A program made the position numbers and the translations under genes. This document shows, in pieces, positions 1 to 64,000 of a stretch of DNA of 64,000 nt. Source of the stretch: Halomonas halodenitrificans DSM 735 (GTDB taxonomy: Bacteria; Pseudomonadota; Gammaproteobacteria; Pseudomonadales; Halomonadaceae). The DNA is taken from contig NZ_KK211058.1 of the NCBI RefSeq assembly GCF_000620045.1, positions 1 to 64,000 of the forward strand. Reading direction: 5' to 3'. The first letter of the stretch is position 1; the number at the start of each line of letters is the position of its first letter. The notes beneath the pieces were generated by a model. The model was not told the DNA's origin. It ran no database searches and saw nothing but the letters and a program-made list of their open reading frames with translations.

Positions 1-422
1 CCGAAGCATCGAGAGGTTCGCCTGACGCCTCAATGAGGCCTCGTCACGAGTGGCGCACATTCTACCGAATCTGCCGCGACTGTCAACCGGTGATTTTCGA
101 AGCCTTCCGAAAAACCCATTGCAGAACAGCCACTTCTGCCACATTCACCGCCTGCAACGTTTGCCCGTTGCCGGCAGCGGATGCGTACTTTACGGCTTTC
201 CCCTCGGGCCTGCAAGCCCTCGGCGTAAAAAAGTTTCAGGGCCACGGCCGGCCGCCGAATACGCTGCCCTGATGACCACTCGATCCATCCACATGCCGGT
301 GCTGCGACAGGCCTGTGGATACACCTCCCGGGGTCGGAGTTCTTCCCCGGTCGATGCATCGGGAAAGCATCGACAGGCAGATAATGAGGAAGGCCGTTTC
401 ACGGATTACCCCGTAGAAACAA
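1..422. other. Non-coding region with leader of a presumed rRNA operon
   Basis: I see no credible gene here; the short open frames have no ribosome-binding site and no recognisable protein. It holds an rRNA-type promoter reading leftwards (separate entry). Past the predicted start site, an inverted repeat (GCCTCA/TGAGGC, 27-39) would form a small leader hairpin. An imperfect dyad lies at 396-420 (GTTTC...GAAAC). In Pseudomonas an rRNA operon follows tyrS/tyrZ in the same direction, so the 16S gene probably starts beyond the left edge. Confidence 0.55.
59..86 (-). promoter_or_regulatory. Strong sigma-70 promoter with GC discriminator, rRNA P1 type
   Basis: On the minus strand a perfect TTGACA (86-81) is followed by a 16-bp spacer and TAGAAT (64-59). 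A GTGCGCC discriminator comes next, the GC-rich kind typical of stringently controlled rRNA promoters. Just upstream of the -35 box lie A/T tracts (GGGTTTTTCGG and CGAAAAT), as expected of an UP element. Transcription would start near 51-52 and run left out of the window. The rRNA assignment rests on promoter form and on tyrS-rrn synteny in Pseudomonas. Confidence 0.65.
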
Positions 423-447
423 CAACGCCCGCTCTCGGCGGGCGTTG
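423..447 (-). terminator. Rho-independent terminator of tyrS
   Basis: A 10-bp perfect stem (CAACGCCCGC at 423-432, GCGGGCGTTG at 438-447) with a 5-nt loop lies just past the tyrS stop codon. On the minus strand it is followed by TTGTTTCTAC. It would insulate tyrS from the rRNA-type promoter further left. Confidence 0.75.
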
Positions 448-473
448 CGTTATTGCTGGCCATGCCTTCTTCG

Positions 474-1673
474 CTACTTGAGCGTCACCCGGGCATAGCG
501 CTTCTTGCCAGCCTGAATGACATAGCTCTTCCCGGTATCCAGCATATGGTCGCGCTCGACGACCTCGCCATCGACCCTTACTCGCTCATTACCGAGCATG
601 TCCTTGGCCTGGGCACTGTTCCTGGTCAGTTCGGAGCGGTTGAGTACGGCAGCGATCGGGGCCTGGGCGACGCCTTCGAAATCCACCTCCACCTCGGGGA
701 GATCCTCGGGCAGTTCGCCTTCGGCCAGCTGATTCCCCGCGGAACGGTGGGCATTGGCGGCGGCGTCTTCACCGTGGTAGCGGCCGATCAGCTCGCGCGC
801 CAGCAGCATCTTGATATCGCGCGGATTGGCGCCTTGCTCGACATCACGCTTGAGCGCCTCGATCTCCTCGTTGGACTTCAGCGAGAGCAGTTCGAAATAA
901 CGCCATATCAGGCTGTCCGGCATGGAGACCAGCTTGTTGAATATCGAACCCGGCGATTCATCAACCCCCACGTAGTTGCCCAGGGACTTGGACATCTTCT
1001 GCACGCCGTCGAGCCCCTCCAGCAGCGGCAGGGTGATCACCACCTGAGGCTCAAGGTCGAAATGCTTCTGAATCTCGCGCCCCATCAGCAGGTTGAACTT
1101 CTGATCCGTGCCACCCAGCTCGATATCCGCCTTCAAGGCCACGGAGTCGTAGCCCTGAACCAGCGGATAGAGGAACTCGTGGAGGGAGATAGACTGCCCA
1201 CTCTTGTAGCGCTTCTCGAAATCATCGCGCTCCAACATGCGGGCTACCGTGCTCTGCCCCGCCAGTTCGATCATGTCGGCGGCGCTCATGGCGGTGAACC
1301 ACTCCGAGTTGAAGCGCACCTCGGTCTTCTCGGGATCGAGAATCTTGAAGACCTGTTCCTTGTAGGTCTGGGCGTTGGCCTTGACCGCTTCCTGGGTGAG
1401 GGGCTTGCGCGTGACGTTCTTGCCGGAGGGATCGCCGATGCGCCCGGTAAAGTCGCCGATCAGGAAGACGATTTCATGCCCCAGATCCTGAAACTGGCGC
1501 ATCTTGGTCAGCAGCACGCTATGGCCCAGGTGCAGATCCGGCGCGGTGGGGTCGAAGCCCGCCTTGATGCGCAGCTTGCGCCCGGACTCCAGCTTCTTGA
1601 CCAGTTCCTCTTCCAGCAGGATCTCCTGGGTTCCCCGCTTCAGCAGCGCCAGCGCGCTCGCCACATCACTCAT
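474..1673 (-). CDS. tyrS: Tyrosine--tRNA ligase (TyrZ-like, 399 aa)
   Basis: Cytoplasmic class I aminoacyl-tRNA synthetase that charges tRNA-Tyr with tyrosine using ATP. The HIGH signature appears as HLGH at residues 48-51 and the KMSKS loop at 226-230. A C-terminal S4 RNA-binding domain covers roughly residues 335-399. At 399 aa it matches the shorter TyrZ type of Pseudomonas rather than the 424-aa E. coli enzyme. AGGAGACG just upstream of the ATG supports the start. It is divergent from anmK and ends in its own terminator before an rRNA-type promoter, the order seen in Pseudomonas. Confidence 0.95.
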
Positions 1674-1785
1674 CGTCTCCTACTCCATGCATAAGGTTGC
1701 CGGGCCCGACGGGGCCATCGAATGGGGCGGAATGGTAGCATGAGTCATCGCCTTACGCTGACACCACACGACTCGGGAGACCCCC

Positions 1786-2925
1786 ATGCCTCTATATATC
1801 GGCCTGATGTCCGGCACCAGCCTGGACGGTCTCGATGCCGCCCTGGTGGAGATCGACCCTGGACCGGATGGCGGCCGGCCCCGCCTGCTGGCCAGCCATG
1901 CCGAAACCATGCCGCCGGGGTTACGGACGCTGCTATGGGAGCTCTGCCACGCCAGCCGGGTCAGCTTCGCCGAACTGGCGGCGGCCGAGGAGGCCTTCTG
2001 CCGGCTCCAGGCAGAAGCCGTCGCCGCCCTCTTGAAGGCCAGTAACACCTCGCCCGACGCGGTGGAGGCCATCGGCAGCCATGGCCAGACCATCGAGCAT
2101 GCCCCCTACGGTCATGACGGCGGCCCCGCCTATACCCTGCAGCTCGACAACCCCAGCCGCCTGGCCGAACTCACCGGCATCACGGTCGTGGCTGACTTCC
2201 GACGCCGCGATCTGGCGGCCGGTGGCCAGGCGGCGCCACTGGCGCCGGCCTTCCATCGGGCCCTGTTCCAGGCCCCGCAGGAGTGGCGACTGGTGCTCAA
2301 TCTCGGGGGGTTCGCCAACTTGACGCTGCTGCCTCCCGACGAGGACACCCGCGCCCCGCTAGGCTTCGATTCGGGCCCTGCCAACGCGTTGCTGGACGCC
2401 TGGCATGCGCGCCACCGGGGCGGTGCCTTCGATGCCGATGGCGCCTGGGCAGCCTCGGGCAGGGTCGACGAGGCACTCCTGGCACGCCTGCTGGAAGAGC
2501 CCTTCTTCCACCTGCCACCGCCCCGCAGCACCGGCCGCGAGCTGTTTCATCTCGACTGGCTGGCCGAACGGCTAGGCGGTCAGGAGCGCCCGGAGGACGT
2601 GCAGGCCACCCTGGCCGAACTGACGGCGGCGAGCGTGGCCCTGGCGGTAGAGATGGCTAGGGAGCGTTTCGCTGCTCCACCCGCGGCGCAGCTGATTCCC
2701 TGTGGCGGCGGTGCCCACAATCGCGACCTTTTGGGTCGACTGTCGCGGCGCCTGCCGGACACCACTCTCGGCGACAGCGCCGAGTGGGGCTGGCACGCCG
2801 ACTGGCTGGAGGCCGGCGCCTTCGCCTGGCTGGCCTGGCGACGCCTGGCCCGACTCCCGGGCAACCTGCCCAGTGTCACCGGCGCCGCGGGCCCTCGAGT
2901 GCTGGGAGGGGTCTACGCCGCCTGA
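1786..2925 (+). CDS. anmK: Anhydro-N-acetylmuramic acid kinase
   Basis: Peptidoglycan recycling enzyme. It hydrolyses the 1,6-anhydro ring of anhydro-MurNAc and phosphorylates it to MurNAc-6-phosphate. The N-terminus carries the family's phosphate-binding GTSLDG motif (residues 10-15), and GFDSGPANALLD is seen mid-protein. The length of 379 aa is normal for AnmK. A GGGAGAC ribosome-binding site precedes the ATG. It is divergent from tyrS across about 110 bp; in Pseudomonas a peptidase gene sits between these two, and it is absent here. Confidence 0.93.
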   Translation: MPLYIGLMSGTSLDGLDAALVEIDPGPDGGRPRLLASHAETMPPGLRTLLWELCHASRVSFAELAAAEEAFCRLQAEAVAALLKASNTSPDAVEAIGSHGQTIEHAPYGHDGGPAYTLQLDNPSRLAELTGITVVADFRRRDLAAGGQAAPLAPAFHRALFQAPQEWRLVLNLGGFANLTLLPPDEDTRAPLGFDSGPANALLDAWHARHRGGAFDADGAWAASGRVDEALLARLLEEPFFHLPPPRSTGRELFHLDWLAERLGGQERPEDVQATLAELTAASVALAVEMARERFAAPPAAQLIPCGGGAHNRDLLGRLSRRLPDTTLGDSAEWGWHADWLEAGAFAWLAWRRLARLPGNLPSVTGAAGPRVLGGVYAA

Positions 2926-2945
2926 CGAATGCCTGGGCCACCGGC

Positions 2946-3974
2946 TCAGATGACGCCCCTGGCCTTGGCCTGAGCCTCGTCATGGGCCACGACGTTATCC
3001 GCCACCAGCCTGGCCAGCGATGCATCGAGGGTCTGCATGCCCAAACCGCCACCGGTCTGGATGGCCGAGTAGATCTGCGCCACCTTGTCCTCACGAATCA
3101 GGTTGCGCACCGCCGCCGTGGCCACCAGAATTTCATGGGCCGCCACCCGCCCCCCACTCATGCGCTTGAGCAGGGTCTGGGAGACCACCGCCTGCAGCGA
3201 CTCCGAGAGCATCGAACGCACCATGGACTTCTCATCGCCGGGGAAGACATCGATGATCCTGTCGATGGTCTTGGCCGCGGAGGTGGTATGCAGGGTGGCG
3301 AACACCAGATGGCCGGTCTCGGCGGCGGTCAGCGCCAGCCGGATGGTTTCCAGATCACGCAACTCGCCGACCAGGATGATGTCCGGGTCCTCACGCAGGG
3401 CGCTGCGCAGTGCCGGGGCAAAGCCATGGGTATCGCGATGCACCTCGCGCTGATTGACCAGGCAGCGCTTGGAGCCGTGAACGAACTCCACCGGGTCCTC
3501 GATGGTCAGGATATGCTCATGGCGATGCTCATTGATGTAGTCGATCATCGCCGCCAGGGTGGTGCTCTTGCCCGAGCCGGTGGGGCCGGTGACCAGTACC
3601 AGGCCACGCGGCAGCATGGAGAGCCGCCGAAACGCCTGCCCCAGCCCCAGGTCCTCGAGGGTCAGCACCTCGGTGGGAATGGTACGAAACACCGCCCCCG
3701 CGCCACGAGCCTGATGAAAGGCGTTAACACGGAAGCGCGAGACCCCCGGCAGCTCGAAGGAGAAGTCGGTTTCCAGGTACTCCTCGTAGTCGCGGCGCTG
3801 ACGATCCGCCATGATGGCGTGGATCAGCCCGCGAACCTCGCTGTCGTCCATGGCCGGCATCTCGAGCCGGCGAATGTCGCCATCCACACGAATCATCGGC
3901 GCCAGGCCGGCCGAAAGATGGAGGTCCGAGGCGTTCTGCTTTGCCGAGAACGTCAGCAATTCGGTAATATCCAT
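2946..3974 (-). CDS. pilT: Type IV pilus retraction ATPase PilT
   Basis: Hexameric secretion-type ATPase that depolymerises type IV pili for twitching motility and DNA uptake, acting at the cytoplasmic side of the pilus base. The Walker A box GPTGSGKST is at residues 130-138. A Walker B region (EDPDIILVGELRD) and the C-terminal AxRNLIRE motif that is diagnostic for PilT are also visible. The length of 342 aa is typical. It is convergent with anmK (20-bp gap) and divergent from yggS. No pilU or pilin gene lies nearby. Confidence 0.94.
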   Translation of the reverse strand: MDITELLTFSAKQNASDLHLSAGLAPMIRVDGDIRRLEMPAMDDSEVRGLIHAIMADRQRRDYEEYLETDFSFELPGVSRFRVNAFHQARGAGAVFRTIPTEVLTLEDLGLGQAFRRLSMLPRGLVLVTGPTGSGKSTTLAAMIDYINEHRHEHILTIEDPVEFVHGSKRCLVNQREVHRDTHGFAPALRSALREDPDIILVGELRDLETIRLALTAAETGHLVFATLHTTSAAKTIDRIIDVFPGDEKSMVRSMLSESLQAVVSQTLLKRMSGGRVAAHEILVATAAVRNLIREDKVAQIYSAIQTGGGLGMQTLDASLARLVADNVVAHDEAQAKARGVI

Positions 3975-4035
3975 GCGTTTCCCCCGCTCCCGCTATGGTG
4001 CGTCTTGTGAGAATCAGAATGACAGAGCCCGAGAC

Positions 4036-4743
4036 ATGACGGAGCCGGCAATCTCCGAATCCCTTGCCACCGCCCGACGGCGCCTGACCGATGCCCTGGC
4101 AGAGGCCGGCCGCCCGGTGGCCGACGCCCGCCTGCTGGCGGTAAGCAAGACCAAGCCCGCCGCCATGATTCGCGAGGCCTGGCACCTGGGCCAGCGCGAT
4201 TTCGGCGAAAACTATGTTCAGGAAGCCCTGGACAAGCAGGCGGTTCTGGCCGACCTCGAAGGCATCGCATGGCATTTCATCGGCCCGCTGCAATCGAACA
4301 AGACCCGCGAGGTGGCCGAGCACTTCGCCTGGGTTCATAGCGTAGACCGCGTGAAGATTGCCCGCCGCCTCAATGATCAACGTCCGGCCGCCCTCGAGCC
4401 GCTGGATATCTGCCTGCAGGTCAATATCAGTGCCGAGGCCTCCAAGTCCGGGGTATCCCTGGCGGAGCTGCCGACGCTGGCCGAGGCCATACTGGACATG
4501 CCGCGACTGCGCCTGCGCGGCCTGATGGCGATCCCCGCACCGGCCCAGGGCCGAACCGCCCAGCGCGCCCCCATGGCCCGGCTGCGCGAGGCCCTCGAGG
4601 AACTCCGCAAGCGCTTCCCCGATGCCCCGCTGGACACCCTCTCCATGGGTATGAGCGATGATCTGGAGGCCGCCGTACTCGAGGGGGCCACCCTGGTGCG
4701 CCTGGGCACCGCCATCTTCGGGGCCAGGCAGCGACACGACTAA
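4036..4743 (+). CDS. yggS: PLP homeostasis protein, YggS/PROSC family
   Basis: Fold-type III pyridoxal-phosphate-binding protein that buffers PLP and indirectly affects amino-acid metabolism; no catalytic reaction is known for the family. The PLP lysine is K38 in LAVSKTKP. The C-terminal SMGMSDDLEAAV phosphate-binding stretch is intact. The frame stays open further upstream over the pilT start region, but 235 aa from this ATG matches the family. A 6-codon ORF (4019-4039) ends across this start codon. It heads a run with proC, yggT, metX and metW, as in Pseudomonas. Confidence 0.92.
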   Translation: MTEPAISESLATARRRLTDALAEAGRPVADARLLAVSKTKPAAMIREAWHLGQRDFGENYVQEALDKQAVLADLEGIAWHFIGPLQSNKTREVAEHFAWVHSVDRVKIARRLNDQRPAALEPLDICLQVNISAEASKSGVSLAELPTLAEAILDMPRLRLRGLMAIPAPAQGRTAQRAPMARLREALEELRKRFPDAPLDTLSMGMSDDLEAAVLEGATLVRLGTAIFGARQRHD

Positions 4744-4800
4744 TCCAACGCCGCGGCCGCCAGGGGCGGCCGCCTTCAGCGAGTCATATAGGACATCTCC

Positions 4801-5625
4801 ATGGCAAACCGAGTCACCTTTATCGGCGCCGGCAACATGGCCGGTGCCATCATCGGCGGCATGATCGAAAGCGGCTTCGGTGCCGACAGCATCACCGCCA
4901 CCTCACGCCATGACGCCGGGCTGGCCCCGCTGCGTGAGCGGCTCGGCATTCACACCACCACCGACAACGTCGCGGCGGTCGCCGAGGCCGACGTGGTGAT
5001 ACTGGCCGTCAAGCCGCAGGTCATGCGCCAGGTATGCGAGGACCTGCACGACGCCATCCAGGCCCGCCGCCCGTTGGTCATCTCGGTGGCCGCCGGCCTG
5101 TCCGCCGAGACCCTCGAGCGCTGGCTGGGCGGTAATCTGCCGCTGGTACGCTGCATGCCCAATACACCCTCGCTGGTCGGCGCCGGCGCCTCCGGGCTCT
5201 ACGCCAATGCCCGGGTCGACGAGGCCCGGCGCCACCTGGCGACCGAGCTGATGGAGGCCGTGGGCCTGGTGGAGTGGGTGGACGATGAGTCCCTGCTGGA
5301 GGCCGTCACCGCCGTCTCTGGCAGCGCCCCCGCCTACTTCTTCCTGATGTTCGAGGCCATGGAGGCCGCCGGCGTCGAGCAGGGACTCCCCGCGGATACC
5401 GCTCGTCGCCTGGCCATGCAGACGGCCTTCGGGGCGGCGAAGATGGCCATGGCCAGCGACGAGTCGCCCGCCCAGCTCAAGCGCAATGTGATGTCGCCCG
5501 GTGGCACGACCGAGCGTGCCATCGAGCATCTGGAGCAGGCTGGCCTGCGCACCATCCTGGCCGAGGCCATGAACGCCTCTGCGACGCGTGCCAGCGAGAT
5601 GGCCACCGAACTCGACAAGAACTGA
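4801..5625 (+). CDS. proC: Pyrroline-5-carboxylate reductase
   Basis: Last step of proline synthesis: NAD(P)H-dependent reduction of 1-pyrroline-5-carboxylate to L-proline in the cytoplasm. The N-terminal Rossmann motif is GAGNMA (residues 9-14). The C-terminal helical dimerisation domain holds the family signature around AVSGSAPAYFFLMFEAM and MSPGGTT. The length of 274 aa is standard. It lies 57 bp behind yggS, in the conserved yggS-proC-yggT order. Confidence 0.95.
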   Translation: MANRVTFIGAGNMAGAIIGGMIESGFGADSITATSRHDAGLAPLRERLGIHTTTDNVAAVAEADVVILAVKPQVMRQVCEDLHDAIQARRPLVISVAAGLSAETLERWLGGNLPLVRCMPNTPSLVGAGASGLYANARVDEARRHLATELMEAVGLVEWVDDESLLEAVTAVSGSAPAYFFLMFEAMEAAGVEQGLPADTARRLAMQTAFGAAKMAMASDESPAQLKRNVMSPGGTTERAIEHLEQAGLRTILAEAMNASATRASEMATELDKN

Positions 5626-5679
5626 GTCCCGGCGTACCGATACGCCACGCGACTTCCAACCAATCCTGAGGAGGCCCCT

Positions 5680-6273
5680 ATGGGCAGTCAACTGGGCAGC
5701 GCCGGCCTGACGCTGATCAACACCCTGGTCAATATCTACATCTTCCTGCTGATGCTGCGCCTGCTCCTGCAGGCCTCCCGCGCAGACTACTTCAACCCCA
5801 TCAGCCAGTCGGTGGTCAAGGTCACCCAGCCGGCGGTCCGCCCCTTCCAGAGCTTCCTGGGGCCGGTGATGGGTCGCTTCGACCTGGCCACCCTGGCCTG
5901 CGGCCTGGTGATCAAGGCGGTCAGCATCGTGCTGATCCTGCAGATCGCGGGCTTCGGCATGCCATCCATCGCGGGAGTGGCCATCGGTGCCGTGGCGGCG
6001 TTGGCGAATGCCGTTCTCAAGATCTACTTCTTCGCGCTGATCATGATGATCATCCTCAGCTGGGTGGCCCCCAACGCCAGCCACCCGGGGGCCCTGCTGG
6101 TCATGCAGCTGCTCGAACCGATCATGGCGCCGGTGCGCAAGGTGATCCCGCCGCTGGGCATGATTGACCTGTCGCCCATCTTCGTCTTCATCGCCATCAG
6201 CCTGATCGATGGTATCGTGGTGACCTCGCTGACCCGTGCCGCCGGACTCGCCGGCGCCCTGGTAGGGCTCTGA
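5680..6273 (+). CDS. yggT: YggT family integral membrane protein
   Basis: Small inner-membrane protein with two YGGT repeats. Each contains a hydrophobic hairpin, the first around residues 8-30 and 65-90 and the second around 105-130 and 165-195. A GAGGAGG ribosome-binding site precedes the ATG. YggT has been linked to osmotic tolerance and cell-envelope organisation, but its biochemical role is not established. Its position after proC is the normal synteny. Confidence 0.9.
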
Positions 6274-6320
6274 CAACAGCGGCAAACACTTCCTCGCAAC
6301 GACGGGAGACGGAAGGACTG

Positions 6321-7478
6321 ATGCCCGAGATCGCACGCGACTCGGTCGGCCTGGTGACGCCCCAGACGGCTCACTTCGACGACCCCCTTGACCTGGCCTG
6401 CGGCATGACGCTGCCGGCCTACGACCTCGTCTACGAGACCTACGGCACCCTCAACGCCGAGCGCTCCAACGCCGTGCTGATCTGCCATGCTCTCTCCGGC
6501 CACCACCACGCCGCCGGCTACCACGACGCCGAGGAGCGCAAACCGGGCTGGTGGGACGCGCATATCGGCCCCGGCAAGTCCATCGACACCGAGCGCTTCT
6601 TCGTGGTCTCGCTCAATAACCTCGGCGGCTGCCACGGCAGCACCGGCCCGGCCAGCCTCAACCCCGAGACGGGCCGCCTGTGGGGCCCGGAGTTTCCGAT
6701 GATGACCGTGGGCGACTGGGTGCACAGCCAGGCCCGGCTGGCCGACCGCCTGGGCATCGAGCGCTTCGCCGCGGTCATCGGCGGCAGCCTCGGCGGCATG
6801 CAGGCACTGCAGTGGTCCCTGAGCTACCCGGAGCGGGTCGCCAGTGCCGCCGTCATCGCCGCCACGCCCAGGCTCTCGGCCCAGAATATCGCCTTCAACG
6901 AGGTCGCCCGCCAGGCCATTCGCTCCGACCCCGAGTTTCATGACGGCTGGTACGCCGAGCATTCGGCGATCCCCCGTCGCGGGCTCAAGCTGGCCCGCAT
7001 GGTCGGGCACATCACCTATCTCTCCGCAGACGCCATGGGCCACAAGTTCGGCCGCGACCTGCGCAGCGATGAGTTCAACTTCGGCTATGGCGTCGAGTTC
7101 CAGGTCGAATCCTACCTGCGCTATCAGGGAGACACCTTCTCCACGTCCTTCGACGCCAACACCTACCTGCTGATGACCAAGGCGCTGGACTACTTCGACC
7201 CGGCCTCCCTGCACGACGGTGACCTGGCCCAAGCCCTGGCGCCGGCCCGCTGCCCCTTCCTGGTGGCCAGCTTCACCACCGACTGGCGCTTCCCGCCGTC
7301 CCGCTCCCGGGAGCTGGTCGACGCCCTGATTCGTGCCGGCAAGCCGGTCAGCTATGCCAACATCGACTCGCGTCACGGCCACGATGCCTTTTTGATGCCC
7401 GAGCCTCGCTACCAGGCGGTATTCGCCGCCTTCATGTCGCGGGTGGCTCGGGACCTGGGCCTGGAGGACTCCCCATGA
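6321..7478 (+). CDS. metX: Homoserine O-acyltransferase (MetX)
   Basis: Alpha/beta-hydrolase-fold enzyme that acylates L-homoserine, the first committed step of methionine synthesis. The nucleophile is Ser156 in GGSLGGMQ. The acid and base residues lie in the C-terminal TTDWRFPP and SRHGHDAF segments. Many gammaproteobacterial MetX enzymes use succinyl-CoA rather than acetyl-CoA; sequence inspection alone does not settle the donor here. A GGAAGG site precedes the ATG. Its last bases overlap metW (ATGA), so the two are translationally coupled. Confidence 0.93.
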
Positions 7479-8071
7479 ACCGCGCGGACCTCAAGCTGAT
7501 CCATGAATGGGTGCCCCAGGGCGCGCATATTCTCGACCTGGCCTGCGGCGACGGCACCCTGCTCGACGCCCTGGCCCGCGACAAGGGAGTCACCGGCTAC
7601 GGCCTGGAGATCGACTCCGAAGGCATCACCGCCTGTGTCGCCAAGGGGGTCAACGTCATCGAACAGAATATCGACGATGGGCTGGCCAACTTCGACGACC
7701 AGGCCTGCGACCTGGTGGTGATGACCCAGGCCCTCCAGGCCTTGCGGCGCCCCGATCGCGCCCTCGACGAGATGTTCCGGGTGGCCGACGAGGCCATCAT
7801 CACCTTCCCCAACTTCGCCTACTGGCGCCACCGGGTGCACCTGGGCATCCGCGGCTATATGCCGGTCTCCAAGTCGCTGCCCCACGCCTGGTACGACACG
7901 CCCAACATTCACCTGTCGACCTTCAACGACTTCGAGCAACTCTGCCGCGACAAGGGGCTGATCATCGTCGACCGGGCGGTGGGCATCGGCGACCACGAGG
8001 GCCACTGGACCTCGCGGCTGTGGCCCAACCTGTTCGGCGAGATCGCCATCTTCCGGGTCACCCGCGGCTGA
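7475..8071 (+). CDS. metW: Methionine biosynthesis protein MetW
   Basis: SAM-dependent methyltransferase-fold protein that partners MetX in methionine synthesis in Pseudomonas-type bacteria. Motif I is seen as [12 protein letters not shown] near residues 19-30. The C-terminal part ([16 protein letters not shown] and [12 protein letters not shown]) is characteristic of MetW. At 198 aa it is full length. It starts inside the metX stop codon (ATGA overlap). Confidence 0.92.
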
Positions 8072-8113
8072 CCCAAAAGCCATCAGCGATAGACGGCAAG
8101 AGGCAAGACGACG

Positions 8114-8566
8114 ATGCGAAGCCTTGTGAGCGCCCTGTTACTCGGCGCAATGATGATGCTGACCGGTACCGCTACCGCCCAGCAGTTCGAACGGGTCGGC
8201 GACGTCCAGATTCACTACAGTGCGGTGGCCACCAGCTTCCTGCCCGAGGCGGTGGCCCGCGACCACCAGATCCAGCGCAACCCGGCGCTGGCGCTGCTCA
8301 ACGTCAGCGTGCTCGAAAAGCGCGAGGATGGCACCACCCGCAGCGTACCGGCCAGGGTCGATGGCCGGGTGGGCGGCGTAGGCGAGCATGCCGATGACAG
8401 CCCGTTGAGCTTTCGCACCCTGCGCATCGGCGACACGCCCTCACAGGTCGCGGTGTTTCGCATCGACGACGGCGCGCCAATGCGCTTCGACCTGGAGGTG
8501 TATCACGACCGTAACGGCGAACCCGCCCATGTGCAGTTTATCCAGCGCTTCTATATCGACCGTTAA
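8114..8566 (+). CDS. Secreted DUF4426 family protein
   Basis: A 150-aa protein with a clear signal peptide (positively charged start, then LVSALLLGAMMMLTGTATA) and a beta-rich remainder, which predicts a periplasmic location. It lies next to metW as in Pseudomonas, where the family is annotated DUF4426. No function is known. Its 3' end overlaps the convergent sfsA gene by 29 bp. Confidence 0.8.
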   Translation: MRSLVSALLLGAMMMLTGTATAQQFERVGDVQIHYSAVATSFLPEAVARDHQIQRNPALALLNVSVLEKREDGTTRSVPARVDGRVGGVGEHADDSPLSFRTLRIGDTPSQVAVFRIDDGAPMRFDLEVYHDRNGEPAHVQFIQRFYIDR

Positions 8567-9329
8567 CCGCACCGACCGTTAACCGCCGCTGAAGCGCCAC
8601 GGGCAGTTCGGCATCCAGGCATATGGCCACCGGCACCCCGTCGCGGCGCCGCACCCGGCAGCGGCGTGCCAGCACCTCCACGCCCCGCCCCGCCGCCTCG
8701 CGCAGGGTGGCCGCATAGGCGGGGTCCAGGTGCTCGGCGGGGGCGACATCGTCGATACCCTCGTGGGCCACGCAGAACAGCAGCACCGCGCGCTGCCCCA
8801 CCTCAGCCAGGGCCATCAGTGCCTCCAGGTGCTTCCTGCCGCGTTCGCTCACCGCATCCGGAAAGTAGCCATGCCCGTCGCTCTCCCTGAGCGTCACCTG
8901 CTTGACCTCCACGAAGGCCGTGCCGCGTTCGGGGTCATCGAGACGAAAGTCGATCCGCGAGGCCTTCTCGCCCTCGGTGGCGACCGGCGCCTCGCGTCGC
9001 AGGTCGGCATACCCGCTCAACGCCGACACCCACCCGCCACGCAGCGCCTCCTCGACGATGCGATTGGCGCGCCCGGTCTGCACCGAGGCCATCGCCAGGC
9101 TGCCATCGGGCTGAGGCAGCTCGATCAGCTCCCAGGTCCATGCCAGCTTGCGTCTGGGATTATCGCTGGGCGATAGCCATACCCGGCAGCCCGGCATGTT
9201 GACCGCGCGCATGGAGCCGGTATTGGGGCAGTGGGCTACCACCTCACGGCCATCATCGAGCCGCACATCGGCCAGGAAGCGCTTGTAGCGGCGCAGCAGA
9301 ACACCGCCGACCAGCGGAGGATAGTCCAT
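8538..9329 (-). CDS. sfsA: Sugar fermentation stimulation protein SfsA
   Basis: DNA-binding/nuclease-fold protein first described as stimulating maltose metabolism; its molecular role is unclear. Family landmarks include NTGSM, SDNPRRKLAWTWELI, a central DFRLDDPE segment and VEVKQVTL. The start was placed at the ATG preceded by AAGGAACG; the frame continues upstream into the aminotransferase gene without a better site. At 263 aa it is longer than the usual 230-240 because of a C-terminal extension. It lies 11 bp behind the aminotransferase and is probably cotranscribed. Confidence 0.88.
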   Translation of the reverse strand: MDYPPLVGGVLLRRYKRFLADVRLDDGREVVAHCPNTGSMRAVNMPGCRVWLSPSDNPRRKLAWTWELIELPQPDGSLAMASVQTGRANRIVEEALRGGWVSALSGYADLRREAPVATEGEKASRIDFRLDDPERGTAFVEVKQVTLRESDGHGYFPDAVSERGRKHLEALMALAEVGQRAVLLFCVAHEGIDDVAPAEHLDPAYAATLREAAGRGVEVLARRCRVRRRDGVPVAICLDAELPVALQRRLTVGAVNGRYRSAG

Positions 9330-9340
9330 GCATTCGTTCC

Positions 9341-10501
9341 TTATTGACGCGCCAGGAAGCGCTCGAGACGACTCACCGCTTCCTCCAGTCGCTCGACTCC
9401 GGTGGTGAAAGCGATGCGCACATGCCGCTCGCCGCCCTCCAGGGCAAAGTCGCTTCCCGGCGTGATGGCGACGTTCTCCTCGTCCAGCAGGCGCTGGCAG
9501 AAGGCCTGGCTGTCGTTGCTGTAGCGGGAGATATCCAGCCACAGATAGAAGGCACCCTGAGGCGGCAACGCCGGGGCGAGTCCGAGCCGTGCCAGCCCGG
9601 CCAGCAGCGCATCCCGGCGGCGACCCATTTCGACTCGCCGCTCCTCGAGGATATCCAGACTCTCGGGGGTAAAGGCGGCCAGTGCCGCATGCTGTGCCGG
9701 GGTGGGAGCGGCCAGGAAGACGTTCTGGGCGAGCCGCGTCAACGGTTCGACCGCCTCCTCGGGCGCCAGCAGCCAGCCCAGGCGCCAGCCGGTCATGCCG
9801 AAGTACTTGGAGAAGCTGTTGACCACGAAGGCGTCCGGCGTGATCGCGGCCATGGACAGCGGCTCCAGGTCATAGCAGAGTCCCTGATAGATCTCATCCA
9901 CCAGCAGGTGTCCGCCGCGCCGAGACACCGTCTCGGCCACTGCCGCCAGCTGGTCGGCGTCCAGCATATGACCGGTAGGATTGGAGGGGGTCGCCAGCAT
10001 CGCCAGGCGTGTGGCGTCATGCCAGTGCGACTCGACCAGTTCGGCATTCAGCTGCCAGCCGCTGGCCGGCCCCACCGGCACGGCATCCACCTCGGCCCCG
10101 GCCAGGGCCATGAAGTGGCGGTTGCAGGGGTAGTTGGGGTCGGCCATCAGCACGCGGTCGCCGGGCCCGGCCAGCAGCTGACTGGCCAGCAAGAGCGCCC
10201 CGGAGGCCCCGGGCGTGATCAGGATTCGGCGCGGGTCCACCTCGGCACCGAATCGGGCCGCATAGTGACCGGCAATCGCCTCGCGCAGGGCGGGCAGCCC
10301 GGCCGCCGGCGTGTAGCGTGTGTGACCCGCCGACAAGGCGGCCTGTCCAGCGGCGACCACCGGTTCCGGAGTCGGAAAGTCCGGCTCGCCTATCTCCAGG
10401 TGGATCACGTCATGGCCGGCCGCCTCGCGAGCCTGGGCCGTTTCCAGCAGATTCATTACCCGGAAGGGGGCGACTCGATCGATGCGCGGGCTCCACGCCA
10501 T
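9341..10501 (-). CDS. Class I/II PLP-dependent aminotransferase
   Basis: Fold-type I aminotransferase of 386 aa. The schiff-base lysine is K232 in SFSKYFGMTGWRLGW. The SNPTG motif is at residues 173-177, with VDEIYQGL after it. The substrate cannot be assigned; the sequence is of the aspartate/alanine aminotransferase-like group common in Pseudomonas and Halomonas. It is followed directly by sfsA. Confidence 0.88.
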   Translation of the reverse strand: MAWSPRIDRVAPFRVMNLLETAQAREAAGHDVIHLEIGEPDFPTPEPVVAAGQAALSAGHTRYTPAAGLPALREAIAGHYAARFGAEVDPRRILITPGASGALLLASQLLAGPGDRVLMADPNYPCNRHFMALAGAEVDAVPVGPASGWQLNAELVESHWHDATRLAMLATPSNPTGHMLDADQLAAVAETVSRRGGHLLVDEIYQGLCYDLEPLSMAAITPDAFVVNSFSKYFGMTGWRLGWLLAPEEAVEPLTRLAQNVFLAAPTPAQHAALAAFTPESLDILEERRVEMGRRRDALLAGLARLGLAPALPPQGAFYLWLDISRYSNDSQAFCQRLLDEENVAITPGSDFALEGGERHVRIAFTTGVERLEEAVSRLERFLARQ

Positions 10502-10630
10502 GGTAAGTCTCCTGTCGATAGGCCACCATGCAGAGGGAAAGGCCTCTCCGACACGGTCAAGGAATGGTGTTACTGAGGCCCTAGTGTAGCGACTTTGGTG
10601 GCAAGATCGCAGCCGAACAACCGCTCAAGC

Positions 10631-10659
10631 TTGCAAAGCTATGGTTTATCGGCTAAACA
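10631..10659 (+). promoter_or_regulatory. Probable dksA promoter
   Basis: TTGCAA (10631-10636), a 17-bp spacer and TAAACA (10654-10659) lie about 75 bp upstream of dksA. This is a plausible sigma-70 promoter. The spacer contains an ATGGTTTATC stretch. Confidence 0.4.
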
Positions 10660-10735
10660 AGCATGCCTTTGGCGTGAGATATCTTGCCTGGCGGCGAATA
10701 TCGATCAGCAGTCACACAAGTAACGAGGCAGCACC

Positions 10736-11173
10736 ATGCCAGTAGCCGATAAGAAAATGGAAGCTCTCGAGAAGTTCACCCCCTACGAACCGGCGGCGGG
10801 TGAGGAATACATGAACGAGAAGCAGCTGGAGCACTTCCGACAGATCCTGCTGGGCTGGAAACAGGATCTCATGGAAGAGGTAGACCGTACCGTTCGCCAT
10901 CTGCAGGAGGAGGCGAACAACTACGCCGACCCCGCCGATCGCGCTACCCAGGAGGAGGGCTTCAGCCTGGAGCTGCGCACCCGGGACCGCGAGCGCAAGC
11001 TGCTCAAGAAAATCAACGAGACGCTTGAAATGATCGACGAGGACGACTACGGCTTCTGCGAGGCCTGCGGCGTCGAGATCGGCATTCGCCGACTGGAAGC
11101 CCGCCCCACCGCCACCCTGTGCGTGGACTGCAAGACGCTGGCCGAGCTCAAGGAAAAGCAGCTAGGCGGATGA
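10736..11173 (+). CDS. dksA: RNA polymerase-binding transcription factor DksA
   Basis: Binds the RNA polymerase secondary channel and, with ppGpp, represses rRNA promoters and activates amino-acid promoters. The coiled-coil tip acidic residues are D65 and D68 in ADPADRATQEE, matching E. coli D71/D74. The zinc finger uses Cys108, 111, 129 and 132. At 145 aa it is full length. As in Pseudomonas it is followed by gluQRS and the cbr genes. Confidence 0.97.
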   Translation: MPVADKKMEALEKFTPYEPAAGEEYMNEKQLEHFRQILLGWKQDLMEEVDRTVRHLQEEANNYADPADRATQEEGFSLELRTRDRERKLLKKINETLEMIDEDDYGFCEACGVEIGIRRLEARPTATLCVDCKTLAELKEKQLGG

Positions 11174-11207
11174 TTCCGGTATGCCGGTGCTGTGGCTGAC
11201 CCTTCAT

Positions 11208-11231
11208 GACGGGCACCCTTGGGTGCCCGTC
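11208..11231 (+). terminator. GC hairpin after dksA
   Basis: GACGGGCACCC (11208-11218) pairs with GGGTGCCCGTC (11221-11231), with effectively a 4-nt loop. No U-run follows, so it may be a weak or Rho-assisted terminator, or a processing/stability element between dksA and gluQRS. Confidence 0.5.
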
Positions 11232-11257
11232 CATGCATCCGACGCCTGGAAGCCTGC

Positions 11258-12157
11258 ATGAATCGCTACCGTGGACGCTTCGCCCCCACCCCCTCCGGGC
11301 CACTCCACTTCGGCTCGCTGATCGCGGCCCTGGCCAGCTTCCTCGATGCCCGCCAAGCCGGCGGCGAGTGGCGGCTACGCATCGAGGATATCGACCCGCC
11401 ACGCTGCCCGGCCGGCGCGGGCGACGAGATCCAGCGCCAGCTGGACGCCTTCGGGCTGCACTGGGATGGCCCGGTGCTCTGGCAACATGCCCGCGACGCG
11501 GCCTATCAGGCCGCCCTCGAGCGCTTGACCGAACGTGGCCTCGCCTACCCCTGCAGCTGCTCACGCAAGCAGTGGCGTGGCTACCCTGTCTACCCCGGAT
11601 GGTGCCGCAATGCCGTCTGCGAACCCGACAAGCCGGTGGCATGGCGACTACGCAGCGACCTGGGGTTACGCCCGGTGATATGGCAGGATCGCCTGTTCGG
11701 GGAACAACGCTTCGACCCGGCCGAACTCGGTGATGTGGTCCTGAAGCGCAAGGATGGTCTCTGGGCCTATCAGCTTGCCGTGGTGGTGGACGACGCCGAC
11801 CAGGGCATTACCGAAGTCGTGCGCGGTTTCGACCTGCTCGATAACACTCCCTGGCAGCGCCAGCTGCAGGATGCCCTCGGGGCCGCCGAACCGCGTTATC
11901 TGCACCTGCCGCTGATCACCGGTGAAGACGGCCAGAAGCTCTCGAAGCAGAACCTGGCGCCGGCGCTCCCCACGCGGGACGCCTCGGTGCGTCCGCTGCT
12001 CCACGCTGCCCTGAGGGCGCTCGACCAGGTACCTCCCGAGGCGCTTGCCACCGCACCCGTGACCGAGCAGCTCGCCTGGGCCGTGGAGACGTGGTCGGTG
12101 GCCCGCATTCGCCCTCGGGCCGAGCACCCCCTCGCCGACGCTCAGGCGAGGGCGTAG
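11258..12157 (+). CDS. gluQRS: Glutamyl-Q tRNA(Asp) synthetase
   Basis: Truncated class I synthetase paralogue that attaches glutamate to the queuosine base in the tRNA-Asp anticodon loop. The nucleotide-binding signature is APTPSGPLHFGS (residues 9-20, HIGH equivalent). Zinc-binding cysteines lie in YPCSCSRKQWRGYPVYPGWC, and KLSKQN replaces KMSKS. It lacks the anticodon-binding domain of GluRS, as expected for 299 aa. TGGAAG precedes the chosen ATG; an upstream ATG at 11219 lies within the dksA hairpin and is less likely. Confidence 0.93.
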   Translation: MNRYRGRFAPTPSGPLHFGSLIAALASFLDARQAGGEWRLRIEDIDPPRCPAGAGDEIQRQLDAFGLHWDGPVLWQHARDAAYQAALERLTERGLAYPCSCSRKQWRGYPVYPGWCRNAVCEPDKPVAWRLRSDLGLRPVIWQDRLFGEQRFDPAELGDVVLKRKDGLWAYQLAVVVDDADQGITEVVRGFDLLDNTPWQRQLQDALGAAEPRYLHLPLITGEDGQKLSKQNLAPALPTRDASVRPLLHAALRALDQVPPEALATAPVTEQLAWAVETWSVARIRPRAEHPLADAQARA

Positions 12158-12176
12158 CCAAGGAGAAGGAAGCGCC

Positions 12177-12353
12177 ATGTACGCCTACCGCTTAATGCTG
12201 TTCCTGGTGTTCATCGGCTATCTGCTCTCGCCGCTGATGATGAACGGCTGGGCCAGCCCCGACGTCGCCTGGTACCGTCCCTTCGTCATCTGGGGCGTAC
12301 TGATCGCCCTGACCCTGTGGCTGGAGCAGAAGAGAAAGCTCGATGAACGCTAG
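12177..12353 (+). CDS. cbrX: Small membrane protein upstream of cbrA (CbrX-like)
   Basis: A 58-aa protein with two hydrophobic helices (about residues 6-22 and 35-49) and a charged C-terminus (EQKRKLDER). AAGGAGAAGGAAG gives it a strong ribosome-binding site. In Pseudomonas a small ORF in this position, called cbrX, is reported to be translationally coupled to cbrA. Here the stop codon TAG lies inside the start of a 24-codon ORF (ATGAACGCTAG), which in turn overlaps cbrA. Identification rests on position, size and coupling; no catalytic function is expected. Confidence 0.72.
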   Translation: MYAYRLMLFLVFIGYLLSPLMMNGWASPDVAWYRPFVIWGVLIALTLWLEQKRKLDER

Positions 12354-12421
12354 CCTGAGACCGTATCGCTCGCCGGGTACCGTCATGATCGCCAGGAGAA
12401 AACTCGATGAATGCTAGCCTG
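12332..12421 (+). repeat. 26-bp direct repeat duplicating the cbrA start module
   Basis: Positions 12332-12357 and 12396-12421 are identical at 24 of 26 bases, 64 bp apart. Both contain GAGAAA, CTCGATGAA and GCTAGCCTG. Each copy carries a ribosome-binding-like GAGAAA, an ATG, and a TAG that ends the preceding frame. Confidence 0.85.
12343..12417 (+). CDS. Putative 24-aa coupling ORF between cbrX and cbrA
   Basis: Starts with an ATG that overlaps the cbrX stop codon and ends with a TAG inside the first codons of cbrA. It encodes 24 residues and has no internal stop. Its first five codons (MNASL) are the same as those of CbrA because it arose by duplication of the cbrA start region. It may be translated only by re-initiation from cbrX and so relay ribosomes to cbrA. 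No peptide function is claimed; it could equally be an untranslated by-product of the duplication. Confidence 0.45.
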   Translation: MNASLRPYRSPGTVMIARRKLDEC

Positions 12422-15336
12422 GTCGGCATGCTTGGCTCGGGGGCCGGCTTTCTGCTGCTGCTCTGGCTCTGCGCCCAGGCCGTGGAGCGCGGCTGGATTT
12501 CCACGCGCATCACCCGTCACCCACTGGTCTATGCCCTGGCGCTGGGCGTCTACGCCAGTGCCTGGGCGATCCATGGCAGCCTGGAACTGGCCGCCGCCTC
12601 GGGCTACGGTTATTTAACCTACTACCTGGGCATGGCCGGCGCCTTCCTCCTGGCGCCGGTGCTGCTGGTGCCGATCCAGCGCATGGTGCGCACCTACCAG
12701 CTGGCCTCGCTGGCCGACCTCTTCGCCTTTCGTTATCGCTCACGCTGGGTCGGCACCCTGATCACCCTGGTGAGCCTGCTGACGGTGCTGCCGCTGCTGG
12801 CACTGCAGGTGCAGACCATGGGCAACGCCATCTACCTGATGACCGGCGTCGCTTCGCCGGCCACTCTGGCGCTGTTCTTCTGTGTGCTGCTGGCGCTGTT
12901 CGACATGAGCTTCGTGGGTCGACGGCGCATCGATGGCCAACACGACAGCCTGCTGGCCGTGATGGCACTCTCGTCCTTGATCAAGCTGCTTGCCATGCTG
13001 GGCCTGGGCGCCTTTGCGCTGTTTGCGGTCTTCGAGGGCCCCGCCGATGTGCAGGCCTGGCTCGAGGGCCCGGGCCAGGCCTTCCAGGACAGCGTGACCC
13101 AGACCGACCCGGCCCACTGGCGCTCGCTGCTGCTGCTGTTCTTCGCCGGCTTGCTGATGCCGCATATCTTCCACCTGGTGTTTACCGAGACCCGCTCGCG
13201 CCACACCCTGTTGCAGGCCAGCTGGGCACTCCCCCTGTTCCTGTTGCTGATGGCGCTGCCGGTGCCGCTGATCCTGTGGGCCGGCCAGCGCCTGGGCATC
13301 AGCGCCTCCCTGGAGACCGCCTACCTGGCGTTCGGCCTCTCCGACTCGATAGCCCTCCAGGCCCTGGCCTTCCTCGCCGGGCTGGCCGCCACCAGCGCCA
13401 CCACGCTGCTGATCGCCCTGGCGCTATCGGGCATGCTGGTCAACCACATCTTCCTGGTGGCACACCCTCCCGAGGCTCACCATGATCTCTACCGCTGGCT
13501 GCGCTGGCTGCGCCGCGGCCTGGTCGCCGCCGTGGTGCTCGGCGGCTGGCTGTTCTACCGCCTCATCGGCGTACACCATGACCTGACCAGCCTGGGGCTG
13601 GCCGCCTTCGTGGGCATGGCCCAGTGCCTCCCGGGGCTGCTGGCCCTGCTCTACTGGCCGGGCGCCAACCGACGTGGCATGGTCTCGGGCCTGGTCGTCG
13701 GCCTGCTGGTGTGGCTCGCCGGCCTGTGGGTCCCCCTGCTGAGCGATTTGCCCGCCCTGATTGTCATTCCGCCGGGACTCGAGATGCTGAACGGTGAGCC
13801 GGCCTGGTATGCGGTCACCCTCGTCTCCCTGGCGAGCAATGCCCTGGTCCTTATCGTGGTCTCCCTGGCCACTCCGACATCCGAAGGTGAGCGCGCCGCC
13901 GCCGAGGCCTGCTCGGTGGATGCAGTCATCCGTCCCAAGCGCCTACCGCTGGAGATGGCCTCCGGAGAGGAGTTCAAGCTTCCTCTGGCCCGCGCCCTCG
14001 GCGAGTCGGTGGCGACCCGCGAGGTGGATCGTGCCCTGGATGATCTTAGCCTGTCCCCTCAGGATGGTCGTCCCTATGCGCTGCGGCGCCTGCGCGACCG
14101 TCTGCAGGCCAACCTCTCGGGACTGATGGGCCCCTCGGTGGCTCAGGACATCGTCGACCGTTACCTGCCCTATCGCCAGGATGGCCCGGGGGCCACCGAA
14201 GATATCCACTTCGTGGAGAGCCGCCTGGAGGCCTACCGCTCGCGGCTCACCGGCCTGGCGCGGGAACTCGACGGCCTGCGTCGCTATCATCGCCGCACCC
14301 TGACCCGACTACCGATGGGACTATGTGCCTTCGGCGAGGATGGCGAGCTGCTGATGTGGAATGATGCCCTGGCCCGGCTCTCGGGCATCGACGGTGGTGG
14401 CGTGATAGGTTCACGGCGCGAAAGCCTGCCAACCCCGTGGAACGAGCTGCTTGGACACATCATCGCCGAGCCCGGTACTCAGCTCTACAAGCAACCGGTG
14501 GTGCTGGACGATGCCACGCGCTATCTCAGCCTGCACAAGGCCGCGCTGGAGGGTAGCGACAGCGAACCCGGCGGCATGGTGATCCTGGTCGAGGATCACA
14601 GCGAGATGAAGTGGCTGGAAGATGAACTGGTACACGCCGCCCGCCTCGCCTCCATTGGCCAGCTGGCCGCCGGGGTCGCCCACGAGATCGGCAATCCCAT
14701 CACCGGCATCTCGTCACTGGCCCAGAATCTGCGCTACGAGACCAGCGACCCGGAAGTGCTGGAGACCACGGAGCAGATCCAGCAGCTCACCGATCGCGTC
14801 TCGCGAATCGTCTCCTCGCTGGTGGGCTTCGCCCACGGCGGTCGCCATCTCGCCGGCCGCGAGCTCGCCCCGGTGGCGATTGCCGAGATGGTCGACGAGG
14901 CCATCCACTTGATCCACCTGGCCCGCTCGAGGGACGATGTGCACTTCGACAATCGGTGTCCGGCAGCGGAGCATGTCGAAGGCGATAGCCAACGTCTGCT
15001 GCAGGTGATGGTCAACCTGCTGGGCAACGCCCGGGACGCCAGTGGCCCGGGGGATGACGTGATCATCGAGGCCACCCCGGAAGCCTCCGGGTTGAGAGTC
15101 AGCGTCACCGATGAAGGGGCAGGTATCGACACCAGCGTGCGCGATCACCTCTTCGAGCCCTTTACCACCACCAAGCCTCCCGGCGAGGGGACCGGTCTCG
15201 GCCTGCCATTGGTCTACAGCATCGTTGCCGAGCACCACGGCTCCCTCGACGTCGAGTCGCCACCGCCCGGAGCCGAACGCGGCACCCGCATCAGCCTGTG
15301 GCTACCGCATCACCAGAAGGAGGGTGAGACACCCCG

Positions 15337-15340
<4 letters not shown>
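12407..15340 (+). CDS. cbrA: Sensor histidine kinase CbrA (SLC5-type transporter fused to kinase)
   Basis: Membrane sensor of the CbrA/CbrB two-component system, which adjusts carbon and nitrogen use. Residues about 1-500 form a multi-spanning sodium/solute symporter-like domain (roughly 12-13 helices). A linker and a PAS-like segment ([21 protein letters not shown]) follow. The kinase region has H759 in [14 protein letters not shown] as phospho-acceptor, then the N-box [11 protein letters not shown], the G1 box DEGAGID and the G2 box [10 protein letters not shown]. At 977 aa it matches Pseudomonas CbrA. GGAGAAAACTCG precedes the ATG. It overlaps cbrB by four bases. Confidence 0.95.
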
Positions 15341-16728
<1,388 letters not shown>

Positions 16729-16731
16729 CCC

Positions 16732-16758
16732 TGGCCGCCCCGCGGCCACCACCTTGTT
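16732..16758 (+). terminator. Weak hairpin after cbrB
   Basis: TGGCCGC (16732-16738) pairs with GCGGCCA (16742-16748) across a 3-nt loop, immediately after the cbrB stop; ACCTTGTTTG follows. It is a modest candidate terminator for the cbrAB transcript. Confidence 0.45.
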
Positions 16759-16780
16759 TGGCCCGAACGCTCCCCCGACG

Positions 16781-16885
16781 GTCTTTGACCAAAGTGCAAT
16801 CCGCACTCCATCGCCCCTTTCATGCCCGAATATTGCTGCATTCCCGGCGATCTTCGACCAAAGTGCAACCCCCGCTCTATCGCCC
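16781..16885. repeat. Two 36-bp direct repeats with CTTTGACCAAAG dyad
   Basis: Positions 16781-16816 and 16850-16885 match at 30 of 36 bases and are 69 bp apart. Both contain GACCAAAGTGCAA and end in ATCGCCC. The first copy has the dyad CTTTG-AC-CAAAG; in the second it is CTTCG-AC-CAAAG. They lie 170-275 bp upstream of the sigma-54 promoter and could be binding sites for a regulator. They do not look coding on either strand. Confidence 0.7.
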
Positions 16886-16930
16886 TCTTCTGGTATATCG
16901 AGCCACATTTCGGGCGGTCCACGCACCATT

Positions 16931-16981
16931 TGTTACCGTCCCACACAGGTCGTGCCCGGTTACGGCACCAACCGAGTAACA
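16931..16981 (+). promoter_or_regulatory. Candidate CbrB upstream activator sites (three GTTAC motifs)
   Basis: TGTTACC (16931-16937), GGTTAC (16958-16963) and AGTAACA (16975-16981, inverted) lie 75-125 bp upstream of the sigma-54 promoter, the usual distance for NtrC-type enhancers. The outer two form a TGTTAC...GTAACA inverted pair. Assignment to CbrB is inference from position. A similar cluster lies upstream of panB. Confidence 0.5.
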
Positions 16982-17055
16982 CTCTCGTTCCTTCCCAAGG
17001 CACCCTCTCCACACTAAAAACATAACAACATGAATTTGATGGATAAATTTAAACC

Positions 17056-17071
17056 TGGCATGCCACCTGCT
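17056..17071 (+). promoter_or_regulatory. Sigma-54 promoter of the CrcZ-like RNA
   Basis: TGGCATGCCACCTGCT fits the sigma-54 consensus TGGCACG-N4-TTGCW, with the invariant GG (-24) and GC (-12) separated by exactly 10 bases. Transcription would start about 12 nt downstream of the GC, near 17082. The gene just upstream encodes CbrB, a sigma-54 activator. Confidence 0.75.
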
Positions 17072-17081
17072 ACATACAGGG

Positions 17082-17575
17082 CAAGAAAAACAAGTTCCGG
17101 CGTCATCCGCCGCCCAACACAACGACAACAGCGAAACCCGGATGACACAGGCCCACTACAACAAAGCCAAGAGGCGTGGGCCAGTGCCGTACAGGCACGA
17201 CATCAACAAGCACAATTGAAATGACGTGCCCGGCCCCTCGGCCCTAACAACAACAGCAAGACACGAGGCACCGGAAACTCAGGACGCGACGCGCCAGCCA
17301 CGCCCACAACAAGAACAAGGGGCCAGCGAGGCGCACCCCCGGAAACAACAACAACACACCGGGGGAAGGCAATTTTTGCCGTCGTGGTTGGATTATTGTT
17401 TTGAATACGAGGCGGTCTCCACCGGGAGCGCCAACAAGGATAACAACACTGCTTGCCTGAACTCCTTGGTGACTGTGGTGCGTATTCAAGGCGATGTGCC
17501 ATCACGAAGAAAAATCAAGCAGTAGGGACGCTGCAACGTTGCTTGAGGGGGAGGCCACTGGCCTCCCCCTTCTAC
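17082..17575 (+). ncRNA. crcZ: CrcZ-like Hfq/Crc-sequestering small RNA
   Basis: This non-coding interval between cbrB and pcnB is where Pseudomonas encodes CrcZ, an RNA that titrates Hfq/Crc and lifts carbon catabolite repression. Directly visible are a sigma-54 promoter upstream and A-rich CAACAA-type motifs near 17082-17094, 17115-17130, 17155-17166, 17203-17213, 17246-17261, 17305-17319, 17342-17358 and 17432-17449. Two motifs sit in hairpin loops. One stem is GTCATCCG/CGGATGAC (17102-17109 with 17139-17146). The other is CCCCCGG/CCGGGGG (17336-17342 with 17359-17365) around AAACAACAACAACACA. A GC hairpin closes the locus. No convincing ORF exists. The ends are inferred, and Hfq binding is untested. 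Confidence 0.75.
17547..17571 (+). terminator. Hairpin closing the CrcZ-like RNA locus
   Basis: A 10-bp perfect stem, GGGGGAGGCC (17547-17556) with GGCCTCCCCC (17560-17569), has a 3-nt loop. Only a short T-rich stretch (TTCTACGTCT) follows. The stem is strong and the U-tract weak. Confidence 0.6.
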
Positions 17576-17694
17576 GTCTGGGCACCAGCAGGAGGCAGGC
17601 GCCAAAGAGGTACCGGCGCTATGCAATCTCACGGGGGTCCGCTACACTCAACGCCTTTACACGCTTTCTCCGCCCTGCGAGTCGATATCGTCGC

Positions 17695-19131
17695 ATGTTC
17701 AAAGGATTTACCCGTTTTCTGCAGAGTCCCGGCGAGAGCCTGAAGTCACTGTTCGGCACCGAGGCAGCCGCCGCCGCACCCGAGGTCCGCGTCATCCCTC
17801 GCGAAGAGCACTCTGTCTCGCGCCAGCACCTCAGCGATGCTGCCCTCAAGGTCCTCTATCGGCTGCATAACGCCGGTTTCGAGGCATACCTCGTCGGGGG
17901 CTGCATACGTGACTCCCTGCTGGGACGAATGCCCAAGGACTTCGATGTGGCGACCGACGCCACACCGGAACAGGTCAAGGGCCTGTTTCGTAACTCGCGG
18001 ATCATCGGCCGCCGCTTCCGTATCGTCCACGTGCGCTTCGGCCGGGAGGTCATCGAGGTCACCACCTTCCGCGGCAAGCCCGGTGACGACCACGCCGATC
18101 ATATCGCCCAGCAGTCCGACGACGGCCTGCTGCTGCGCGACAACGTCTGGGGCAACGTCCAGGAAGACGCGCTGCGCCGCGACTTCACCATCAACGCCCT
18201 CTACTACAGTATTGCCGACTTCTCGATCCACGACTTCGCCAATGGCGTGGACGATATCGAGACACGCACCCTGCGCCTGATCGGCGAGCCGGCGACCCGC
18301 TACCGCGAGGATCCGGTGCGCATGTTGCGTGCCGTACGCTTTGCGGCCAAGCTCGACTTCCAGCTGGCCCCCTCCACCGAGGCGCCGATTCGCGAACTCG
18401 CCCCCTTGATGCTGCAGATTCCTCCGGCGCGGCTGTTCGACGAAGTGCTCAAGCTGTTCATGGCCGGCTATGGCGTCGAAACATTCCGCCTGCTGCGCCA
18501 CTACGGCCTGTTCGAGATGCTACTCCCCGAGGCTGCCGAGGCCATGGATGAGCTACCCTGGGCCGAGCGTCTGGTCGAGGAGGCCCTGGCCAGTACCGAT
18601 CGACGCATCCACGAGGAGCGCCCGGTCACACCAGCCTTCCTGTTCGCCGCCATGCTGTGGGGGCCGGTAGTGAAGCGCCAGGCCGAGCAGCAGGCCAATG
18701 GCCTGCCGCCGATTCCCGCGCTACAGGCCGCTGCCCAGCAGGTGATATCCCGCCAGCTGCAGCATGTATCGATCCCCAAGCGCTTCAGCATGCCCATGCG
18801 CGACATCTGGGATCTACAGCATCGGCTGCCGCTGCGCCGCGGCCGCCGAGCCTTCCAGACCCGTGAGCACCCACGCTTCCGTGCCGCCTACGACATGCTG
18901 CTGTTGCGCGAAGCCGCCGGTGAGCTGGCCCCGGGTCTGGGTGATTGGTGGACCGCCTTCCAGAAGGCCGACGAACACGAACAGGCACGCCTGCTCGACA
19001 AGGCCGGTGCCAATCCCGCCGGCAGCGGCAAACCCGGTCGCAAGCGGCGTCCGCGGCGCCGCAAGCCCCGTAACAGCAACAAGGGGGGCAGCTCGAACTC
19101 AAGCAACAACGGCGGCAACTTGGACTCATGA
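17695..19131 (+). CDS. pcnB: Poly(A) polymerase I
   Basis: Adds 3' poly(A) tails to RNAs and marks them for decay. The nucleotidyltransferase core shows LVGGCIRDSLLGR with the GG at residues 68-69 and the catalytic KDFDVATDA aspartates D82 and D84. The RNA-binding neck region follows, and a very basic tail (KRRPRRRKPR plus a Ser/Asn/Gly stretch) ends the protein, as in other PcnB. The frame is open upstream into the sRNA locus; this ATG gives 478 aa and the N-terminus expected from Pseudomonas homologues, although its ribosome-binding site is weak. It overlaps folK by four bases. Confidence 0.92.
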   Translation: MFKGFTRFLQSPGESLKSLFGTEAAAAAPEVRVIPREEHSVSRQHLSDAALKVLYRLHNAGFEAYLVGGCIRDSLLGRMPKDFDVATDATPEQVKGLFRNSRIIGRRFRIVHVRFGREVIEVTTFRGKPGDDHADHIAQQSDDGLLLRDNVWGNVQEDALRRDFTINALYYSIADFSIHDFANGVDDIETRTLRLIGEPATRYREDPVRMLRAVRFAAKLDFQLAPSTEAPIRELAPLMLQIPPARLFDEVLKLFMAGYGVETFRLLRHYGLFEMLLPEAAEAMDELPWAERLVEEALASTDRRIHEERPVTPAFLFAAMLWGPVVKRQAEQQANGLPPIPALQAAAQQVISRQLQHVSIPKRFSMPMRDIWDLQHRLPLRRGRRAFQTREHPRFRAAYDMLLLREAAGELAPGLGDWWTAFQKADEHEQARLLDKAGANPAGSGKPGRKRRPRRRKPRNSNKGGSSNSSNNGGNLDS

Positions 19132-19634
19132 GCCTGCACCGCGCCTGGGTCGGCCTGGGCAGCAACCTCGATGACCCTCGCCACCGGGTCGAGTCGGCCA
19201 TCGAGTCGCTCGACCGGTTGCCATTGACGCGGCGCCTCGCCGCCTCGTCGCTGTATGCGAGTCGTCCCGTCGGCCCCCAGGACCAACCCGATTTCATCAA
19301 TGCCGTGGCCTGCCTGGAAACACGCCTCTCGCCACTGGCCTTGCTCGACCAGCTCCAGGCCCTGGAACAACGCCATCGCCGGACGCGGTCTCGCCGCTGG
19401 GGCCCCCGCACCCTCGACCTGGACCTGCTACTGTTCGATGATAGCACCCTGTGCCTGCCGCGCCTGACGGTGCCACACCCGGAAATGACCCGCCGCGCCT
19501 TCGTACTGGTGCCACTGCTGGCGATGGCACCGCGGATGCGCCTGCCCGACGGGCGGCAACTGGCGGACCTGGAGGCCACACAGGCCAATAGTCTATTGAA
19601 CGAAGTGTTACCGCTCCAGGAAGACAGTCCGTAA
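19128..19634 (+). CDS. folK: 2-amino-4-hydroxy-6-hydroxymethyldihydropteridine pyrophosphokinase
   Basis: Folate synthesis enzyme that transfers pyrophosphate from ATP to hydroxymethyl-dihydropterin, supplying the FolP substrate. The HPPK signature is seen as RSRRWGPRTLDLDLLLFD, with PHPEMTRRAFVL after it. The length of 168 aa is standard. It is translationally coupled to pcnB (ATGA) and followed by panB, as in Pseudomonas. Its last codons contain the first of the GTTACC motifs. Confidence 0.93.
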   Translation: MSLHRAWVGLGSNLDDPRHRVESAIESLDRLPLTRRLAASSLYASRPVGPQDQPDFINAVACLETRLSPLALLDQLQALEQRHRRTRSRRWGPRTLDLDLLLFDDSTLCLPRLTVPHPEMTRRAFVLVPLLAMAPRMRLPDGRQLADLEATQANSLLNEVLPLQEDSP

Positions 19635-19685
19635 GTGTTACCCATCGACACAGCATGGCCATTCAGGTAACAATCGCGAGTTACA
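19603..19685. promoter_or_regulatory. Phased GTTACC motif array upstream of panB
   Basis: TGTTACC at 19606-19612 and 19636-19642, inverted GGTAACA at 19666-19672 and AGTTACA at 19679-19685. The first three start exactly 30 bp apart. The first two are part of a 10-bp direct repeat, AAGTGTTACC. The array is likely an operator for a DNA-binding protein acting on panB. A similar cluster precedes the CrcZ-like gene. Confidence 0.5.
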
Positions 19686-19736
19686 CGGGCCGGCACCCCA
19701 TGCCGCGCTCCGACGTCACAAACGAGAGAGCACGCT

Positions 19737-20528
19737 ATGAAACCCATCACCCTGAGCACGCTGCAGGCCTACAAGCGCGCCGGTGACACCTTCAGCTCCC
19801 TGACCGCCTACGATGCCTCCTTCGCCAGGGCCGCCAGCGATGCCGGCATCGACGTCCTGCTGGTCGGTGACTCCCTGGGCATGGTCCTGCAGGGCCATAC
19901 CAGCACGCTGCCGGTCACACTGGAGGAAATCTGCTACCACACCCGCTGCGTGGCCCGGGGCAAGGGTGCCAGCCTGCTGATGGTCGACCTGCCCTTCATG
20001 GGTAACGCCAGCACCGAGCGCCTGCTGGAAAATGCCGGCGAGCTGATGCGGGCCGGCGCCGAGCTCGTCAAGGTGGAGGGCGAGGCCTGGATGGCCGATG
20101 GCATCCGTGAACTGACTCGGCGTGGCGTGCCGGTGTGTGTCCACCTGGGGCTGACGCCTCAGACCGTCTACCAGCTCGGCGGCTACAAGGTGCAGGGCCG
20201 CGATGCCGATCGCGCCAGCCAGATCCTCGAGGACGCCCGCATCCTGGTCGAGGCCGGCGCCTCGGTCATCCTGCTGGAGTGCGTGCCGGCCGAGCTGGGC
20301 CGCGCCATCACCGAGGCCCTCGACGTGCCGGTGATCGGTATCGGTGCCGGCCCCGATACCGATGGCCAGATCCTGGTCATGCACGATGTGCTGGACGTCA
20401 CGCCCGGCCGCAAGCCACGCTTCGTCAAGAACTTCATGGCTGACGCCGAGGACATTCACGGTGCCTTCCGTCGCTACCATGAGGACGTCAAGGCGCGGCG
20501 GTTCCCCGCCGAGGAGCACTGTTTTTAA
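19737..20528 (+). CDS. panB: 3-methyl-2-oxobutanoate hydroxymethyltransferase
   Basis: First step of pantothenate synthesis: transfers a hydroxymethyl group from methylene-tetrahydrofolate to alpha-ketoisovalerate, giving ketopantoate. The TIM-barrel signatures are seen as LLVGDSLGMVLQGH, DLPFMGNAS and VIGIGAGPDTDGQILVMHD. The length of 263 aa is typical. It starts a panB-panC-panD run; the folate-dependent cofactor links it to folK next door. Confidence 0.95.
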   Translation: MKPITLSTLQAYKRAGDTFSSLTAYDASFARAASDAGIDVLLVGDSLGMVLQGHTSTLPVTLEEICYHTRCVARGKGASLLMVDLPFMGNASTERLLENAGELMRAGAELVKVEGEAWMADGIRELTRRGVPVCVHLGLTPQTVYQLGGYKVQGRDADRASQILEDARILVEAGASVILLECVPAELGRAITEALDVPVIGIGAGPDTDGQILVMHDVLDVTPGRKPRFVKNFMADAEDIHGAFRRYHEDVKARRFPAEEHCF

Positions 20529-20593
20529 CTGTGGAAGTTAAATACGGTTTTTAAACACGGTATTAACTACCGCTTCCAGCCCGGAACCTTGTC

Positions 20594-21442
20594 ATGCGCA
20601 CCCTGAGAGACATCCCCGCCCTGCGTGAAGTACTGGGCAACGCCCGTCGGCGCGGAGAGCGTATCGCCCTGGTGCCCACCATGGGCAACCTTCACGACGG
20701 CCATCTGGCCCTGGTCGCCGCGGCCCGTGAGCGGGCCGAGATGGTGGTCGCCACCATCTTCGTCAACCCGCTGCAATTCGGCGCCGGTGAAGACCTCGAC
20801 GCCTATCCGCGTACGCTCGAAGAGGACCAGTCGCGGCTTGAGGCCGCCGGCTGTGAACTGCTCTTCGCCCCGGATACCAGTACTCTCTATCCACGCGGCC
20901 TGGAGGCCCAGACCCGCATCGTGGTGCCCGAAGTGACCGAGGGGTTGTGTGGCGCTTCTCGTCCCGGCCACTTCGACGGAGTCTCCACGGTCGTGGGCAT
21001 GCTCTTCAACCTGGTACAGCCCGACCTCGCCTGCTTCGGCGAGAAGGACTACCAGCAGCTGGCGGTGATACGTCGCATGGTCACCGACCTGCACCTCCCC
21101 ATCGAGATTGTCGGCGTGCCCATCGTGCGCGCCGCCGACGGCCTGGCCCTCTCCTCGCGCAACGGCTATCTAAGCACCGAGCAGCGCGCCAGTGCTCCTT
21201 GCCTCTACGCTACCCTGTGCCGGCTGCGCGACAAGCTGGAGTCCGGGACCGACGCCTCCACAAGCCTGGCGCATGGCTGGGCAGACCTTCAGGCGGCCGG
21301 CCTCGATCCCGACTACCTGAAGCTGCGCACCTGCGACCTGAGGCCGGTCACGACCTCTACCCGTGAAGCGGTACTGCTCGCCGCCGTCCGGCTGGGAAGC
21401 ACCCGGCTGATCGACAACCTGACCCTGACACTGCCCCACTGA
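20594..21442 (+). CDS. panC: Pantothenate synthetase
   Basis: ATP-dependent ligation of pantoate and beta-alanine to pantothenate. The nucleotide-binding HIGH equivalent is [11 protein letters not shown] near the N-terminus, the central FGEKDYQQL loop is intact, and LSSRNGYLS provides the KMSKS-like segment. The length is 282 aa. The 65-bp gap from panB contains an AT-rich imperfect inverted repeat (20531-20575). Confidence 0.95.
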
Positions 21443-21468
21443 GGCAGCTCTCTGGAGACCCTGATTCC

Positions 21469-21849
21469 ATGTATACCATCATGCTAAAAGCCAAGCTGCA
21501 CATGGCTCGCGTCACCCACGCCGTGCTCAACTACGAAGGTTCCTGTGCCATTGACGGCGACCTGCTCGACATGGCCGGCATTCGCGAGAACGAGCAGATT
21601 CAGATCTACAACGTCGAGAATGGCCAGCGCTTCACCACCTACGCCATTCGCGCCGAAGCAGGCTCAAGGATGATCTCCGTCAACGGCGCCGCCGCCCATC
21701 TGGCTACCGAAGGCAACCGAGTGATCATCTGCAGCTACGCCCACTACAGCGACGCCGAGCTGGACGCTCATCAGCCCGCTCTGGTGTATCTACAGGAAGG
21801 TAATCGGGTCAGCCATACCAGTCACGCCATTCCCGTTCAGATGGCCTGA
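21469..21849 (+). CDS. panD: Aspartate 1-decarboxylase
   Basis: Pyruvoyl-dependent enzyme that converts L-aspartate to beta-alanine for PanC. The self-cleavage site is Gly24-Ser25 in [10 protein letters not shown]; Ser25 becomes the pyruvoyl group. Tyr58-type and NGAAAHL residues of the family are present. The length of 126 aa is normal. It lies 26 bp behind panC, completing the pathway locally. Confidence 0.95.
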
Positions 21850-21903
21850 GCGGTACACGGCGCCAATCGGCAACGCCTACCACCAATGGCCGCCACGCAA
21901 ACA

Positions 21904-21933
21904 TTGCGGCACCGCACAAGACTCCCCTATGCT
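21904..21933 (+). promoter_or_regulatory. Possible thiolase promoter
   Basis: TTGCGG (21904-21909), an 18-bp spacer and TATGCT (21928-21933) lie about 75 bp before the thiolase start. It is a moderate sigma-70 match in an otherwise empty gap. Confidence 0.35.
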
Positions 21934-22005
21934 GAAGACCCTCGGTCGAGTCCCGCTGCCTCGACAAGACCGTAAGCTCGTCTTTCCAGCAAGGAGAGTG
22001 CTCCC

Positions 22006-23181
22006 ATGCAAGAAGTGGTTATCGTTGCCGCCCGTCGTACCGCCGTTGGTTCCTTCGGTGGCTCCCTCGCCGGCGTTCCCGCCAGCGACCTGGGTGCCCA
22101 GGTCATCAAGGATGTCCTCGCCACCACGGGCGTGGCCGGCGATCAGGTGGACGAGGTGCTGCTCGGCCAGGTACTGACCGCCGGCGTCGGTCAGAACCCC
22201 GCCCGTCAGGCGTCCATCAAGGCCGGGCTTCCCGAGGCCGTACCGGCCATGACCATCAACAAGGTATGCGGCTCCGGTCTCAAGGCGCTGCACCTGGCCA
22301 CCCAGGCTATCCGCTGTGGCGACGCCGAGCTGATCATCGCCGGCGGCCAGGAAAACATGTCTGCCTCGCCCCACGTGCTGCCCAACTCGCGCAACGGCCA
22401 GCGCATGGGTGACTGGAAGGCCATTGACTCCATGGTCAACGACGGCCTGTGGGATGCCTTCAACAACTACCATATGGGCATCACCGCCGAGAACCTCGCC
22501 GAGAAATATGGCATCACTCGCGAGGAGATGGACGCCTTCGCCGCCGATTCCCAGCAGAAGGCCTCCGCCGCCATTCGTGAGGGCAAGTTCAAGGGGCAGA
22601 TCGTTCCCGTGGAGATCCCCCAGCGCAAGGGCGACCCGGTGATATTCGACACCGACGAGGGCCCGCGGGACGTGACCGCCGAGAAGCTCTCCGGCATGCG
22701 TCCCGCCTTCAAGAAGGATGGCACCGTCACCGCCGGTAACGCCTCCTCCATCAACGACGGCGCCGCCGTGGTGATGCTGTGCACCGCCGAGAAGGCCAAG
22801 GCCCTGGGTCTCGAGCCGCTGGCTCGCATCAAGGCCTACAGCAATGCCGGCGTTGACCCGAGCATCATGGGCATCGGCCCGGCCCCGGCGACCCGCCGCT
22901 GCCTCGAGAAGGCCGGCTGGAGCACCGACGACCTCGACCTGATCGAAGCCAACGAGGCGTTTGCCGCCCAGGCACTCTCCGTCAACAAGGAGCTGGGCTG
23001 GGATGCCAGCAAGATCAACGTCAACGGCGGCGCCATCGCCATCGGCCACCCCATCGGCGCCTCCGGCTGTCGCATCCTGGTGACCCTGGTCCACGAGATG
23101 ATCGCCCGGGACGCCAAGAAGGGCCTCGCCACGCTATGCATCGGCGGCGGCCAGGGCGTGGCACTCGCCATCGAACGGTAA
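22006..23181 (+). CDS. Acetyl-CoA C-acetyltransferase (PhaA/AtoB type)
   Basis: Biosynthetic thiolase that condenses two acetyl-CoA to acetoacetyl-CoA, in halomonads often the first step of polyhydroxybutyrate synthesis. The acyl-accepting Cys88 is in [13 protein letters not shown]. The C-terminal [19 protein letters not shown] (catalytic His) and LCIGGGQG (second Cys) motifs are intact. The length is 391 aa. AAGGAGAG precedes the ATG. No phaB or phaC lies nearby, so PHA synthesis is inference; ketone-body or mevalonate-type roles are alternatives. Confidence 0.92.
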
Positions 23182-23227
23182 CGCCTACGCGCTACGCGCA
23201 CCGCGCGAGTTGTAAGCAGAATGAAAT
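23182..23227 (+). repeat. Stop-proximal 3'UTR element, copy 1 (divergent)
   Basis: Directly after the thiolase stop come CGCGC-rich inverted bases, then GCGCGAGTTGTAAGC, then the terminator. It is the most diverged of four similar elements (also at 23312-23362, 39456-39503 and 39545-39583). Confidence 0.45.
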
Positions 23228-23264
23228 AAGCCCTTGCGGACGAGTTCCACAAGGGCTTTTCTTC
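23228..23264 (+). terminator. Terminator of the thiolase gene
   Basis: AAGCCCTTG (23228-23236) pairs with CAAGGGCTT (23250-23258), and TTCTT follows. A 13-nt loop separates the arms. Confidence 0.75.
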
Positions 23265-23283
23265 GTTTGCCGCCCGCCATCGA

Positions 23284-23316
23284 AAAACCCTCCACGGCTG
23301 AACCATGAAGGGTTTT
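23284..23316 (-). terminator. Terminator of pnp
   Basis: On the minus strand AAAACCCT pairs with AGGGTTTT, and the run extends to TTTTTCG. It can also act on the plus strand (TTTTCTT). It lies about 50 bp past the pnp stop. Confidence 0.7.
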
Positions 23317-23362
23317 CTTACGGCTTAAAGCTTATCGCTTAGAGCTCGCCGAAGGCGCTCAC
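23312..23362 (-). repeat. Stop-proximal 3'UTR element, copy 2 (after pnp)
   Basis: Minus-strand order after the pnp stop: GCGCCTTCGGCG hairpin, AGCTCTAAGC, then the core at 23335-23312 (ATAAGCTTTAAGC, one variable base, GTAAGAAAAC), leading straight into the terminator. The core matches the yhbY copy at 39480-39503 with one difference in 24 bases. Confidence 0.7.
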
Positions 23363-25498
23363 TTAAAGCTCGGGCTCGGCGGCCGCTTCGGCCTCGAATG
23401 CCGCCTTCTCTTCCGGGGTGATCTCCTTGATGGTGAGCTTCACCCGGTTGCGGTTATCGATATCGAGCACCTTGACGATGGGCTCGTCGCCCTCGTTGAG
23501 GAAGTCACGCACGTCGTTGACCCGCTCCGGCACGATCTGTGAGATGTGCACCAGGCCATCGGTGCCGGGCATGATGTTGACGAAGGCGCCGAAGTCGGCG
23601 ATACGCACCACCTTGCCGCGGTAGAGCTTGCCGATCTCGGGCTCGGCGGTAATCGCCACCACGGTGTCGATGGCCGCCTTGGCCGCCGACTTGTCCTCGG
23701 CATAGATACGCACGGTACCGTCGTCATCGAGATCGATGGAGGCGCCGGTGTCCTCGCAGATCTTGCGGATGGTGGCGCCACCCTTGCCAATCACGTCGCG
23801 GATCTTCTCGGGATCGATCTTGATGGTGGCCATGGAGGGGGCGTTATCGGAGACCTCGGCGCGGCTCTGGGCAATCACCGTGTTCATCTGCTCGAGGATG
23901 CTGAGGCGTGCCTCCAGCGCCTGCTGCAGCGCCTGCTCCATGATCTCCTCGTTGATGCCCTCGATCTTGATGTCCATCTGCAGGGCAGTCACGCCATCGC
24001 CGGAGCCGGCCACCTTGAAGTCCATGTCGCCGAGGTGGTCCTCGTCGCCGAGGATATCGGTGAGTACGGCAACGCCGTCATCATCCTTGACCAGGCCCAT
24101 GGCGATGCCGGCCACCGGCGCCTTGATGGGTACGCCGGCATCCATCAGGGCCAGCGAGGTGCCGCATACGGAGGCCATGGAGCTGGAGCCGTTGGACTCG
24201 GTGATCTCGGAGACCACGCGGATGGTGTACGGGAACTCGGCATCGTCGGGCAGCATGGCCTGAACACCGCGACGCGCCAGGCGACCGTGGCCGATCTCGC
24301 GACGCTTGGGCCCGCCCATGAAGCCGGCTTCCCCTACGCTGTAGGGAGGGAAGTTGTAGTGCAGCAGGAAGCGGTCCTTGCGCTCACCTTCCAGTGATTC
24401 GATCAGCTGAGAGTCGCGCAGGGTACCCAGGGTGGCCACCACGATGGCCTGGGTCTCGCCACGGGTGAAGATCGCCGAACCGTGGGTCTTGGGCAGGTTA
24501 CCCACCTCGATCTCCAACGGACGCACGGTCTTGTGGTCACGACCATCGATGCGCGGCTCGCCCTTCACCACACGGGAGCGCACCACGCGCTTCTCGAGGC
24601 TCGAGAAGGCGCCTTTGACATCGTCGGCCTCGAATGTGCCGTCGTCTTCACCGGCCAGCTGCTCCACCGCTTCGGCCTTGAGGGCCGACAGGGCGTCCTG
24701 ACGCTCCATCTTGTCGGTGATGCGATAGGCCTCGCCCACACGACCCTCGAAGGCCTCGGCCATCGCGGACTTGAGTGCGGTGTTCTCCACCGGCGGCTGC
24801 CAATCCCATTTCGGCTTGCCCGCCTCGGCGACGAGCTCGTTGATGGCCTGGATCGCCGTCTGCATTTCCTGGTGGCCATAGAGCACGGCGCCGAGCATCT
24901 CGTCCTCGAGCAGCTCATCGGCCTCGGACTCCACCATCAGCACCGCCTTCTCGGTACCGGCGACAACCATGTTCAGCTCGGAGCTGGCGAGCTCTTCCAC
25001 GGTGGGGTTCAGGAAGTAGCCATTCTCCTCGCTGAAGCCGACCCGGGCCGCGCCGATGGGGCCACTGAAGGGCACTCCGGAGATCGCCAGGGCCGCGGAC
25101 GTGCCGAGCAGCGCCGCGATATCCGGATCATGGTTACGATCGGTGGAGAGCACGGTACAGACGACCTGCACCTCGTTCATGAAGCCCTTGGGGAAGAGCG
25201 GGCGGATCGGGCGGTCGATCAGCCGCGAGGTAAGGGTTTCCTTCTCGGTGGGGCGTCCCTCGCGCTTGAAGAAGCCGCCGGGAATCTTGCCGACCGCATA
25301 GGTCTTCTCCTGATAGTGCACGGAGAGCGGGAAGAATGGCTGGGAGGGCTTGGCGTCTTTCCTGGCAACCACGGTGCACAGCACCACGGTATCGTCCATG
25401 GTAACCATCACGGCACCGGAGGCCTGGCGGGCGATGCGCCCGGTTTCCAGGGTGACGGTGCTGCGACCGTACTGAAATGTCTTCTTGACCGGATTCAC
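23363..25498 (-). CDS. pnp: Polyribonucleotide nucleotidyltransferase (PNPase)
   Basis: Phosphorolytic 3'-5' exoribonuclease and degradosome partner. Two RNase PH-like domains (about 1-210 and 310-545) flank a helical linker. A KH domain ([15 protein letters not shown]) and an S1 domain ([17 protein letters not shown]) follow. I chose the GTG start with AAGGAAG six bases upstream, giving [11 protein letters not shown] as in homologues (711 aa); a TTG five codons upstream is the alternative. It follows rpsO as usual. The acidic tail is short. Confidence 0.95.
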
Positions 25499-25612
25499 GG
25501 CGACTTCCTTCAATATCTACTTTTCTGTGTTTGGGGCGCTTCGACTCGCCGACCATTTTAGGGGTTGACGCGCCCCGCGGCCACCGGATAGCGAGATTTC
25601 CGGCCAAACAGC

Positions 25613-25642
25613 AAAACGGGCAGCCCGAAGGCTGCCCGTTTT
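25613..25642 (-). terminator. UUCG-capped terminator after rpsO
   Basis: A 13-bp stem AAAACGGGCAGCC/GGCTGCCCGTTTT has a C(UUCG)G tetraloop on the minus strand. It lies between rpsO and pnp, so it probably attenuates rather than blocks pnp expression, or pnp has its own promoter. Confidence 0.8.
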
Positions 25643-25664
25643 GTTACCGCGTGGAATACGACGC

Positions 25665-25934
25665 TTAGCGACGCAGACCCAGACGCTGGATCAGAGCCTG
25701 ATAACGCTCGAGGTCCTTGCGCTTCAGGTAGTCCAGCAGCTTGCGGCGCTGGTTGACCATGCGGATCAGGCCACGACGCGAGTGGTGATCCTGCTTGTTG
25801 GTCTTGAAGTGGTCCTGCAGGCCATTAATGTTGGCGCTCAGCAGGGCCACCTGCACTTCGGGGGAACCGGTGTCGTTGTCGCCACGACCAAATTCGCTGA
25901 CGATTGTCGACTTCTGCTCGGCTGTCAGTGCCAT
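25665..25934 (-). CDS. rpsO: 30S ribosomal protein S15
   Basis: Primary 16S rRNA-binding protein of the small subunit platform, 89 aa. The N-terminal [16 protein letters not shown] and the HHSRRGL and LDYLKR motifs are canonical. It sits between truB and pnp, the universal gammaproteobacterial order. Confidence 0.97.
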
Positions 25935-26012
25935 CTGTCTCTCCAGTAAGCAATATGCCTGAATAATGAGTGTGTGAGACCACGCATATTTGCAGTCTCG
26001 GGCGTATCTCCC

Positions 26013-26930
26013 TCAATCGGCTGCGGTGCTCAGCAGCCGTTTCGGCGCCACTTCCTGTGGCGTCGTCACCACACCGAGCCCCAGAAAGGCCTCGTTGCAG
26101 TAGAGCCTTGCCGTTTCCCCGACGCCGGTCTCGCCGGCATCCACCGCGGCCGCTTGACCCTGGGTCAGGCGCCTGGCTGCTACGGGGTCGACCGCGAGTC
26201 GCGGCAGGTGCTCGGCCAGCACATCGACCGGCAGCAGCGTCGCTTCCCGGGCCGCCTGGTCGGGCAGTGCCTCCAGGGACGCCAGCGTCAGCATGCCCTC
26301 GGCGCCGAAGGGGCCGGTCGCCAGGCGACGCAGCGCGCTGATATGCGCGCCGCTGCCGAGCGCACGGCCGATGTCCTCGGCCAGGGTGCGCACATAAGTG
26401 CCCTTGCTGACCGTCACCTCCAGCTCGAAGGCGCTACCCTCGAAGGAAGCGAGCCGCGCATCATACACCGTCACGCGCCGGGCTGCACGCTCCACCGACT
26501 TGCCCTCGCGGGCCAGCTCGTAGAGCTTGCGTCCCTGGTGCTTGAGCGCCGAGTACATCGGCGGCACCTGCTCGATCTCGCCATGAAAGCGAGCCAGCAC
26601 GGCCTCCACCTCGGCGGCGGTCAGGGGCGGGACGACCAGACGCTCGACCACCTCTCCTTCCGCATCGCCGGTATCGGTCACCACGCCCAGCTCCACCCGG
26701 GTGCGATAGACCTTGTCGGACGCCAGCAGGTGGGCGGAGAACTTTGTCGCCTCGCCGAAGCACACCGGCAGCAGGCCGGTCGCCATGGGGTCCAGGGTAC
26801 CGGTATGACCGGCCTTCTGGGCCTGGAACAGGCGTCGGGCCCGCTGCAAGGCATGATTGCTGGACAGGCCCGCGGGCTTGTCCAGCAGCAGAACTCCGTT
26901 GACGGGAAGGCCGCGGCGACGTCGAGCCAT
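26013..26930 (-). CDS. truB: tRNA pseudouridine(55) synthase
   Basis: Makes pseudouridine 55 in the T-loop of tRNAs. Catalytic Asp47 lies in GHTGTLDPMATG. The N-terminal NGVLLLDKPAGLSSN stretch and the C-terminal PUA-like region are present. The length is 305 aa. Its ATG shares one base with the rbfA stop (TGATG), so translation is coupled. Confidence 0.95.
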   Translation of the reverse strand: MARRRRGLPVNGVLLLDKPAGLSSNHALQRARRLFQAQKAGHTGTLDPMATGLLPVCFGEATKFSAHLLASDKVYRTRVELGVVTDTGDAEGEVVERLVVPPLTAAEVEAVLARFHGEIEQVPPMYSALKHQGRKLYELAREGKSVERAARRVTVYDARLASFEGSAFELEVTVSKGTYVRTLAEDIGRALGSGAHISALRRLATGPFGAEGMLTLASLEALPDQAAREATLLPVDVLAEHLPRLAVDPVAARRLTQGQAAAVDAGETGVGETARLYCNEAFLGLGVVTTPQEVAPKRLLSTAAD

Positions 26931-27352
26931 CAGTCGTTCCTGGACTCGTCGTCGGATCCCTCGTCATCGGCGGCCTCATCGTCACCGTGACGAAAACGAT
27001 CGCTCTCCACCGCCTCGTCGATCAGCGAGGAGAGGCGTTGGCCCCGCACCACGCTCTCATCGTAATGAAAGCGCAGTTCCGGCACATGACGCAGCTTGAT
27101 GCGGCGGGCGATCTGCCCGCGCAGGAAGCCGGCGGCCTGCTTGAGAACCTTGAGGTTCTCCTTGATCCGTTCCGGCGTATCCTCACCGAGCAGGGTCACA
27201 TGCACATCGGCATAGCCGAGGTCACGGCTGACATCGACGCCGCTGACGGTGATCATGCCCAGGCGCGGGTCCTTGACCTCGCGCTGGATGAGTACCGCCA
27301 GCTCCTTCTGGAGCTGGTCGGCTACCCGATCGGTACGCTTGAATTCGCGCAT
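26930..27352 (-). CDS. rbfA: 30S ribosome-binding factor A
   Basis: KH-fold assembly factor needed for late 30S maturation and cold adaptation. Family stretches such as RVADQLQKELAVLIQ, VTVSGVDVSRDL-like and LRHVPELRFHYDES are visible. At 140 aa it has an acidic C-terminal tail (DDEAADDEGSDDES), which is common in halophiles. It sits between infB and truB. Confidence 0.95.
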   Translation of the reverse strand: MREFKRTDRVADQLQKELAVLIQREVKDPRLGMITVSGVDVSRDLGYADVHVTLLGEDTPERIKENLKVLKQAAGFLRGQIARRIKLRHVPELRFHYDESVVRGQRLSSLIDEAVESDRFRHGDDEAADDEGSDDESRND

Positions 27353-27361
27353 GCTTGGCTC

Positions 27362-29887
27362 CTAGAGCGTCCGCTCGACCCGGATCTGGTCGAAGACCTC
27401 GATCTTGTCGCCGACCTGAACATCGTTGTAGTTCTTCACGCCGATGCCGCACTCCATGCCGTTGCGCACTTCCTGGGCATCGTCCTTGAAGCGACGCAGC
27501 GACTCGAGCTCGCCCTCGTAGATCACCACGTTATCGCGCAGTACGCGGATCTTCTTGTTACGGAAGACACTGCCCTCGACCACCATGCAGCCGGCCACGG
27601 CGCCGATCTTCGGCGCACGGAAGACGTCACGAACCTCGGCCACGCCGACGATCTCTTCCTTCCATTCCGGCGCCAGCATGCCGCTCATCGCCTGCTTGAC
27701 CTCATCGATCAGCTGGTAGATGACGCTGTAGTAGCGCAGGTCGAGGCCTTCGCGCTCGATGATCTCGCGAGCCGCGACATCGGCACGCACGTTGAAGCCG
27801 ACCACGATGGCCTCGGAGGCCAGCGCCAGGTTGGCGTCGGTGCCGGTGATGCCACCCACACCGGAGGAGACCACGGCCACTTCCACTTCGCCGGTGGAGA
27901 GCTCTTCCAGTGCGCTTCTGATCGCCTCCAGGGAGCCCTGGACGTCGGCCTTGAGCACGATGTTGAGCTTGGCGGCCACTTCCTTGCCCATCTGGCTGAA
28001 CATGTTCTCCAGCTTGGCCTTCTGCTGGCGCGCCAGGCGGACTTCCCGATACTTGCCCTGACGGAAGTTGGCGACCTCACGTGCCTTCTTGTCGTCGGCC
28101 ACGACCATGAAGTCATCGCCCGCTTCGGGGGTACCGTCGAGGCCCTGGATTTCCACCGGCATCGCCGGACCGACCTCGTCGACCTGCTTGCCGAGCTCGT
28201 TGGTCAGGGCGCGCACGCGGCCATAATGCAGGCCGGCCAGCACGATATCGCCCTTCTTCAGGGTACCGTTCTGGACCAGAACGGAGGCCACCGGGCCGCG
28301 CCCCTTGTCCAGGCGCGACTCGACCACCACGCCCTTGCCGGGCGCCTCGGGAACGGCCTTGAGCTCGAGCACCTCGGAGACCAGCAGTACCGCCTCGAGC
28401 AGCTCGTCGATGCCCTCGCCGGTCTTGGCGGAGACGTGAACGAACTGGGTGTCGCCGCCCCATTCCTCGGAGATGACTCCGTGCTGGGAGAGCTCGTTCT
28501 TGACACGATCCGGGTCGGCGGACGGCTTGTCGATCTTGTTGACGGCCACCACCAGGGGAACCTCGGCGGCCCTGGAATGCTCGACCGCCTCGATGGTCTG
28601 GGGCATCACGCCGTCGTCGGCGGCGACCACCAGGATCACCACGTCGGTCGCCTTGGCGCCACGGGCACGCATGGCGGTGAAGGCCGCGTGACCCGGCGTA
28701 TCCAGGAAGGTAACGCCGTGATCGCCTCGGATCTTGTCGCCACTCACATGGTAGGCGCCGATATGCTGGGTGATGCCGCCCGCCTCGCCGGTAGCCACCT
28801 TGGCCTGGCGGATATGGTCCAGCAATGAAGTCTTGCCGTGGTCGACGTGACCCATCACGGTCACCACCGGGTCGCGAGTGAGCTCTTCACCCTCGTAGGA
28901 AATGCTTTCCAGCACTTCTTCTTCCAGCGCATCGTCCTTGACCAGCTTGGGCTTGTGGCCCATCTCCTCGACCACGATGGCTGCCGTATCCTGGTCGATG
29001 GTCTGGTTGATGGTCACCGCAGCACCCATGGTGAACATGGTCTTGATGACTTCGTTGGCCTTGATCGACATCTTGTCGGCCAGCTCGGCAACGCTGATCG
29101 ACTCGGGGATCGACACTTCACGGACGATCGGCTGAGTCGGTTTCTGGAAACCATGCTTGCCATTGCCCTGGGTGTTGCCACCGCGGCGACCGCCGCGACG
29201 CTCGGCGCGCTTGGCCTTCTTGCCGCCACGGCGACGATCCTCGCGATCACCGCGATCGTCGTCTCGATCGTGGCGCCCCTTCTTGGCGGCGGCCTTCTTG
29301 GGCGGCGCAGTACGACGGTCGGTACGCCCCTCCTTGGGCGGTGCCGGAGGCTCGTTGCTCGGCGCCGGCGTCTCGAGTTCGGGCAGCGGAATATCGGGCA
29401 CTTCGGCGGCCTTCTGGGCCTCCAGCTTGGCGGCAGCCTCCTGGGCCGCCTTTTCCGCGGCGCGGGCCTTGGCCTCCTCGGCCTCGCGGGCCTCCTTGGC
29501 GGCCTGGGCCTGCTGGGAATCGGCCATATCGCCGACCAGCTGGCGTGGGCCGGCATCTTCCACCGGTTCCGGCTTGCTCTCTTCCTCGGCACGCTTGACG
29601 TAGGTGCGCTTCTTGCGCACCTGCACCTCGATGGTCTTGCCACGCTCGCCGGTATTGATGCGACTGCGCGTCTTGCGCGTCAAGGTGATACGGTTCTTCG
29701 GCGCCGCCTTCTCGGCACTGCCACCATGGCTCTTGGTCAGGTGGTCGAGCAGCTGCCGCTTGTCCTCCTCGGACACGGCGTCGTTCTCGGACTTGTGCTT
29801 GAGCCCGGCTTCTTTCATCTGTTCCAGCAGGCGGGGAGCATCGCGCCCCACCTTCGCTGCAAAATCCTTAACGGTCATGTCTGACAT
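27362..29887 (-). CDS. infB: Translation initiation factor IF-2
   Basis: GTPase that places fMet-tRNA on the 30S subunit and promotes subunit joining. The N-terminal IF2_N module ([11 protein letters not shown]) is followed by a long charged, Ala/Lys/Glu-rich linker and a second IF2_N-like segment. The G domain has GHVDHGKTS near residue 346, DTPGH and NKID; domains II-IV follow. AGGAGG six bases upstream fixes the ATG at 29887 (841 aa). An internal ATG three codons later is also possible. It is part of rimP-nusA-infB-rbfA-truB. Confidence 0.96.
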
Positions 29888-30004
29888 GTAGACCCTCCTG
29901 AGCCCGTGACCCCAATTCTGTTCGCTTCGAATGCTGCCGGTCCGAGCGCTCGGCATCGGACCCTTGTCTGCACGTTATTCGCCGTCGAGTCGCTCCTATG
30001 CGAA

Positions 30005-31495
30005 CTACTCGCTTTCAAACCAGGGCGCACGGGCAGTCATGATCAGTGACGCGGCACGCTCCTCATCCATGCCCTCGATATCCAGCAGATCATCGACGGA
30101 CTGCTCGGCCAGATCCTCCATGCTGACGATCTCACGGCTGGCCAGGATGAAGGCCAGGTGGCGCTCCATGCCGTCCATCTCCAGCAGGTCATCGGCGGGC
30201 TGGGCACCGTCGAGTTGCTCCTCGGAGGCGATGGCGAGGTTGAGCAGCTCATCCTTGGCACGCGCCCGGAGTTCCTCGACGGTTTCCTCATCGAACTCCT
30301 CGATCTCGAGCATTTCCTCGACCGGCACGTAGGCAATTTCCTCCAGGGTGGTGAAGCCTTCTTCCACCAGCAGGCGCGCCACCTCATCGTCGACGTCGAG
30401 ATGCTGCACGAAGTGCTCCACCAGGCTGTCGATTTCCTGGTCCCGCTTGTCCTCCGCCTCGGCCTCGGTCATGACGTTGATCCGCCAGCCGGTGAGCTCG
30501 GAGGCCAGGCGCACATTCTGGCCGCTACGGCCGATGGCCTGGGCCAGGTTATCCTCGGCGACGGCCACATCCATGGCGTGGGCATCCTCATCGACCAGGA
30601 TGGAGGCCACATCCGCCGGCGCCATGGCGTTGATCACCAGCTGGGCGGGGTTGTCATCCCACAGCACGATATCGACGCGCTCGTTCTGCAGTTCCGTGGA
30701 GACCGCCTGAACGCGTGAGCCTCGCATGCCCACACAGGCGCCCACCGGATCGATTCGACGATCGTTGGTCTTCACCGCGATCTTGGCGCGAGACCCGGGG
30801 TCGCGAGCGGCTCCCTTGATCTCGATCAGCTGCTCGGCGATCTCCGGGACCTCGATACTGAACAGCTCGATGATCAGCTCGGGGCAGGTACGCGACAGGA
30901 TCAGCTGGGCACCGCGTGCCTCCGGGTCGACCTTGACCAGCAACGCGCGAACCCGCTCATTCATGCGGTAACGCTCGCCGGGAATCATCTCGCTGCGCGG
31001 CAGAAACGCCTCGGCGTTGTCGCCCAGGTCGATGATCAGGCCATCCCGGGTGGTCTTCTTGACGATGCCCGAGACCAGCTCTTCTTCACGGTCGGCATAG
31101 AGGCGCACCACTTCGGCACGCTCGGCCTCGCGAACCTTCTGGACGATGACCTGCTTGGCGGTCTGGGCGGCGATACGGCCGAACTCGGCATTCTCGATGC
31201 GCTCCTCGACCACGTCACCCAGGCCCAGCGGCGGGTCGCGACGCTCGGCAAAGGTGAGCTTGATCTGATGGTCGGGGCCGTCGAAGTCATCATCCTCGAC
31301 CACCTCCCAGCGACGAAAGGTCTCGTAGTCGCCGGTGCCGCGATCGATATGCACCCGCACGCTGGCCTCTTCATCCTCGAAGCGCTTGCGCGACGCACTG
31401 GCCAGAGCCGCCTCGACGGCTTCGAAGATCACCGTGCGGGGAACCCCTTTTTCATTGGAGATCGCATCGACGACCGCCAGAATCTCTTTACTCAT
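30005..31495 (-). CDS. nusA: Transcription termination/antitermination factor NusA
   Basis: RNA polymerase-associated factor for pausing, termination and rRNA antitermination. An N-terminal polymerase-binding domain is followed by S1 ([27 protein letters not shown]) and two KH domains ([15 protein letters not shown] and [17 protein letters not shown]). Two acidic AR repeats form the C-terminus, as in E. coli. The length of 496 aa is standard. Confidence 0.96.
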
Positions 31496-31578
31496 GCCTT
31501 TGCCTCGCCAGAAAACCTGTTCTCGAGCTGATGCTCAATACGCCTCCCCTCGGGGAGGCCGAATCCTTGAACCGCGGG

Positions 31579-32040
31579 CTAATCCTCGAAACGGGGCACC
31601 ACGCGGGCCTGATCGATGCCATCGACGGGGAAACAGTATTCCTCGCCATCGACCTGCAGCAGCACCTCGTCACCCTCGACGCCGGCCAGCCGACCCTGGA
31701 ACTTGCGACGCCCCTCGAAGGGCGTCCGCAACTTCAGGGCCACATCATGGCCGCGGTAGCGGGAAAAATGGTCGAGGGTAAATAGCGGACGATCCATCCC
31801 CGGCGAGGAGACCTCGAGGCGATACTCGCCGGAAATCGGGTCTTCCACATCGAGCAGAGCGCTGACCTGGCGACTGATATCCGCACAGTCGTCGACGGTG
31901 ATACCGTCATCGTGATCGATGTAGATCACCAGGCGCGAGTGTTTACCCTGGGAGAGATGGTCGATGCCCCACAACTCGAAGCCCATGGCGGTGACCACCG
32001 GGTCGATCAATGTGTGTAGCGCAGCATCCTTGGTAGCCAC
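31579..32040 (-). CDS. rimP: Ribosome maturation factor RimP
   Basis: Assists 30S assembly, with an N-terminal alpha/beta domain and a C-terminal SH3-like barrel. The core SRLVIYIDHDDGITVDDCADISRQVS and EVSSPGMDRPLF are characteristic. I chose a GTG start with TAGGAG eight bases upstream, giving 153 aa; a longer in-frame version from 32154 would add 38 residues unlike the family. It is the first gene of the nusA-infB operon. Confidence 0.93.
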   Translation of the reverse strand: MATKDAALHTLIDPVVTAMGFELWGIDHLSQGKHSRLVIYIDHDDGITVDDCADISRQVSALLDVEDPISGEYRLEVSSPGMDRPLFTLDHFSRYRGHDVALKLRTPFEGRRKFQGRLAGVEGDEVLLQVDGEEYCFPVDGIDQARVVPRFED

Positions 32041-32166
32041 GGAATAGACTCCTACAGCCGTTGCATCAGGCACCTGGCCGGGAGTGAACTGGGAAGTCAG
32101 GTGGCTGATTGGCATTGCCCGGAACAGTGCCCCGGCGCTTGGCGCCCTGAGCAAGCTGCTAACAAA

Positions 32167-32190
32167 AAGCCCCTTCGCAGGAAGGGGCTT
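32167..32190 (-). terminator. Terminator after tRNA-fMet
   Basis: The 10-bp stem AAGCCCCTTC/GAAGGGGCTT has a 4-nt loop; on the minus strand TTTGTTAG follows. It separates the secG-tRNA transcript from the rimP operon. Confidence 0.8.
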
Positions 32191-32282
32191 TCACAAGAAA
32201 CCTGTAAACCATTCCGGCGATTAGTGGCTGCCCCTTCACTCGAAAGCGCGCGTTGCGCATTCGATAGGCACCTGCCGGAAGA

Positions 32283-32359
<77 letters not shown>

Positions 32360-32487
32360 TCAATCTAGGTCGGTGATATTACATGCCGCTGACATATTCG
32401 TCAAGGACTGCACACCGCTTTGCCAATCCTGCTTCTGAAGAATCCTCGACGTCGATAGGCTTTCAACAAGCGTCGTGATGATTCAGA

Positions 32488-32574
32488 TGGTGCCGAAGGC
32501 GGGACTTGAACCCGCACGACCGTAAGGTCACTACCCCCTCAAGATAGCGTGTCTACCAATTCCACCACTTCGGC
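32488..32574 (-). tRNA. tRNA-Leu (GAG)
   Basis: An 87-nt class II tRNA with a long variable arm, encoded CCA and anticodon GAG in the CTTGAGG loop. It starts GCCGAAGTGGTGGAATTGG. It lies just downstream of secG, exactly as leuU does in E. coli. Confidence 0.95.
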
Positions 32575-32604
32575 ATCAGGGGAGGCTGGAAACTGCACAG
32601 CGAT

Positions 32605-32964
32605 CTAGTCGTCGCTGCCCTCCAGCACTGGCGCTGCATTATCCATGCTTGACTCACCTTCGTCAAGAGCCGGCACGTTATTCTGCTGCTCGATAAGGCG
32701 TGCGTCGGGAATGCCTGCCTCCGGCGCGTCACCGGCCTGGCCCGCGTACCAGGCCAGGGCCAGGGAGGTCGCGAAGAAGGCTGCCGCCAGCAGGGCGGTA
32801 AATTTCGACAGGAAGCCACCGCTGCCGCGGGAGCCGAACACCGTCTGGGAGGCGCCGCCACCGAAGGAGGCACCGGCCTCGGCACCCTTGCCCTGCTGCA
32901 GCAGGATAAAGACGATCAGGGCGATGGCGACCGTCACGTGGGTCATGAGAATGGCAACTTGCAT
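32605..32964 (-). CDS. secG: Protein translocase subunit SecG
   Basis: Inner-membrane subunit of the SecYEG channel. It has two transmembrane helices (about residues 3-22 and 53-73) joined by a short loop with the conserved GxGASFGGGASQTVFGSRGSGGFL stretch. At 119 aa it has an acidic C-terminal tail (DEGESSMDNAAPVLEGSDD). It starts 4 bp behind tpiA and is followed by tRNA-Leu. Confidence 0.94.
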   Translation of the reverse strand: MQVAILMTHVTVAIALIVFILLQQGKGAEAGASFGGGASQTVFGSRGSGGFLSKFTALLAAAFFATSLALAWYAGQAGDAPEAGIPDARLIEQQNNVPALDEGESSMDNAAPVLEGSDD

Positions 32965-32968
32965 GGAA

Positions 32969-33718
32969 TCAACCTGCTGACTGACAGATGGCTAGGAAAT
33001 CGTCGACCTTGAGTGAGGCACCGCCCACCAGGCCGCCGTCGATATCGGGCTGGGCAAGCAGCTCCGCTGCATTGCCCGCGTTCATGCTGCCGCCGTAAAG
33101 CAGCCGCAGCACAGCCGCCAGGTCACCATCGAGGCCGGCCAGGTAACCGCGAATCACGGCCATGACCTCCTGGGCCTGCTCGGGCGTGGCGGTACGGCCG
33201 GTACCAATGGCCCAGACCGGCTCATAGGCGATGATCACGCGCTCCCGCTGCTTCGGCTCCAGCCTCGACATCACGTGGTCGACCTGATGCAGCACCACTC
33301 GCTGGGTATCCCCGGCATCGCGCTCCGCGAGGGTTTCGCCCACGCAAAGCACCGGCGTGATGTCGACATCGAGTGCTGCCAGCAGGCGCTCGAGCACCTG
33401 ATCGTCTCCCTCGCGGTAGAGCTGACGACGCTCGGAGTGACCCACCAGGGCATACTGGACGGCGAACTCGCGCAGCATGGACCCGTTCACCTCACCGGTA
33501 TGCGCCCCCGAGGGGTGCGGGTTCAGCGTCTGGGCCCCGAGCGCCAGCGGCGACTCGGCGAAGGCACTCCGTGCCGCCCCCAGATAGGGATAGGGCGGAA
33601 AGATCGCCACCTCCACCGAGCTTGGCAACTCGGCACGGGAGAAGGTGCGGCCGAAGGTTTCCACCAGTTCGGTGGAACCGTTCATCTTCCAATTACCGGC
33701 GATCAGCGGCGTGCGCAT
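32969..33718 (-). CDS. tpiA: Triosephosphate isomerase
   Basis: Interconverts dihydroxyacetone phosphate and glyceraldehyde 3-phosphate. The N-terminal GNWKMNG (catalytic Asn/Lys), VGHSERR (catalytic His) and AYEPVWAIGTG (catalytic Glu) are all intact, and the phosphate-binding LYGGSMN and GGLVGGASL loops follow. The length is 249 aa. It sits between glmM and secG. Confidence 0.97.
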   Translation of the reverse strand: MRTPLIAGNWKMNGSTELVETFGRTFSRAELPSSVEVAIFPPYPYLGAARSAFAESPLALGAQTLNPHPSGAHTGEVNGSMLREFAVQYALVGHSERRQLYREGDDQVLERLLAALDVDITPVLCVGETLAERDAGDTQRVVLHQVDHVMSRLEPKQRERVIIAYEPVWAIGTGRTATPEQAQEVMAVIRGYLAGLDGDLAAVLRLLYGGSMNAGNAAELLAQPDIDGGLVGGASLKVDDFLAICQSAG

Positions 33719-33792
33719 CGACTGTCCTCTTTCAAGGTGGAGCGAAATGGTATAGGAGAGGCCCTGTCAAGACAACCGGCCACCCTGTGCGC

Positions 33793-35151
33793 TCAGGCCT
33801 CGAGCAACGTCTCGACCCGCTCGGCGAGCCGCCGCGCCAGGCCATCCACGTCCAGGTGCGGGCGCCCTTCGACCATCACCCGAATCAGCGGCTCGGTGCC
33901 GGAGGGACGCAACAGCACCCGACCCTCTTCGCCGAGCTCGCTCTCGGCCTCGCTCACCGACGCCTGAAGCGCCGGCATGGCCATCACCGCCCGGGCATCG
34001 CTGCCGGGCGTCAGGCGCACATTGACCAGCGCCTGGGGCGCCTTTTCCAGGCCGGCCAGCAGGCTCTGCAGCGACTTGCCCTCACGTACCATGAAGGCCA
34101 GCACCTGCAGCGCCGAGACGATGCCGTCACCGGTGGTCTGCACATGGCCGCAGACGATATGGCCGGACGACTCGCCACCCAGCTGCCAGCCGTTGCAGGC
34201 GAGCCGCTCCATGACATAGCGATCACCCACCTTGGCGCGCTCAAAGGGTACGCCCATGGTCTCCAGCGCCGCGGCCAGGCCGAAGTTCGACATCAGGGTG
34301 CCGACCACGCCGCCACCCAGCTGACCGCGCGCATGGCGATCACGGGCGATCAGGTAGAGGATATCGTCACCGTCGATCTCGCGGCCATCGCTATCCACCA
34401 GCAGTACACGGTCACCGTCACCGTCGAAGGCCACCCCCAGGTCTGCCCCCTGGCGGATCACGGCCGCACGCAGCGCTGCCGGATGCGTGGAGCCCACCTC
34501 GCGATTGATATTGAGCCCATCGGGGGTGGCGCCGATCAGGCTGACCTCGGCGCCCAGCTCACGAAACACGCTGGGGGCGATGTGATAGGTGGCACCGTGA
34601 GCACAATCCAGCACGACCCTGAGGCCCGCGAGGCTGACCCGGTCGGGAATGGTGGACTTGCAGAACTCGATATAGCGGCCGTCGGCATCATCGATGCGCT
34701 CGGCCTTGCCCAGGCAGTCCGCGGGCACGGTGGTCAGCGGCTCATCGAGCATCGCCTCGATCGCTTCCTCGAGCTCGTCGCTGAGCTTGGCGCCCTCGGT
34801 GGAGAAGAACTTGATGCCGTTATCGGCGAAGGGGTTATGCGATGCCGAGATGACAATGCCGGCATCGGCACGGAAGGTTCGCGTCAGGTAGGCGATACCC
34901 GGGGTCGGCATGGGGCCGAGCAGCGCCACGTCGACCCCCGCCGCCGAGAGCCCCGCCTCCAGGGCCGATTCGAACATATAGCCTGAAATGCGAGTGTCCT
35001 TGCCGATCAGTACCCGGCAACGGCGCCGGGGGTTACGCGCGGCAAGCACACGCCCGGTGGCCCAGCCCAGCTTGAGCATGAAGTCAGCGGTGATCGGCGC
35101 CTCGCCCACGGTGCCACGAATTCCATCCGTTCCAAAATAACGTCGTGCCAT
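33793..35151 (-). CDS. glmM: Phosphoglucosamine mutase
   Basis: Interconverts glucosamine-6-phosphate and glucosamine-1-phosphate for cell-wall UDP-GlcNAc. The phosphoserine is S104 in VISASHNPF. The metal-binding loop (FDGDGDR) and the C-terminal phosphate loop (RPSGTEP) are intact. GAGGAGG precedes the ATG, giving 452 aa; the start shares a base with the folP stop (TGATG). Confidence 0.96.
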
Positions 35152-36002
35152 CAACAACCCTCCTCGAGTACGGCCCATGTCATGTTCACCGCGTCCACGC
35201 TGGGGGCAACATCGTGGACACGCAGGATGCGGGCGCCGCGCTCGACCGACAGGGCCGTCAACGCCAACCCTCCGGGCAGGCGCTCCTCGACCGGGCGATC
35301 CAGCACCTTGCCGATCATGCTCTTGCGCGACATTCCCACCAGCAGCGGCAGCTCGAGGTCGGCGAGACACTCCAGGCGATTGAGCAGGCGCAGGTTATGT
35401 TCCACCGTCTTGCCGAAGCCGAAGCCCGGATCGAGCAACAGCCGATCACGGCGCAGGCCGGCGGCCTCGCAGGCGGCCACTCGCTCGGCAAGGAATTCGG
35501 CTACCGCCTCCTCGATGGGCACATCATAACGGGGCGCTTGCTGCATGTCGCGGGGCTCGCCCTGGCGATGCATCAGACACACCGGCAGGCCGCTGCCGAC
35601 GGCGGCCGCCAGGGCCCCCTCACGCTCCAGCGCACGGACATCGTTGATCATCCCCGCCCCCAGGGCGGCACTCTCGCGCATCACCTCGGGGCTACTGGTA
35701 TCCACCGACACCAGGGCATCGAGTTCGCGCACCAGCACTTCCACCACCGACGCCACCCGTTCGAGCTCTTCCTGAGACGATATCGAGGCGGCCCCCGGCC
35801 GGGTCGACTCGCCACCGACGTCGATGATTGCCGCGCCTTCCGACAACATGCGCTCGGCATGGCGCAGGGCGTCATCCAGCGCCACATGGCGACCGCCATC
35901 GGAGAAGGAGTCGGGGGTGACGTTGAGGATCCCCATGACACGGGGATAGGAGAGGTCGAGCCGGTGCCGGCCACACATCAGGGAGGAGGAATTCGCAGTC
36001 AT
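35151..36002 (-). CDS. folP: Dihydropteroate synthase
   Basis: Condenses dihydropterin pyrophosphate with p-aminobenzoate; it is the sulfonamide target. The signatures [15 protein letters not shown] and GxESTRPGA (as [10 protein letters not shown]) are present. The ATG chosen gives 283 aa. A second ATG eight codons in (MCGRHRLDL) is a possible alternative, and the longer open frame upstream is not supported. It lies between ftsH and glmM as in E. coli. Confidence 0.94.
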
Positions 36003-36090
36003 CTTTGCTCGACGGGTATCGCAGTGGAGTGAACTAGAATCGCAAAGGCGCCCCCGCGGGGGCGCCTGTCGAGAGAGTGCCGTGATGAAC

Positions 36091-38064
<1,974 letters not shown>

Positions 38065-38300
38065 ATCGTTCAAGGGACTACCCTCAATATCTGAAATCTG
38101 TCGGCCGCAAGGACCTGGCACGTTGGACACTACATGAGGCGGCCGCGTTCGACCACCGCTACGCGGCGGTCATTCGCGACAGCCACTGTGACACATCTTG
38201 TTCTGCGCTGTCTGGCAATGGGCTCATTAGGCCGGGACTATCGTCGTTATCGTGGCGCCTCGCGGGCGCCGATCAACCGGACTTTCACACTTGTCTGTCG

Positions 38301-38960
38301 CTATCCACGGAAGCCCTGGGCCAGCAGATAGACCTCTCGGGAGCGCGCCCGCGAGGCGCCGGGCTTGCGGGTGACCACCCGCGAGAAGGCGCCGCGCAGC
38401 GCCTTCAGGTATTCATCGAATCCTTCACCCTGGAACACCTTGGCCAGGAAGGTACCGCCGGGACGCAGGGTCTGGCCGGCCAGGTCCAGCGCCAGCTCCA
38501 CCAGATACATCGCCTGGGGCTGGTCGATGGCCGCCATGCCACTCATGTTGGGGGCCATGTCGGAGATCACCAGATCCACCGGTCGCTCGCCGAGCGCCGC
38601 CAGGATGGCGTCGAGAACCGATTCCTCGGTGAAGTCACCCTGAATGAAGTCGACTCCGGCCAGGCCGTCCATCTCGAGGATATCCGAGGCGATCACTACC
38701 CCCTCGGGGCCCACCTTCTCGGCCGCGACCTGGCTCCAGCCCCCGGGCGCCGCCCCCAGGTCGATCACCGTCATGCCCGGCAAGAGCAGCCGGTCCTTCT
38801 CGTCGAGCTCGATCAACTTGAAGCTGGCTCGCGAGCGATAGCCCTCCTGCCAGGAGCGCTGCACGTATTGATCGTCGAAGTGCTCCTTCAGCCAGCCCTT
38901 GCTGGTCTTGCTGGCGGAGTGCTTGCCGGAGGCGGAGGATGAGGTGCGGGAACGAGCCAC
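38301..38960 (-). CDS. rlmE: 23S rRNA 2'-O-ribose methyltransferase (U2552)
   Basis: Heat-shock methyltransferase RlmE/FtsJ, which acts on the ribosomal A-loop. SAM-binding motif I is [14 protein letters not shown], and SDMAPNMSG carries the catalytic Asp. Two lysines of the K-D-K triad lie in RASFKL and FLAKVFQG. I chose a GTG start (MARSRTSSS, 219 aa) because longer in-frame starts add an unrelated extension. It is divergent from yhbY and precedes ftsH, the conserved arrangement. Confidence 0.92.
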
Positions 38961-39128
38961 GGCATCACCTGGGGTATGACGGAAACAGGACTTGGCGCGT
39001 AGTAAAAAACGGTACTGGAGCGCCGAGAAATAGCCGGCCAAGACGGCGCTTTCACCGAAGACGTTTTCGGCGTGACGATTTGCGCGTACCATGACGGGCT
39101 GCGCGCAACCGAGAAGACGCAAGATACC

Positions 39129-39455
39129 ATGAGCTTGTCACAGGCACAAAAGAAAGCATTTCGCAGCATCGGCCACCACCTCAACCCGGTGGTAATGATC
39201 TCCGAGAACGGCATCTCCGAAGGAGTGCTGGCGGAGCTCGACCGAGCCCTCAACGATCACGAACTGATCAAGGTGAAGTTTGCCATGCCGGAGCGCGACG
39301 AGCGCGCCGCCATGCTCGAGGAGCTGGTCACCGCCAGCCGCGCCGAGCTGGTACAGAAGATCGGCAAGATGGCGCTGCTCTATCGGCGCAACCCGCGGGC
39401 CAACCCCAAGCTCTCCAACGTCCAGCGTTACGAAGGGCATCACGGCCGGCACTGA
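39129..39455 (+). CDS. yhbY: Ribosome assembly RNA-binding protein YhbY
   Basis: CRM-domain RNA-binding protein that associates with pre-50S particles. The GxxG loop region is SENGISEGV. The residues [18 protein letters not shown] are characteristic of YhbY. The length is 108 aa from the internal ATG; an upstream in-frame ATG at 39072 would add 19 unlikely residues. It is divergent from rlmE. Confidence 0.92.
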
Positions 39456-39503
39456 CGCGCTCCGCGCGAGCTGGAAGCCATAAGCTTTAAGCTGTAAGAA
39501 AAC
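39456..39503 (+). repeat. Stop-proximal 3'UTR element, copy 3 (after yhbY)
   Basis: Right after the yhbY stop: CGCGCTCCGCGCG hairpin, AGCTGGAAGC, then the core at 39480-39503 (ATAAGCTTTAAGC, one variable base, GTAAGAAAAC), running into the terminator stem. It has the same layout as the pnp copy. Confidence 0.7.
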
Positions 39504-39533
39504 ACCCCCCAAGGCGGCGCCTTGGGGGGTGTT
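39501..39533. terminator. Bidirectional terminator between yhbY and greA
   Basis: A 15-bp perfect stem (39501-39515 with 39519-39533) containing CACCCCCCAAGG has a 3-nt loop. TTTAGGTTTT follows on the plus strand and TTTTCTTAC on the minus strand. Confidence 0.85.
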
Positions 39534-39544
39534 TAGGTTTTAAC

Positions 39545-39583
39545 TTACAGCTTGCGACTTAAAGCTTACAGCTACCCGAAGGG
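39545..39583 (-). repeat. Stop-proximal 3'UTR element, copy 4 (after greA)
   Basis: Minus-strand order after the greA stop: CCCTTCGGG hairpin, TAGCTGTAAGCTTTAAG, then CAAGCTGTAAG and the shared terminator. Together with copy 3 it makes a long imperfect inverted repeat around the terminator. Confidence 0.65.
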
Positions 39584-40056
39584 TCACAGGTGCTCGACGC
39601 TGGAGATCTCGTACTCGACGTCGCCGCCGGGGGTCCTGACCACCACCACATCGCCCTCTTCCTTGCCGATCAGGGCACGGGCGATAGGCGAGGTCACCGA
39701 GATCAGGCTCTGCTTGATATCCGCCTCATCCTCGCCGACGATCCGGTAGGTGACTTCCTCGTCGGTATCGAGGTTAAACAGCTCCACGGTGACACCGAAG
39801 ATCACCTTGCCGGTCTTGGGCAGCTTGGTGACGTCGATCACCTGGGAGTTCGAGAGCTTGCCCTCGATCTCCTGGATGCGCCCCTCGATAAAGCCCTGCT
39901 CCTCGCGGGCCGCATGGTATTCGGCGTTCTCCTTGAGATCACCATGCTCGCGGGCCTCGGCGATGGCGGCAATCACCCTGGGACGCGCCTCGCCCTTGAG
40001 GTGCTCTAGCTCCTGGCGCAGGCGCGACTCTCCGGCGACGGTCATCGGGACCTTGT

Positions 40057-40060
<4 letters not shown>
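39584..40060 (-). CDS. greA: Transcription elongation factor GreA
   Basis: Rescues backtracked RNA polymerase by stimulating transcript cleavage. It has an N-terminal coiled coil ([17 protein letters not shown]..) with acidic tip residues in the [12 protein letters not shown] segment and a C-terminal FKBP-like domain ([18 protein letters not shown]). The length of 158 aa is standard. Its start overlaps the carB stop (ATGA), as in other gammaproteobacteria. Confidence 0.96.
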
Positions 40061-43287
<3,227 letters not shown>

Positions 43288-43357
43288 GATGCTTCCCGCA
43301 GAAGTAAGTGACGAGTGGCGACGTGTTTCTGGCTCTAATCTGACTCTAAGTGCGGGC

Positions 43358-44509
43358 TCAGGCCCGACGAACCCGCATCATTTCGACGAAACGATCGAAC
43401 AGCGGCGAGACGTCCCGAGGGCCGGGGCTCTCTTCCGGGTGTCCCTGGAAACTGAAGGCGGGACAATCGGTACGCTCGACCCCCTGCAGGGTGCCGTCGA
43501 ACAGCGAGCGGTGGGTGGCACGCAGATTGGTCGGCAAGCTGTCCTCGTCGGCGGCAAAGCCATGGTTCTGGCTGGTGATCATCACGCGGCCTGACTCGAG
43601 ATCCTGAACGGGGTGGTTGGCACCATGGTGGCCATGGTTCATCTTCATGGTCCTGGCCCCGCTGGCCAGCGCCAGCAGCTGATGGCCTAGACAGATGCCG
43701 AACAGCGGAATGCCGCTCTCGAGGAGCTCCTCGATCGCCCTGATGGCATAGTCACAGGGCTCCGGGTCGCCGGGGCCGTTGGAGAGGAAGATGCCATCCG
43801 GGCTCATCGCCAGCACCTCGGCGGCCGGGGTCTGGGCCGGCACCACGGTCAGCCGGCAGCCCCGGGAGGCCAGCTTGCGCAGGATGTTGTACTTCACCCC
43901 GAAGTCGTAGGCCACCACGTGAAAGGCGCGCTCATCGCCCTGAATGACATCGGCATACCCCTCTCCCAGGGTCCACTCGCCTTCACTCCATTCGTAGGAG
44001 CTCTGGCAGGAGACCACCTTGGCCAGATCCATGCCCTCCAGGCCCGGGAAGTCGCGAGCGGCGGCCAGGGCACGTTCGACGGCATCATCGCCTTCGGCCT
44101 CGGCGCCGGCCAGGATTGCGCCGTTCTGGGCCCCCTTGTCGCGCAGCAAGCGGGTCAGGCGGCGCGTATCGATCTCGGCGATGCCCAACACGCTCTGACT
44201 CTTGAGGTAATCGGAGAGAGTCTGCTCACAGCGGAAGTTGCTGGCCAACAGCGGCAGGTCACGGATCACCAGGCCGGCGGCGGCAATACCGCTGGACTCC
44301 ACGTCCTCGGCATTGACGCCGGTATTGCCGATATGGGGGTATGTCAGGGTAACGATCTGGCGGGCATAAGAGGGATCGGTAAGAATCTCCTGATAACCGG
44401 TCATGGCCGTATTGAACACCACCTCACCGCAGGTCTGTCCATCAGCGCCAATCGCTGTGCCGTGAAACACACTGCCGTCTTCCAGGGCCAGTATCGCGGG
44501 TCTGTTCAA
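43358..44509 (-). CDS. carA: Carbamoyl-phosphate synthase small subunit
   Basis: Glutaminase subunit that feeds ammonia to CarB. The class I amidotransferase nucleophile is the Cys in [13 protein letters not shown]; the His-Glu pair is in [11 protein letters not shown]. The N-terminal [14 protein letters not shown] stretch is typical. The length is 383 aa. Upstream lies a strong hairpin and palindromic DNA that may control the operon. Confidence 0.96.
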
Positions 44510-44814
44510 GGTAATGCCCTCCTGCTCGTCAAGGATTTCCTAGCGCCGCCGTACGCCAGTCGCAAAAAAGCGGGATGAAACCTGATCTAAACCGGTTTCA
44601 TCCCGCTTGTTGTCATTCGCTCGGAACTGATGTGCTCAGAACTCTGGGGGCCGAAGCAACAAGCGCTGTGAAGGGGCTCTCGCCCATGCGCCCGGCCAAA
44701 ATTTTGGGGATGTTACAGGAAATGCCGCCTGGCGACTACCCTTTGGCCGACTCGCCCCGCTCCTCTCCTATGGGATCAGCCCCCCGGAAATGGGGTCTGA
44801 CCCCGAGGGGCCCC

Positions 44815-44829
<15 letters not shown>
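44510..44829. other. dapB-carA intergenic region
   Basis: No gene seen in these 320 bp. Going from dapB towards carA there are: a 15-bp tandem copy of the dapB end, two adjacent palindromes (GGGGTC-T-GACCCC at 44792-44804 and GAGGGGCCCCTC at 44805-44816), a perfect 12-bp palindrome CCAAAATTTTGG (44696-44707), and a terminator-like hairpin (44564-44608). I could not place the carAB promoter with confidence. Confidence 0.6.
44564..44608 (-). terminator. Terminator after dapB, or carAB leader attenuator
   Basis: The 15-bp stem AAGCGGGATGAAACC (44568-44582) with GGTTTCATCCCGCTT (44594-44608) has an 11-nt loop. On the minus strand the descending arm runs into a T6 tract (GCTTTTTTGCG). It lies only 55 bp before carA. 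If the carA promoter is upstream of it, it would act as an attenuator. Confidence 0.8.
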
Positions 44830-45684
<855 letters not shown>

Positions 45685-45696
45685 TCAGAGCCGACG

Positions 45697-46602
45697 CTAC
45701 CCGGCCGGTGGCGCCGGCCGCTCTCGCCACATCAGCAGCGCCATGGCGACCAGCACCGCCAGGCTGCCGGGCAGCCACACCCAGCCGATATGCTGCGGCG
45801 AACGCGCGAACAGCAACAGCATGGAGACGAAGGGCACCAGATAGCCGTAGGCGGTGACCACCCCAGGCGTCAGCACCGCGGTGGCACGCTGCATCAGCCA
45901 GAAGGTCAGGGCACTGGACCCCAGCCCCAGATAGACCAGCAACAGCGCGTCTCGCATGCCCATAGCGGCAATCTCGCTTGCAGGCTCTATCGCAAGCCCC
46001 AGGGCGCCGATCAGCCCCCCCCCAAGCGCCAGGCTCCAGAAGGTACGTACCGCCGCCGAGGACGCCAGTCGTCCGCTGGACAGCCCCCATTTGCTGACCA
46101 CCGGATACAACGCCGAGGCCATGCAGCCGAAAAAGAACACCGCCTCGCCGTGACCCAGTTGCAGGGCACCGCCCTCGACCATGGCCTCGGCCAGCGCCAG
46201 CAGCAGTGCGCCGCAGGCGCCCAGCAGCAAAATGGCGGGCATACGCCAGGCGCGGCGCTCCACACCGAGCACGAGCCCCATGGCATAGGCCTGCAGCGGC
46301 ACGGTGACGTAGAGTGTGGCCATGGATAGGGCCGTGGCGCGGTGCGCGGCCCAGAACATGGCCGCGAAGAAGCCGGCCAGGCACAGGCCCATCACGCCGT
46401 AGAGCGGCAGCGTCCGCCATGCCGGCCAGAAGTCCGGTGAGCGCCGGGCCAGCCACCAGAGCCCGGCGCAGGCGACCGCAAAGCGCAGCGCGGTAAGCTG
46501 CAGCGGCGGCAGCGCATTCAGCCATCCCACCACCGGGAAAGAGAGCCCGACCAGAAAAGCCCACAGCAGCATGCCGAGGTGGGCGCCACGAAGACTCGAC
46601 AT
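45697..46602 (-). CDS. EamA/DMT family transporter
   Basis: Ten-helix drug/metabolite transporter superfamily member of 301 aa, made of two EamA repeats (about residues 5-135 and 145-285). GGAGGTGA five bases upstream of the ATG supports this start over the longer frame. The substrate cannot be inferred; relatives export amino acids or metabolites. It lies 60 bp upstream of dapB on the same strand and may be cotranscribed. Confidence 0.88.
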   Translation of the reverse strand: MSSLRGAHLGMLLWAFLVGLSFPVVGWLNALPPLQLTALRFAVACAGLWWLARRSPDFWPAWRTLPLYGVMGLCLAGFFAAMFWAAHRATALSMATLYVTVPLQAYAMGLVLGVERRAWRMPAILLLGACGALLLALAEAMVEGGALQLGHGEAVFFFGCMASALYPVVSKWGLSSGRLASSAAVRTFWSLALGGGLIGALGLAIEPASEIAAMGMRDALLLVYLGLGSSALTFWLMQRATAVLTPGVVTAYGYLVPFVSMLLLFARSPQHIGWVWLPGSLAVLVAMALLMWRERPAPPAG

Positions 46603-46762
46603 GACCCTCACCTCCAGCAGGAATACATAAAAAAGCACCAGCCTATGATACTGCCCTCGGCAACGCCACTCACTCGACGCCTTGCCTTCCGACGAAGACA
46701 AGGAGCCCGCATCCCGCGATACTGCGCACTGGCGAAGACACTATCGACAAGGGGGGCACGCC

Positions 46763-47728
46763 ATGCTTATCAATTGCGTGGTCTACGACCAGGGCCACCG
46801 CCTGCAGGATATCCGGCCCGACCAGATTAGCGACTATCTGACGCAACCCGAGCGCTTTGTCTGGGTGGCCCTGCACAACCCCAGCGCACAGGAGATGGCA
46901 CACTACCAGGAGGCGTTCGACCTGCATGAGCTGGCCGTGGAGGATGCCCTCAAGGGCGACCAGCGTCCCAAGCTCGAGGAGTATGACTCGGCGCTGTTCA
47001 TGATCATGCACATGGTCTCCATGGCCGAGGGCGAACTGCAGTCTGGGCAGGTGGCGGTATTCGCCGGTCCCAGCTATGTACTTTCGGTACGCCTGCATCC
47101 GGGCCAGGGCTTCGCCGAGGTGCGCAGGCGCTGCGAGAGCGACCCCAAGCTGCTCAGCCAGGGGCCGGCCTTCGTGCTCTACGCGCTGCTGGATGCGGTG
47201 GTCGACCACTACTTCCCGATGGTGCAGACACTGGAGGCGGAGCTGGAGAGCATCGAGGACCAGATCTTCGTTCAAGGGTCGGCTCGCACCAGCCTCGAGC
47301 GGCTCTACCAACTCAAGCGCCAGACCATGCAGCTGAAACACGCCGCCATGCCGCTGGGCGAGGCGGTCAGTCATCTGTTCGGCGGCCGGGTGCCGGCACT
47401 CTGCCGCGAGACCCGGGAGTACTTCCGCGACGTCTACGACCACCTGCACCGCATCGAGTCGGCGGTGGACACCATCCGCGAGATGATCATCACCGCCATC
47501 CAGGTGAACCTCTCGATGGTGGCCATCGACGAGGGCGAGGTAAACAAGCGGCTCGCCGCCTGGGCGGCGATCTTCGGGGTGGCCACCATCTTCGCCGGCA
47601 TCTGGGGGATGAACTTCACCCATATGCCCGAGCTCGACTGGCGGCTCGGCTATCCCCTGGCCCTGCTGACCATGGGCGGCGCCTGCGGCGGCCTCTATCG
47701 ACGCTTCCGCCGCGCCGGGTGGCTATAG
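46763..47728 (+). CDS. corA: CorA family magnesium/cation transporter
   Basis: Pentameric inner-membrane channel for Mg2+ (also Co2+ or Ni2+). It has a large soluble N-terminal domain, a long stalk helix and two C-terminal helices. The selectivity motif GMN is in IWGMNFTHMPELDW, followed by the final helix. The acidic loop matches Mg-type CorA more than ZntB. AGGGGGG precedes the ATG; the length is 321 aa. Confidence 0.9.
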   Translation: MLINCVVYDQGHRLQDIRPDQISDYLTQPERFVWVALHNPSAQEMAHYQEAFDLHELAVEDALKGDQRPKLEEYDSALFMIMHMVSMAEGELQSGQVAVFAGPSYVLSVRLHPGQGFAEVRRRCESDPKLLSQGPAFVLYALLDAVVDHYFPMVQTLEAELESIEDQIFVQGSARTSLERLYQLKRQTMQLKHAAMPLGEAVSHLFGGRVPALCRETREYFRDVYDHLHRIESAVDTIREMIITAIQVNLSMVAIDEGEVNKRLAAWAAIFGVATIFAGIWGMNFTHMPELDWRLGYPLALLTMGGACGGLYRRFRRAGWL

Positions 47729-47786
47729 CGGAGGCGCTGGCCTGGCGTCTGGATCACCTGCGGCGGTGAGGCGCCTCTAGATACGG

Positions 47787-47820
47787 CAGGGCCCCGTCAC
47801 CTTTCGGTGACGGGGCCCTG
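47787..47820. terminator. Convergent terminator between corA and dnaJ
   Basis: A 15-bp perfect stem (47787-47801 with 47806-47820) containing GGGCCCCGTCACC has a 4-nt loop, which reads GAAA on the minus strand. No U-run follows on either side. Confidence 0.7.
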
Positions 47821-47847
47821 ACAAGCGCCTGCGAGGCAATGCGGCCG

Positions 47848-48993
47848 TTACGGCTTCATGTCCTCAAAGAACTTCTTCACGCCGTCGAAGAAGCCGCTCT
47901 TCTTGGGCGAGTGGTGGGCGCTGCTGGAGCCTCCCAGGCTGTCCTGGAACTGGCGCAGCAGCTCCTTCTGCTCTTCCTTGAGCTTCACCGGCGTCTCGAT
48001 CACCACCTTGCAGATCAGGTCGCCCGGGGCGCCGCCGCGCACCGGCTTGACGCCCTTGCCACGCAGGCGGAAGAGCTTGCCGGTCTGGGTCTCGGCCGGG
48101 ATCTTCAGCTTGACCCGGCCATCCAGGGTAGGCACTTCGAGCTCGCCGCCCAGCGCCGCATCCACGAAGTTGATCGGCACTTCGCACTGCAGATTGCGAC
48201 CGTCGCGCTGGAAGATCGGGTGCGGCTTGAGATGTGCCTGAACGTAGAGGTCCCCGGGCGGGCCGCCGTTGATGCCGCTCTCGCCCTCGCCGTTGAGGCG
48301 AATGCGGTCGCCGGTATCCACTCCCGCGGGAATCTTCACCGACAGGGTACGGGTCTCGCGCACGCGACCCTCGCCATTACACTTATGGCACGGCACCTTG
48401 ATGTGCTGGCCGGAGCCATGACAGGTCGGGCAGGTCTGCTGCACGGCGAAGAAGCCTTGCTGCATGCGTACCTGGCCCATACCGCTGCAGGTCGGGCAGG
48501 TCTCCTTACTGGAGCCCGGCTCGGCACCCTCGCCGTCGCAGCGCTCGCACTCGATATGGCGCGGCACACGGATATCCACGCTGGTGCCGGCAACCGCATC
48601 CTCGAGGTCAAGCTCGAGGTTATAGCGCAGGTCGCTGCCGCGGGCAGGAGCGTTGGGGTGGCGCCGGCCGCCACCGCCGCCGAAGATATCCCCGAACACA
48701 TCGCCGAAGATATCGCTGAAGCCACCGGCACCCGCACCGGCGCCACCGAAGCCGCCGCCACCCTGGCCGTCTACGCCGGCATGGCCGAACTGGTCATAGG
48801 CGCTACGCTTCTCGCTGTCGCTGAGTACCTCGTAGGCCTCGGAGACCTCGCGAAATTTTTCCGCTGCGGTGTCGTCATCCGGGTTACGGTCGGGGTGATA
48901 CTTCTGGGCGAGCCGGCGGTAGGCCTTCTTGATCTCTTTGGTATCGGCACCGCGCTCTACGCCCAGTACCTCGTAATAGTCGCGCTTGGACAT
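47848..48993 (-). CDS. dnaJ: Chaperone DnaJ
   Basis: Hsp40 co-chaperone that stimulates DnaK ATPase. The J domain holds the HPD motif (YHPDRNPDD). A Gly/Phe-rich linker and four CxxCxGxG zinc repeats (about residues 145-210) follow, then the substrate-binding beta domains. The length is 381 aa. It is 91 bp downstream of dnaK in the dnaK operon. Confidence 0.97.
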
Positions 48994-49084
48994 GGGTCTG
49001 TCCGCCTCCGTCGCGGTCCCTCGGAAACACCAGCGCGGGAGTCAGGCCCCCGCGCTGGTGTCATCCGTGGCTAAGATGCGTGAT

Positions 49085-51016
<1,932 letters not shown>

Positions 51017-51087
51017 AGGAAATCCTCGAAAGTCGTGTGATGTATTCAGTAGTCGTATTCAGCGGCGTGTGCCGCGGAGTTGCTTTC

Positions 51088-51116
51088 TATCTGGGGGCCG
51101 CAGAGAACATTTCAAG
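51088..51116 (-). promoter_or_regulatory. Sigma-32 promoter of dnaK
   Basis: CTTGAAA (51116-51110), 13 bp, then CCCCAGATA (51096-51088) on the minus strand closely follow the heat-shock consensus CTTGAAA / CCCCATNTA. Confidence 0.75.
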
Positions 51117-51141
51117 TGCCGCGGCCCGGATTTGTTGCCGT

Positions 51142-51771
51142 TCAGCCGGCGGCCTGGCTGACCACCACCATGGCCGGACGCACCAGGCGCCCGTTGAGCA
51201 GATAGCCCTTCTGGATCACTTCCATCACGCTGTTGGGGTCGAGCTCAGGGTTGGGCACCATGGCCATGGCCTCGTGGTACTGCGGGTCGAAGGGCTCACC
51301 CGCGGGGTCGACCACCTCGACGCCGAACTTGCCGAGCACATCGAGCTGCAGCTTGAGGGTCATGGAGACCCCTTCACGATGGGTGTCGCTGGCCCCGTCG
51401 GCCATGGCCTCCAGCGCTTTCTCGAGGCTGTCGACCACCGGCAGCAGCTCCTTGACGAACTTCTCCAGGGCGAACTTGCGCGACTTCTCGGCGTCCTGCT
51501 CGGCACGACGACGCACGTTCTGTGCTTCGGCGGCGGCGCGCAGCGACTGGTCCTTGGCCTCGGTCAGGCTCTGCTCGAGCTCCTCGACGCGGGCGGCCAG
51601 CATTTCAGCCTCGGGATTGTCGCTGTCTGATGCCACCGGCTCCGCCTTTTCGGCGGCATCGGCCACATCCTCCAGCTCGCCTTCCACGGGCTCCGGCTCG
51701 ACCCGGGGGTCTGCCTCCTCCTCGCGACGCTTGAGCTCCTCGTCCAGCGGGGTCTGGGGGTCTTTGGCCAT
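51142..51771 (-). CDS. grpE: Nucleotide exchange factor GrpE
   Basis: Releases ADP from DnaK. A long acidic N-terminal region precedes the paired helices (about 55-125) and the C-terminal beta domain with [33 protein letters not shown] before the ATG fixes the start, giving 209 aa; the frame continues upstream antisense to recN without support. A sigma-32 promoter lies upstream. Confidence 0.95.
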
Positions 51772-51857
51772 GGGTCTCTCCTGAAGCGCTTGTCTTGAGT
51801 GCAAAACGGCGACCAAGGGACGCCAATGCAGCATGAATGTGAAAGGGATATGCCCGC

Positions 51858-51887
51858 TATATGGGGACGCCTCGTCGGAACTCAAGG
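51858..51887 (-). promoter_or_regulatory. Sigma-32 promoter of grpE
   Basis: CCTTGAGT (51887-51880), a 13-bp spacer and CCCCATATA (51866-51858) on the minus strand match the heat-shock consensus. The leader would be about 80 nt. Confidence 0.75.
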
Positions 51888-51915
51888 CATCGAACGGCAA
51901 GGAGCCGGCCGTGCA

Positions 51916-51970
51916 TTGCCGGAGATCCTGAACTACTGTATAAAAACTCAATCCGTGTACAGATAAACAG
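51916..51970 (+). promoter_or_regulatory. recN promoter with two degenerate LexA boxes
   Basis: TTGCCG (51916-51921), a 17-bp spacer and TATAAA (51939-51944) form the promoter. A LexA-like CTG-N10-CAA (51936-51951) overlaps the -10 box, and GTG-N10-CAG (51955-51970) follows 3 bp later. Each is one base off CTG-N10-CAG. Tandem SOS boxes at recN are known in E. coli. Confidence 0.6.
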
Positions 51971-52003
51971 GCACTCGCCAACAGGCCCGCCCGGGGAGAC
52001 ACC

Positions 52004-53677
52004 ATGCTGACGGAACTTGCCATTCGCGACTTCGCCATCGTCGACCATCTCGAGCTGGAGCTTGCCGGTGGCATGACCGCCATCACCGGCGAGACCGGTG
52101 CCGGCAAGTCGATTCTGCTCGGGGCCCTCGGCCTGTGTCTGGGCGAACGCGCCGATGCCGCCAGCGTTCGCCACGGCCGCGAGCGAGCCGACCTTTCCGC
52201 GCGCTTCGATATCACCGACCTGCCCCTGGCCCGCGACTGGCTGGCGACCCGGGAGCTACCCGCCGACGATTGCCTGCTGCGGCGCGTGGTCAGTGCCAAC
52301 GGCCGCTCCAAGGCATGGATTAACGGCCAGCCGGCCACCATCGCCGATCTGCGCGGCCTGGGGGAGCACCTGATCGAGGTGCATGGCCAGCACGCCCACC
52401 AGCAGCTGTTGCGTGAAGAGACCCACCTGCGCCTGCTCGATGATTTCGCCGGTCACCGTGAGGCCGTTGCCGACATGGCCGAGACCTTCCGCGCCTGGCA
52501 GGCGGCACGACGGCGGCTCAAGCGCCTGGCCGAGGACGGCGACGAGCTGAGTGCCCGCCGTCAACTGGTGTGCTACCAGGTCGAGGAGCTCGACCAGCTG
52601 GGGCTTGCCGAAGGCGAGCTGAAGGCCCTGGAAGAGGAGCAGGAGGAGCTGGCTCACGCCGAGGAGCGCCTGAGCGAGGCCCAGTTCGCCAGCGAATGCT
52701 GCGATAACGACGAGGGGGGCGCCATCACTCGGCTCACCCAGGCGATCGGCCGGCTCGAAGCGCTTCCCGGCTGCGAGCGAGGCCGCCTGGCGGAAGTCCT
52801 GACCATGCTCGGCGAGGCACGCATTCAGGTCGAAGAGGCGGCCCGTGAGCTGACCCACCTCGCCGCCGACACCGAGCTCGACCCGGAACGCCTGGCCCAT
52901 GTGGATGAGCGCCTGGGTAGCGTGCATCGCCTGGCCCGCAAGCACCATGTAATGCCCGAAGAGCTCCTGGACCTGCATCAGCGCCTGCATGCCGAGCTGG
53001 CGGCCCTCGATGATGGTGACCAGGACCTGGATGCCCTTGGCGCCGAAGTCGAGGCACTCCGTGAACACTGGAAACGCCTGGCCCGTGACGTGGGTGAAAC
53101 GCGCCACCAGGCCGCCCGGGGCTTCGGCAAGGCCGTTCAGGAACAGCTTGCCTTTCTGGCCATGGGCAAGGCGAGCTTCGAAGTAGAAGTCGGCGAACGT
53201 GAATCACCCGCCGCCGAGGGCCTGGATACCGTGCGCTTCCTGATAGCCGCCAACCCCGGCCAGCCGGCGCGACCGCTGGCCAAGGTCGCCTCGGGCGGCG
53301 AGCTGTCACGCATCAGCCTGGCGATCCAGGTGGTGGCGGCCCGCCACTCCACGATCCCCAGCCTGGTCTTCGATGAGGTCGACGTGGGGGTTTCCGGCGC
53401 CACCGCCGAAATCGTCGGCCAGCTGCTGCGCCGCCTCGGTGAACAGGGCCAGGTGATGACCGTGACCCACCTGCCCCAGGTGGCGGCCCAGGCACACCGT
53501 CACCTGCATATCGAGAAAGAGGCCGAGGGCGACACCACCCTGACGCGCATGGCGCTGTTGGACGAGGCCGGCCGCGTCGGCGAGCTGGCGCGCATGCTCG
53601 GCGGCGTCAACCTCTCCGACCGCACCCTGGCCCATGCCCGGGAGATGCTCGACGCCAGCCAGCATCCTCACCACTGA
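52004..53677 (+). CDS. recN: DNA repair protein RecN
   Basis: SMC-like ATPase for double-strand break repair, SOS induced. Walker A is [14 protein letters not shown] near residues 29-42. Coiled-coil arms cover about 160-360. The ABC signature [19 protein letters not shown] region and Walker [12 protein letters not shown] are intact near the C-terminus. The length is 557 aa. It is divergent from grpE, a conserved arrangement, with SOS-type sites in between. Confidence 0.95.
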
Positions 53678-53730
53678 TCGCGACCATCGGTGCCGCTACT
53701 CATGGCCCGCCGATGCCATGCCCTGAAAAA

Positions 53731-53761
53731 CGACGGCCCCGATCGATGATCGGGGCCGTCG
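53731..53761. terminator. Terminator between recN and fur
   Basis: The 14-bp stem CGACGGCCCCGATC/GATCGGGGCCGTCG has a 3-nt loop. On the minus strand TTTTTC follows, giving a strong fur terminator; on the plus strand GCTTGCTG follows. Confidence 0.85.
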
Positions 53762-53789
53762 GCTTGCTGATGCTGAGTGGCACTGCCGG

Positions 53790-54236
53790 CTACTTTCGCG
53801 GCGGGCCATCCTGGCGAGTCACGCTGGAGCCGCGCGGGCGAACGTAAAGCACCAGGGCATGGTCGACGAGCTCGTAGCCATGCTCCTCGGCGATCTCCTG
53901 CTGACGACGTTCGATCACATCGTCGAAGAACTCGACGATCTCGCCGCTCTCCAGGCACACCATGTGGTCATGGTGCTCCTCCTGGGAGATCTCGAACACG
54001 GCGTGGCCGCCATCGAAGTTGTGGCGAACCACCAGGCCCGCGGTCTCGAACTGGGTCAGCACGCGGTAGACGGTGGCCAGGCCTACGTCTTCACCGGCAT
54101 CCAGCAGGGTCTTGTAGACATCCTCGGCGCTCAGGTGGTGTTCCCCCTGGGCACTCTCCAGGATTTGCAGAATCTTGACGCGTGGCAGGGTCACTTTCAG
54201 ACCGGCCTTGCGTAATTCATGGTTCTGGTCGGCCAT
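53790..54236 (-). CDS. fur: Ferric uptake regulator Fur
   Basis: Fe2+-dependent repressor of iron acquisition. It has an N-terminal winged helix (LRKAGLKVTLPRVKILQIL) and a C-terminal dimer domain with the metal-binding HHDHMVC. At 148 aa it lacks the C-terminal CxxC extension of E. coli Fur, as in Pseudomonas. It is divergent from bamE, the common fur-omlA arrangement. Confidence 0.95.
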   Translation of the reverse strand: MADQNHELRKAGLKVTLPRVKILQILESAQGEHHLSAEDVYKTLLDAGEDVGLATVYRVLTQFETAGLVVRHNFDGGHAVFEISQEEHHDHMVCLESGEIVEFFDDVIERRQQEIAEEHGYELVDHALVLYVRPRGSSVTRQDGPPRK

Positions 54237-54308
54237 GGTAGCTCTTCGCAGTAACGGGTAGGGTCGGGTATGATCGACCGAAACCACGATAGTGAAGAAC
54301 AGGCGCAA

Positions 54309-54734
54309 ATGCAAAAGCTGACGAAAACCATCACCCTTACCGCCGCCCTCCTGCTGGCCAGTGGCTGCAGCTATTTCGGGGTCTACAAGCGCGACATTCC
54401 CCAGGGCAACCTGGTAACCGCCGAGATGGTCGGGCAGCTGCAGACCGGGATGACCCGCGATGACGTCATCTATGTGATGGGCAGCCCGCTACTGGAGGCA
54501 CCCTTCGACGCCAACCAGTGGGATTATGTCTTCTATCTGGACAAGGCCTATGCGGGTACCGAACGCCGTCGCGTGACGCTGACCTTCGATGACAATCGCC
54601 TGGTCGATATCCAGCGCGAGGGCAAGCTCGACGAAGCGATCGAGATGGGCCAGAGCGACGGCGGTCCGCTGCCGGAAGGCGACACCACCACCCCGCTGGC
54701 AACCCCCAACGCCGCTCCCTCGGATCAGCGCTGA
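54309..54734 (+). CDS. bamE: Outer membrane protein assembly factor BamE
   Basis: Lipoprotein subunit of the BAM complex that inserts beta-barrel proteins. The lipobox LLLASGC places the lipidated cysteine at residue 20 of the chosen start (MQKLTKT). The conserved GMTRDDVIYVMGSPL and WDYVFYL stretches follow. The Pro/Thr-rich C-terminus is variable. The length is 141 aa; an upstream ATG at 54270 would spoil the signal peptide. Confidence 0.93.
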   Translation: MQKLTKTITLTAALLLASGCSYFGVYKRDIPQGNLVTAEMVGQLQTGMTRDDVIYVMGSPLLEAPFDANQWDYVFYLDKAYAGTERRRVTLTFDDNRLVDIQREGKLDEAIEMGQSDGGPLPEGDTTTPLATPNAAPSDQR

Positions 54735-54769
54735 TACCGGCCGCCCCGACGCCTTCGCTCGACGGGGCG

Positions 54770-55066
54770 TCAGCGCCGGGTGCCGGCGCGCGCCTGACGG
54801 GCGGCCTTGGGATCGATGATCAACCCACGATAGACCTCGACCCGATCACCGGCGCGCAGTCGGTGGGCCTCGGGCTCGCGAAGACGTTTGCCGAACAGCC
54901 CTAGATCAGGGGCGTTGAAGGTGTCGGCGGACAGCTCGGGGAAGTGAGACGGCAGGTCAGCCAGCGATACGGCTTCACTGGCCGTGGTGCCTATTGGCAC
55001 TCGCAGGGTAATGACACGCTGCTTCTCGGGGAGGGCGAAGGCGACCTCGACGTCTATCTCGGCCAT
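54770..55066 (-). CDS. rnfH: RnfH family ubiquitin-like protein
   Basis: A 98-aa beta-grasp protein (IDVEVAFALPEKQRVITLRVPIGTTASEAV..). It is conserved next to ratA and smpB in gammaproteobacteria, where it is annotated RnfH or UPF0125. Function unknown. The start lies 3 bp after the ratA stop. Confidence 0.9.
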   Translation of the reverse strand: MAEIDVEVAFALPEKQRVITLRVPIGTTASEAVSLADLPSHFPELSADTFNAPDLGLFGKRLREPEAHRLRAGDRVEVYRGLIIDPKAARQARAGTRR

Positions 55067-55069
55067 GCT

Positions 55070-55504
55070 TCAGCGCCCGTAGAGGTCGTTGGCGCGACGA
55101 GTGAAGGAGTCGACCAGCTGCCCGGCCACCTGCTGGAAGAGCTTGCCGAAGGCCATGCCGAGCAGGCGATTGGCAAACTCGAACTCCATCTCCAGGCTCA
55201 CCTTGCAAGTGTCCTCGCCCATTGGAGTGAATAGCCATCGGCCGCGAAGACGCTTGAAGGGACCACTGACCAGCGACATTTCGATGCGCTCCGGTTCGAT
55301 CAGATCATTGCGCGTCTTGATGCTCTGCTCGATGCCGGCTCGCCCCAGCGTCATCTCACCGATCAGGTGCGCATCGTCACGCTCCACCAGGCGGGCACGG
55401 CTGCAGCCCGGCAGGAACTCCGGATAGCGCTCAAAATCGTTGACCAGATCGAACATTTCCTGGGGGGTATGCCGCACCATGGCGGTTCGGTTGACCGTTG
55501 GCAT
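55070..55504 (-). CDS. ratA: RatA/COQ10-type START-domain protein
   Basis: Polyketide cyclase/START-fold protein of 144 aa, called RatA in E. coli for its effect on 70S association and related to coenzyme Q-binding COQ10. The core VRHTPQEMFDLVNDFERYPEFLPGC is diagnostic. GAGGAGCGCA precedes the ATG. Either reported role could apply. Its usual neighbours rnfH and smpB are present. Confidence 0.9.
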   Translation of the reverse strand: MPTVNRTAMVRHTPQEMFDLVNDFERYPEFLPGCSRARLVERDDAHLIGEMTLGRAGIEQSIKTRNDLIEPERIEMSLVSGPFKRLRGRWLFTPMGEDTCKVSLEMEFEFANRLLGMAFGKLFQQVAGQLVDSFTRRANDLYGR

Positions 55505-55630
55505 TGCGCTCCTCGCTGACTTCACGCTGCCCAGGGCGTATCATGGGCGTCATTTCAGGCCTTGAATGGTACCACGCTTCCCCCCATCTCGGAGGGAGCC
55601 GCCACGGGCAAGGACACGATACGAGGTTTC

Positions 55631-56122
55631 ATGGCCAACAAGAAAGGCAAGGGCAAGGGTCCCGGCAGCAACGTCATCGCCTTGAACAAGAAGGCGCGCT
55701 TCGAATATCACATCGAGGAAAGCTTCGAGGCCGGCCTGTCGCTGGCGGGCTGGGAGGTCAAGAGCCTGCGCGCGGGCAAGGCCCAGCTCACCGACACCTA
55801 CATACTGATCAAGAATGGCGAAGCCTGGCTGCTGGGCAGCCATATACTGCCGCTCAATACCGCGAGCACCCACGAGGTGGCCGATCCCACGCGCACTCGC
55901 AAGCTGCTGCTGCACAAGAAGGAGATCGCCAAGATCTTCTCGCGCACCCAGGACAAGGGGCACACCTGTGTACCGCTCAAGCTCTACTGGAAGGGCAACC
56001 GGGTGAAGTGCGAGCTGGCGCTGGTGACCGGCAAGAAGCTGCACGACAAGCGCGCCACCGAGAAGAATCGCGATTGGCAGCGCCAGAAGGGACGCATCAT
56101 GCGGGAACAAAACCGTAGCTGA
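55631..56122 (+). CDS. smpB: SsrA-binding protein SmpB
   Basis: Binds tmRNA and directs it to stalled ribosomes for trans-translation. The oligonucleotide-binding barrel shows [24 protein letters not shown], and the C-terminal basic tail ([19 protein letters not shown]) is intact. GAGG before the ATG fixes the start (163 aa); an upstream ATG at 55562 is less likely. Its partner RNA gene follows 40 bp downstream. Confidence 0.96.
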
Positions 56123-56123
56123 T

Positions 56124-56153
56124 CTGTCATAAGTGGCAACATCCTGATAGGAT
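56124..56153 (+). promoter_or_regulatory. Probable ssrA promoter
   Basis: CTGTCA (56124-56129), an 18-bp spacer and TAGGAT (56148-56153) end 10 bp before the first base of mature tmRNA. Confidence 0.55.
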
Positions 56154-56162
56154 GGAAGTTAA

Positions 56163-56543
56163 GGGGGCGACATGGCTTCGACGCCGGTGACAACCCCTGC
56201 GGTGCATGCCGAGAGCGTGATGTATCTCGTAAATCCAACATCACGACTAAATAGTCGCAAACGACGACAACTACGCTCAGGGCGCGCTGGCAGCTTAACA
56301 GCCGCTAGCTTCTAGTCCGGCCCCGAAGTGATGTGCCCATTCATCACGGAGGGGATACGAGCCAAGACTGATGGGATCGCGATCGGTAGCGTCCTCTTGC
56401 CGGTCGTTAAACTTCAGAGGAATCGCGTGGCTGGATCCTGACCGTCGGAGCCAGTAGCGTTAAAGCAAATGACGGAATCTAAGCATGTAGAGCCAATGGG
56501 TGCGTGCTGGCGGACGCGGGTTCAATTCCCGCCGCCTCCACCA
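56163..56543 (+). ncRNA. ssrA: Transfer-messenger RNA (tmRNA)
   Basis: A 381-nt one-piece tmRNA. The 5' GGGGGCG pairs with 3' CGCCTCC (one G-U) to form the acceptor stem, followed by ACCA, and the T-arm GGTTCAATTCC is present. The resume codon is GCA at 56257 after AATAGTC. The tag frame (56257-56298) reads ANDDNYAQGALAA then TAA, three residues longer than the E. coli tag. The 3' end is a frequent integration site for genomic islands, and the downstream DNA shows traces of one. Confidence 0.96.
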
Positions 56544-56563
56544 ACCACAGGTTTCAGGACTTC

Positions 56564-56629
56564 TCAAGAAGCACCGGAAACCGCAAGAAAAGGGGCCTTC
56601 GGGCCCCTTTCCTGTATCTGAACGTTCCA
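56564..56629 (+). repeat. tmRNA 3'-flank repeat, copy 1
   Basis: Positions 56564-56629 resemble 60169-60234 closely. Blocks TCAAGAAGCACC, GAAAAGGGGCCTTC, TTTCCTGT and CTGAA are shared in the same order and spacing. This copy includes the tmRNA terminator. Confidence 0.8.
56589..56610 (+). terminator. tmRNA terminator (UUCG loop)
   Basis: The stem AAAGGGGCC/GGCCCCTTT has a C(UUCG)G tetraloop and is followed by CCTGTATCTG. It lies 45 bp past the mature tmRNA end. Confidence 0.75.
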
Positions 56630-56711
56630 TAATGATTCTTGAGGCCCCACCGCCCTGGGGCATAAGCCAAACTCCGCTTTCTAAGGCGCCCCCCCAGCGA
56701 GTCGCCAAATT

Positions 56712-56766
56712 AACAAGCTAACGGCTACGACCATCAAGGCAGTCAAGCCTCGGGACAAAACCTCCA
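56712..56766 (+). pseudogene. Integrase N-terminal remnant
   Basis: The frame encodes NKLTATTIKAVKPRDKT, which closely resembles the first residues of P4-type tyrosine recombinases (KLTxTxIRAxKPRxKxY...). The reading then degenerates within about ten codons, and no start codon is in frame. Its location 170 bp behind tmRNA, in the same orientation, is where integrases of ssrA-targeted islands normally start. It is too short for certainty. Confidence 0.5.
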
Positions 56767-56850
56767 GAGTTGAACCATGCCGGCCTGGAGGCCGCTGAAA
56801 ACCTGAAGGATCAGGCGCAGCGTGGCCCAGTGCCTGCCGACTCGTTGGCG

Positions 56851-57741
56851 CTAGTTGTCGGGCCCTGATTCGGTGAGCGGCTGTGGGTCGCGGATACGGT
56901 GGCGGCGGGAAAATGCTCCACTTTCCGCTTTCTCCGCCTGCTTAAGCGCAGACGCTGCCACGGATGCAGGAGAAGCCAGACCGAGTTCCTGCAGCGCTGT
57001 TTCCGCCCGAGCTGCCCGCGCCTCGAAGGAGCGCAAAGTAGCCAAGGTTTTCTCATCGAGGCGCCCCTTGGATTCGAAGTACTTCAGCCGCGGGTAGCGC
57101 CCTGCCAGCGCGACCCCCCAATGAAGCGCAGGGTTCCACCATGAGTTTATCTCGCGACCCTTGCCCGTAAGGTGTTGCTCCAGCACGTCATCGAGCGCTC
57201 CGTTCAACAGCTTCAGGTCGAAGTCGGCGCCCGGCACCGAGTCATCTGACCCAGCATCATAGGCGTCAACGCCCGTCCGCGAGGGTCCGGTACGCGTATC
57301 GCGATAGCGTGCCAGCGTCATCATGTCGCTCGCCAGCACCGGTTCGTTGACCGGCAGACGGATGGCCTCGGGGTCCCCCATCAGCTGGCCCCGGGACATA
57401 CGAATGAAGGTGTGCTGGTCTTCCATTCCGGGATGGGTGCACCGTAGCCCGACGGCATAGGCGCCCAGGGGTTCCTGCATGAACTGAAACCCGCTGTAGC
57501 GCGCCCAGCGGACCACGAGAAACTCATGCGCCGCGGCGCCGGGCAGATGGAAGTTCACTTCTTGCAGGTAGTCCAGCACGATCTGAACCTGTGCATCCGA
57601 CAGCTCAAGGTCCTCGTGTAGCGGGTACATACCTTCAAAGGTGTTACGCACCGGCCTGGGGCGCGCGGCAAAATAAGCATCGAGCTCGGCCTGGGTGCGT
57701 GGGCGTACTTTTTCCAGCGTCGTACTTTTTTTCGGTATCAT
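56851..57741 (-). CDS. Hypothetical protein, third gene of the cytochrome b-Moco operon
   Basis: A 296-aa soluble protein with no signal peptide or membrane segment. I do not recognise the family. It contains a segment around residues 60-110 rich in aromatic residues (HEFLVVRWARYSGFQFMQEPLG) and a Cys-His pair (LRCTHPGMEDQH). An Ala/Glu-rich helical C-terminus (about 225-285) looks like a coiled coil. AAGGGAAG precedes the ATG. It starts 30 bp behind the cytochrome/molybdopterin gene, so it probably serves the same system. Confidence 0.7.
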   Translation of the reverse strand: MIPKKSTTLEKVRPRTQAELDAYFAARPRPVRNTFEGMYPLHEDLELSDAQVQIVLDYLQEVNFHLPGAAAHEFLVVRWARYSGFQFMQEPLGAYAVGLRCTHPGMEDQHTFIRMSRGQLMGDPEAIRLPVNEPVLASDMMTLARYRDTRTGPSRTGVDAYDAGSDDSVPGADFDLKLLNGALDDVLEQHLTGKGREINSWWNPALHWGVALAGRYPRLKYFESKGRLDEKTLATLRSFEARAARAETALQELGLASPASVAASALKQAEKAESGAFSRRHRIRDPQPLTESGPDN

Positions 57742-57771
57742 AGTGCGACTTCCCTTTCTACTCGCGGACGG

Positions 57772-59289
57772 TCAGATCAGCTGGTTGCGGTCGAAAAAGT
57801 CCGTGTCCTCGAAGTAGCCACCGCGACCCTCCAGGATAATATCGTAGCGGTTAACCACCTCAATACGTTCCAGCCACTTCAGGCTGCGGAATCCGGTCGA
57901 GGTTTCCAGGCGCAGCCGGACCGGGGCACCATTCTTGGCCGGAATCTCGCCTTCGTCGTTGAGCTCAAAGGCAATCAGCGTCTGGGGCATTCGCGCCTCA
58001 ACCATCGGTGTGGACTCGTAGTAGGTGCCCCCCTCGTACAGGGCGTCATCGCGCCCCATGTTCTGGAAGCTGGTGTACACGACGTCAGTCGCGCCGGGCA
58101 AGGGCCCAACCAGATCCAGAAGATCCGCAACGGTAATGCCGCGCCACCGCCCAATCGAGGTGAAGCCCTGCACGCAGTGGTGCAGCGTCGTCTGAGAGTG
58201 GCCCGCCGCAAGCTCGCGAAGCTCGGCAATCGTCAGCGTCATCGGACGCTCCACATAGCCACCGATCTCGAGCACATAGTCGTCCTCGTAGCCGTTGGCC
58301 ATCAGCGCCAGGTATTCTTCCGTTTCCGGTGGACGTCCGCTGCCACGGAAGTGGTGGGTGGTGTTATCGAGACCCACGTCCTTGCCCATGATATTCGAGC
58401 GATCGTAGTGCATGCGCGCGGGCAGCCGGTACAGCAGGTTCGACCATGGCCGCACGATCATGTTGTGCAACCGCTCAACGGCGCGGCCGTCCGCCAACGA
58501 CCACCGCGTGGCAACCACGTGCAGGGTGACCACAAGGGCGAGGCCGAGGGTAAAAATGGCGCCGCCCAGCACAGGGTTGTTGGAGTGCCCCAGCACCATC
58601 TTGGATGTCTCATGCAGGTACCCGTGAAGAAAGACCAACGGCACGTGTATGACGAAGAATGCCAGATACCCCACGAGGCAAAGGAAGTGGACGCTACGGA
58701 TCACCTGGCGGCCACCCAGCGCACGCGTCATGAAAGAGAAAGAGTTGGCGATGGCCGGCGACTGAAAGGCACCGGTCAGGATGACCAAAGGCGTCAATAT
58801 CAGTATCACGAACCCGTAGGACAGCTGCTGCAGGGCATTGAATACCGCCCCGTCGGCGGCGTGGGGCATGGTAAAGGCGAGATAGGCCAGCATGTCCTGA
58901 CCCGCCTGGGCGAAAGTCTCCCAGCTGGTGGGGACGTAACGCCGCCACTGACCGGTAGCCAGCAGCAACACGAAATAGGTGACCCAGCAGGTAACAAACC
59001 CCGTCACCGTCATGAAGTGCCAATACCGCCCGAGACCCAGCAGGCCACGCCCGGGGAGAGAAATGCGAGGGGAGTAGTCGTTATACTCTTCGCCCACCGT
59101 GTAGTACTTGTGCTTCGACTCCTCCCGAATCGTAAACTGAGCCCAGGACGAACCGGGCACGCTATGCTGCGAGCGGTAAAGCTTGGGGTAGGAGCCCAGA
59201 ATCTCGAGGCCCGAGCGCACCAGGAATGAAATGAAAATGATATTGAGGAAGTGCTCTACACGAAGCCACCACGGAAATCCGAGATCCAT
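57772..59289 (-). CDS. Membrane cytochrome b / sulfite-oxidase-fold molybdopterin fusion protein
   Basis: A 505-aa two-domain protein. The N-terminal half has about five transmembrane helices with His residues (VEHFLN, RYWHFM, SVHFLC, FVIHVP, TLHVVA) suited to b-heme ligation, as in cytochrome b561/FdnI-type proteins. The C-terminal half (about 330-505) is a sulfite-oxidase-fold molybdopterin domain with C372 in HHCVQGFTSIGRWRG as probable molybdenum ligand. This implies electron exchange between a Moco site and the quinone pool. Substrate unknown. I start at MDLGFPWW (AAGGGTG upstream); a longer version adds 16 residues. It is 13 bp behind the 175-aa membrane gene. Confidence 0.82.
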   Translation of the reverse strand: MDLGFPWWLRVEHFLNIIFISFLVRSGLEILGSYPKLYRSQHSVPGSSWAQFTIREESKHKYYTVGEEYNDYSPRISLPGRGLLGLGRYWHFMTVTGFVTCWVTYFVLLLATGQWRRYVPTSWETFAQAGQDMLAYLAFTMPHAADGAVFNALQQLSYGFVILILTPLVILTGAFQSPAIANSFSFMTRALGGRQVIRSVHFLCLVGYLAFFVIHVPLVFLHGYLHETSKMVLGHSNNPVLGGAIFTLGLALVVTLHVVATRWSLADGRAVERLHNMIVRPWSNLLYRLPARMHYDRSNIMGKDVGLDNTTHHFRGSGRPPETEEYLALMANGYEDDYVLEIGGYVERPMTLTIAELRELAAGHSQTTLHHCVQGFTSIGRWRGITVADLLDLVGPLPGATDVVYTSFQNMGRDDALYEGGTYYESTPMVEARMPQTLIAFELNDEGEIPAKNGAPVRLRLETSTGFRSLKWLERIEVVNRYDIILEGRGGYFEDTDFFDRNQLI

Positions 59290-59302
59290 TGCGACACCCT
59301 TG

Positions 59303-59830
59303 TCAGTCCATGAAGTGTTGATTGTCGGGAGCGGCAACGATCATCCCGTAGCGCAGCGCCGCAAAAAGCACGATGTAGCCTATGGCGCCCACAAGCGTCA
59401 GATTCCAGATCGCGGCGGAAACAACGCTGGCACCATTCCAGACATACGGTGCATTGCCCAGGAGGCCGCCAAGGTAAACCAGCAGGGAGGCCAGCGCGAT
59501 CGCAAGCCCCCAGTTCCAGAGGCGAGCAGAGGTCAGCAAGCCCACGGCGACGAACACGGCGGCAGCCCCCACGACACCCCAAAGAGCCGGCGTCGCGAAG
59601 GGAAACGGCTCGTGGCTCAATAACGCGGAAGCCGCCGACGCAGCGCCGATAACGGCCACCATGGCCAAGAGAAGCAGTCGAGTAGTCAGCGGGAGATTGA
59701 TACGCACGTAGCGCATCAGCGGAGCGCGATGTTTGCCCGGCTTGGCGTGCTTAAGGATTCGCTGAGTCGCATTTTTGCTGCCGCGAAAGTCCACACCGGC
59801 ACGCAGAGCCGGAGAGTTTTCGTCTTCCAT
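59303..59830 (-). CDS. Four-helix membrane protein, first gene of the cytochrome b-Moco operon
   Basis: A 175-aa protein with a charged N-terminus of about 40 residues and four predicted transmembrane helices (roughly 46-67, 73-95, 100-121 and 130-160), ending in a short tail. The family is not recognised. GGAGGC lies 11 bases before the chosen ATG, which is long; an internal ATG (MRYVRINLPL) is an alternative start. Its tight spacing with the cytochrome/Moco gene suggests a membrane partner or anchor subunit. Confidence 0.68.
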   Translation of the reverse strand: MEDENSPALRAGVDFRGSKNATQRILKHAKPGKHRAPLMRYVRINLPLTTRLLLLAMVAVIGAASAASALLSHEPFPFATPALWGVVGAAAVFVAVGLLTSARLWNWGLAIALASLLVYLGGLLGNAPYVWNGASVVSAAIWNLTLVGAIGYIVLFAALRYGMIVAAPDNQHFMD

Positions 59831-60273
59831 AACTATGTATTGCCTCCATCGAAGATCATTAGTCACCGGGCGATAAACGCAGGGGGCCAGCGCCGGTATC
59901 CTCCCCGCTTTACCAACCAAAGTGAAGCAGGGCATGGGATACCGGCAGCTGACCCGGACTCAACGATACCAGCTTCACCCTCAGCGGGGTGTCGGCATAA
60001 ACCAGCGACGGATCGCCAGAGAGCCAGGCCCCCACAGCAGCACAATCAGCCGTGAGTTGCGCCAAGATGCCGCCTTTGAAGGCCAACGATCCTGAGCAGG
60101 CCCGGGTCATCAGGATGACCGCCAACGTACCGCCTGGAAGGGCAGAGATACCGAGCGTCGAAAAGTGGTCAAGAAGCACCAGGAACCGCATGAAAAGGGG
60201 CCTTCAGACTTCTTTCCTGTGCCTGAAGGCCCCACGGAATGCCTCGACATTCATCCGCTTGGGTCATGGACGG
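59831..60273. other. Gap with a possible gene fragment and the second tmRNA-flank copy
   Basis: On the minus strand an open frame at 59910-60191 could encode 93 residues (ending VSHALLHFGW) whose composition looks protein-like. Its only ATG lies inside the repeated tmRNA flank, so it is probably the tail of a truncated gene. I do not recognise the family. Nothing else convincing is present. Confidence 0.4.
60169..60234 (+). repeat. tmRNA 3'-flank repeat, copy 2
   Basis: Diverged copy of 56564-56629. The tetraloop terminator has mutated, but a new 11-bp stem forms: GGGGCCTTCAG (60197-60207) with CTGAAGGCCCC (60223-60233). The tmRNA gene end itself (CGCCTCCACCA) is not repeated here. Confidence 0.75.
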
Positions 60274-61680
60274 CTAAAGCGCGGGCTCACGGCATAGTGG
60301 TTGATCGGGCCGGGTACGATGCCTGTTTATCTCATGACGTGCGGCCTGTAACGCAGTGCGCAGCCCTTCTTCAACGGTCGGATGATAAAACGGCATCGCC
60401 AGCAGCTGGTCCACGGTCATTTCCTGCTGGATCGACCAGGCAAGCAGATGCAGCAGATGCTCCGCCTCCGGCGCCACCATTTCTGCGCCTAGCAGACGAC
60501 CATCCAGCTCATCGACATACACCTGCAGACAGCCGGCGTTACGCCCGGCCGTCAGGGCGCGCCCCTGACGGGCAAAATCGGCGCTGCCGGCTATCACGCC
60601 GCTGGCAGGAAGCGAGTCGGCGGCCAGCCCGGCGTAGCCGGCTCCCGGATCGGTAAACACCACCCCCATGGGTGTGCGCCGAGCCAAGCATTCAGGCTGT
60701 GGATGCAGAGCCTGGTAGGCGGCGATACGTCCCGCATCTGCGGCCTCGTGCATCAGCGGGCGCAGTCCGTCCACGTCGCCGGCGATAAAGACCGGCAGTT
60801 CGCCTACGCGCAAGGTGGACCTGTCAAAGGCAGGCACGCCACGCGCGTCCAGTGCAACGCCCAGATTTTGCAGCTCCAGGCCTTCCACGTTGGGACGACG
60901 TCCCAAGGACGCCAGTACCCAATCCACCTCCACTTCGCGGTCGCTCGCCTGCATCAGGATGCCTGCTTTTCCTTCGCTCAGCGTGACATCGGCCTCAGTG
61001 GTAACGTGCATCTGCCGACGCAGAACGTCCAACAGGCTTTGATTCACCGCCGACGCGTTGAGCCCCGCTATACGGGAACCACGGGTAAAGCCGTGCACCT
61101 CACAGCCCAGCTGGGCAAACGCCTGACCCAGCTCCACGCCGATGGGCCCCAGGCCCACGACACCCACCCGACGGCCCGGAGCCTCAAGCTCAAAGACCTC
61201 GTTCGACGTCAACACGCGATCTCCCAGCTGACGCCAGGCCTCGGGCAGGTTAGGGCGAGTACCGGTCGCGATAATCACTGCCTCGGCCTCGATGCGTTCG
61301 CCGTTTACCTCAAGCGTAGTCGGCGAAAGAAAGCGTGGTCGGCCGTCAATGCTGCGCTCACCCAGTGCCTCCGTCATGTTCATCGCCCCTGCTGTAAAGC
61401 CATCGCGCAAGGTGCGTACGTGCGCCATGGCTGCCGGCACGTCCATCGCCAGCGCCTCGCCGCCCCGCATACCGCACTCGGCCAGCCAGTCGCGACGACC
61501 GTAGGCGTGAGCCACTTCCAGCAGCGCCTTGGAGGGCATGCAACCCACTCGCGCACAGGTGGTACCGTAGGGACCGGCGTTGATCAGCACTATATCGTCC
61601 GTGTAGCGCCTGGCTTCCTTTAGCGCCGTGAGCCCGGCCGTGCCGGCGCCCAGAATGGCGAGCGTGACTCGTCGCGTCAT
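60274..61680 (-). CDS. FAD-dependent pyridine nucleotide-disulfide oxidoreductase
   Basis: A 468-aa member of the dihydrolipoamide dehydrogenase/mercuric reductase group. The N-terminal FAD motif is GAGTAG, the redox pair is C42 and C47 in CARVGCMPSK, and a second dinucleotide fold is seen at VGVVGLGPIGVELG. The C-terminal FYHPTVEE segment supplies the His-Glu pair. No N-terminal metal-binding domain is present. It lies next to a thiol-sensing ArsR-type regulator and not to any 2-oxoacid dehydrogenase, so a role in thiol/persulfide or metal redox is more likely than in lipoamide metabolism. Confidence 0.85.
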   Translation of the reverse strand: MTRRVTLAILGAGTAGLTALKEARRYTDDIVLINAGPYGTTCARVGCMPSKALLEVAHAYGRRDWLAECGMRGGEALAMDVPAAMAHVRTLRDGFTAGAMNMTEALGERSIDGRPRFLSPTTLEVNGERIEAEAVIIATGTRPNLPEAWRQLGDRVLTSNEVFELEAPGRRVGVVGLGPIGVELGQAFAQLGCEVHGFTRGSRIAGLNASAVNQSLLDVLRRQMHVTTEADVTLSEGKAGILMQASDREVEVDWVLASLGRRPNVEGLELQNLGVALDARGVPAFDRSTLRVGELPVFIAGDVDGLRPLMHEAADAGRIAAYQALHPQPECLARRTPMGVVFTDPGAGYAGLAADSLPASGVIAGSADFARQGRALTAGRNAGCLQVYVDELDGRLLGAEMVAPEAEHLLHLLAWSIQQEMTVDQLLAMPFYHPTVEEGLRTALQAARHEINRHRTRPDQPLCREPAL

Positions 61681-61737
61681 GGGGTGTTGCCTCCCGCTTT
61701 TCGTTGAGCGGCACTCAGCTGCCGCAAGTCGGTCGCA

Positions 61738-61889
61738 TTAGCCGGCCCCCTGCCACGATTTGCGCCGGCAGGTGTTCAGGCACAGCAGACGATAAGCCGG
61801 CCAGAAGCTCAACAAGCCGACAAACGCAGGGCCAGTGGCCGGCGCCGCTGCCAGCAGCCCCGGGGTCAAGGTATAGTGAGGATGTTCAT
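61738..61889 (-). pseudogene. DUF2892-like membrane protein remnant
   Basis: The minus-strand frame ending at 61738 contains FVGLLSFWPAYRLLCLNTCRRKSW. This resembles the C-terminal hallmark of small DUF2892 proteins (LLxFCPLYRLLGINTC). A good ribosome-binding site and ATG (61889) exist, but in a different frame that stops after seven codons, so the gene appears frameshifted or truncated. DUF2892 proteins often accompany BigR/YgaV-type repressors, and one is encoded next door. Confidence 0.45.
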
Positions 61890-61970
61890 CGCGACTCCCC
61901 GTGCGGTGTCGGGCCTAGCCGGCATGCCGGCCGGGAGCTGGCTTTACAGACTAGCCGGAGCGCCAAACAC

Positions 61971-62000
61971 TTTCAATAAACACATAATATTATATTAAAT
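61971..62000 (+). promoter_or_regulatory. AT-rich promoter/operator of the ArsR-type gene
   Basis: TTTCAA (61971-61976), a 16-bp spacer and TATTAA (61993-61998) form a candidate promoter. It encloses the perfect palindrome ATAATATTAT (61984-61993). AT-rich dyads overlapping the promoter are typical autoregulatory sites for BigR-like repressors. The spacing to the divergent reductase is about 300 bp. Confidence 0.5.
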
Positions 62001-62035
62001 ACTGACACATCCACGACACCGAGACACCGATTGCC

Positions 62036-62371
62036 ATGCCAGACGCCACTTCGATTGACCCATCCCGCCTACGCGAGCGGGCCGGCGAAGCCAGAAAGCT
62101 CCTCAAGTCACTGGCCAATACCGACCGCTTGTTGCTTATGTGCCAACTGTCACAGGGTGAAATGAATGTTGGCGAGTTGGAGCGTGAGCTGGGCATCGAG
62201 CAGCCGACTCTCTCCCAGCAGCTTGCAGTACTGCGACGCGAAGCGCTGGTAGCCACCCGGCGGGAAGGCAAGCAAGTTTATTACCGCATCGCCAACGACA
62301 AGGCCATGGCGGTGATTGAGACGCTTTACGCGCAGTTTTGCGCCGACGTGGACGGACCAGCCAACGCTTAA
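62036..62371 (+). CDS. ArsR family repressor, BigR/YgaV (persulfide-sensing) type
   Basis: A 111-aa winged-helix repressor. The recognition region is LGIEQPTLSQQLAVLRREALV, followed by the wing REGKQVYYRI. It has just two cysteines, C36 (LLMCQL) and C102 (QFCAD), 66 residues apart. That is the same spacing as C42/C108 of BigR, whose disulfide or persulfide bridge releases DNA. It lacks the ELCVCDL metal site of ArsR. Target genes are probably itself and the flanking island genes. The ribosome-binding site is poor. Confidence 0.82.
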   Translation: MPDATSIDPSRLRERAGEARKLLKSLANTDRLLLMCQLSQGEMNVGELERELGIEQPTLSQQLAVLRREALVATRREGKQVYYRIANDKAMAVIETLYAQFCADVDGPANA

Positions 62372-62427
62372 GAGGTCATCGGTGCCTCCAGGGTGCGCGG
62401 TAGCGAGAGAATGATCTTATCCAGCAT

Positions 62428-62660
62428 TGGTGGACACCGACCTAAGCGATCATTCGGGCTTCGAAAGCCTCCGGGTTGATCATCCCGACTGCACTGTGCC
62501 GGCGCTGCCAGTTGGAGTCCAACTCGATATATTCGAATACCTGTCGTCGCATGGCATTCCGCGTCGTCCGCCGGGGATCATCATCGGCTTGCCGGTGACA
62601 GGGCGGAGGCGATATGCCTCCCCAGGCCGAAGACGTTCTTCACCATCTCCCGAGTCATGC
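62428..62660 (-). pseudogene. IS3-family transposase 3' remnant
   Basis: Minus-strand translation ending at 62442 reads RRQVFEYIELDSNWQRRHSA, then VGMINPEAFEARMIA and stop. This is the characteristic C-terminus of IS3-family OrfB transposases. Upstream the frame soon loses similarity. TGGTGGACACC (62429-62439), just outside the stop, may be the terminal inverted repeat. Only about 200 bp remain, so it is inactive. Confidence 0.7.
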
Positions 62661-62661
62661 C

Positions 62662-63420
62662 CTACAGCAGCTTCTTCCACCGGCTCTCGACGGTCTCGAG
62701 CTCGGCGGGTCCATAGACCGCCCTCTCATGCTGGCCATAATGGGCCCAGAGCTGGTCTCCGCTATCGTAGTGCCACCATTCGCTGGGAAGATTGGTGAAG
62801 CCGGCATTGCGCATCATCGAGTAGAGCAGCCGCCGATTGTCTCGCGCCTGTTGCTGCTGAGCCGTCGGTGCTGCCAGCGTCTCGAAGTAGACCGTATGCG
62901 AGGCCGGCACGGCCTCATCGAAGAGCGTGCCCATGTCGAGAGGGAGCCCATCGGCATCGCTCAGGGTGACATCCACCGCCCCGCCGGTCAGGTGGGGACT
63001 GGGCGCTCCGGGCTCATAGCTGGGCACCGAGACAAACTCACGAGTGCGGGCGAGGAGCTCCTGCTCGTCGAGCCCCGGATGGTGCCCACGAATCGCCTCC
63101 TGCAGGGTATCGAAGAGGTACTGCTGCACCCGCCATGGCCGCCAGCCATCCAGGATGATCAGCCCCATACCGGCCGGCAAACCACGTGCCACCTCGAGCA
63201 AGCGACGATATACCCCTTCTCGCACATAGCACTCATTCACCGCCCCCGGCACGCCCTGCTTGGCGTAAACGGGGAAGACCCTGATCGGCGGTGGCGCCAG
63301 GCTGAGCGGCACCAGCGGTTCGTCGCTGCCCTGGATGGGGATCCGGCTCAACACCGGCCAGTCGGGGTCGGGTACTTCGGGAATTGGCACAGCGGGCAGC
63401 CGTGAGAGGGAATTCGACAT
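62662..63420 (-). CDS. D-alanyl-D-alanine dipeptidase (VanX/DdpX family)
   Basis: Zinc dipeptidase that hydrolyses D-Ala-D-Ala, 252 aa. The M15 peptidase signature appears as SPHLTGGAVDVTL (zinc His and Asp), with EWWHYD carrying the catalytic Glu and third zinc His. There is no signal peptide, so it is probably cytoplasmic. Its role could be peptidoglycan-dipeptide salvage as for E. coli DdpX; no van genes are present, so glycopeptide resistance is not implied. The ATG at 63420 is chosen over a 28-residue upstream extension. Confidence 0.87.
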   Translation of the reverse strand: MSNSLSRLPAVPIPEVPDPDWPVLSRIPIQGSDEPLVPLSLAPPPIRVFPVYAKQGVPGAVNECYVREGVYRRLLEVARGLPAGMGLIILDGWRPWRVQQYLFDTLQEAIRGHHPGLDEQELLARTREFVSVPSYEPGAPSPHLTGGAVDVTLSDADGLPLDMGTLFDEAVPASHTVYFETLAAPTAQQQQARDNRRLLYSMMRNAGFTNLPSEWWHYDSGDQLWAHYGQHERAVYGPAELETVESRWKKLL

Positions 63421-63661
63421 GGCGTTATCCAAGCAGTGTGCTAACCAAACCTTGCCGCCTACCCCTCTGAATAAAGGGGGCATAGCCGGCCTGTGCCCTG
63501 CCATGATCGCGCCTTACTGCTTATCTCTTGTGCCGGCCTTTATATAGCGTTGAAGGCCCGAGGCCACTCCATGAGAAGCAAGGCTACGCTAGAAGAAATA
63601 CCAGGCGGGCTGCACGAATAACAATACGCGCCCTCAGCCTGCAATACACGAGGAAGAGAGC

Positions 63662-64000
63662 ATGAGACGGATCGCATCAGCACTGGCAGCCATGATGGTC
63701 ACAGGCGGCCTCGCCTCGGCGGCATCCGCCAGCACCGCGGAAGATATCGTGATTGTCTATGACGCCTCGGGGTCCATGTGGGGGCAGATCGATGGCACCA
63801 GCAAGATCGAGATCGCTCGTGACGTGATGGCTGAGCTCGTCAACGGTTGGGATGCCGACACTCATCTTGGCCTGGTTGCCTATGGCCATCGCCGCCAGGG
63901 CGACTGCCGCGATATCGAAACCCTGGTTGAGCCTGGGCCTTTGAACAAGACAAGCTTTATCGATACCGTCAACGAGATACAGCCGGTGGGCAAGACGCCG
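63662..64000 (+). CDS. Secreted von Willebrand factor A domain protein (partial)
   Basis: The gene starts with a good GAGGAAGAGAG site and runs off the right edge after 113 codons. A signal peptide (MRRIASALAAMMVTGGLASAASA) precedes a VWA domain whose MIDAS metal motif DASGSMWG is intact. Similar proteins in proteobacteria are periplasmic. The function of the C-terminal part cannot be seen. Confidence 0.82.
   Translation, partial: MRRIASALAAMMVTGGLASAASASTAEDIVIVYDASGSMWGQIDGTSKIEIARDVMAELVNGWDADTHLGLVAYGHRRQGDCRDIETLVEPGPLNKTSFIDTVNEIQPVGKTP

Follow-up and report, generated by a model that had tools for sequence, protein, structure and literature searches.

The 966-bp gap between cbrB and pcnB in Halomonas halodenitrificans DSM 735 very probably encodes an RNA that is driven by CbrB and sigma-54 and works as an Hfq/Crc decoy in the manner of CrcZ. 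The gap lies in a 64,000-nt stretch of DNA, referred to here as the window, and it carries an operator, a promoter, a cluster of A-rich motifs and a structured plus-strand RNA, which are conserved among relatives; crc and hfq are both present in the genome. From these features we infer transcription, Hfq/Crc binding and an effect on catabolite repression. An untranslated RNA of ~490 nt would start at the sigma-54 promoter, with CbrB activating from hexamers ~125 and ~80 bp upstream. Under carbon limitation, CbrA and CbrB would raise the level of this RNA, whose A-rich loops would sequester Hfq and Hfq/Crc and so free the mRNAs of less-preferred carbon pathways. On sequence grounds, the RNA is best described as a positional counterpart of CrcZ that falls outside the CrcZ sequence family of Rfam.

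The gene order in the window is gluQ, a 58-aa cbrX-like ORF, cbrA, cbrB, the gap, pcnB, folK, and the putative panB and panC (Table 1). The gap runs from the cbrB stop at 16728 to the pcnB start, which was taken as 17695 in a frame that is open further upstream. The genes gluQ, the small ORF, cbrA, cbrB, pcnB and folK were all recovered by tblastn in seven fetched loci, i.e., Litchfieldella (L001), Halomonas maura (L006), Pseudomonas fildesensis (L003), Serpens (L007), two Gilvimarinus (L004 and L005) and a Cellvibrionaceae MAG (L008), and the gluQ-cbrX-cbrA-cbrB-gap-pcnB-folK order is common to the window and P. fildesensis. The cbrX-like ORF, which has no family in Pfam or NCBIfam, is 45.6% and 49.1% identical to the frame in the same place in P. 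fildesensis and Serpens, respectively. CbrA is 50.7% identical to its P. fildesensis counterpart over residues 1-969, and its transporter half received no Pfam call. CbrB shares 62.0% and 65.2% identity with the orthologues of P. fildesensis and Serpens, 81-82% with those of Litchfieldella and H. maura, and 59-65% across the five remaining fetched loci, P. fildesensis and Serpens included; as judged by the identity of 62-65% to Pseudomonas and Serpens, the window protein is the CbrB orthologue and not an NtrC paralogue.

Table 1. Features of the cbrB-pcnB locus, in positions of the window
Feature	Coordinates	Strand	Basis or remark
cbrX-like small ORF, 58 aa	12177..12353	+	upstream of cbrA; name from synteny
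cbrA, sensor kinase, 977 aa	12407..15340	+	Pfam HisKA and HATPase_c
cbrB, sigma-54 activator	15337..16728	+	Pfam Response_reg and Sigma54_activat
GCACCA element	16923..16928	+	-133 from sigma-54 box
CbrB subsite F, TGTTAC	16931..16936	+	exact published hexamer, -125 from box
GGTTAC, F-type hexamer with one mismatch	16958..16963	+	between outer subsites; outside family consensus
CbrB subsite R, GTAACA	16976..16981	+	exact published hexamer, -80 from box
Sigma-54 promoter TGGCATGCCACCTGCT (TGGCATG-CCAC-CTGCT, GG-N10-GC)	17056..17071	+	predicted start 17083
Predicted CrcZ-like RNA, ~490 nt	17083..17575	+	motif counts, fold
A-rich (ARN-type) motif cluster	17158..17446	+	seven islands: 17158-17165, 17204-17210, 17247-17254, 17306-17315, 17345-17355, 17432-17438, 17440-17446
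Conserved 3' RNA domain	17378..17523	+	15-bp stem, 17395-17409 with 17481-17495
Terminator-like GC hairpin	17546..17570	+	inverted repeat, 12/12 pairs
pcnB, poly(A) polymerase	17695..19131	+	TIGR01942, 533 bits

The GG-N10-GC promoter that the initial annotation had placed in the gap was confirmed at 17056-17071, and the predicted RNA start was placed with the Rfam CrcZ start of P. fildesensis as the model. The CbrB subsites were absent from that first description, as was the 3' RNA domain. Passages of PMC6296734 describe subsites F, R1 and R2 upstream in Pseudomonas and give those of P. putida as TGTTAC (F) and GTAACA or GTAACG (R). In P. fildesensis the two lie at -124 (TGTTAC) and -82 (GTAACG), a spacing like that of the window. 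The middle subsite R1 of Pseudomonas has no match in the window, where GGTTAC is found instead, leaving two of the three subsites.

The conservation of this arrangement was assessed over 83 cbrB loci, comprising eight from identified organisms, the window's own and 74 from further genomes (one genome, G187, is counted twice, as L106 and L126, and the two identified halomonads may recur among the 74). The counted set consists of the 81 loci with pcnB downstream of cbrB, leaving out L002, from a MAG, and L170, from genome G024. Both hexamers, which were taken from the literature, occur exactly upstream of the box in 81/81 gaps, compared with 4.4% of shuffled gaps for F, 4.3% for R and 0.2% for both; F lies at -126 to -123 in 77 of the 81, and GTAACA at -82 to -79 in 76. 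The sigma-54 box scored 15/15 in 77 loci and 14 in the remaining four, whereas 6 of 4050 shuffles scored 15 and 160 of 4050 at least 14, a score that is partly fitted because it was relaxed to TGGCAYR after the first table. An earlier control at a loose threshold, passed by 987 of 1620 shuffles, was uninformative, and the 14/15-point threshold was therefore used instead. A three-subsite operator was rejected as a general rule: any three hexamers at the published spacing, with at most one mismatch and in any orientation, were found in just 7 of the 81 gaps (one of them F-R-R), with shuffles at 1%. The conserved part of the operator is, judged across these gaps, the outer hexamer pair. Lack of motif conservation in related genomes, which the initial annotation had regarded as refuting its reading, was not seen, the arrangement being kept in every one of the loci with pcnB after cbrB.

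Two observations concern the surroundings of the operator. A 48-nt direct repeat between cbrB and the operator (16774-16821 and 16843-16890, 81% identical), which includes GACCAAAGTGCAA, may partly account for the distance of the box from cbrB, which is 327 nt in the window and closer to 220-240 nt among most relatives. In addition, the Rfam family P36 (RF01679), a Pseudomonas sRNA, overlaps the CbrB subsites upstream of crcZ in three loci (L003:5977-6037, L252:2937-2999 and L253:2016-2077), and the conservation of P36 may reflect the CbrB operator.

Downstream of the promoter, the claim of at least seven CAACAA-type motifs was borne out: exactly seven, two of them overlapping, start at 17159, 17204, 17248, 17307, 17346, 17349 and 17432, all on one strand. 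Dinucleotide shuffles of 17083-17575 contain 0.81 on average, and none of 1000 reaches seven; the motif occurs neither on the minus strand of this interval nor in 16729-17055. Strict AAYAAYAA sites number just three in the window RNA. Counted over all 81 loci, A[CT]AA[CT]AA reaches 9.2 per 500 nt downstream of the promoter versus 0.23 upstream of it, with no locus reversed. The (AAY)n repeats of the RNA can be read as ARN triplets, and such triplets are the preference of the Hfq distal face (passages of PMC9890229).

The predicted RNA folds much better than its shuffles (z -6.6, with 0/100 shuffles as good), and the two A-rich hairpins pointed out in the initial annotation, 17102-17146 and 17336-17365, are both present in the predicted fold. 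Of the seven A-rich islands in the window, four fall within hairpin loops versus a mean of 1.8 and a maximum of 5 with shuffled flanks, which is not significant alone. Loop display was further compared over 18 loci picked for diversity, with 12 shuffles per locus. In the 14 family loci, 70 of 101 islands are in hairpin loops of the minimum-energy fold, compared with ~23.5 with shuffled flanks; in P. fildesensis, Serpens, Gilvimarinus L004 and the Cellvibrionaceae MAG, 3 of 28 are in loops versus ~5 in shuffles, and loop display is therefore not a general CrcZ feature.

An alignment of the 3' domain was built from 34 of the 39 sequences extracted. Pairing holds at 97.8% over the 23 pairs of the domain and at no more than 44% when slid, in a structure that was predicted from the same alignment as tested, which favours pairing. 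There are 17 two-sided changes versus 3.8 in shuffles, all in the inner helix, and 10 of the 15 long-stem pairs carry no covariation signal because they are invariant across the alignment. Pairs that are U-G in most sequences could form in the plus-strand RNA alone. Together with the covariation, their retention indicates selection acting on the RNA of the plus strand. One match per genome to a covariance model of the domain was obtained in 198 of the 201 family genomes, the exceptions being G017, G018 and G024.

The prominence of this domain raises the question of whether the RNA acts mainly through it, as a base-pairing sRNA or as a platform for another protein, with the A-rich motifs just recruiting Hfq as a chaperone. 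The domain, with its near-invariant 15-bp stem, is the best conserved section of the RNA; it was not found outside the family (among 38 sources just the window matches, and the next match has an E of 0.39), and it is kept in 35 of the 37 family genomes without a CbrB match. However, the A-rich clusters, rather than the 3' domain, are common to Pseudomonas, Gilvimarinus and other families, and A-rich motifs also precede pcnB in G017 and G018, two genomes with no match to the domain. We consider action mainly through the 3' domain improbable, and titration of Hfq and Crc by the A-rich motifs the preferred reading.

It is very unlikely that the gap serves pcnB as a long 5' leader or a cis-element instead of encoding a separate RNA. 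Such a leader would fit the presence of pcnB downstream in 81 of the 83 loci, but a terminator-like hairpin precedes pcnB in 81/81 loci by a permissive test with no control run beside it, while a stricter scan (at least 5 T in 8) did not call the hairpin of the window. The terminal GC hairpin of the initial annotation is indeed real, with 12/12 pairs, although the T tail that follows it (TTCTAC) is weak. With the permissive test, the median RNA length over the 81 loci is 496 nt. Further against a pcnB leader, the operator, promoter and A-rich cluster of genome G024 stand together (L190, C13:107185) on a different contig from both cbrB and pcnB; an internal TAG is reported in the CbrB match of that genome. 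As for coding potential, the gap had been said to have no credible ORF; open frames of 64-100 aa are present within the predicted RNA on both strands. That these frames encode a small protein is scarcely credible, since conservation tracks base pairing and the spacing of the two strands of the 3' stem among 39 loci falls into all three phases (10, 15 and 14), so that there is no conserved reading frame in this region.

A search with the Rfam CrcZ model (RF01675) gave no match in 15000-20000 at E up to 5. Membership in this family was rejected, the best match in the genome reaching 8.5 bits (E 9, at 17306-17489) against a gathering threshold of 95 bits; the same search gives below-cut-off matches in 9 of 14 control genomes. 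The positive controls L003, L007, L252 and L253 scored 349.6, 272.1, 320.4 and 322.3 bits, respectively, L242 of family f2 just passes with 102.5 bits, and no match was found in L001, L006, L004, L008 or L249. Because of its Rfam CrcZ matches, family f21 is probably Pseudomonadaceae. When the RNA was compared directly by BLAST with two CrcZ of the Pseudomonas type, only short pieces aligned, with a best E of 0.004.

The likeness to CrcZ of Pseudomonas and Azotobacter is one of arrangement: the RNAs share the cbrB-pcnB position, a sigma-54 promoter, TGTTAC and GTAAC(A/G) subsites ~125 and ~80 bp upstream, many A-rich Hfq motifs, a terminator-like hairpin, and the company of Crc and Hfq. They differ in that the window RNA is ~490 nt, compared with the 398 positions of the Rfam model, without an Rfam-level sequence match, and in that the halomonad-type RNA shows its motifs in hairpin loops, has an extra 3' domain, and leaves the middle subsite unmatched. 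By sequence, the RNA fits the CrcZ functional or syntenic class in its position, promoter, operator (two of three subsites), motifs and Crc/Hfq. The proposal that the same catabolite-repression relay works in this organism is well supported, as position, promoter, operator geometry, motifs, Crc and Hfq all match the CrcZ relay.

Decoys of CsrA/RsmA such as CsrB and RsmZ titrate a global translational regulator through many protein-binding motifs in loops. The logic of titration is the same here; however, the motif is A-rich (for the Hfq distal face) instead of GGA, and the activator would be CbrB instead of GacA. For A. vinelandii CrcZ/Y, six A-rich Hfq motifs are spoken of in passages of PMC6292655. 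CrcY and CrcX are CbrB/sigma-54-driven antagonists of Crc/Hfq, according to parts of PMC8871633, whereas the window RNA adjoins cbrB and is the sole match of its kind in its genome. The sRNA99 of Acinetobacter baumannii is likened to CrcZ by its authors and shows the same Hfq RIL-seq behaviour; however, it has only three A-rich motifs, and CbrB has 0 occurrences in PMC12802169.

The genome has one Hfq match (L177), which is close to P. aeruginosa Hfq and has F at position 25, compared with Y in P. aeruginosa. We take residue 25 to belong to the face that binds A-rich RNA, where Y25 presumably matters. Among five Exo_endo_phos matches in the genome, the one at C4:136192 sits between the ribonuclease PH gene rph and pyrE, the neighbourhood that crc also occupies in Pseudomonas. 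The best PDB matches of this candidate are P. aeruginosa Crc (1.4e-74) and 2myi (1.9e-74), which is named exodeoxyribonuclease III and which we take to be Pseudomonas Crc, followed by the next sequence not called Crc at 2.5e-62. NCBIfam labels the candidate exodeoxyribonuclease III, above cut-off, which, like the F at position 25 of Hfq, counts against the decoy reading. The candidate is matched in 201/201 family genomes (E <= 1e-40). Both proteins are encoded in the genome, with Crc assigned by its best match and its neighbours.

A target pattern, AAYAAYAANRGN(3-13)ATG, gives 8 matches at 7 places in the genome, compared with 2 in a reversed control. Three of these places precede long frames, i.e., a LamB maltoporin, an SSF symporter and a Xan_ur permease; the others comprise one early-broken porin-like frame (by eye), one 42-aa ORF and two with nothing gene-like. 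The lamB, SSF symporter and Xan_ur permease genes are candidate targets, small in number, and sugar uptake would fit catabolite control. In the porin-like frame (L288, G000:C9 ~57000), the A-rich motif lies before the start, and the frame is apparently broken early by a short tandem duplication, which may be an assembly error; a LamB-type gene lies ~11 kb away on the same contig.

Within the family, CbrB is found (E <= 1e-120) in 164 of 201 genomes and 17 of 24 genera. The strict operator-promoter pattern has a single match in each of 142 of the 201 genomes and 0 in the reversed control, and it divides by CbrB, with 142/164 genomes that have a CbrB match against 0/37 that do not. The remaining 22 CbrB genomes lack the strict pattern; the nine of them examined (G002, G006, G022, G026, G030, G080, G086, G165 and G166) all have TGTTAC and GTAACA downstream of cbrB and differ in hexamer spacing or have a variant box.

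In the order, CbrB (E <= 1e-130) is found in 290 of 390 sampled genomes and 115 of 142 genera. The separation of orthologues from paralogues by such a threshold was checked in seven family genomes, where the best CbrB matches are 6e-153 or better (with none in G105) and all others 8e-94 or worse. Thirty loci from 25 further families, drawn from the best-scoring listed places and not at random, were also examined. In 28 of them cbrA lies upstream, and the other two (L243 and L271) have too little upstream DNA; 26 have a sigma-54 box, 24 have at least two CbrB hexamers before it, and 24 have at least three A-rich motifs after it. All three features are present in 22 of the 30 loci and 19 of the 25 families, one of which (f21) is probably Pseudomonadaceae, the loci without the full set being L245, L246, L247, L257, L258, L261, L262 and L266. 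The same test gave 0/69 downstream of NtrC-type paralogues (72 loci, of which three with <500 nt were dropped) and 0/3000 in mononucleotide-shuffled gaps. Between cbrB and pcnB, L265 (f38), L248 (f14), L263 (f37) and L270 (f47) seem to carry the operator, promoter and A-rich cluster in tandem copies, perhaps up to four by eye in L265; in L248 and L265 the full test is passed by two copies each. L246 (f8) and L261 (f36) have a CbrB orthologue, but the stretch fetched downstream contains no pcnB and no A-rich RNA arrangement; such genomes could reveal a role of CbrB without a nearby RNA.

Of the 37 family genomes without CbrB, defined as having no match at E <= 1e-120, 35 retain the 3' domain of the RNA. 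For G105, one of the 37, a search at a looser threshold yielded NtrC-type matches only. Eight CbrB-less loci, one per genus, were viewed widely: gluQ is followed by an A-rich region and then pcnB, with no recognised gene in the gluQ place in G018, and cbrX, cbrA and cbrB were not found there by tblastn. In the 190 nt before the box, which for CbrB-less loci is the best one preceding the A-rich cluster, TGTTAC occurs in 1/19 and GTAACA in 0/19 CbrB-less loci (eight genera), compared with 76/76 each in family loci with CbrB. GCACCA, in contrast, occurs there in 19/19 CbrB-less and 55/76 CbrB-plus loci, where shuffles would expect 1.3 and 5.8, respectively, and it lies at -135 to -132 in 14 of the 19 and 53 of the 76. 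This element, or TGGTGC, is also found within 300 nt of 4/4 P-II genes with an upstream sigma-54-like box and 0/7 without one; three of these boxes were identified by visual inspection, and one copy of the element in L299 shares positions with the box.

The kept GCACCA at CbrB-less loci suggests a second, possibly NtrC-like, input. Going by the NtrC consensus, NtrC is a candidate reader of the element; a complete NtrC palindrome was not found by eye upstream of the RNA in CbrB-less loci, where just the GCACCA half is present, and NtrC therefore stays a lead. A tentative extension, which we think somewhat doubtful, is that the relay has the decoy RNA rather than CbrAB as its conserved core, with an exchangeable input: a second activator, plausibly NtrC, would read GCACCA ~134 bp 5' of the sigma-54 box and would be the sole driver in the CbrAB-less lineages (eight genera of the family), so that nitrogen status rather than carbon status would release catabolite repression there.

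CbrAB with an adjacent crcZ is called unique to Pseudomonadaceae in parts of a review (PMC8871633), and CbrAB is called exclusive to Pseudomonads in the abstract of PMC6296734. The wide occurrence of CbrAB in the order, as judged by the matches above, is at odds with the exclusivity stated in those papers. Among the papers, mostly open-access, that were listed by our literature searches on Halomonas and other genera, none was seen to describe a CbrB-linked CrcZ outside Pseudomonadaceae. As far as these searches reach, three findings are new: the spread of the arrangement across the order, the RNA architecture of the halomonad type, and the survival of the RNA in lineages without CbrAB.

Because numerous further families of the order have the operator, promoter and A-rich RNA region, tests of Hfq/Crc catabolite control become feasible in Halomonas strains and in marine bacteria that degrade polysaccharides, such as Gilvimarinus. 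The lineages that lack CbrAB and keep the RNA would offer a natural experiment on the purpose of the decoy and on its possible commanders.
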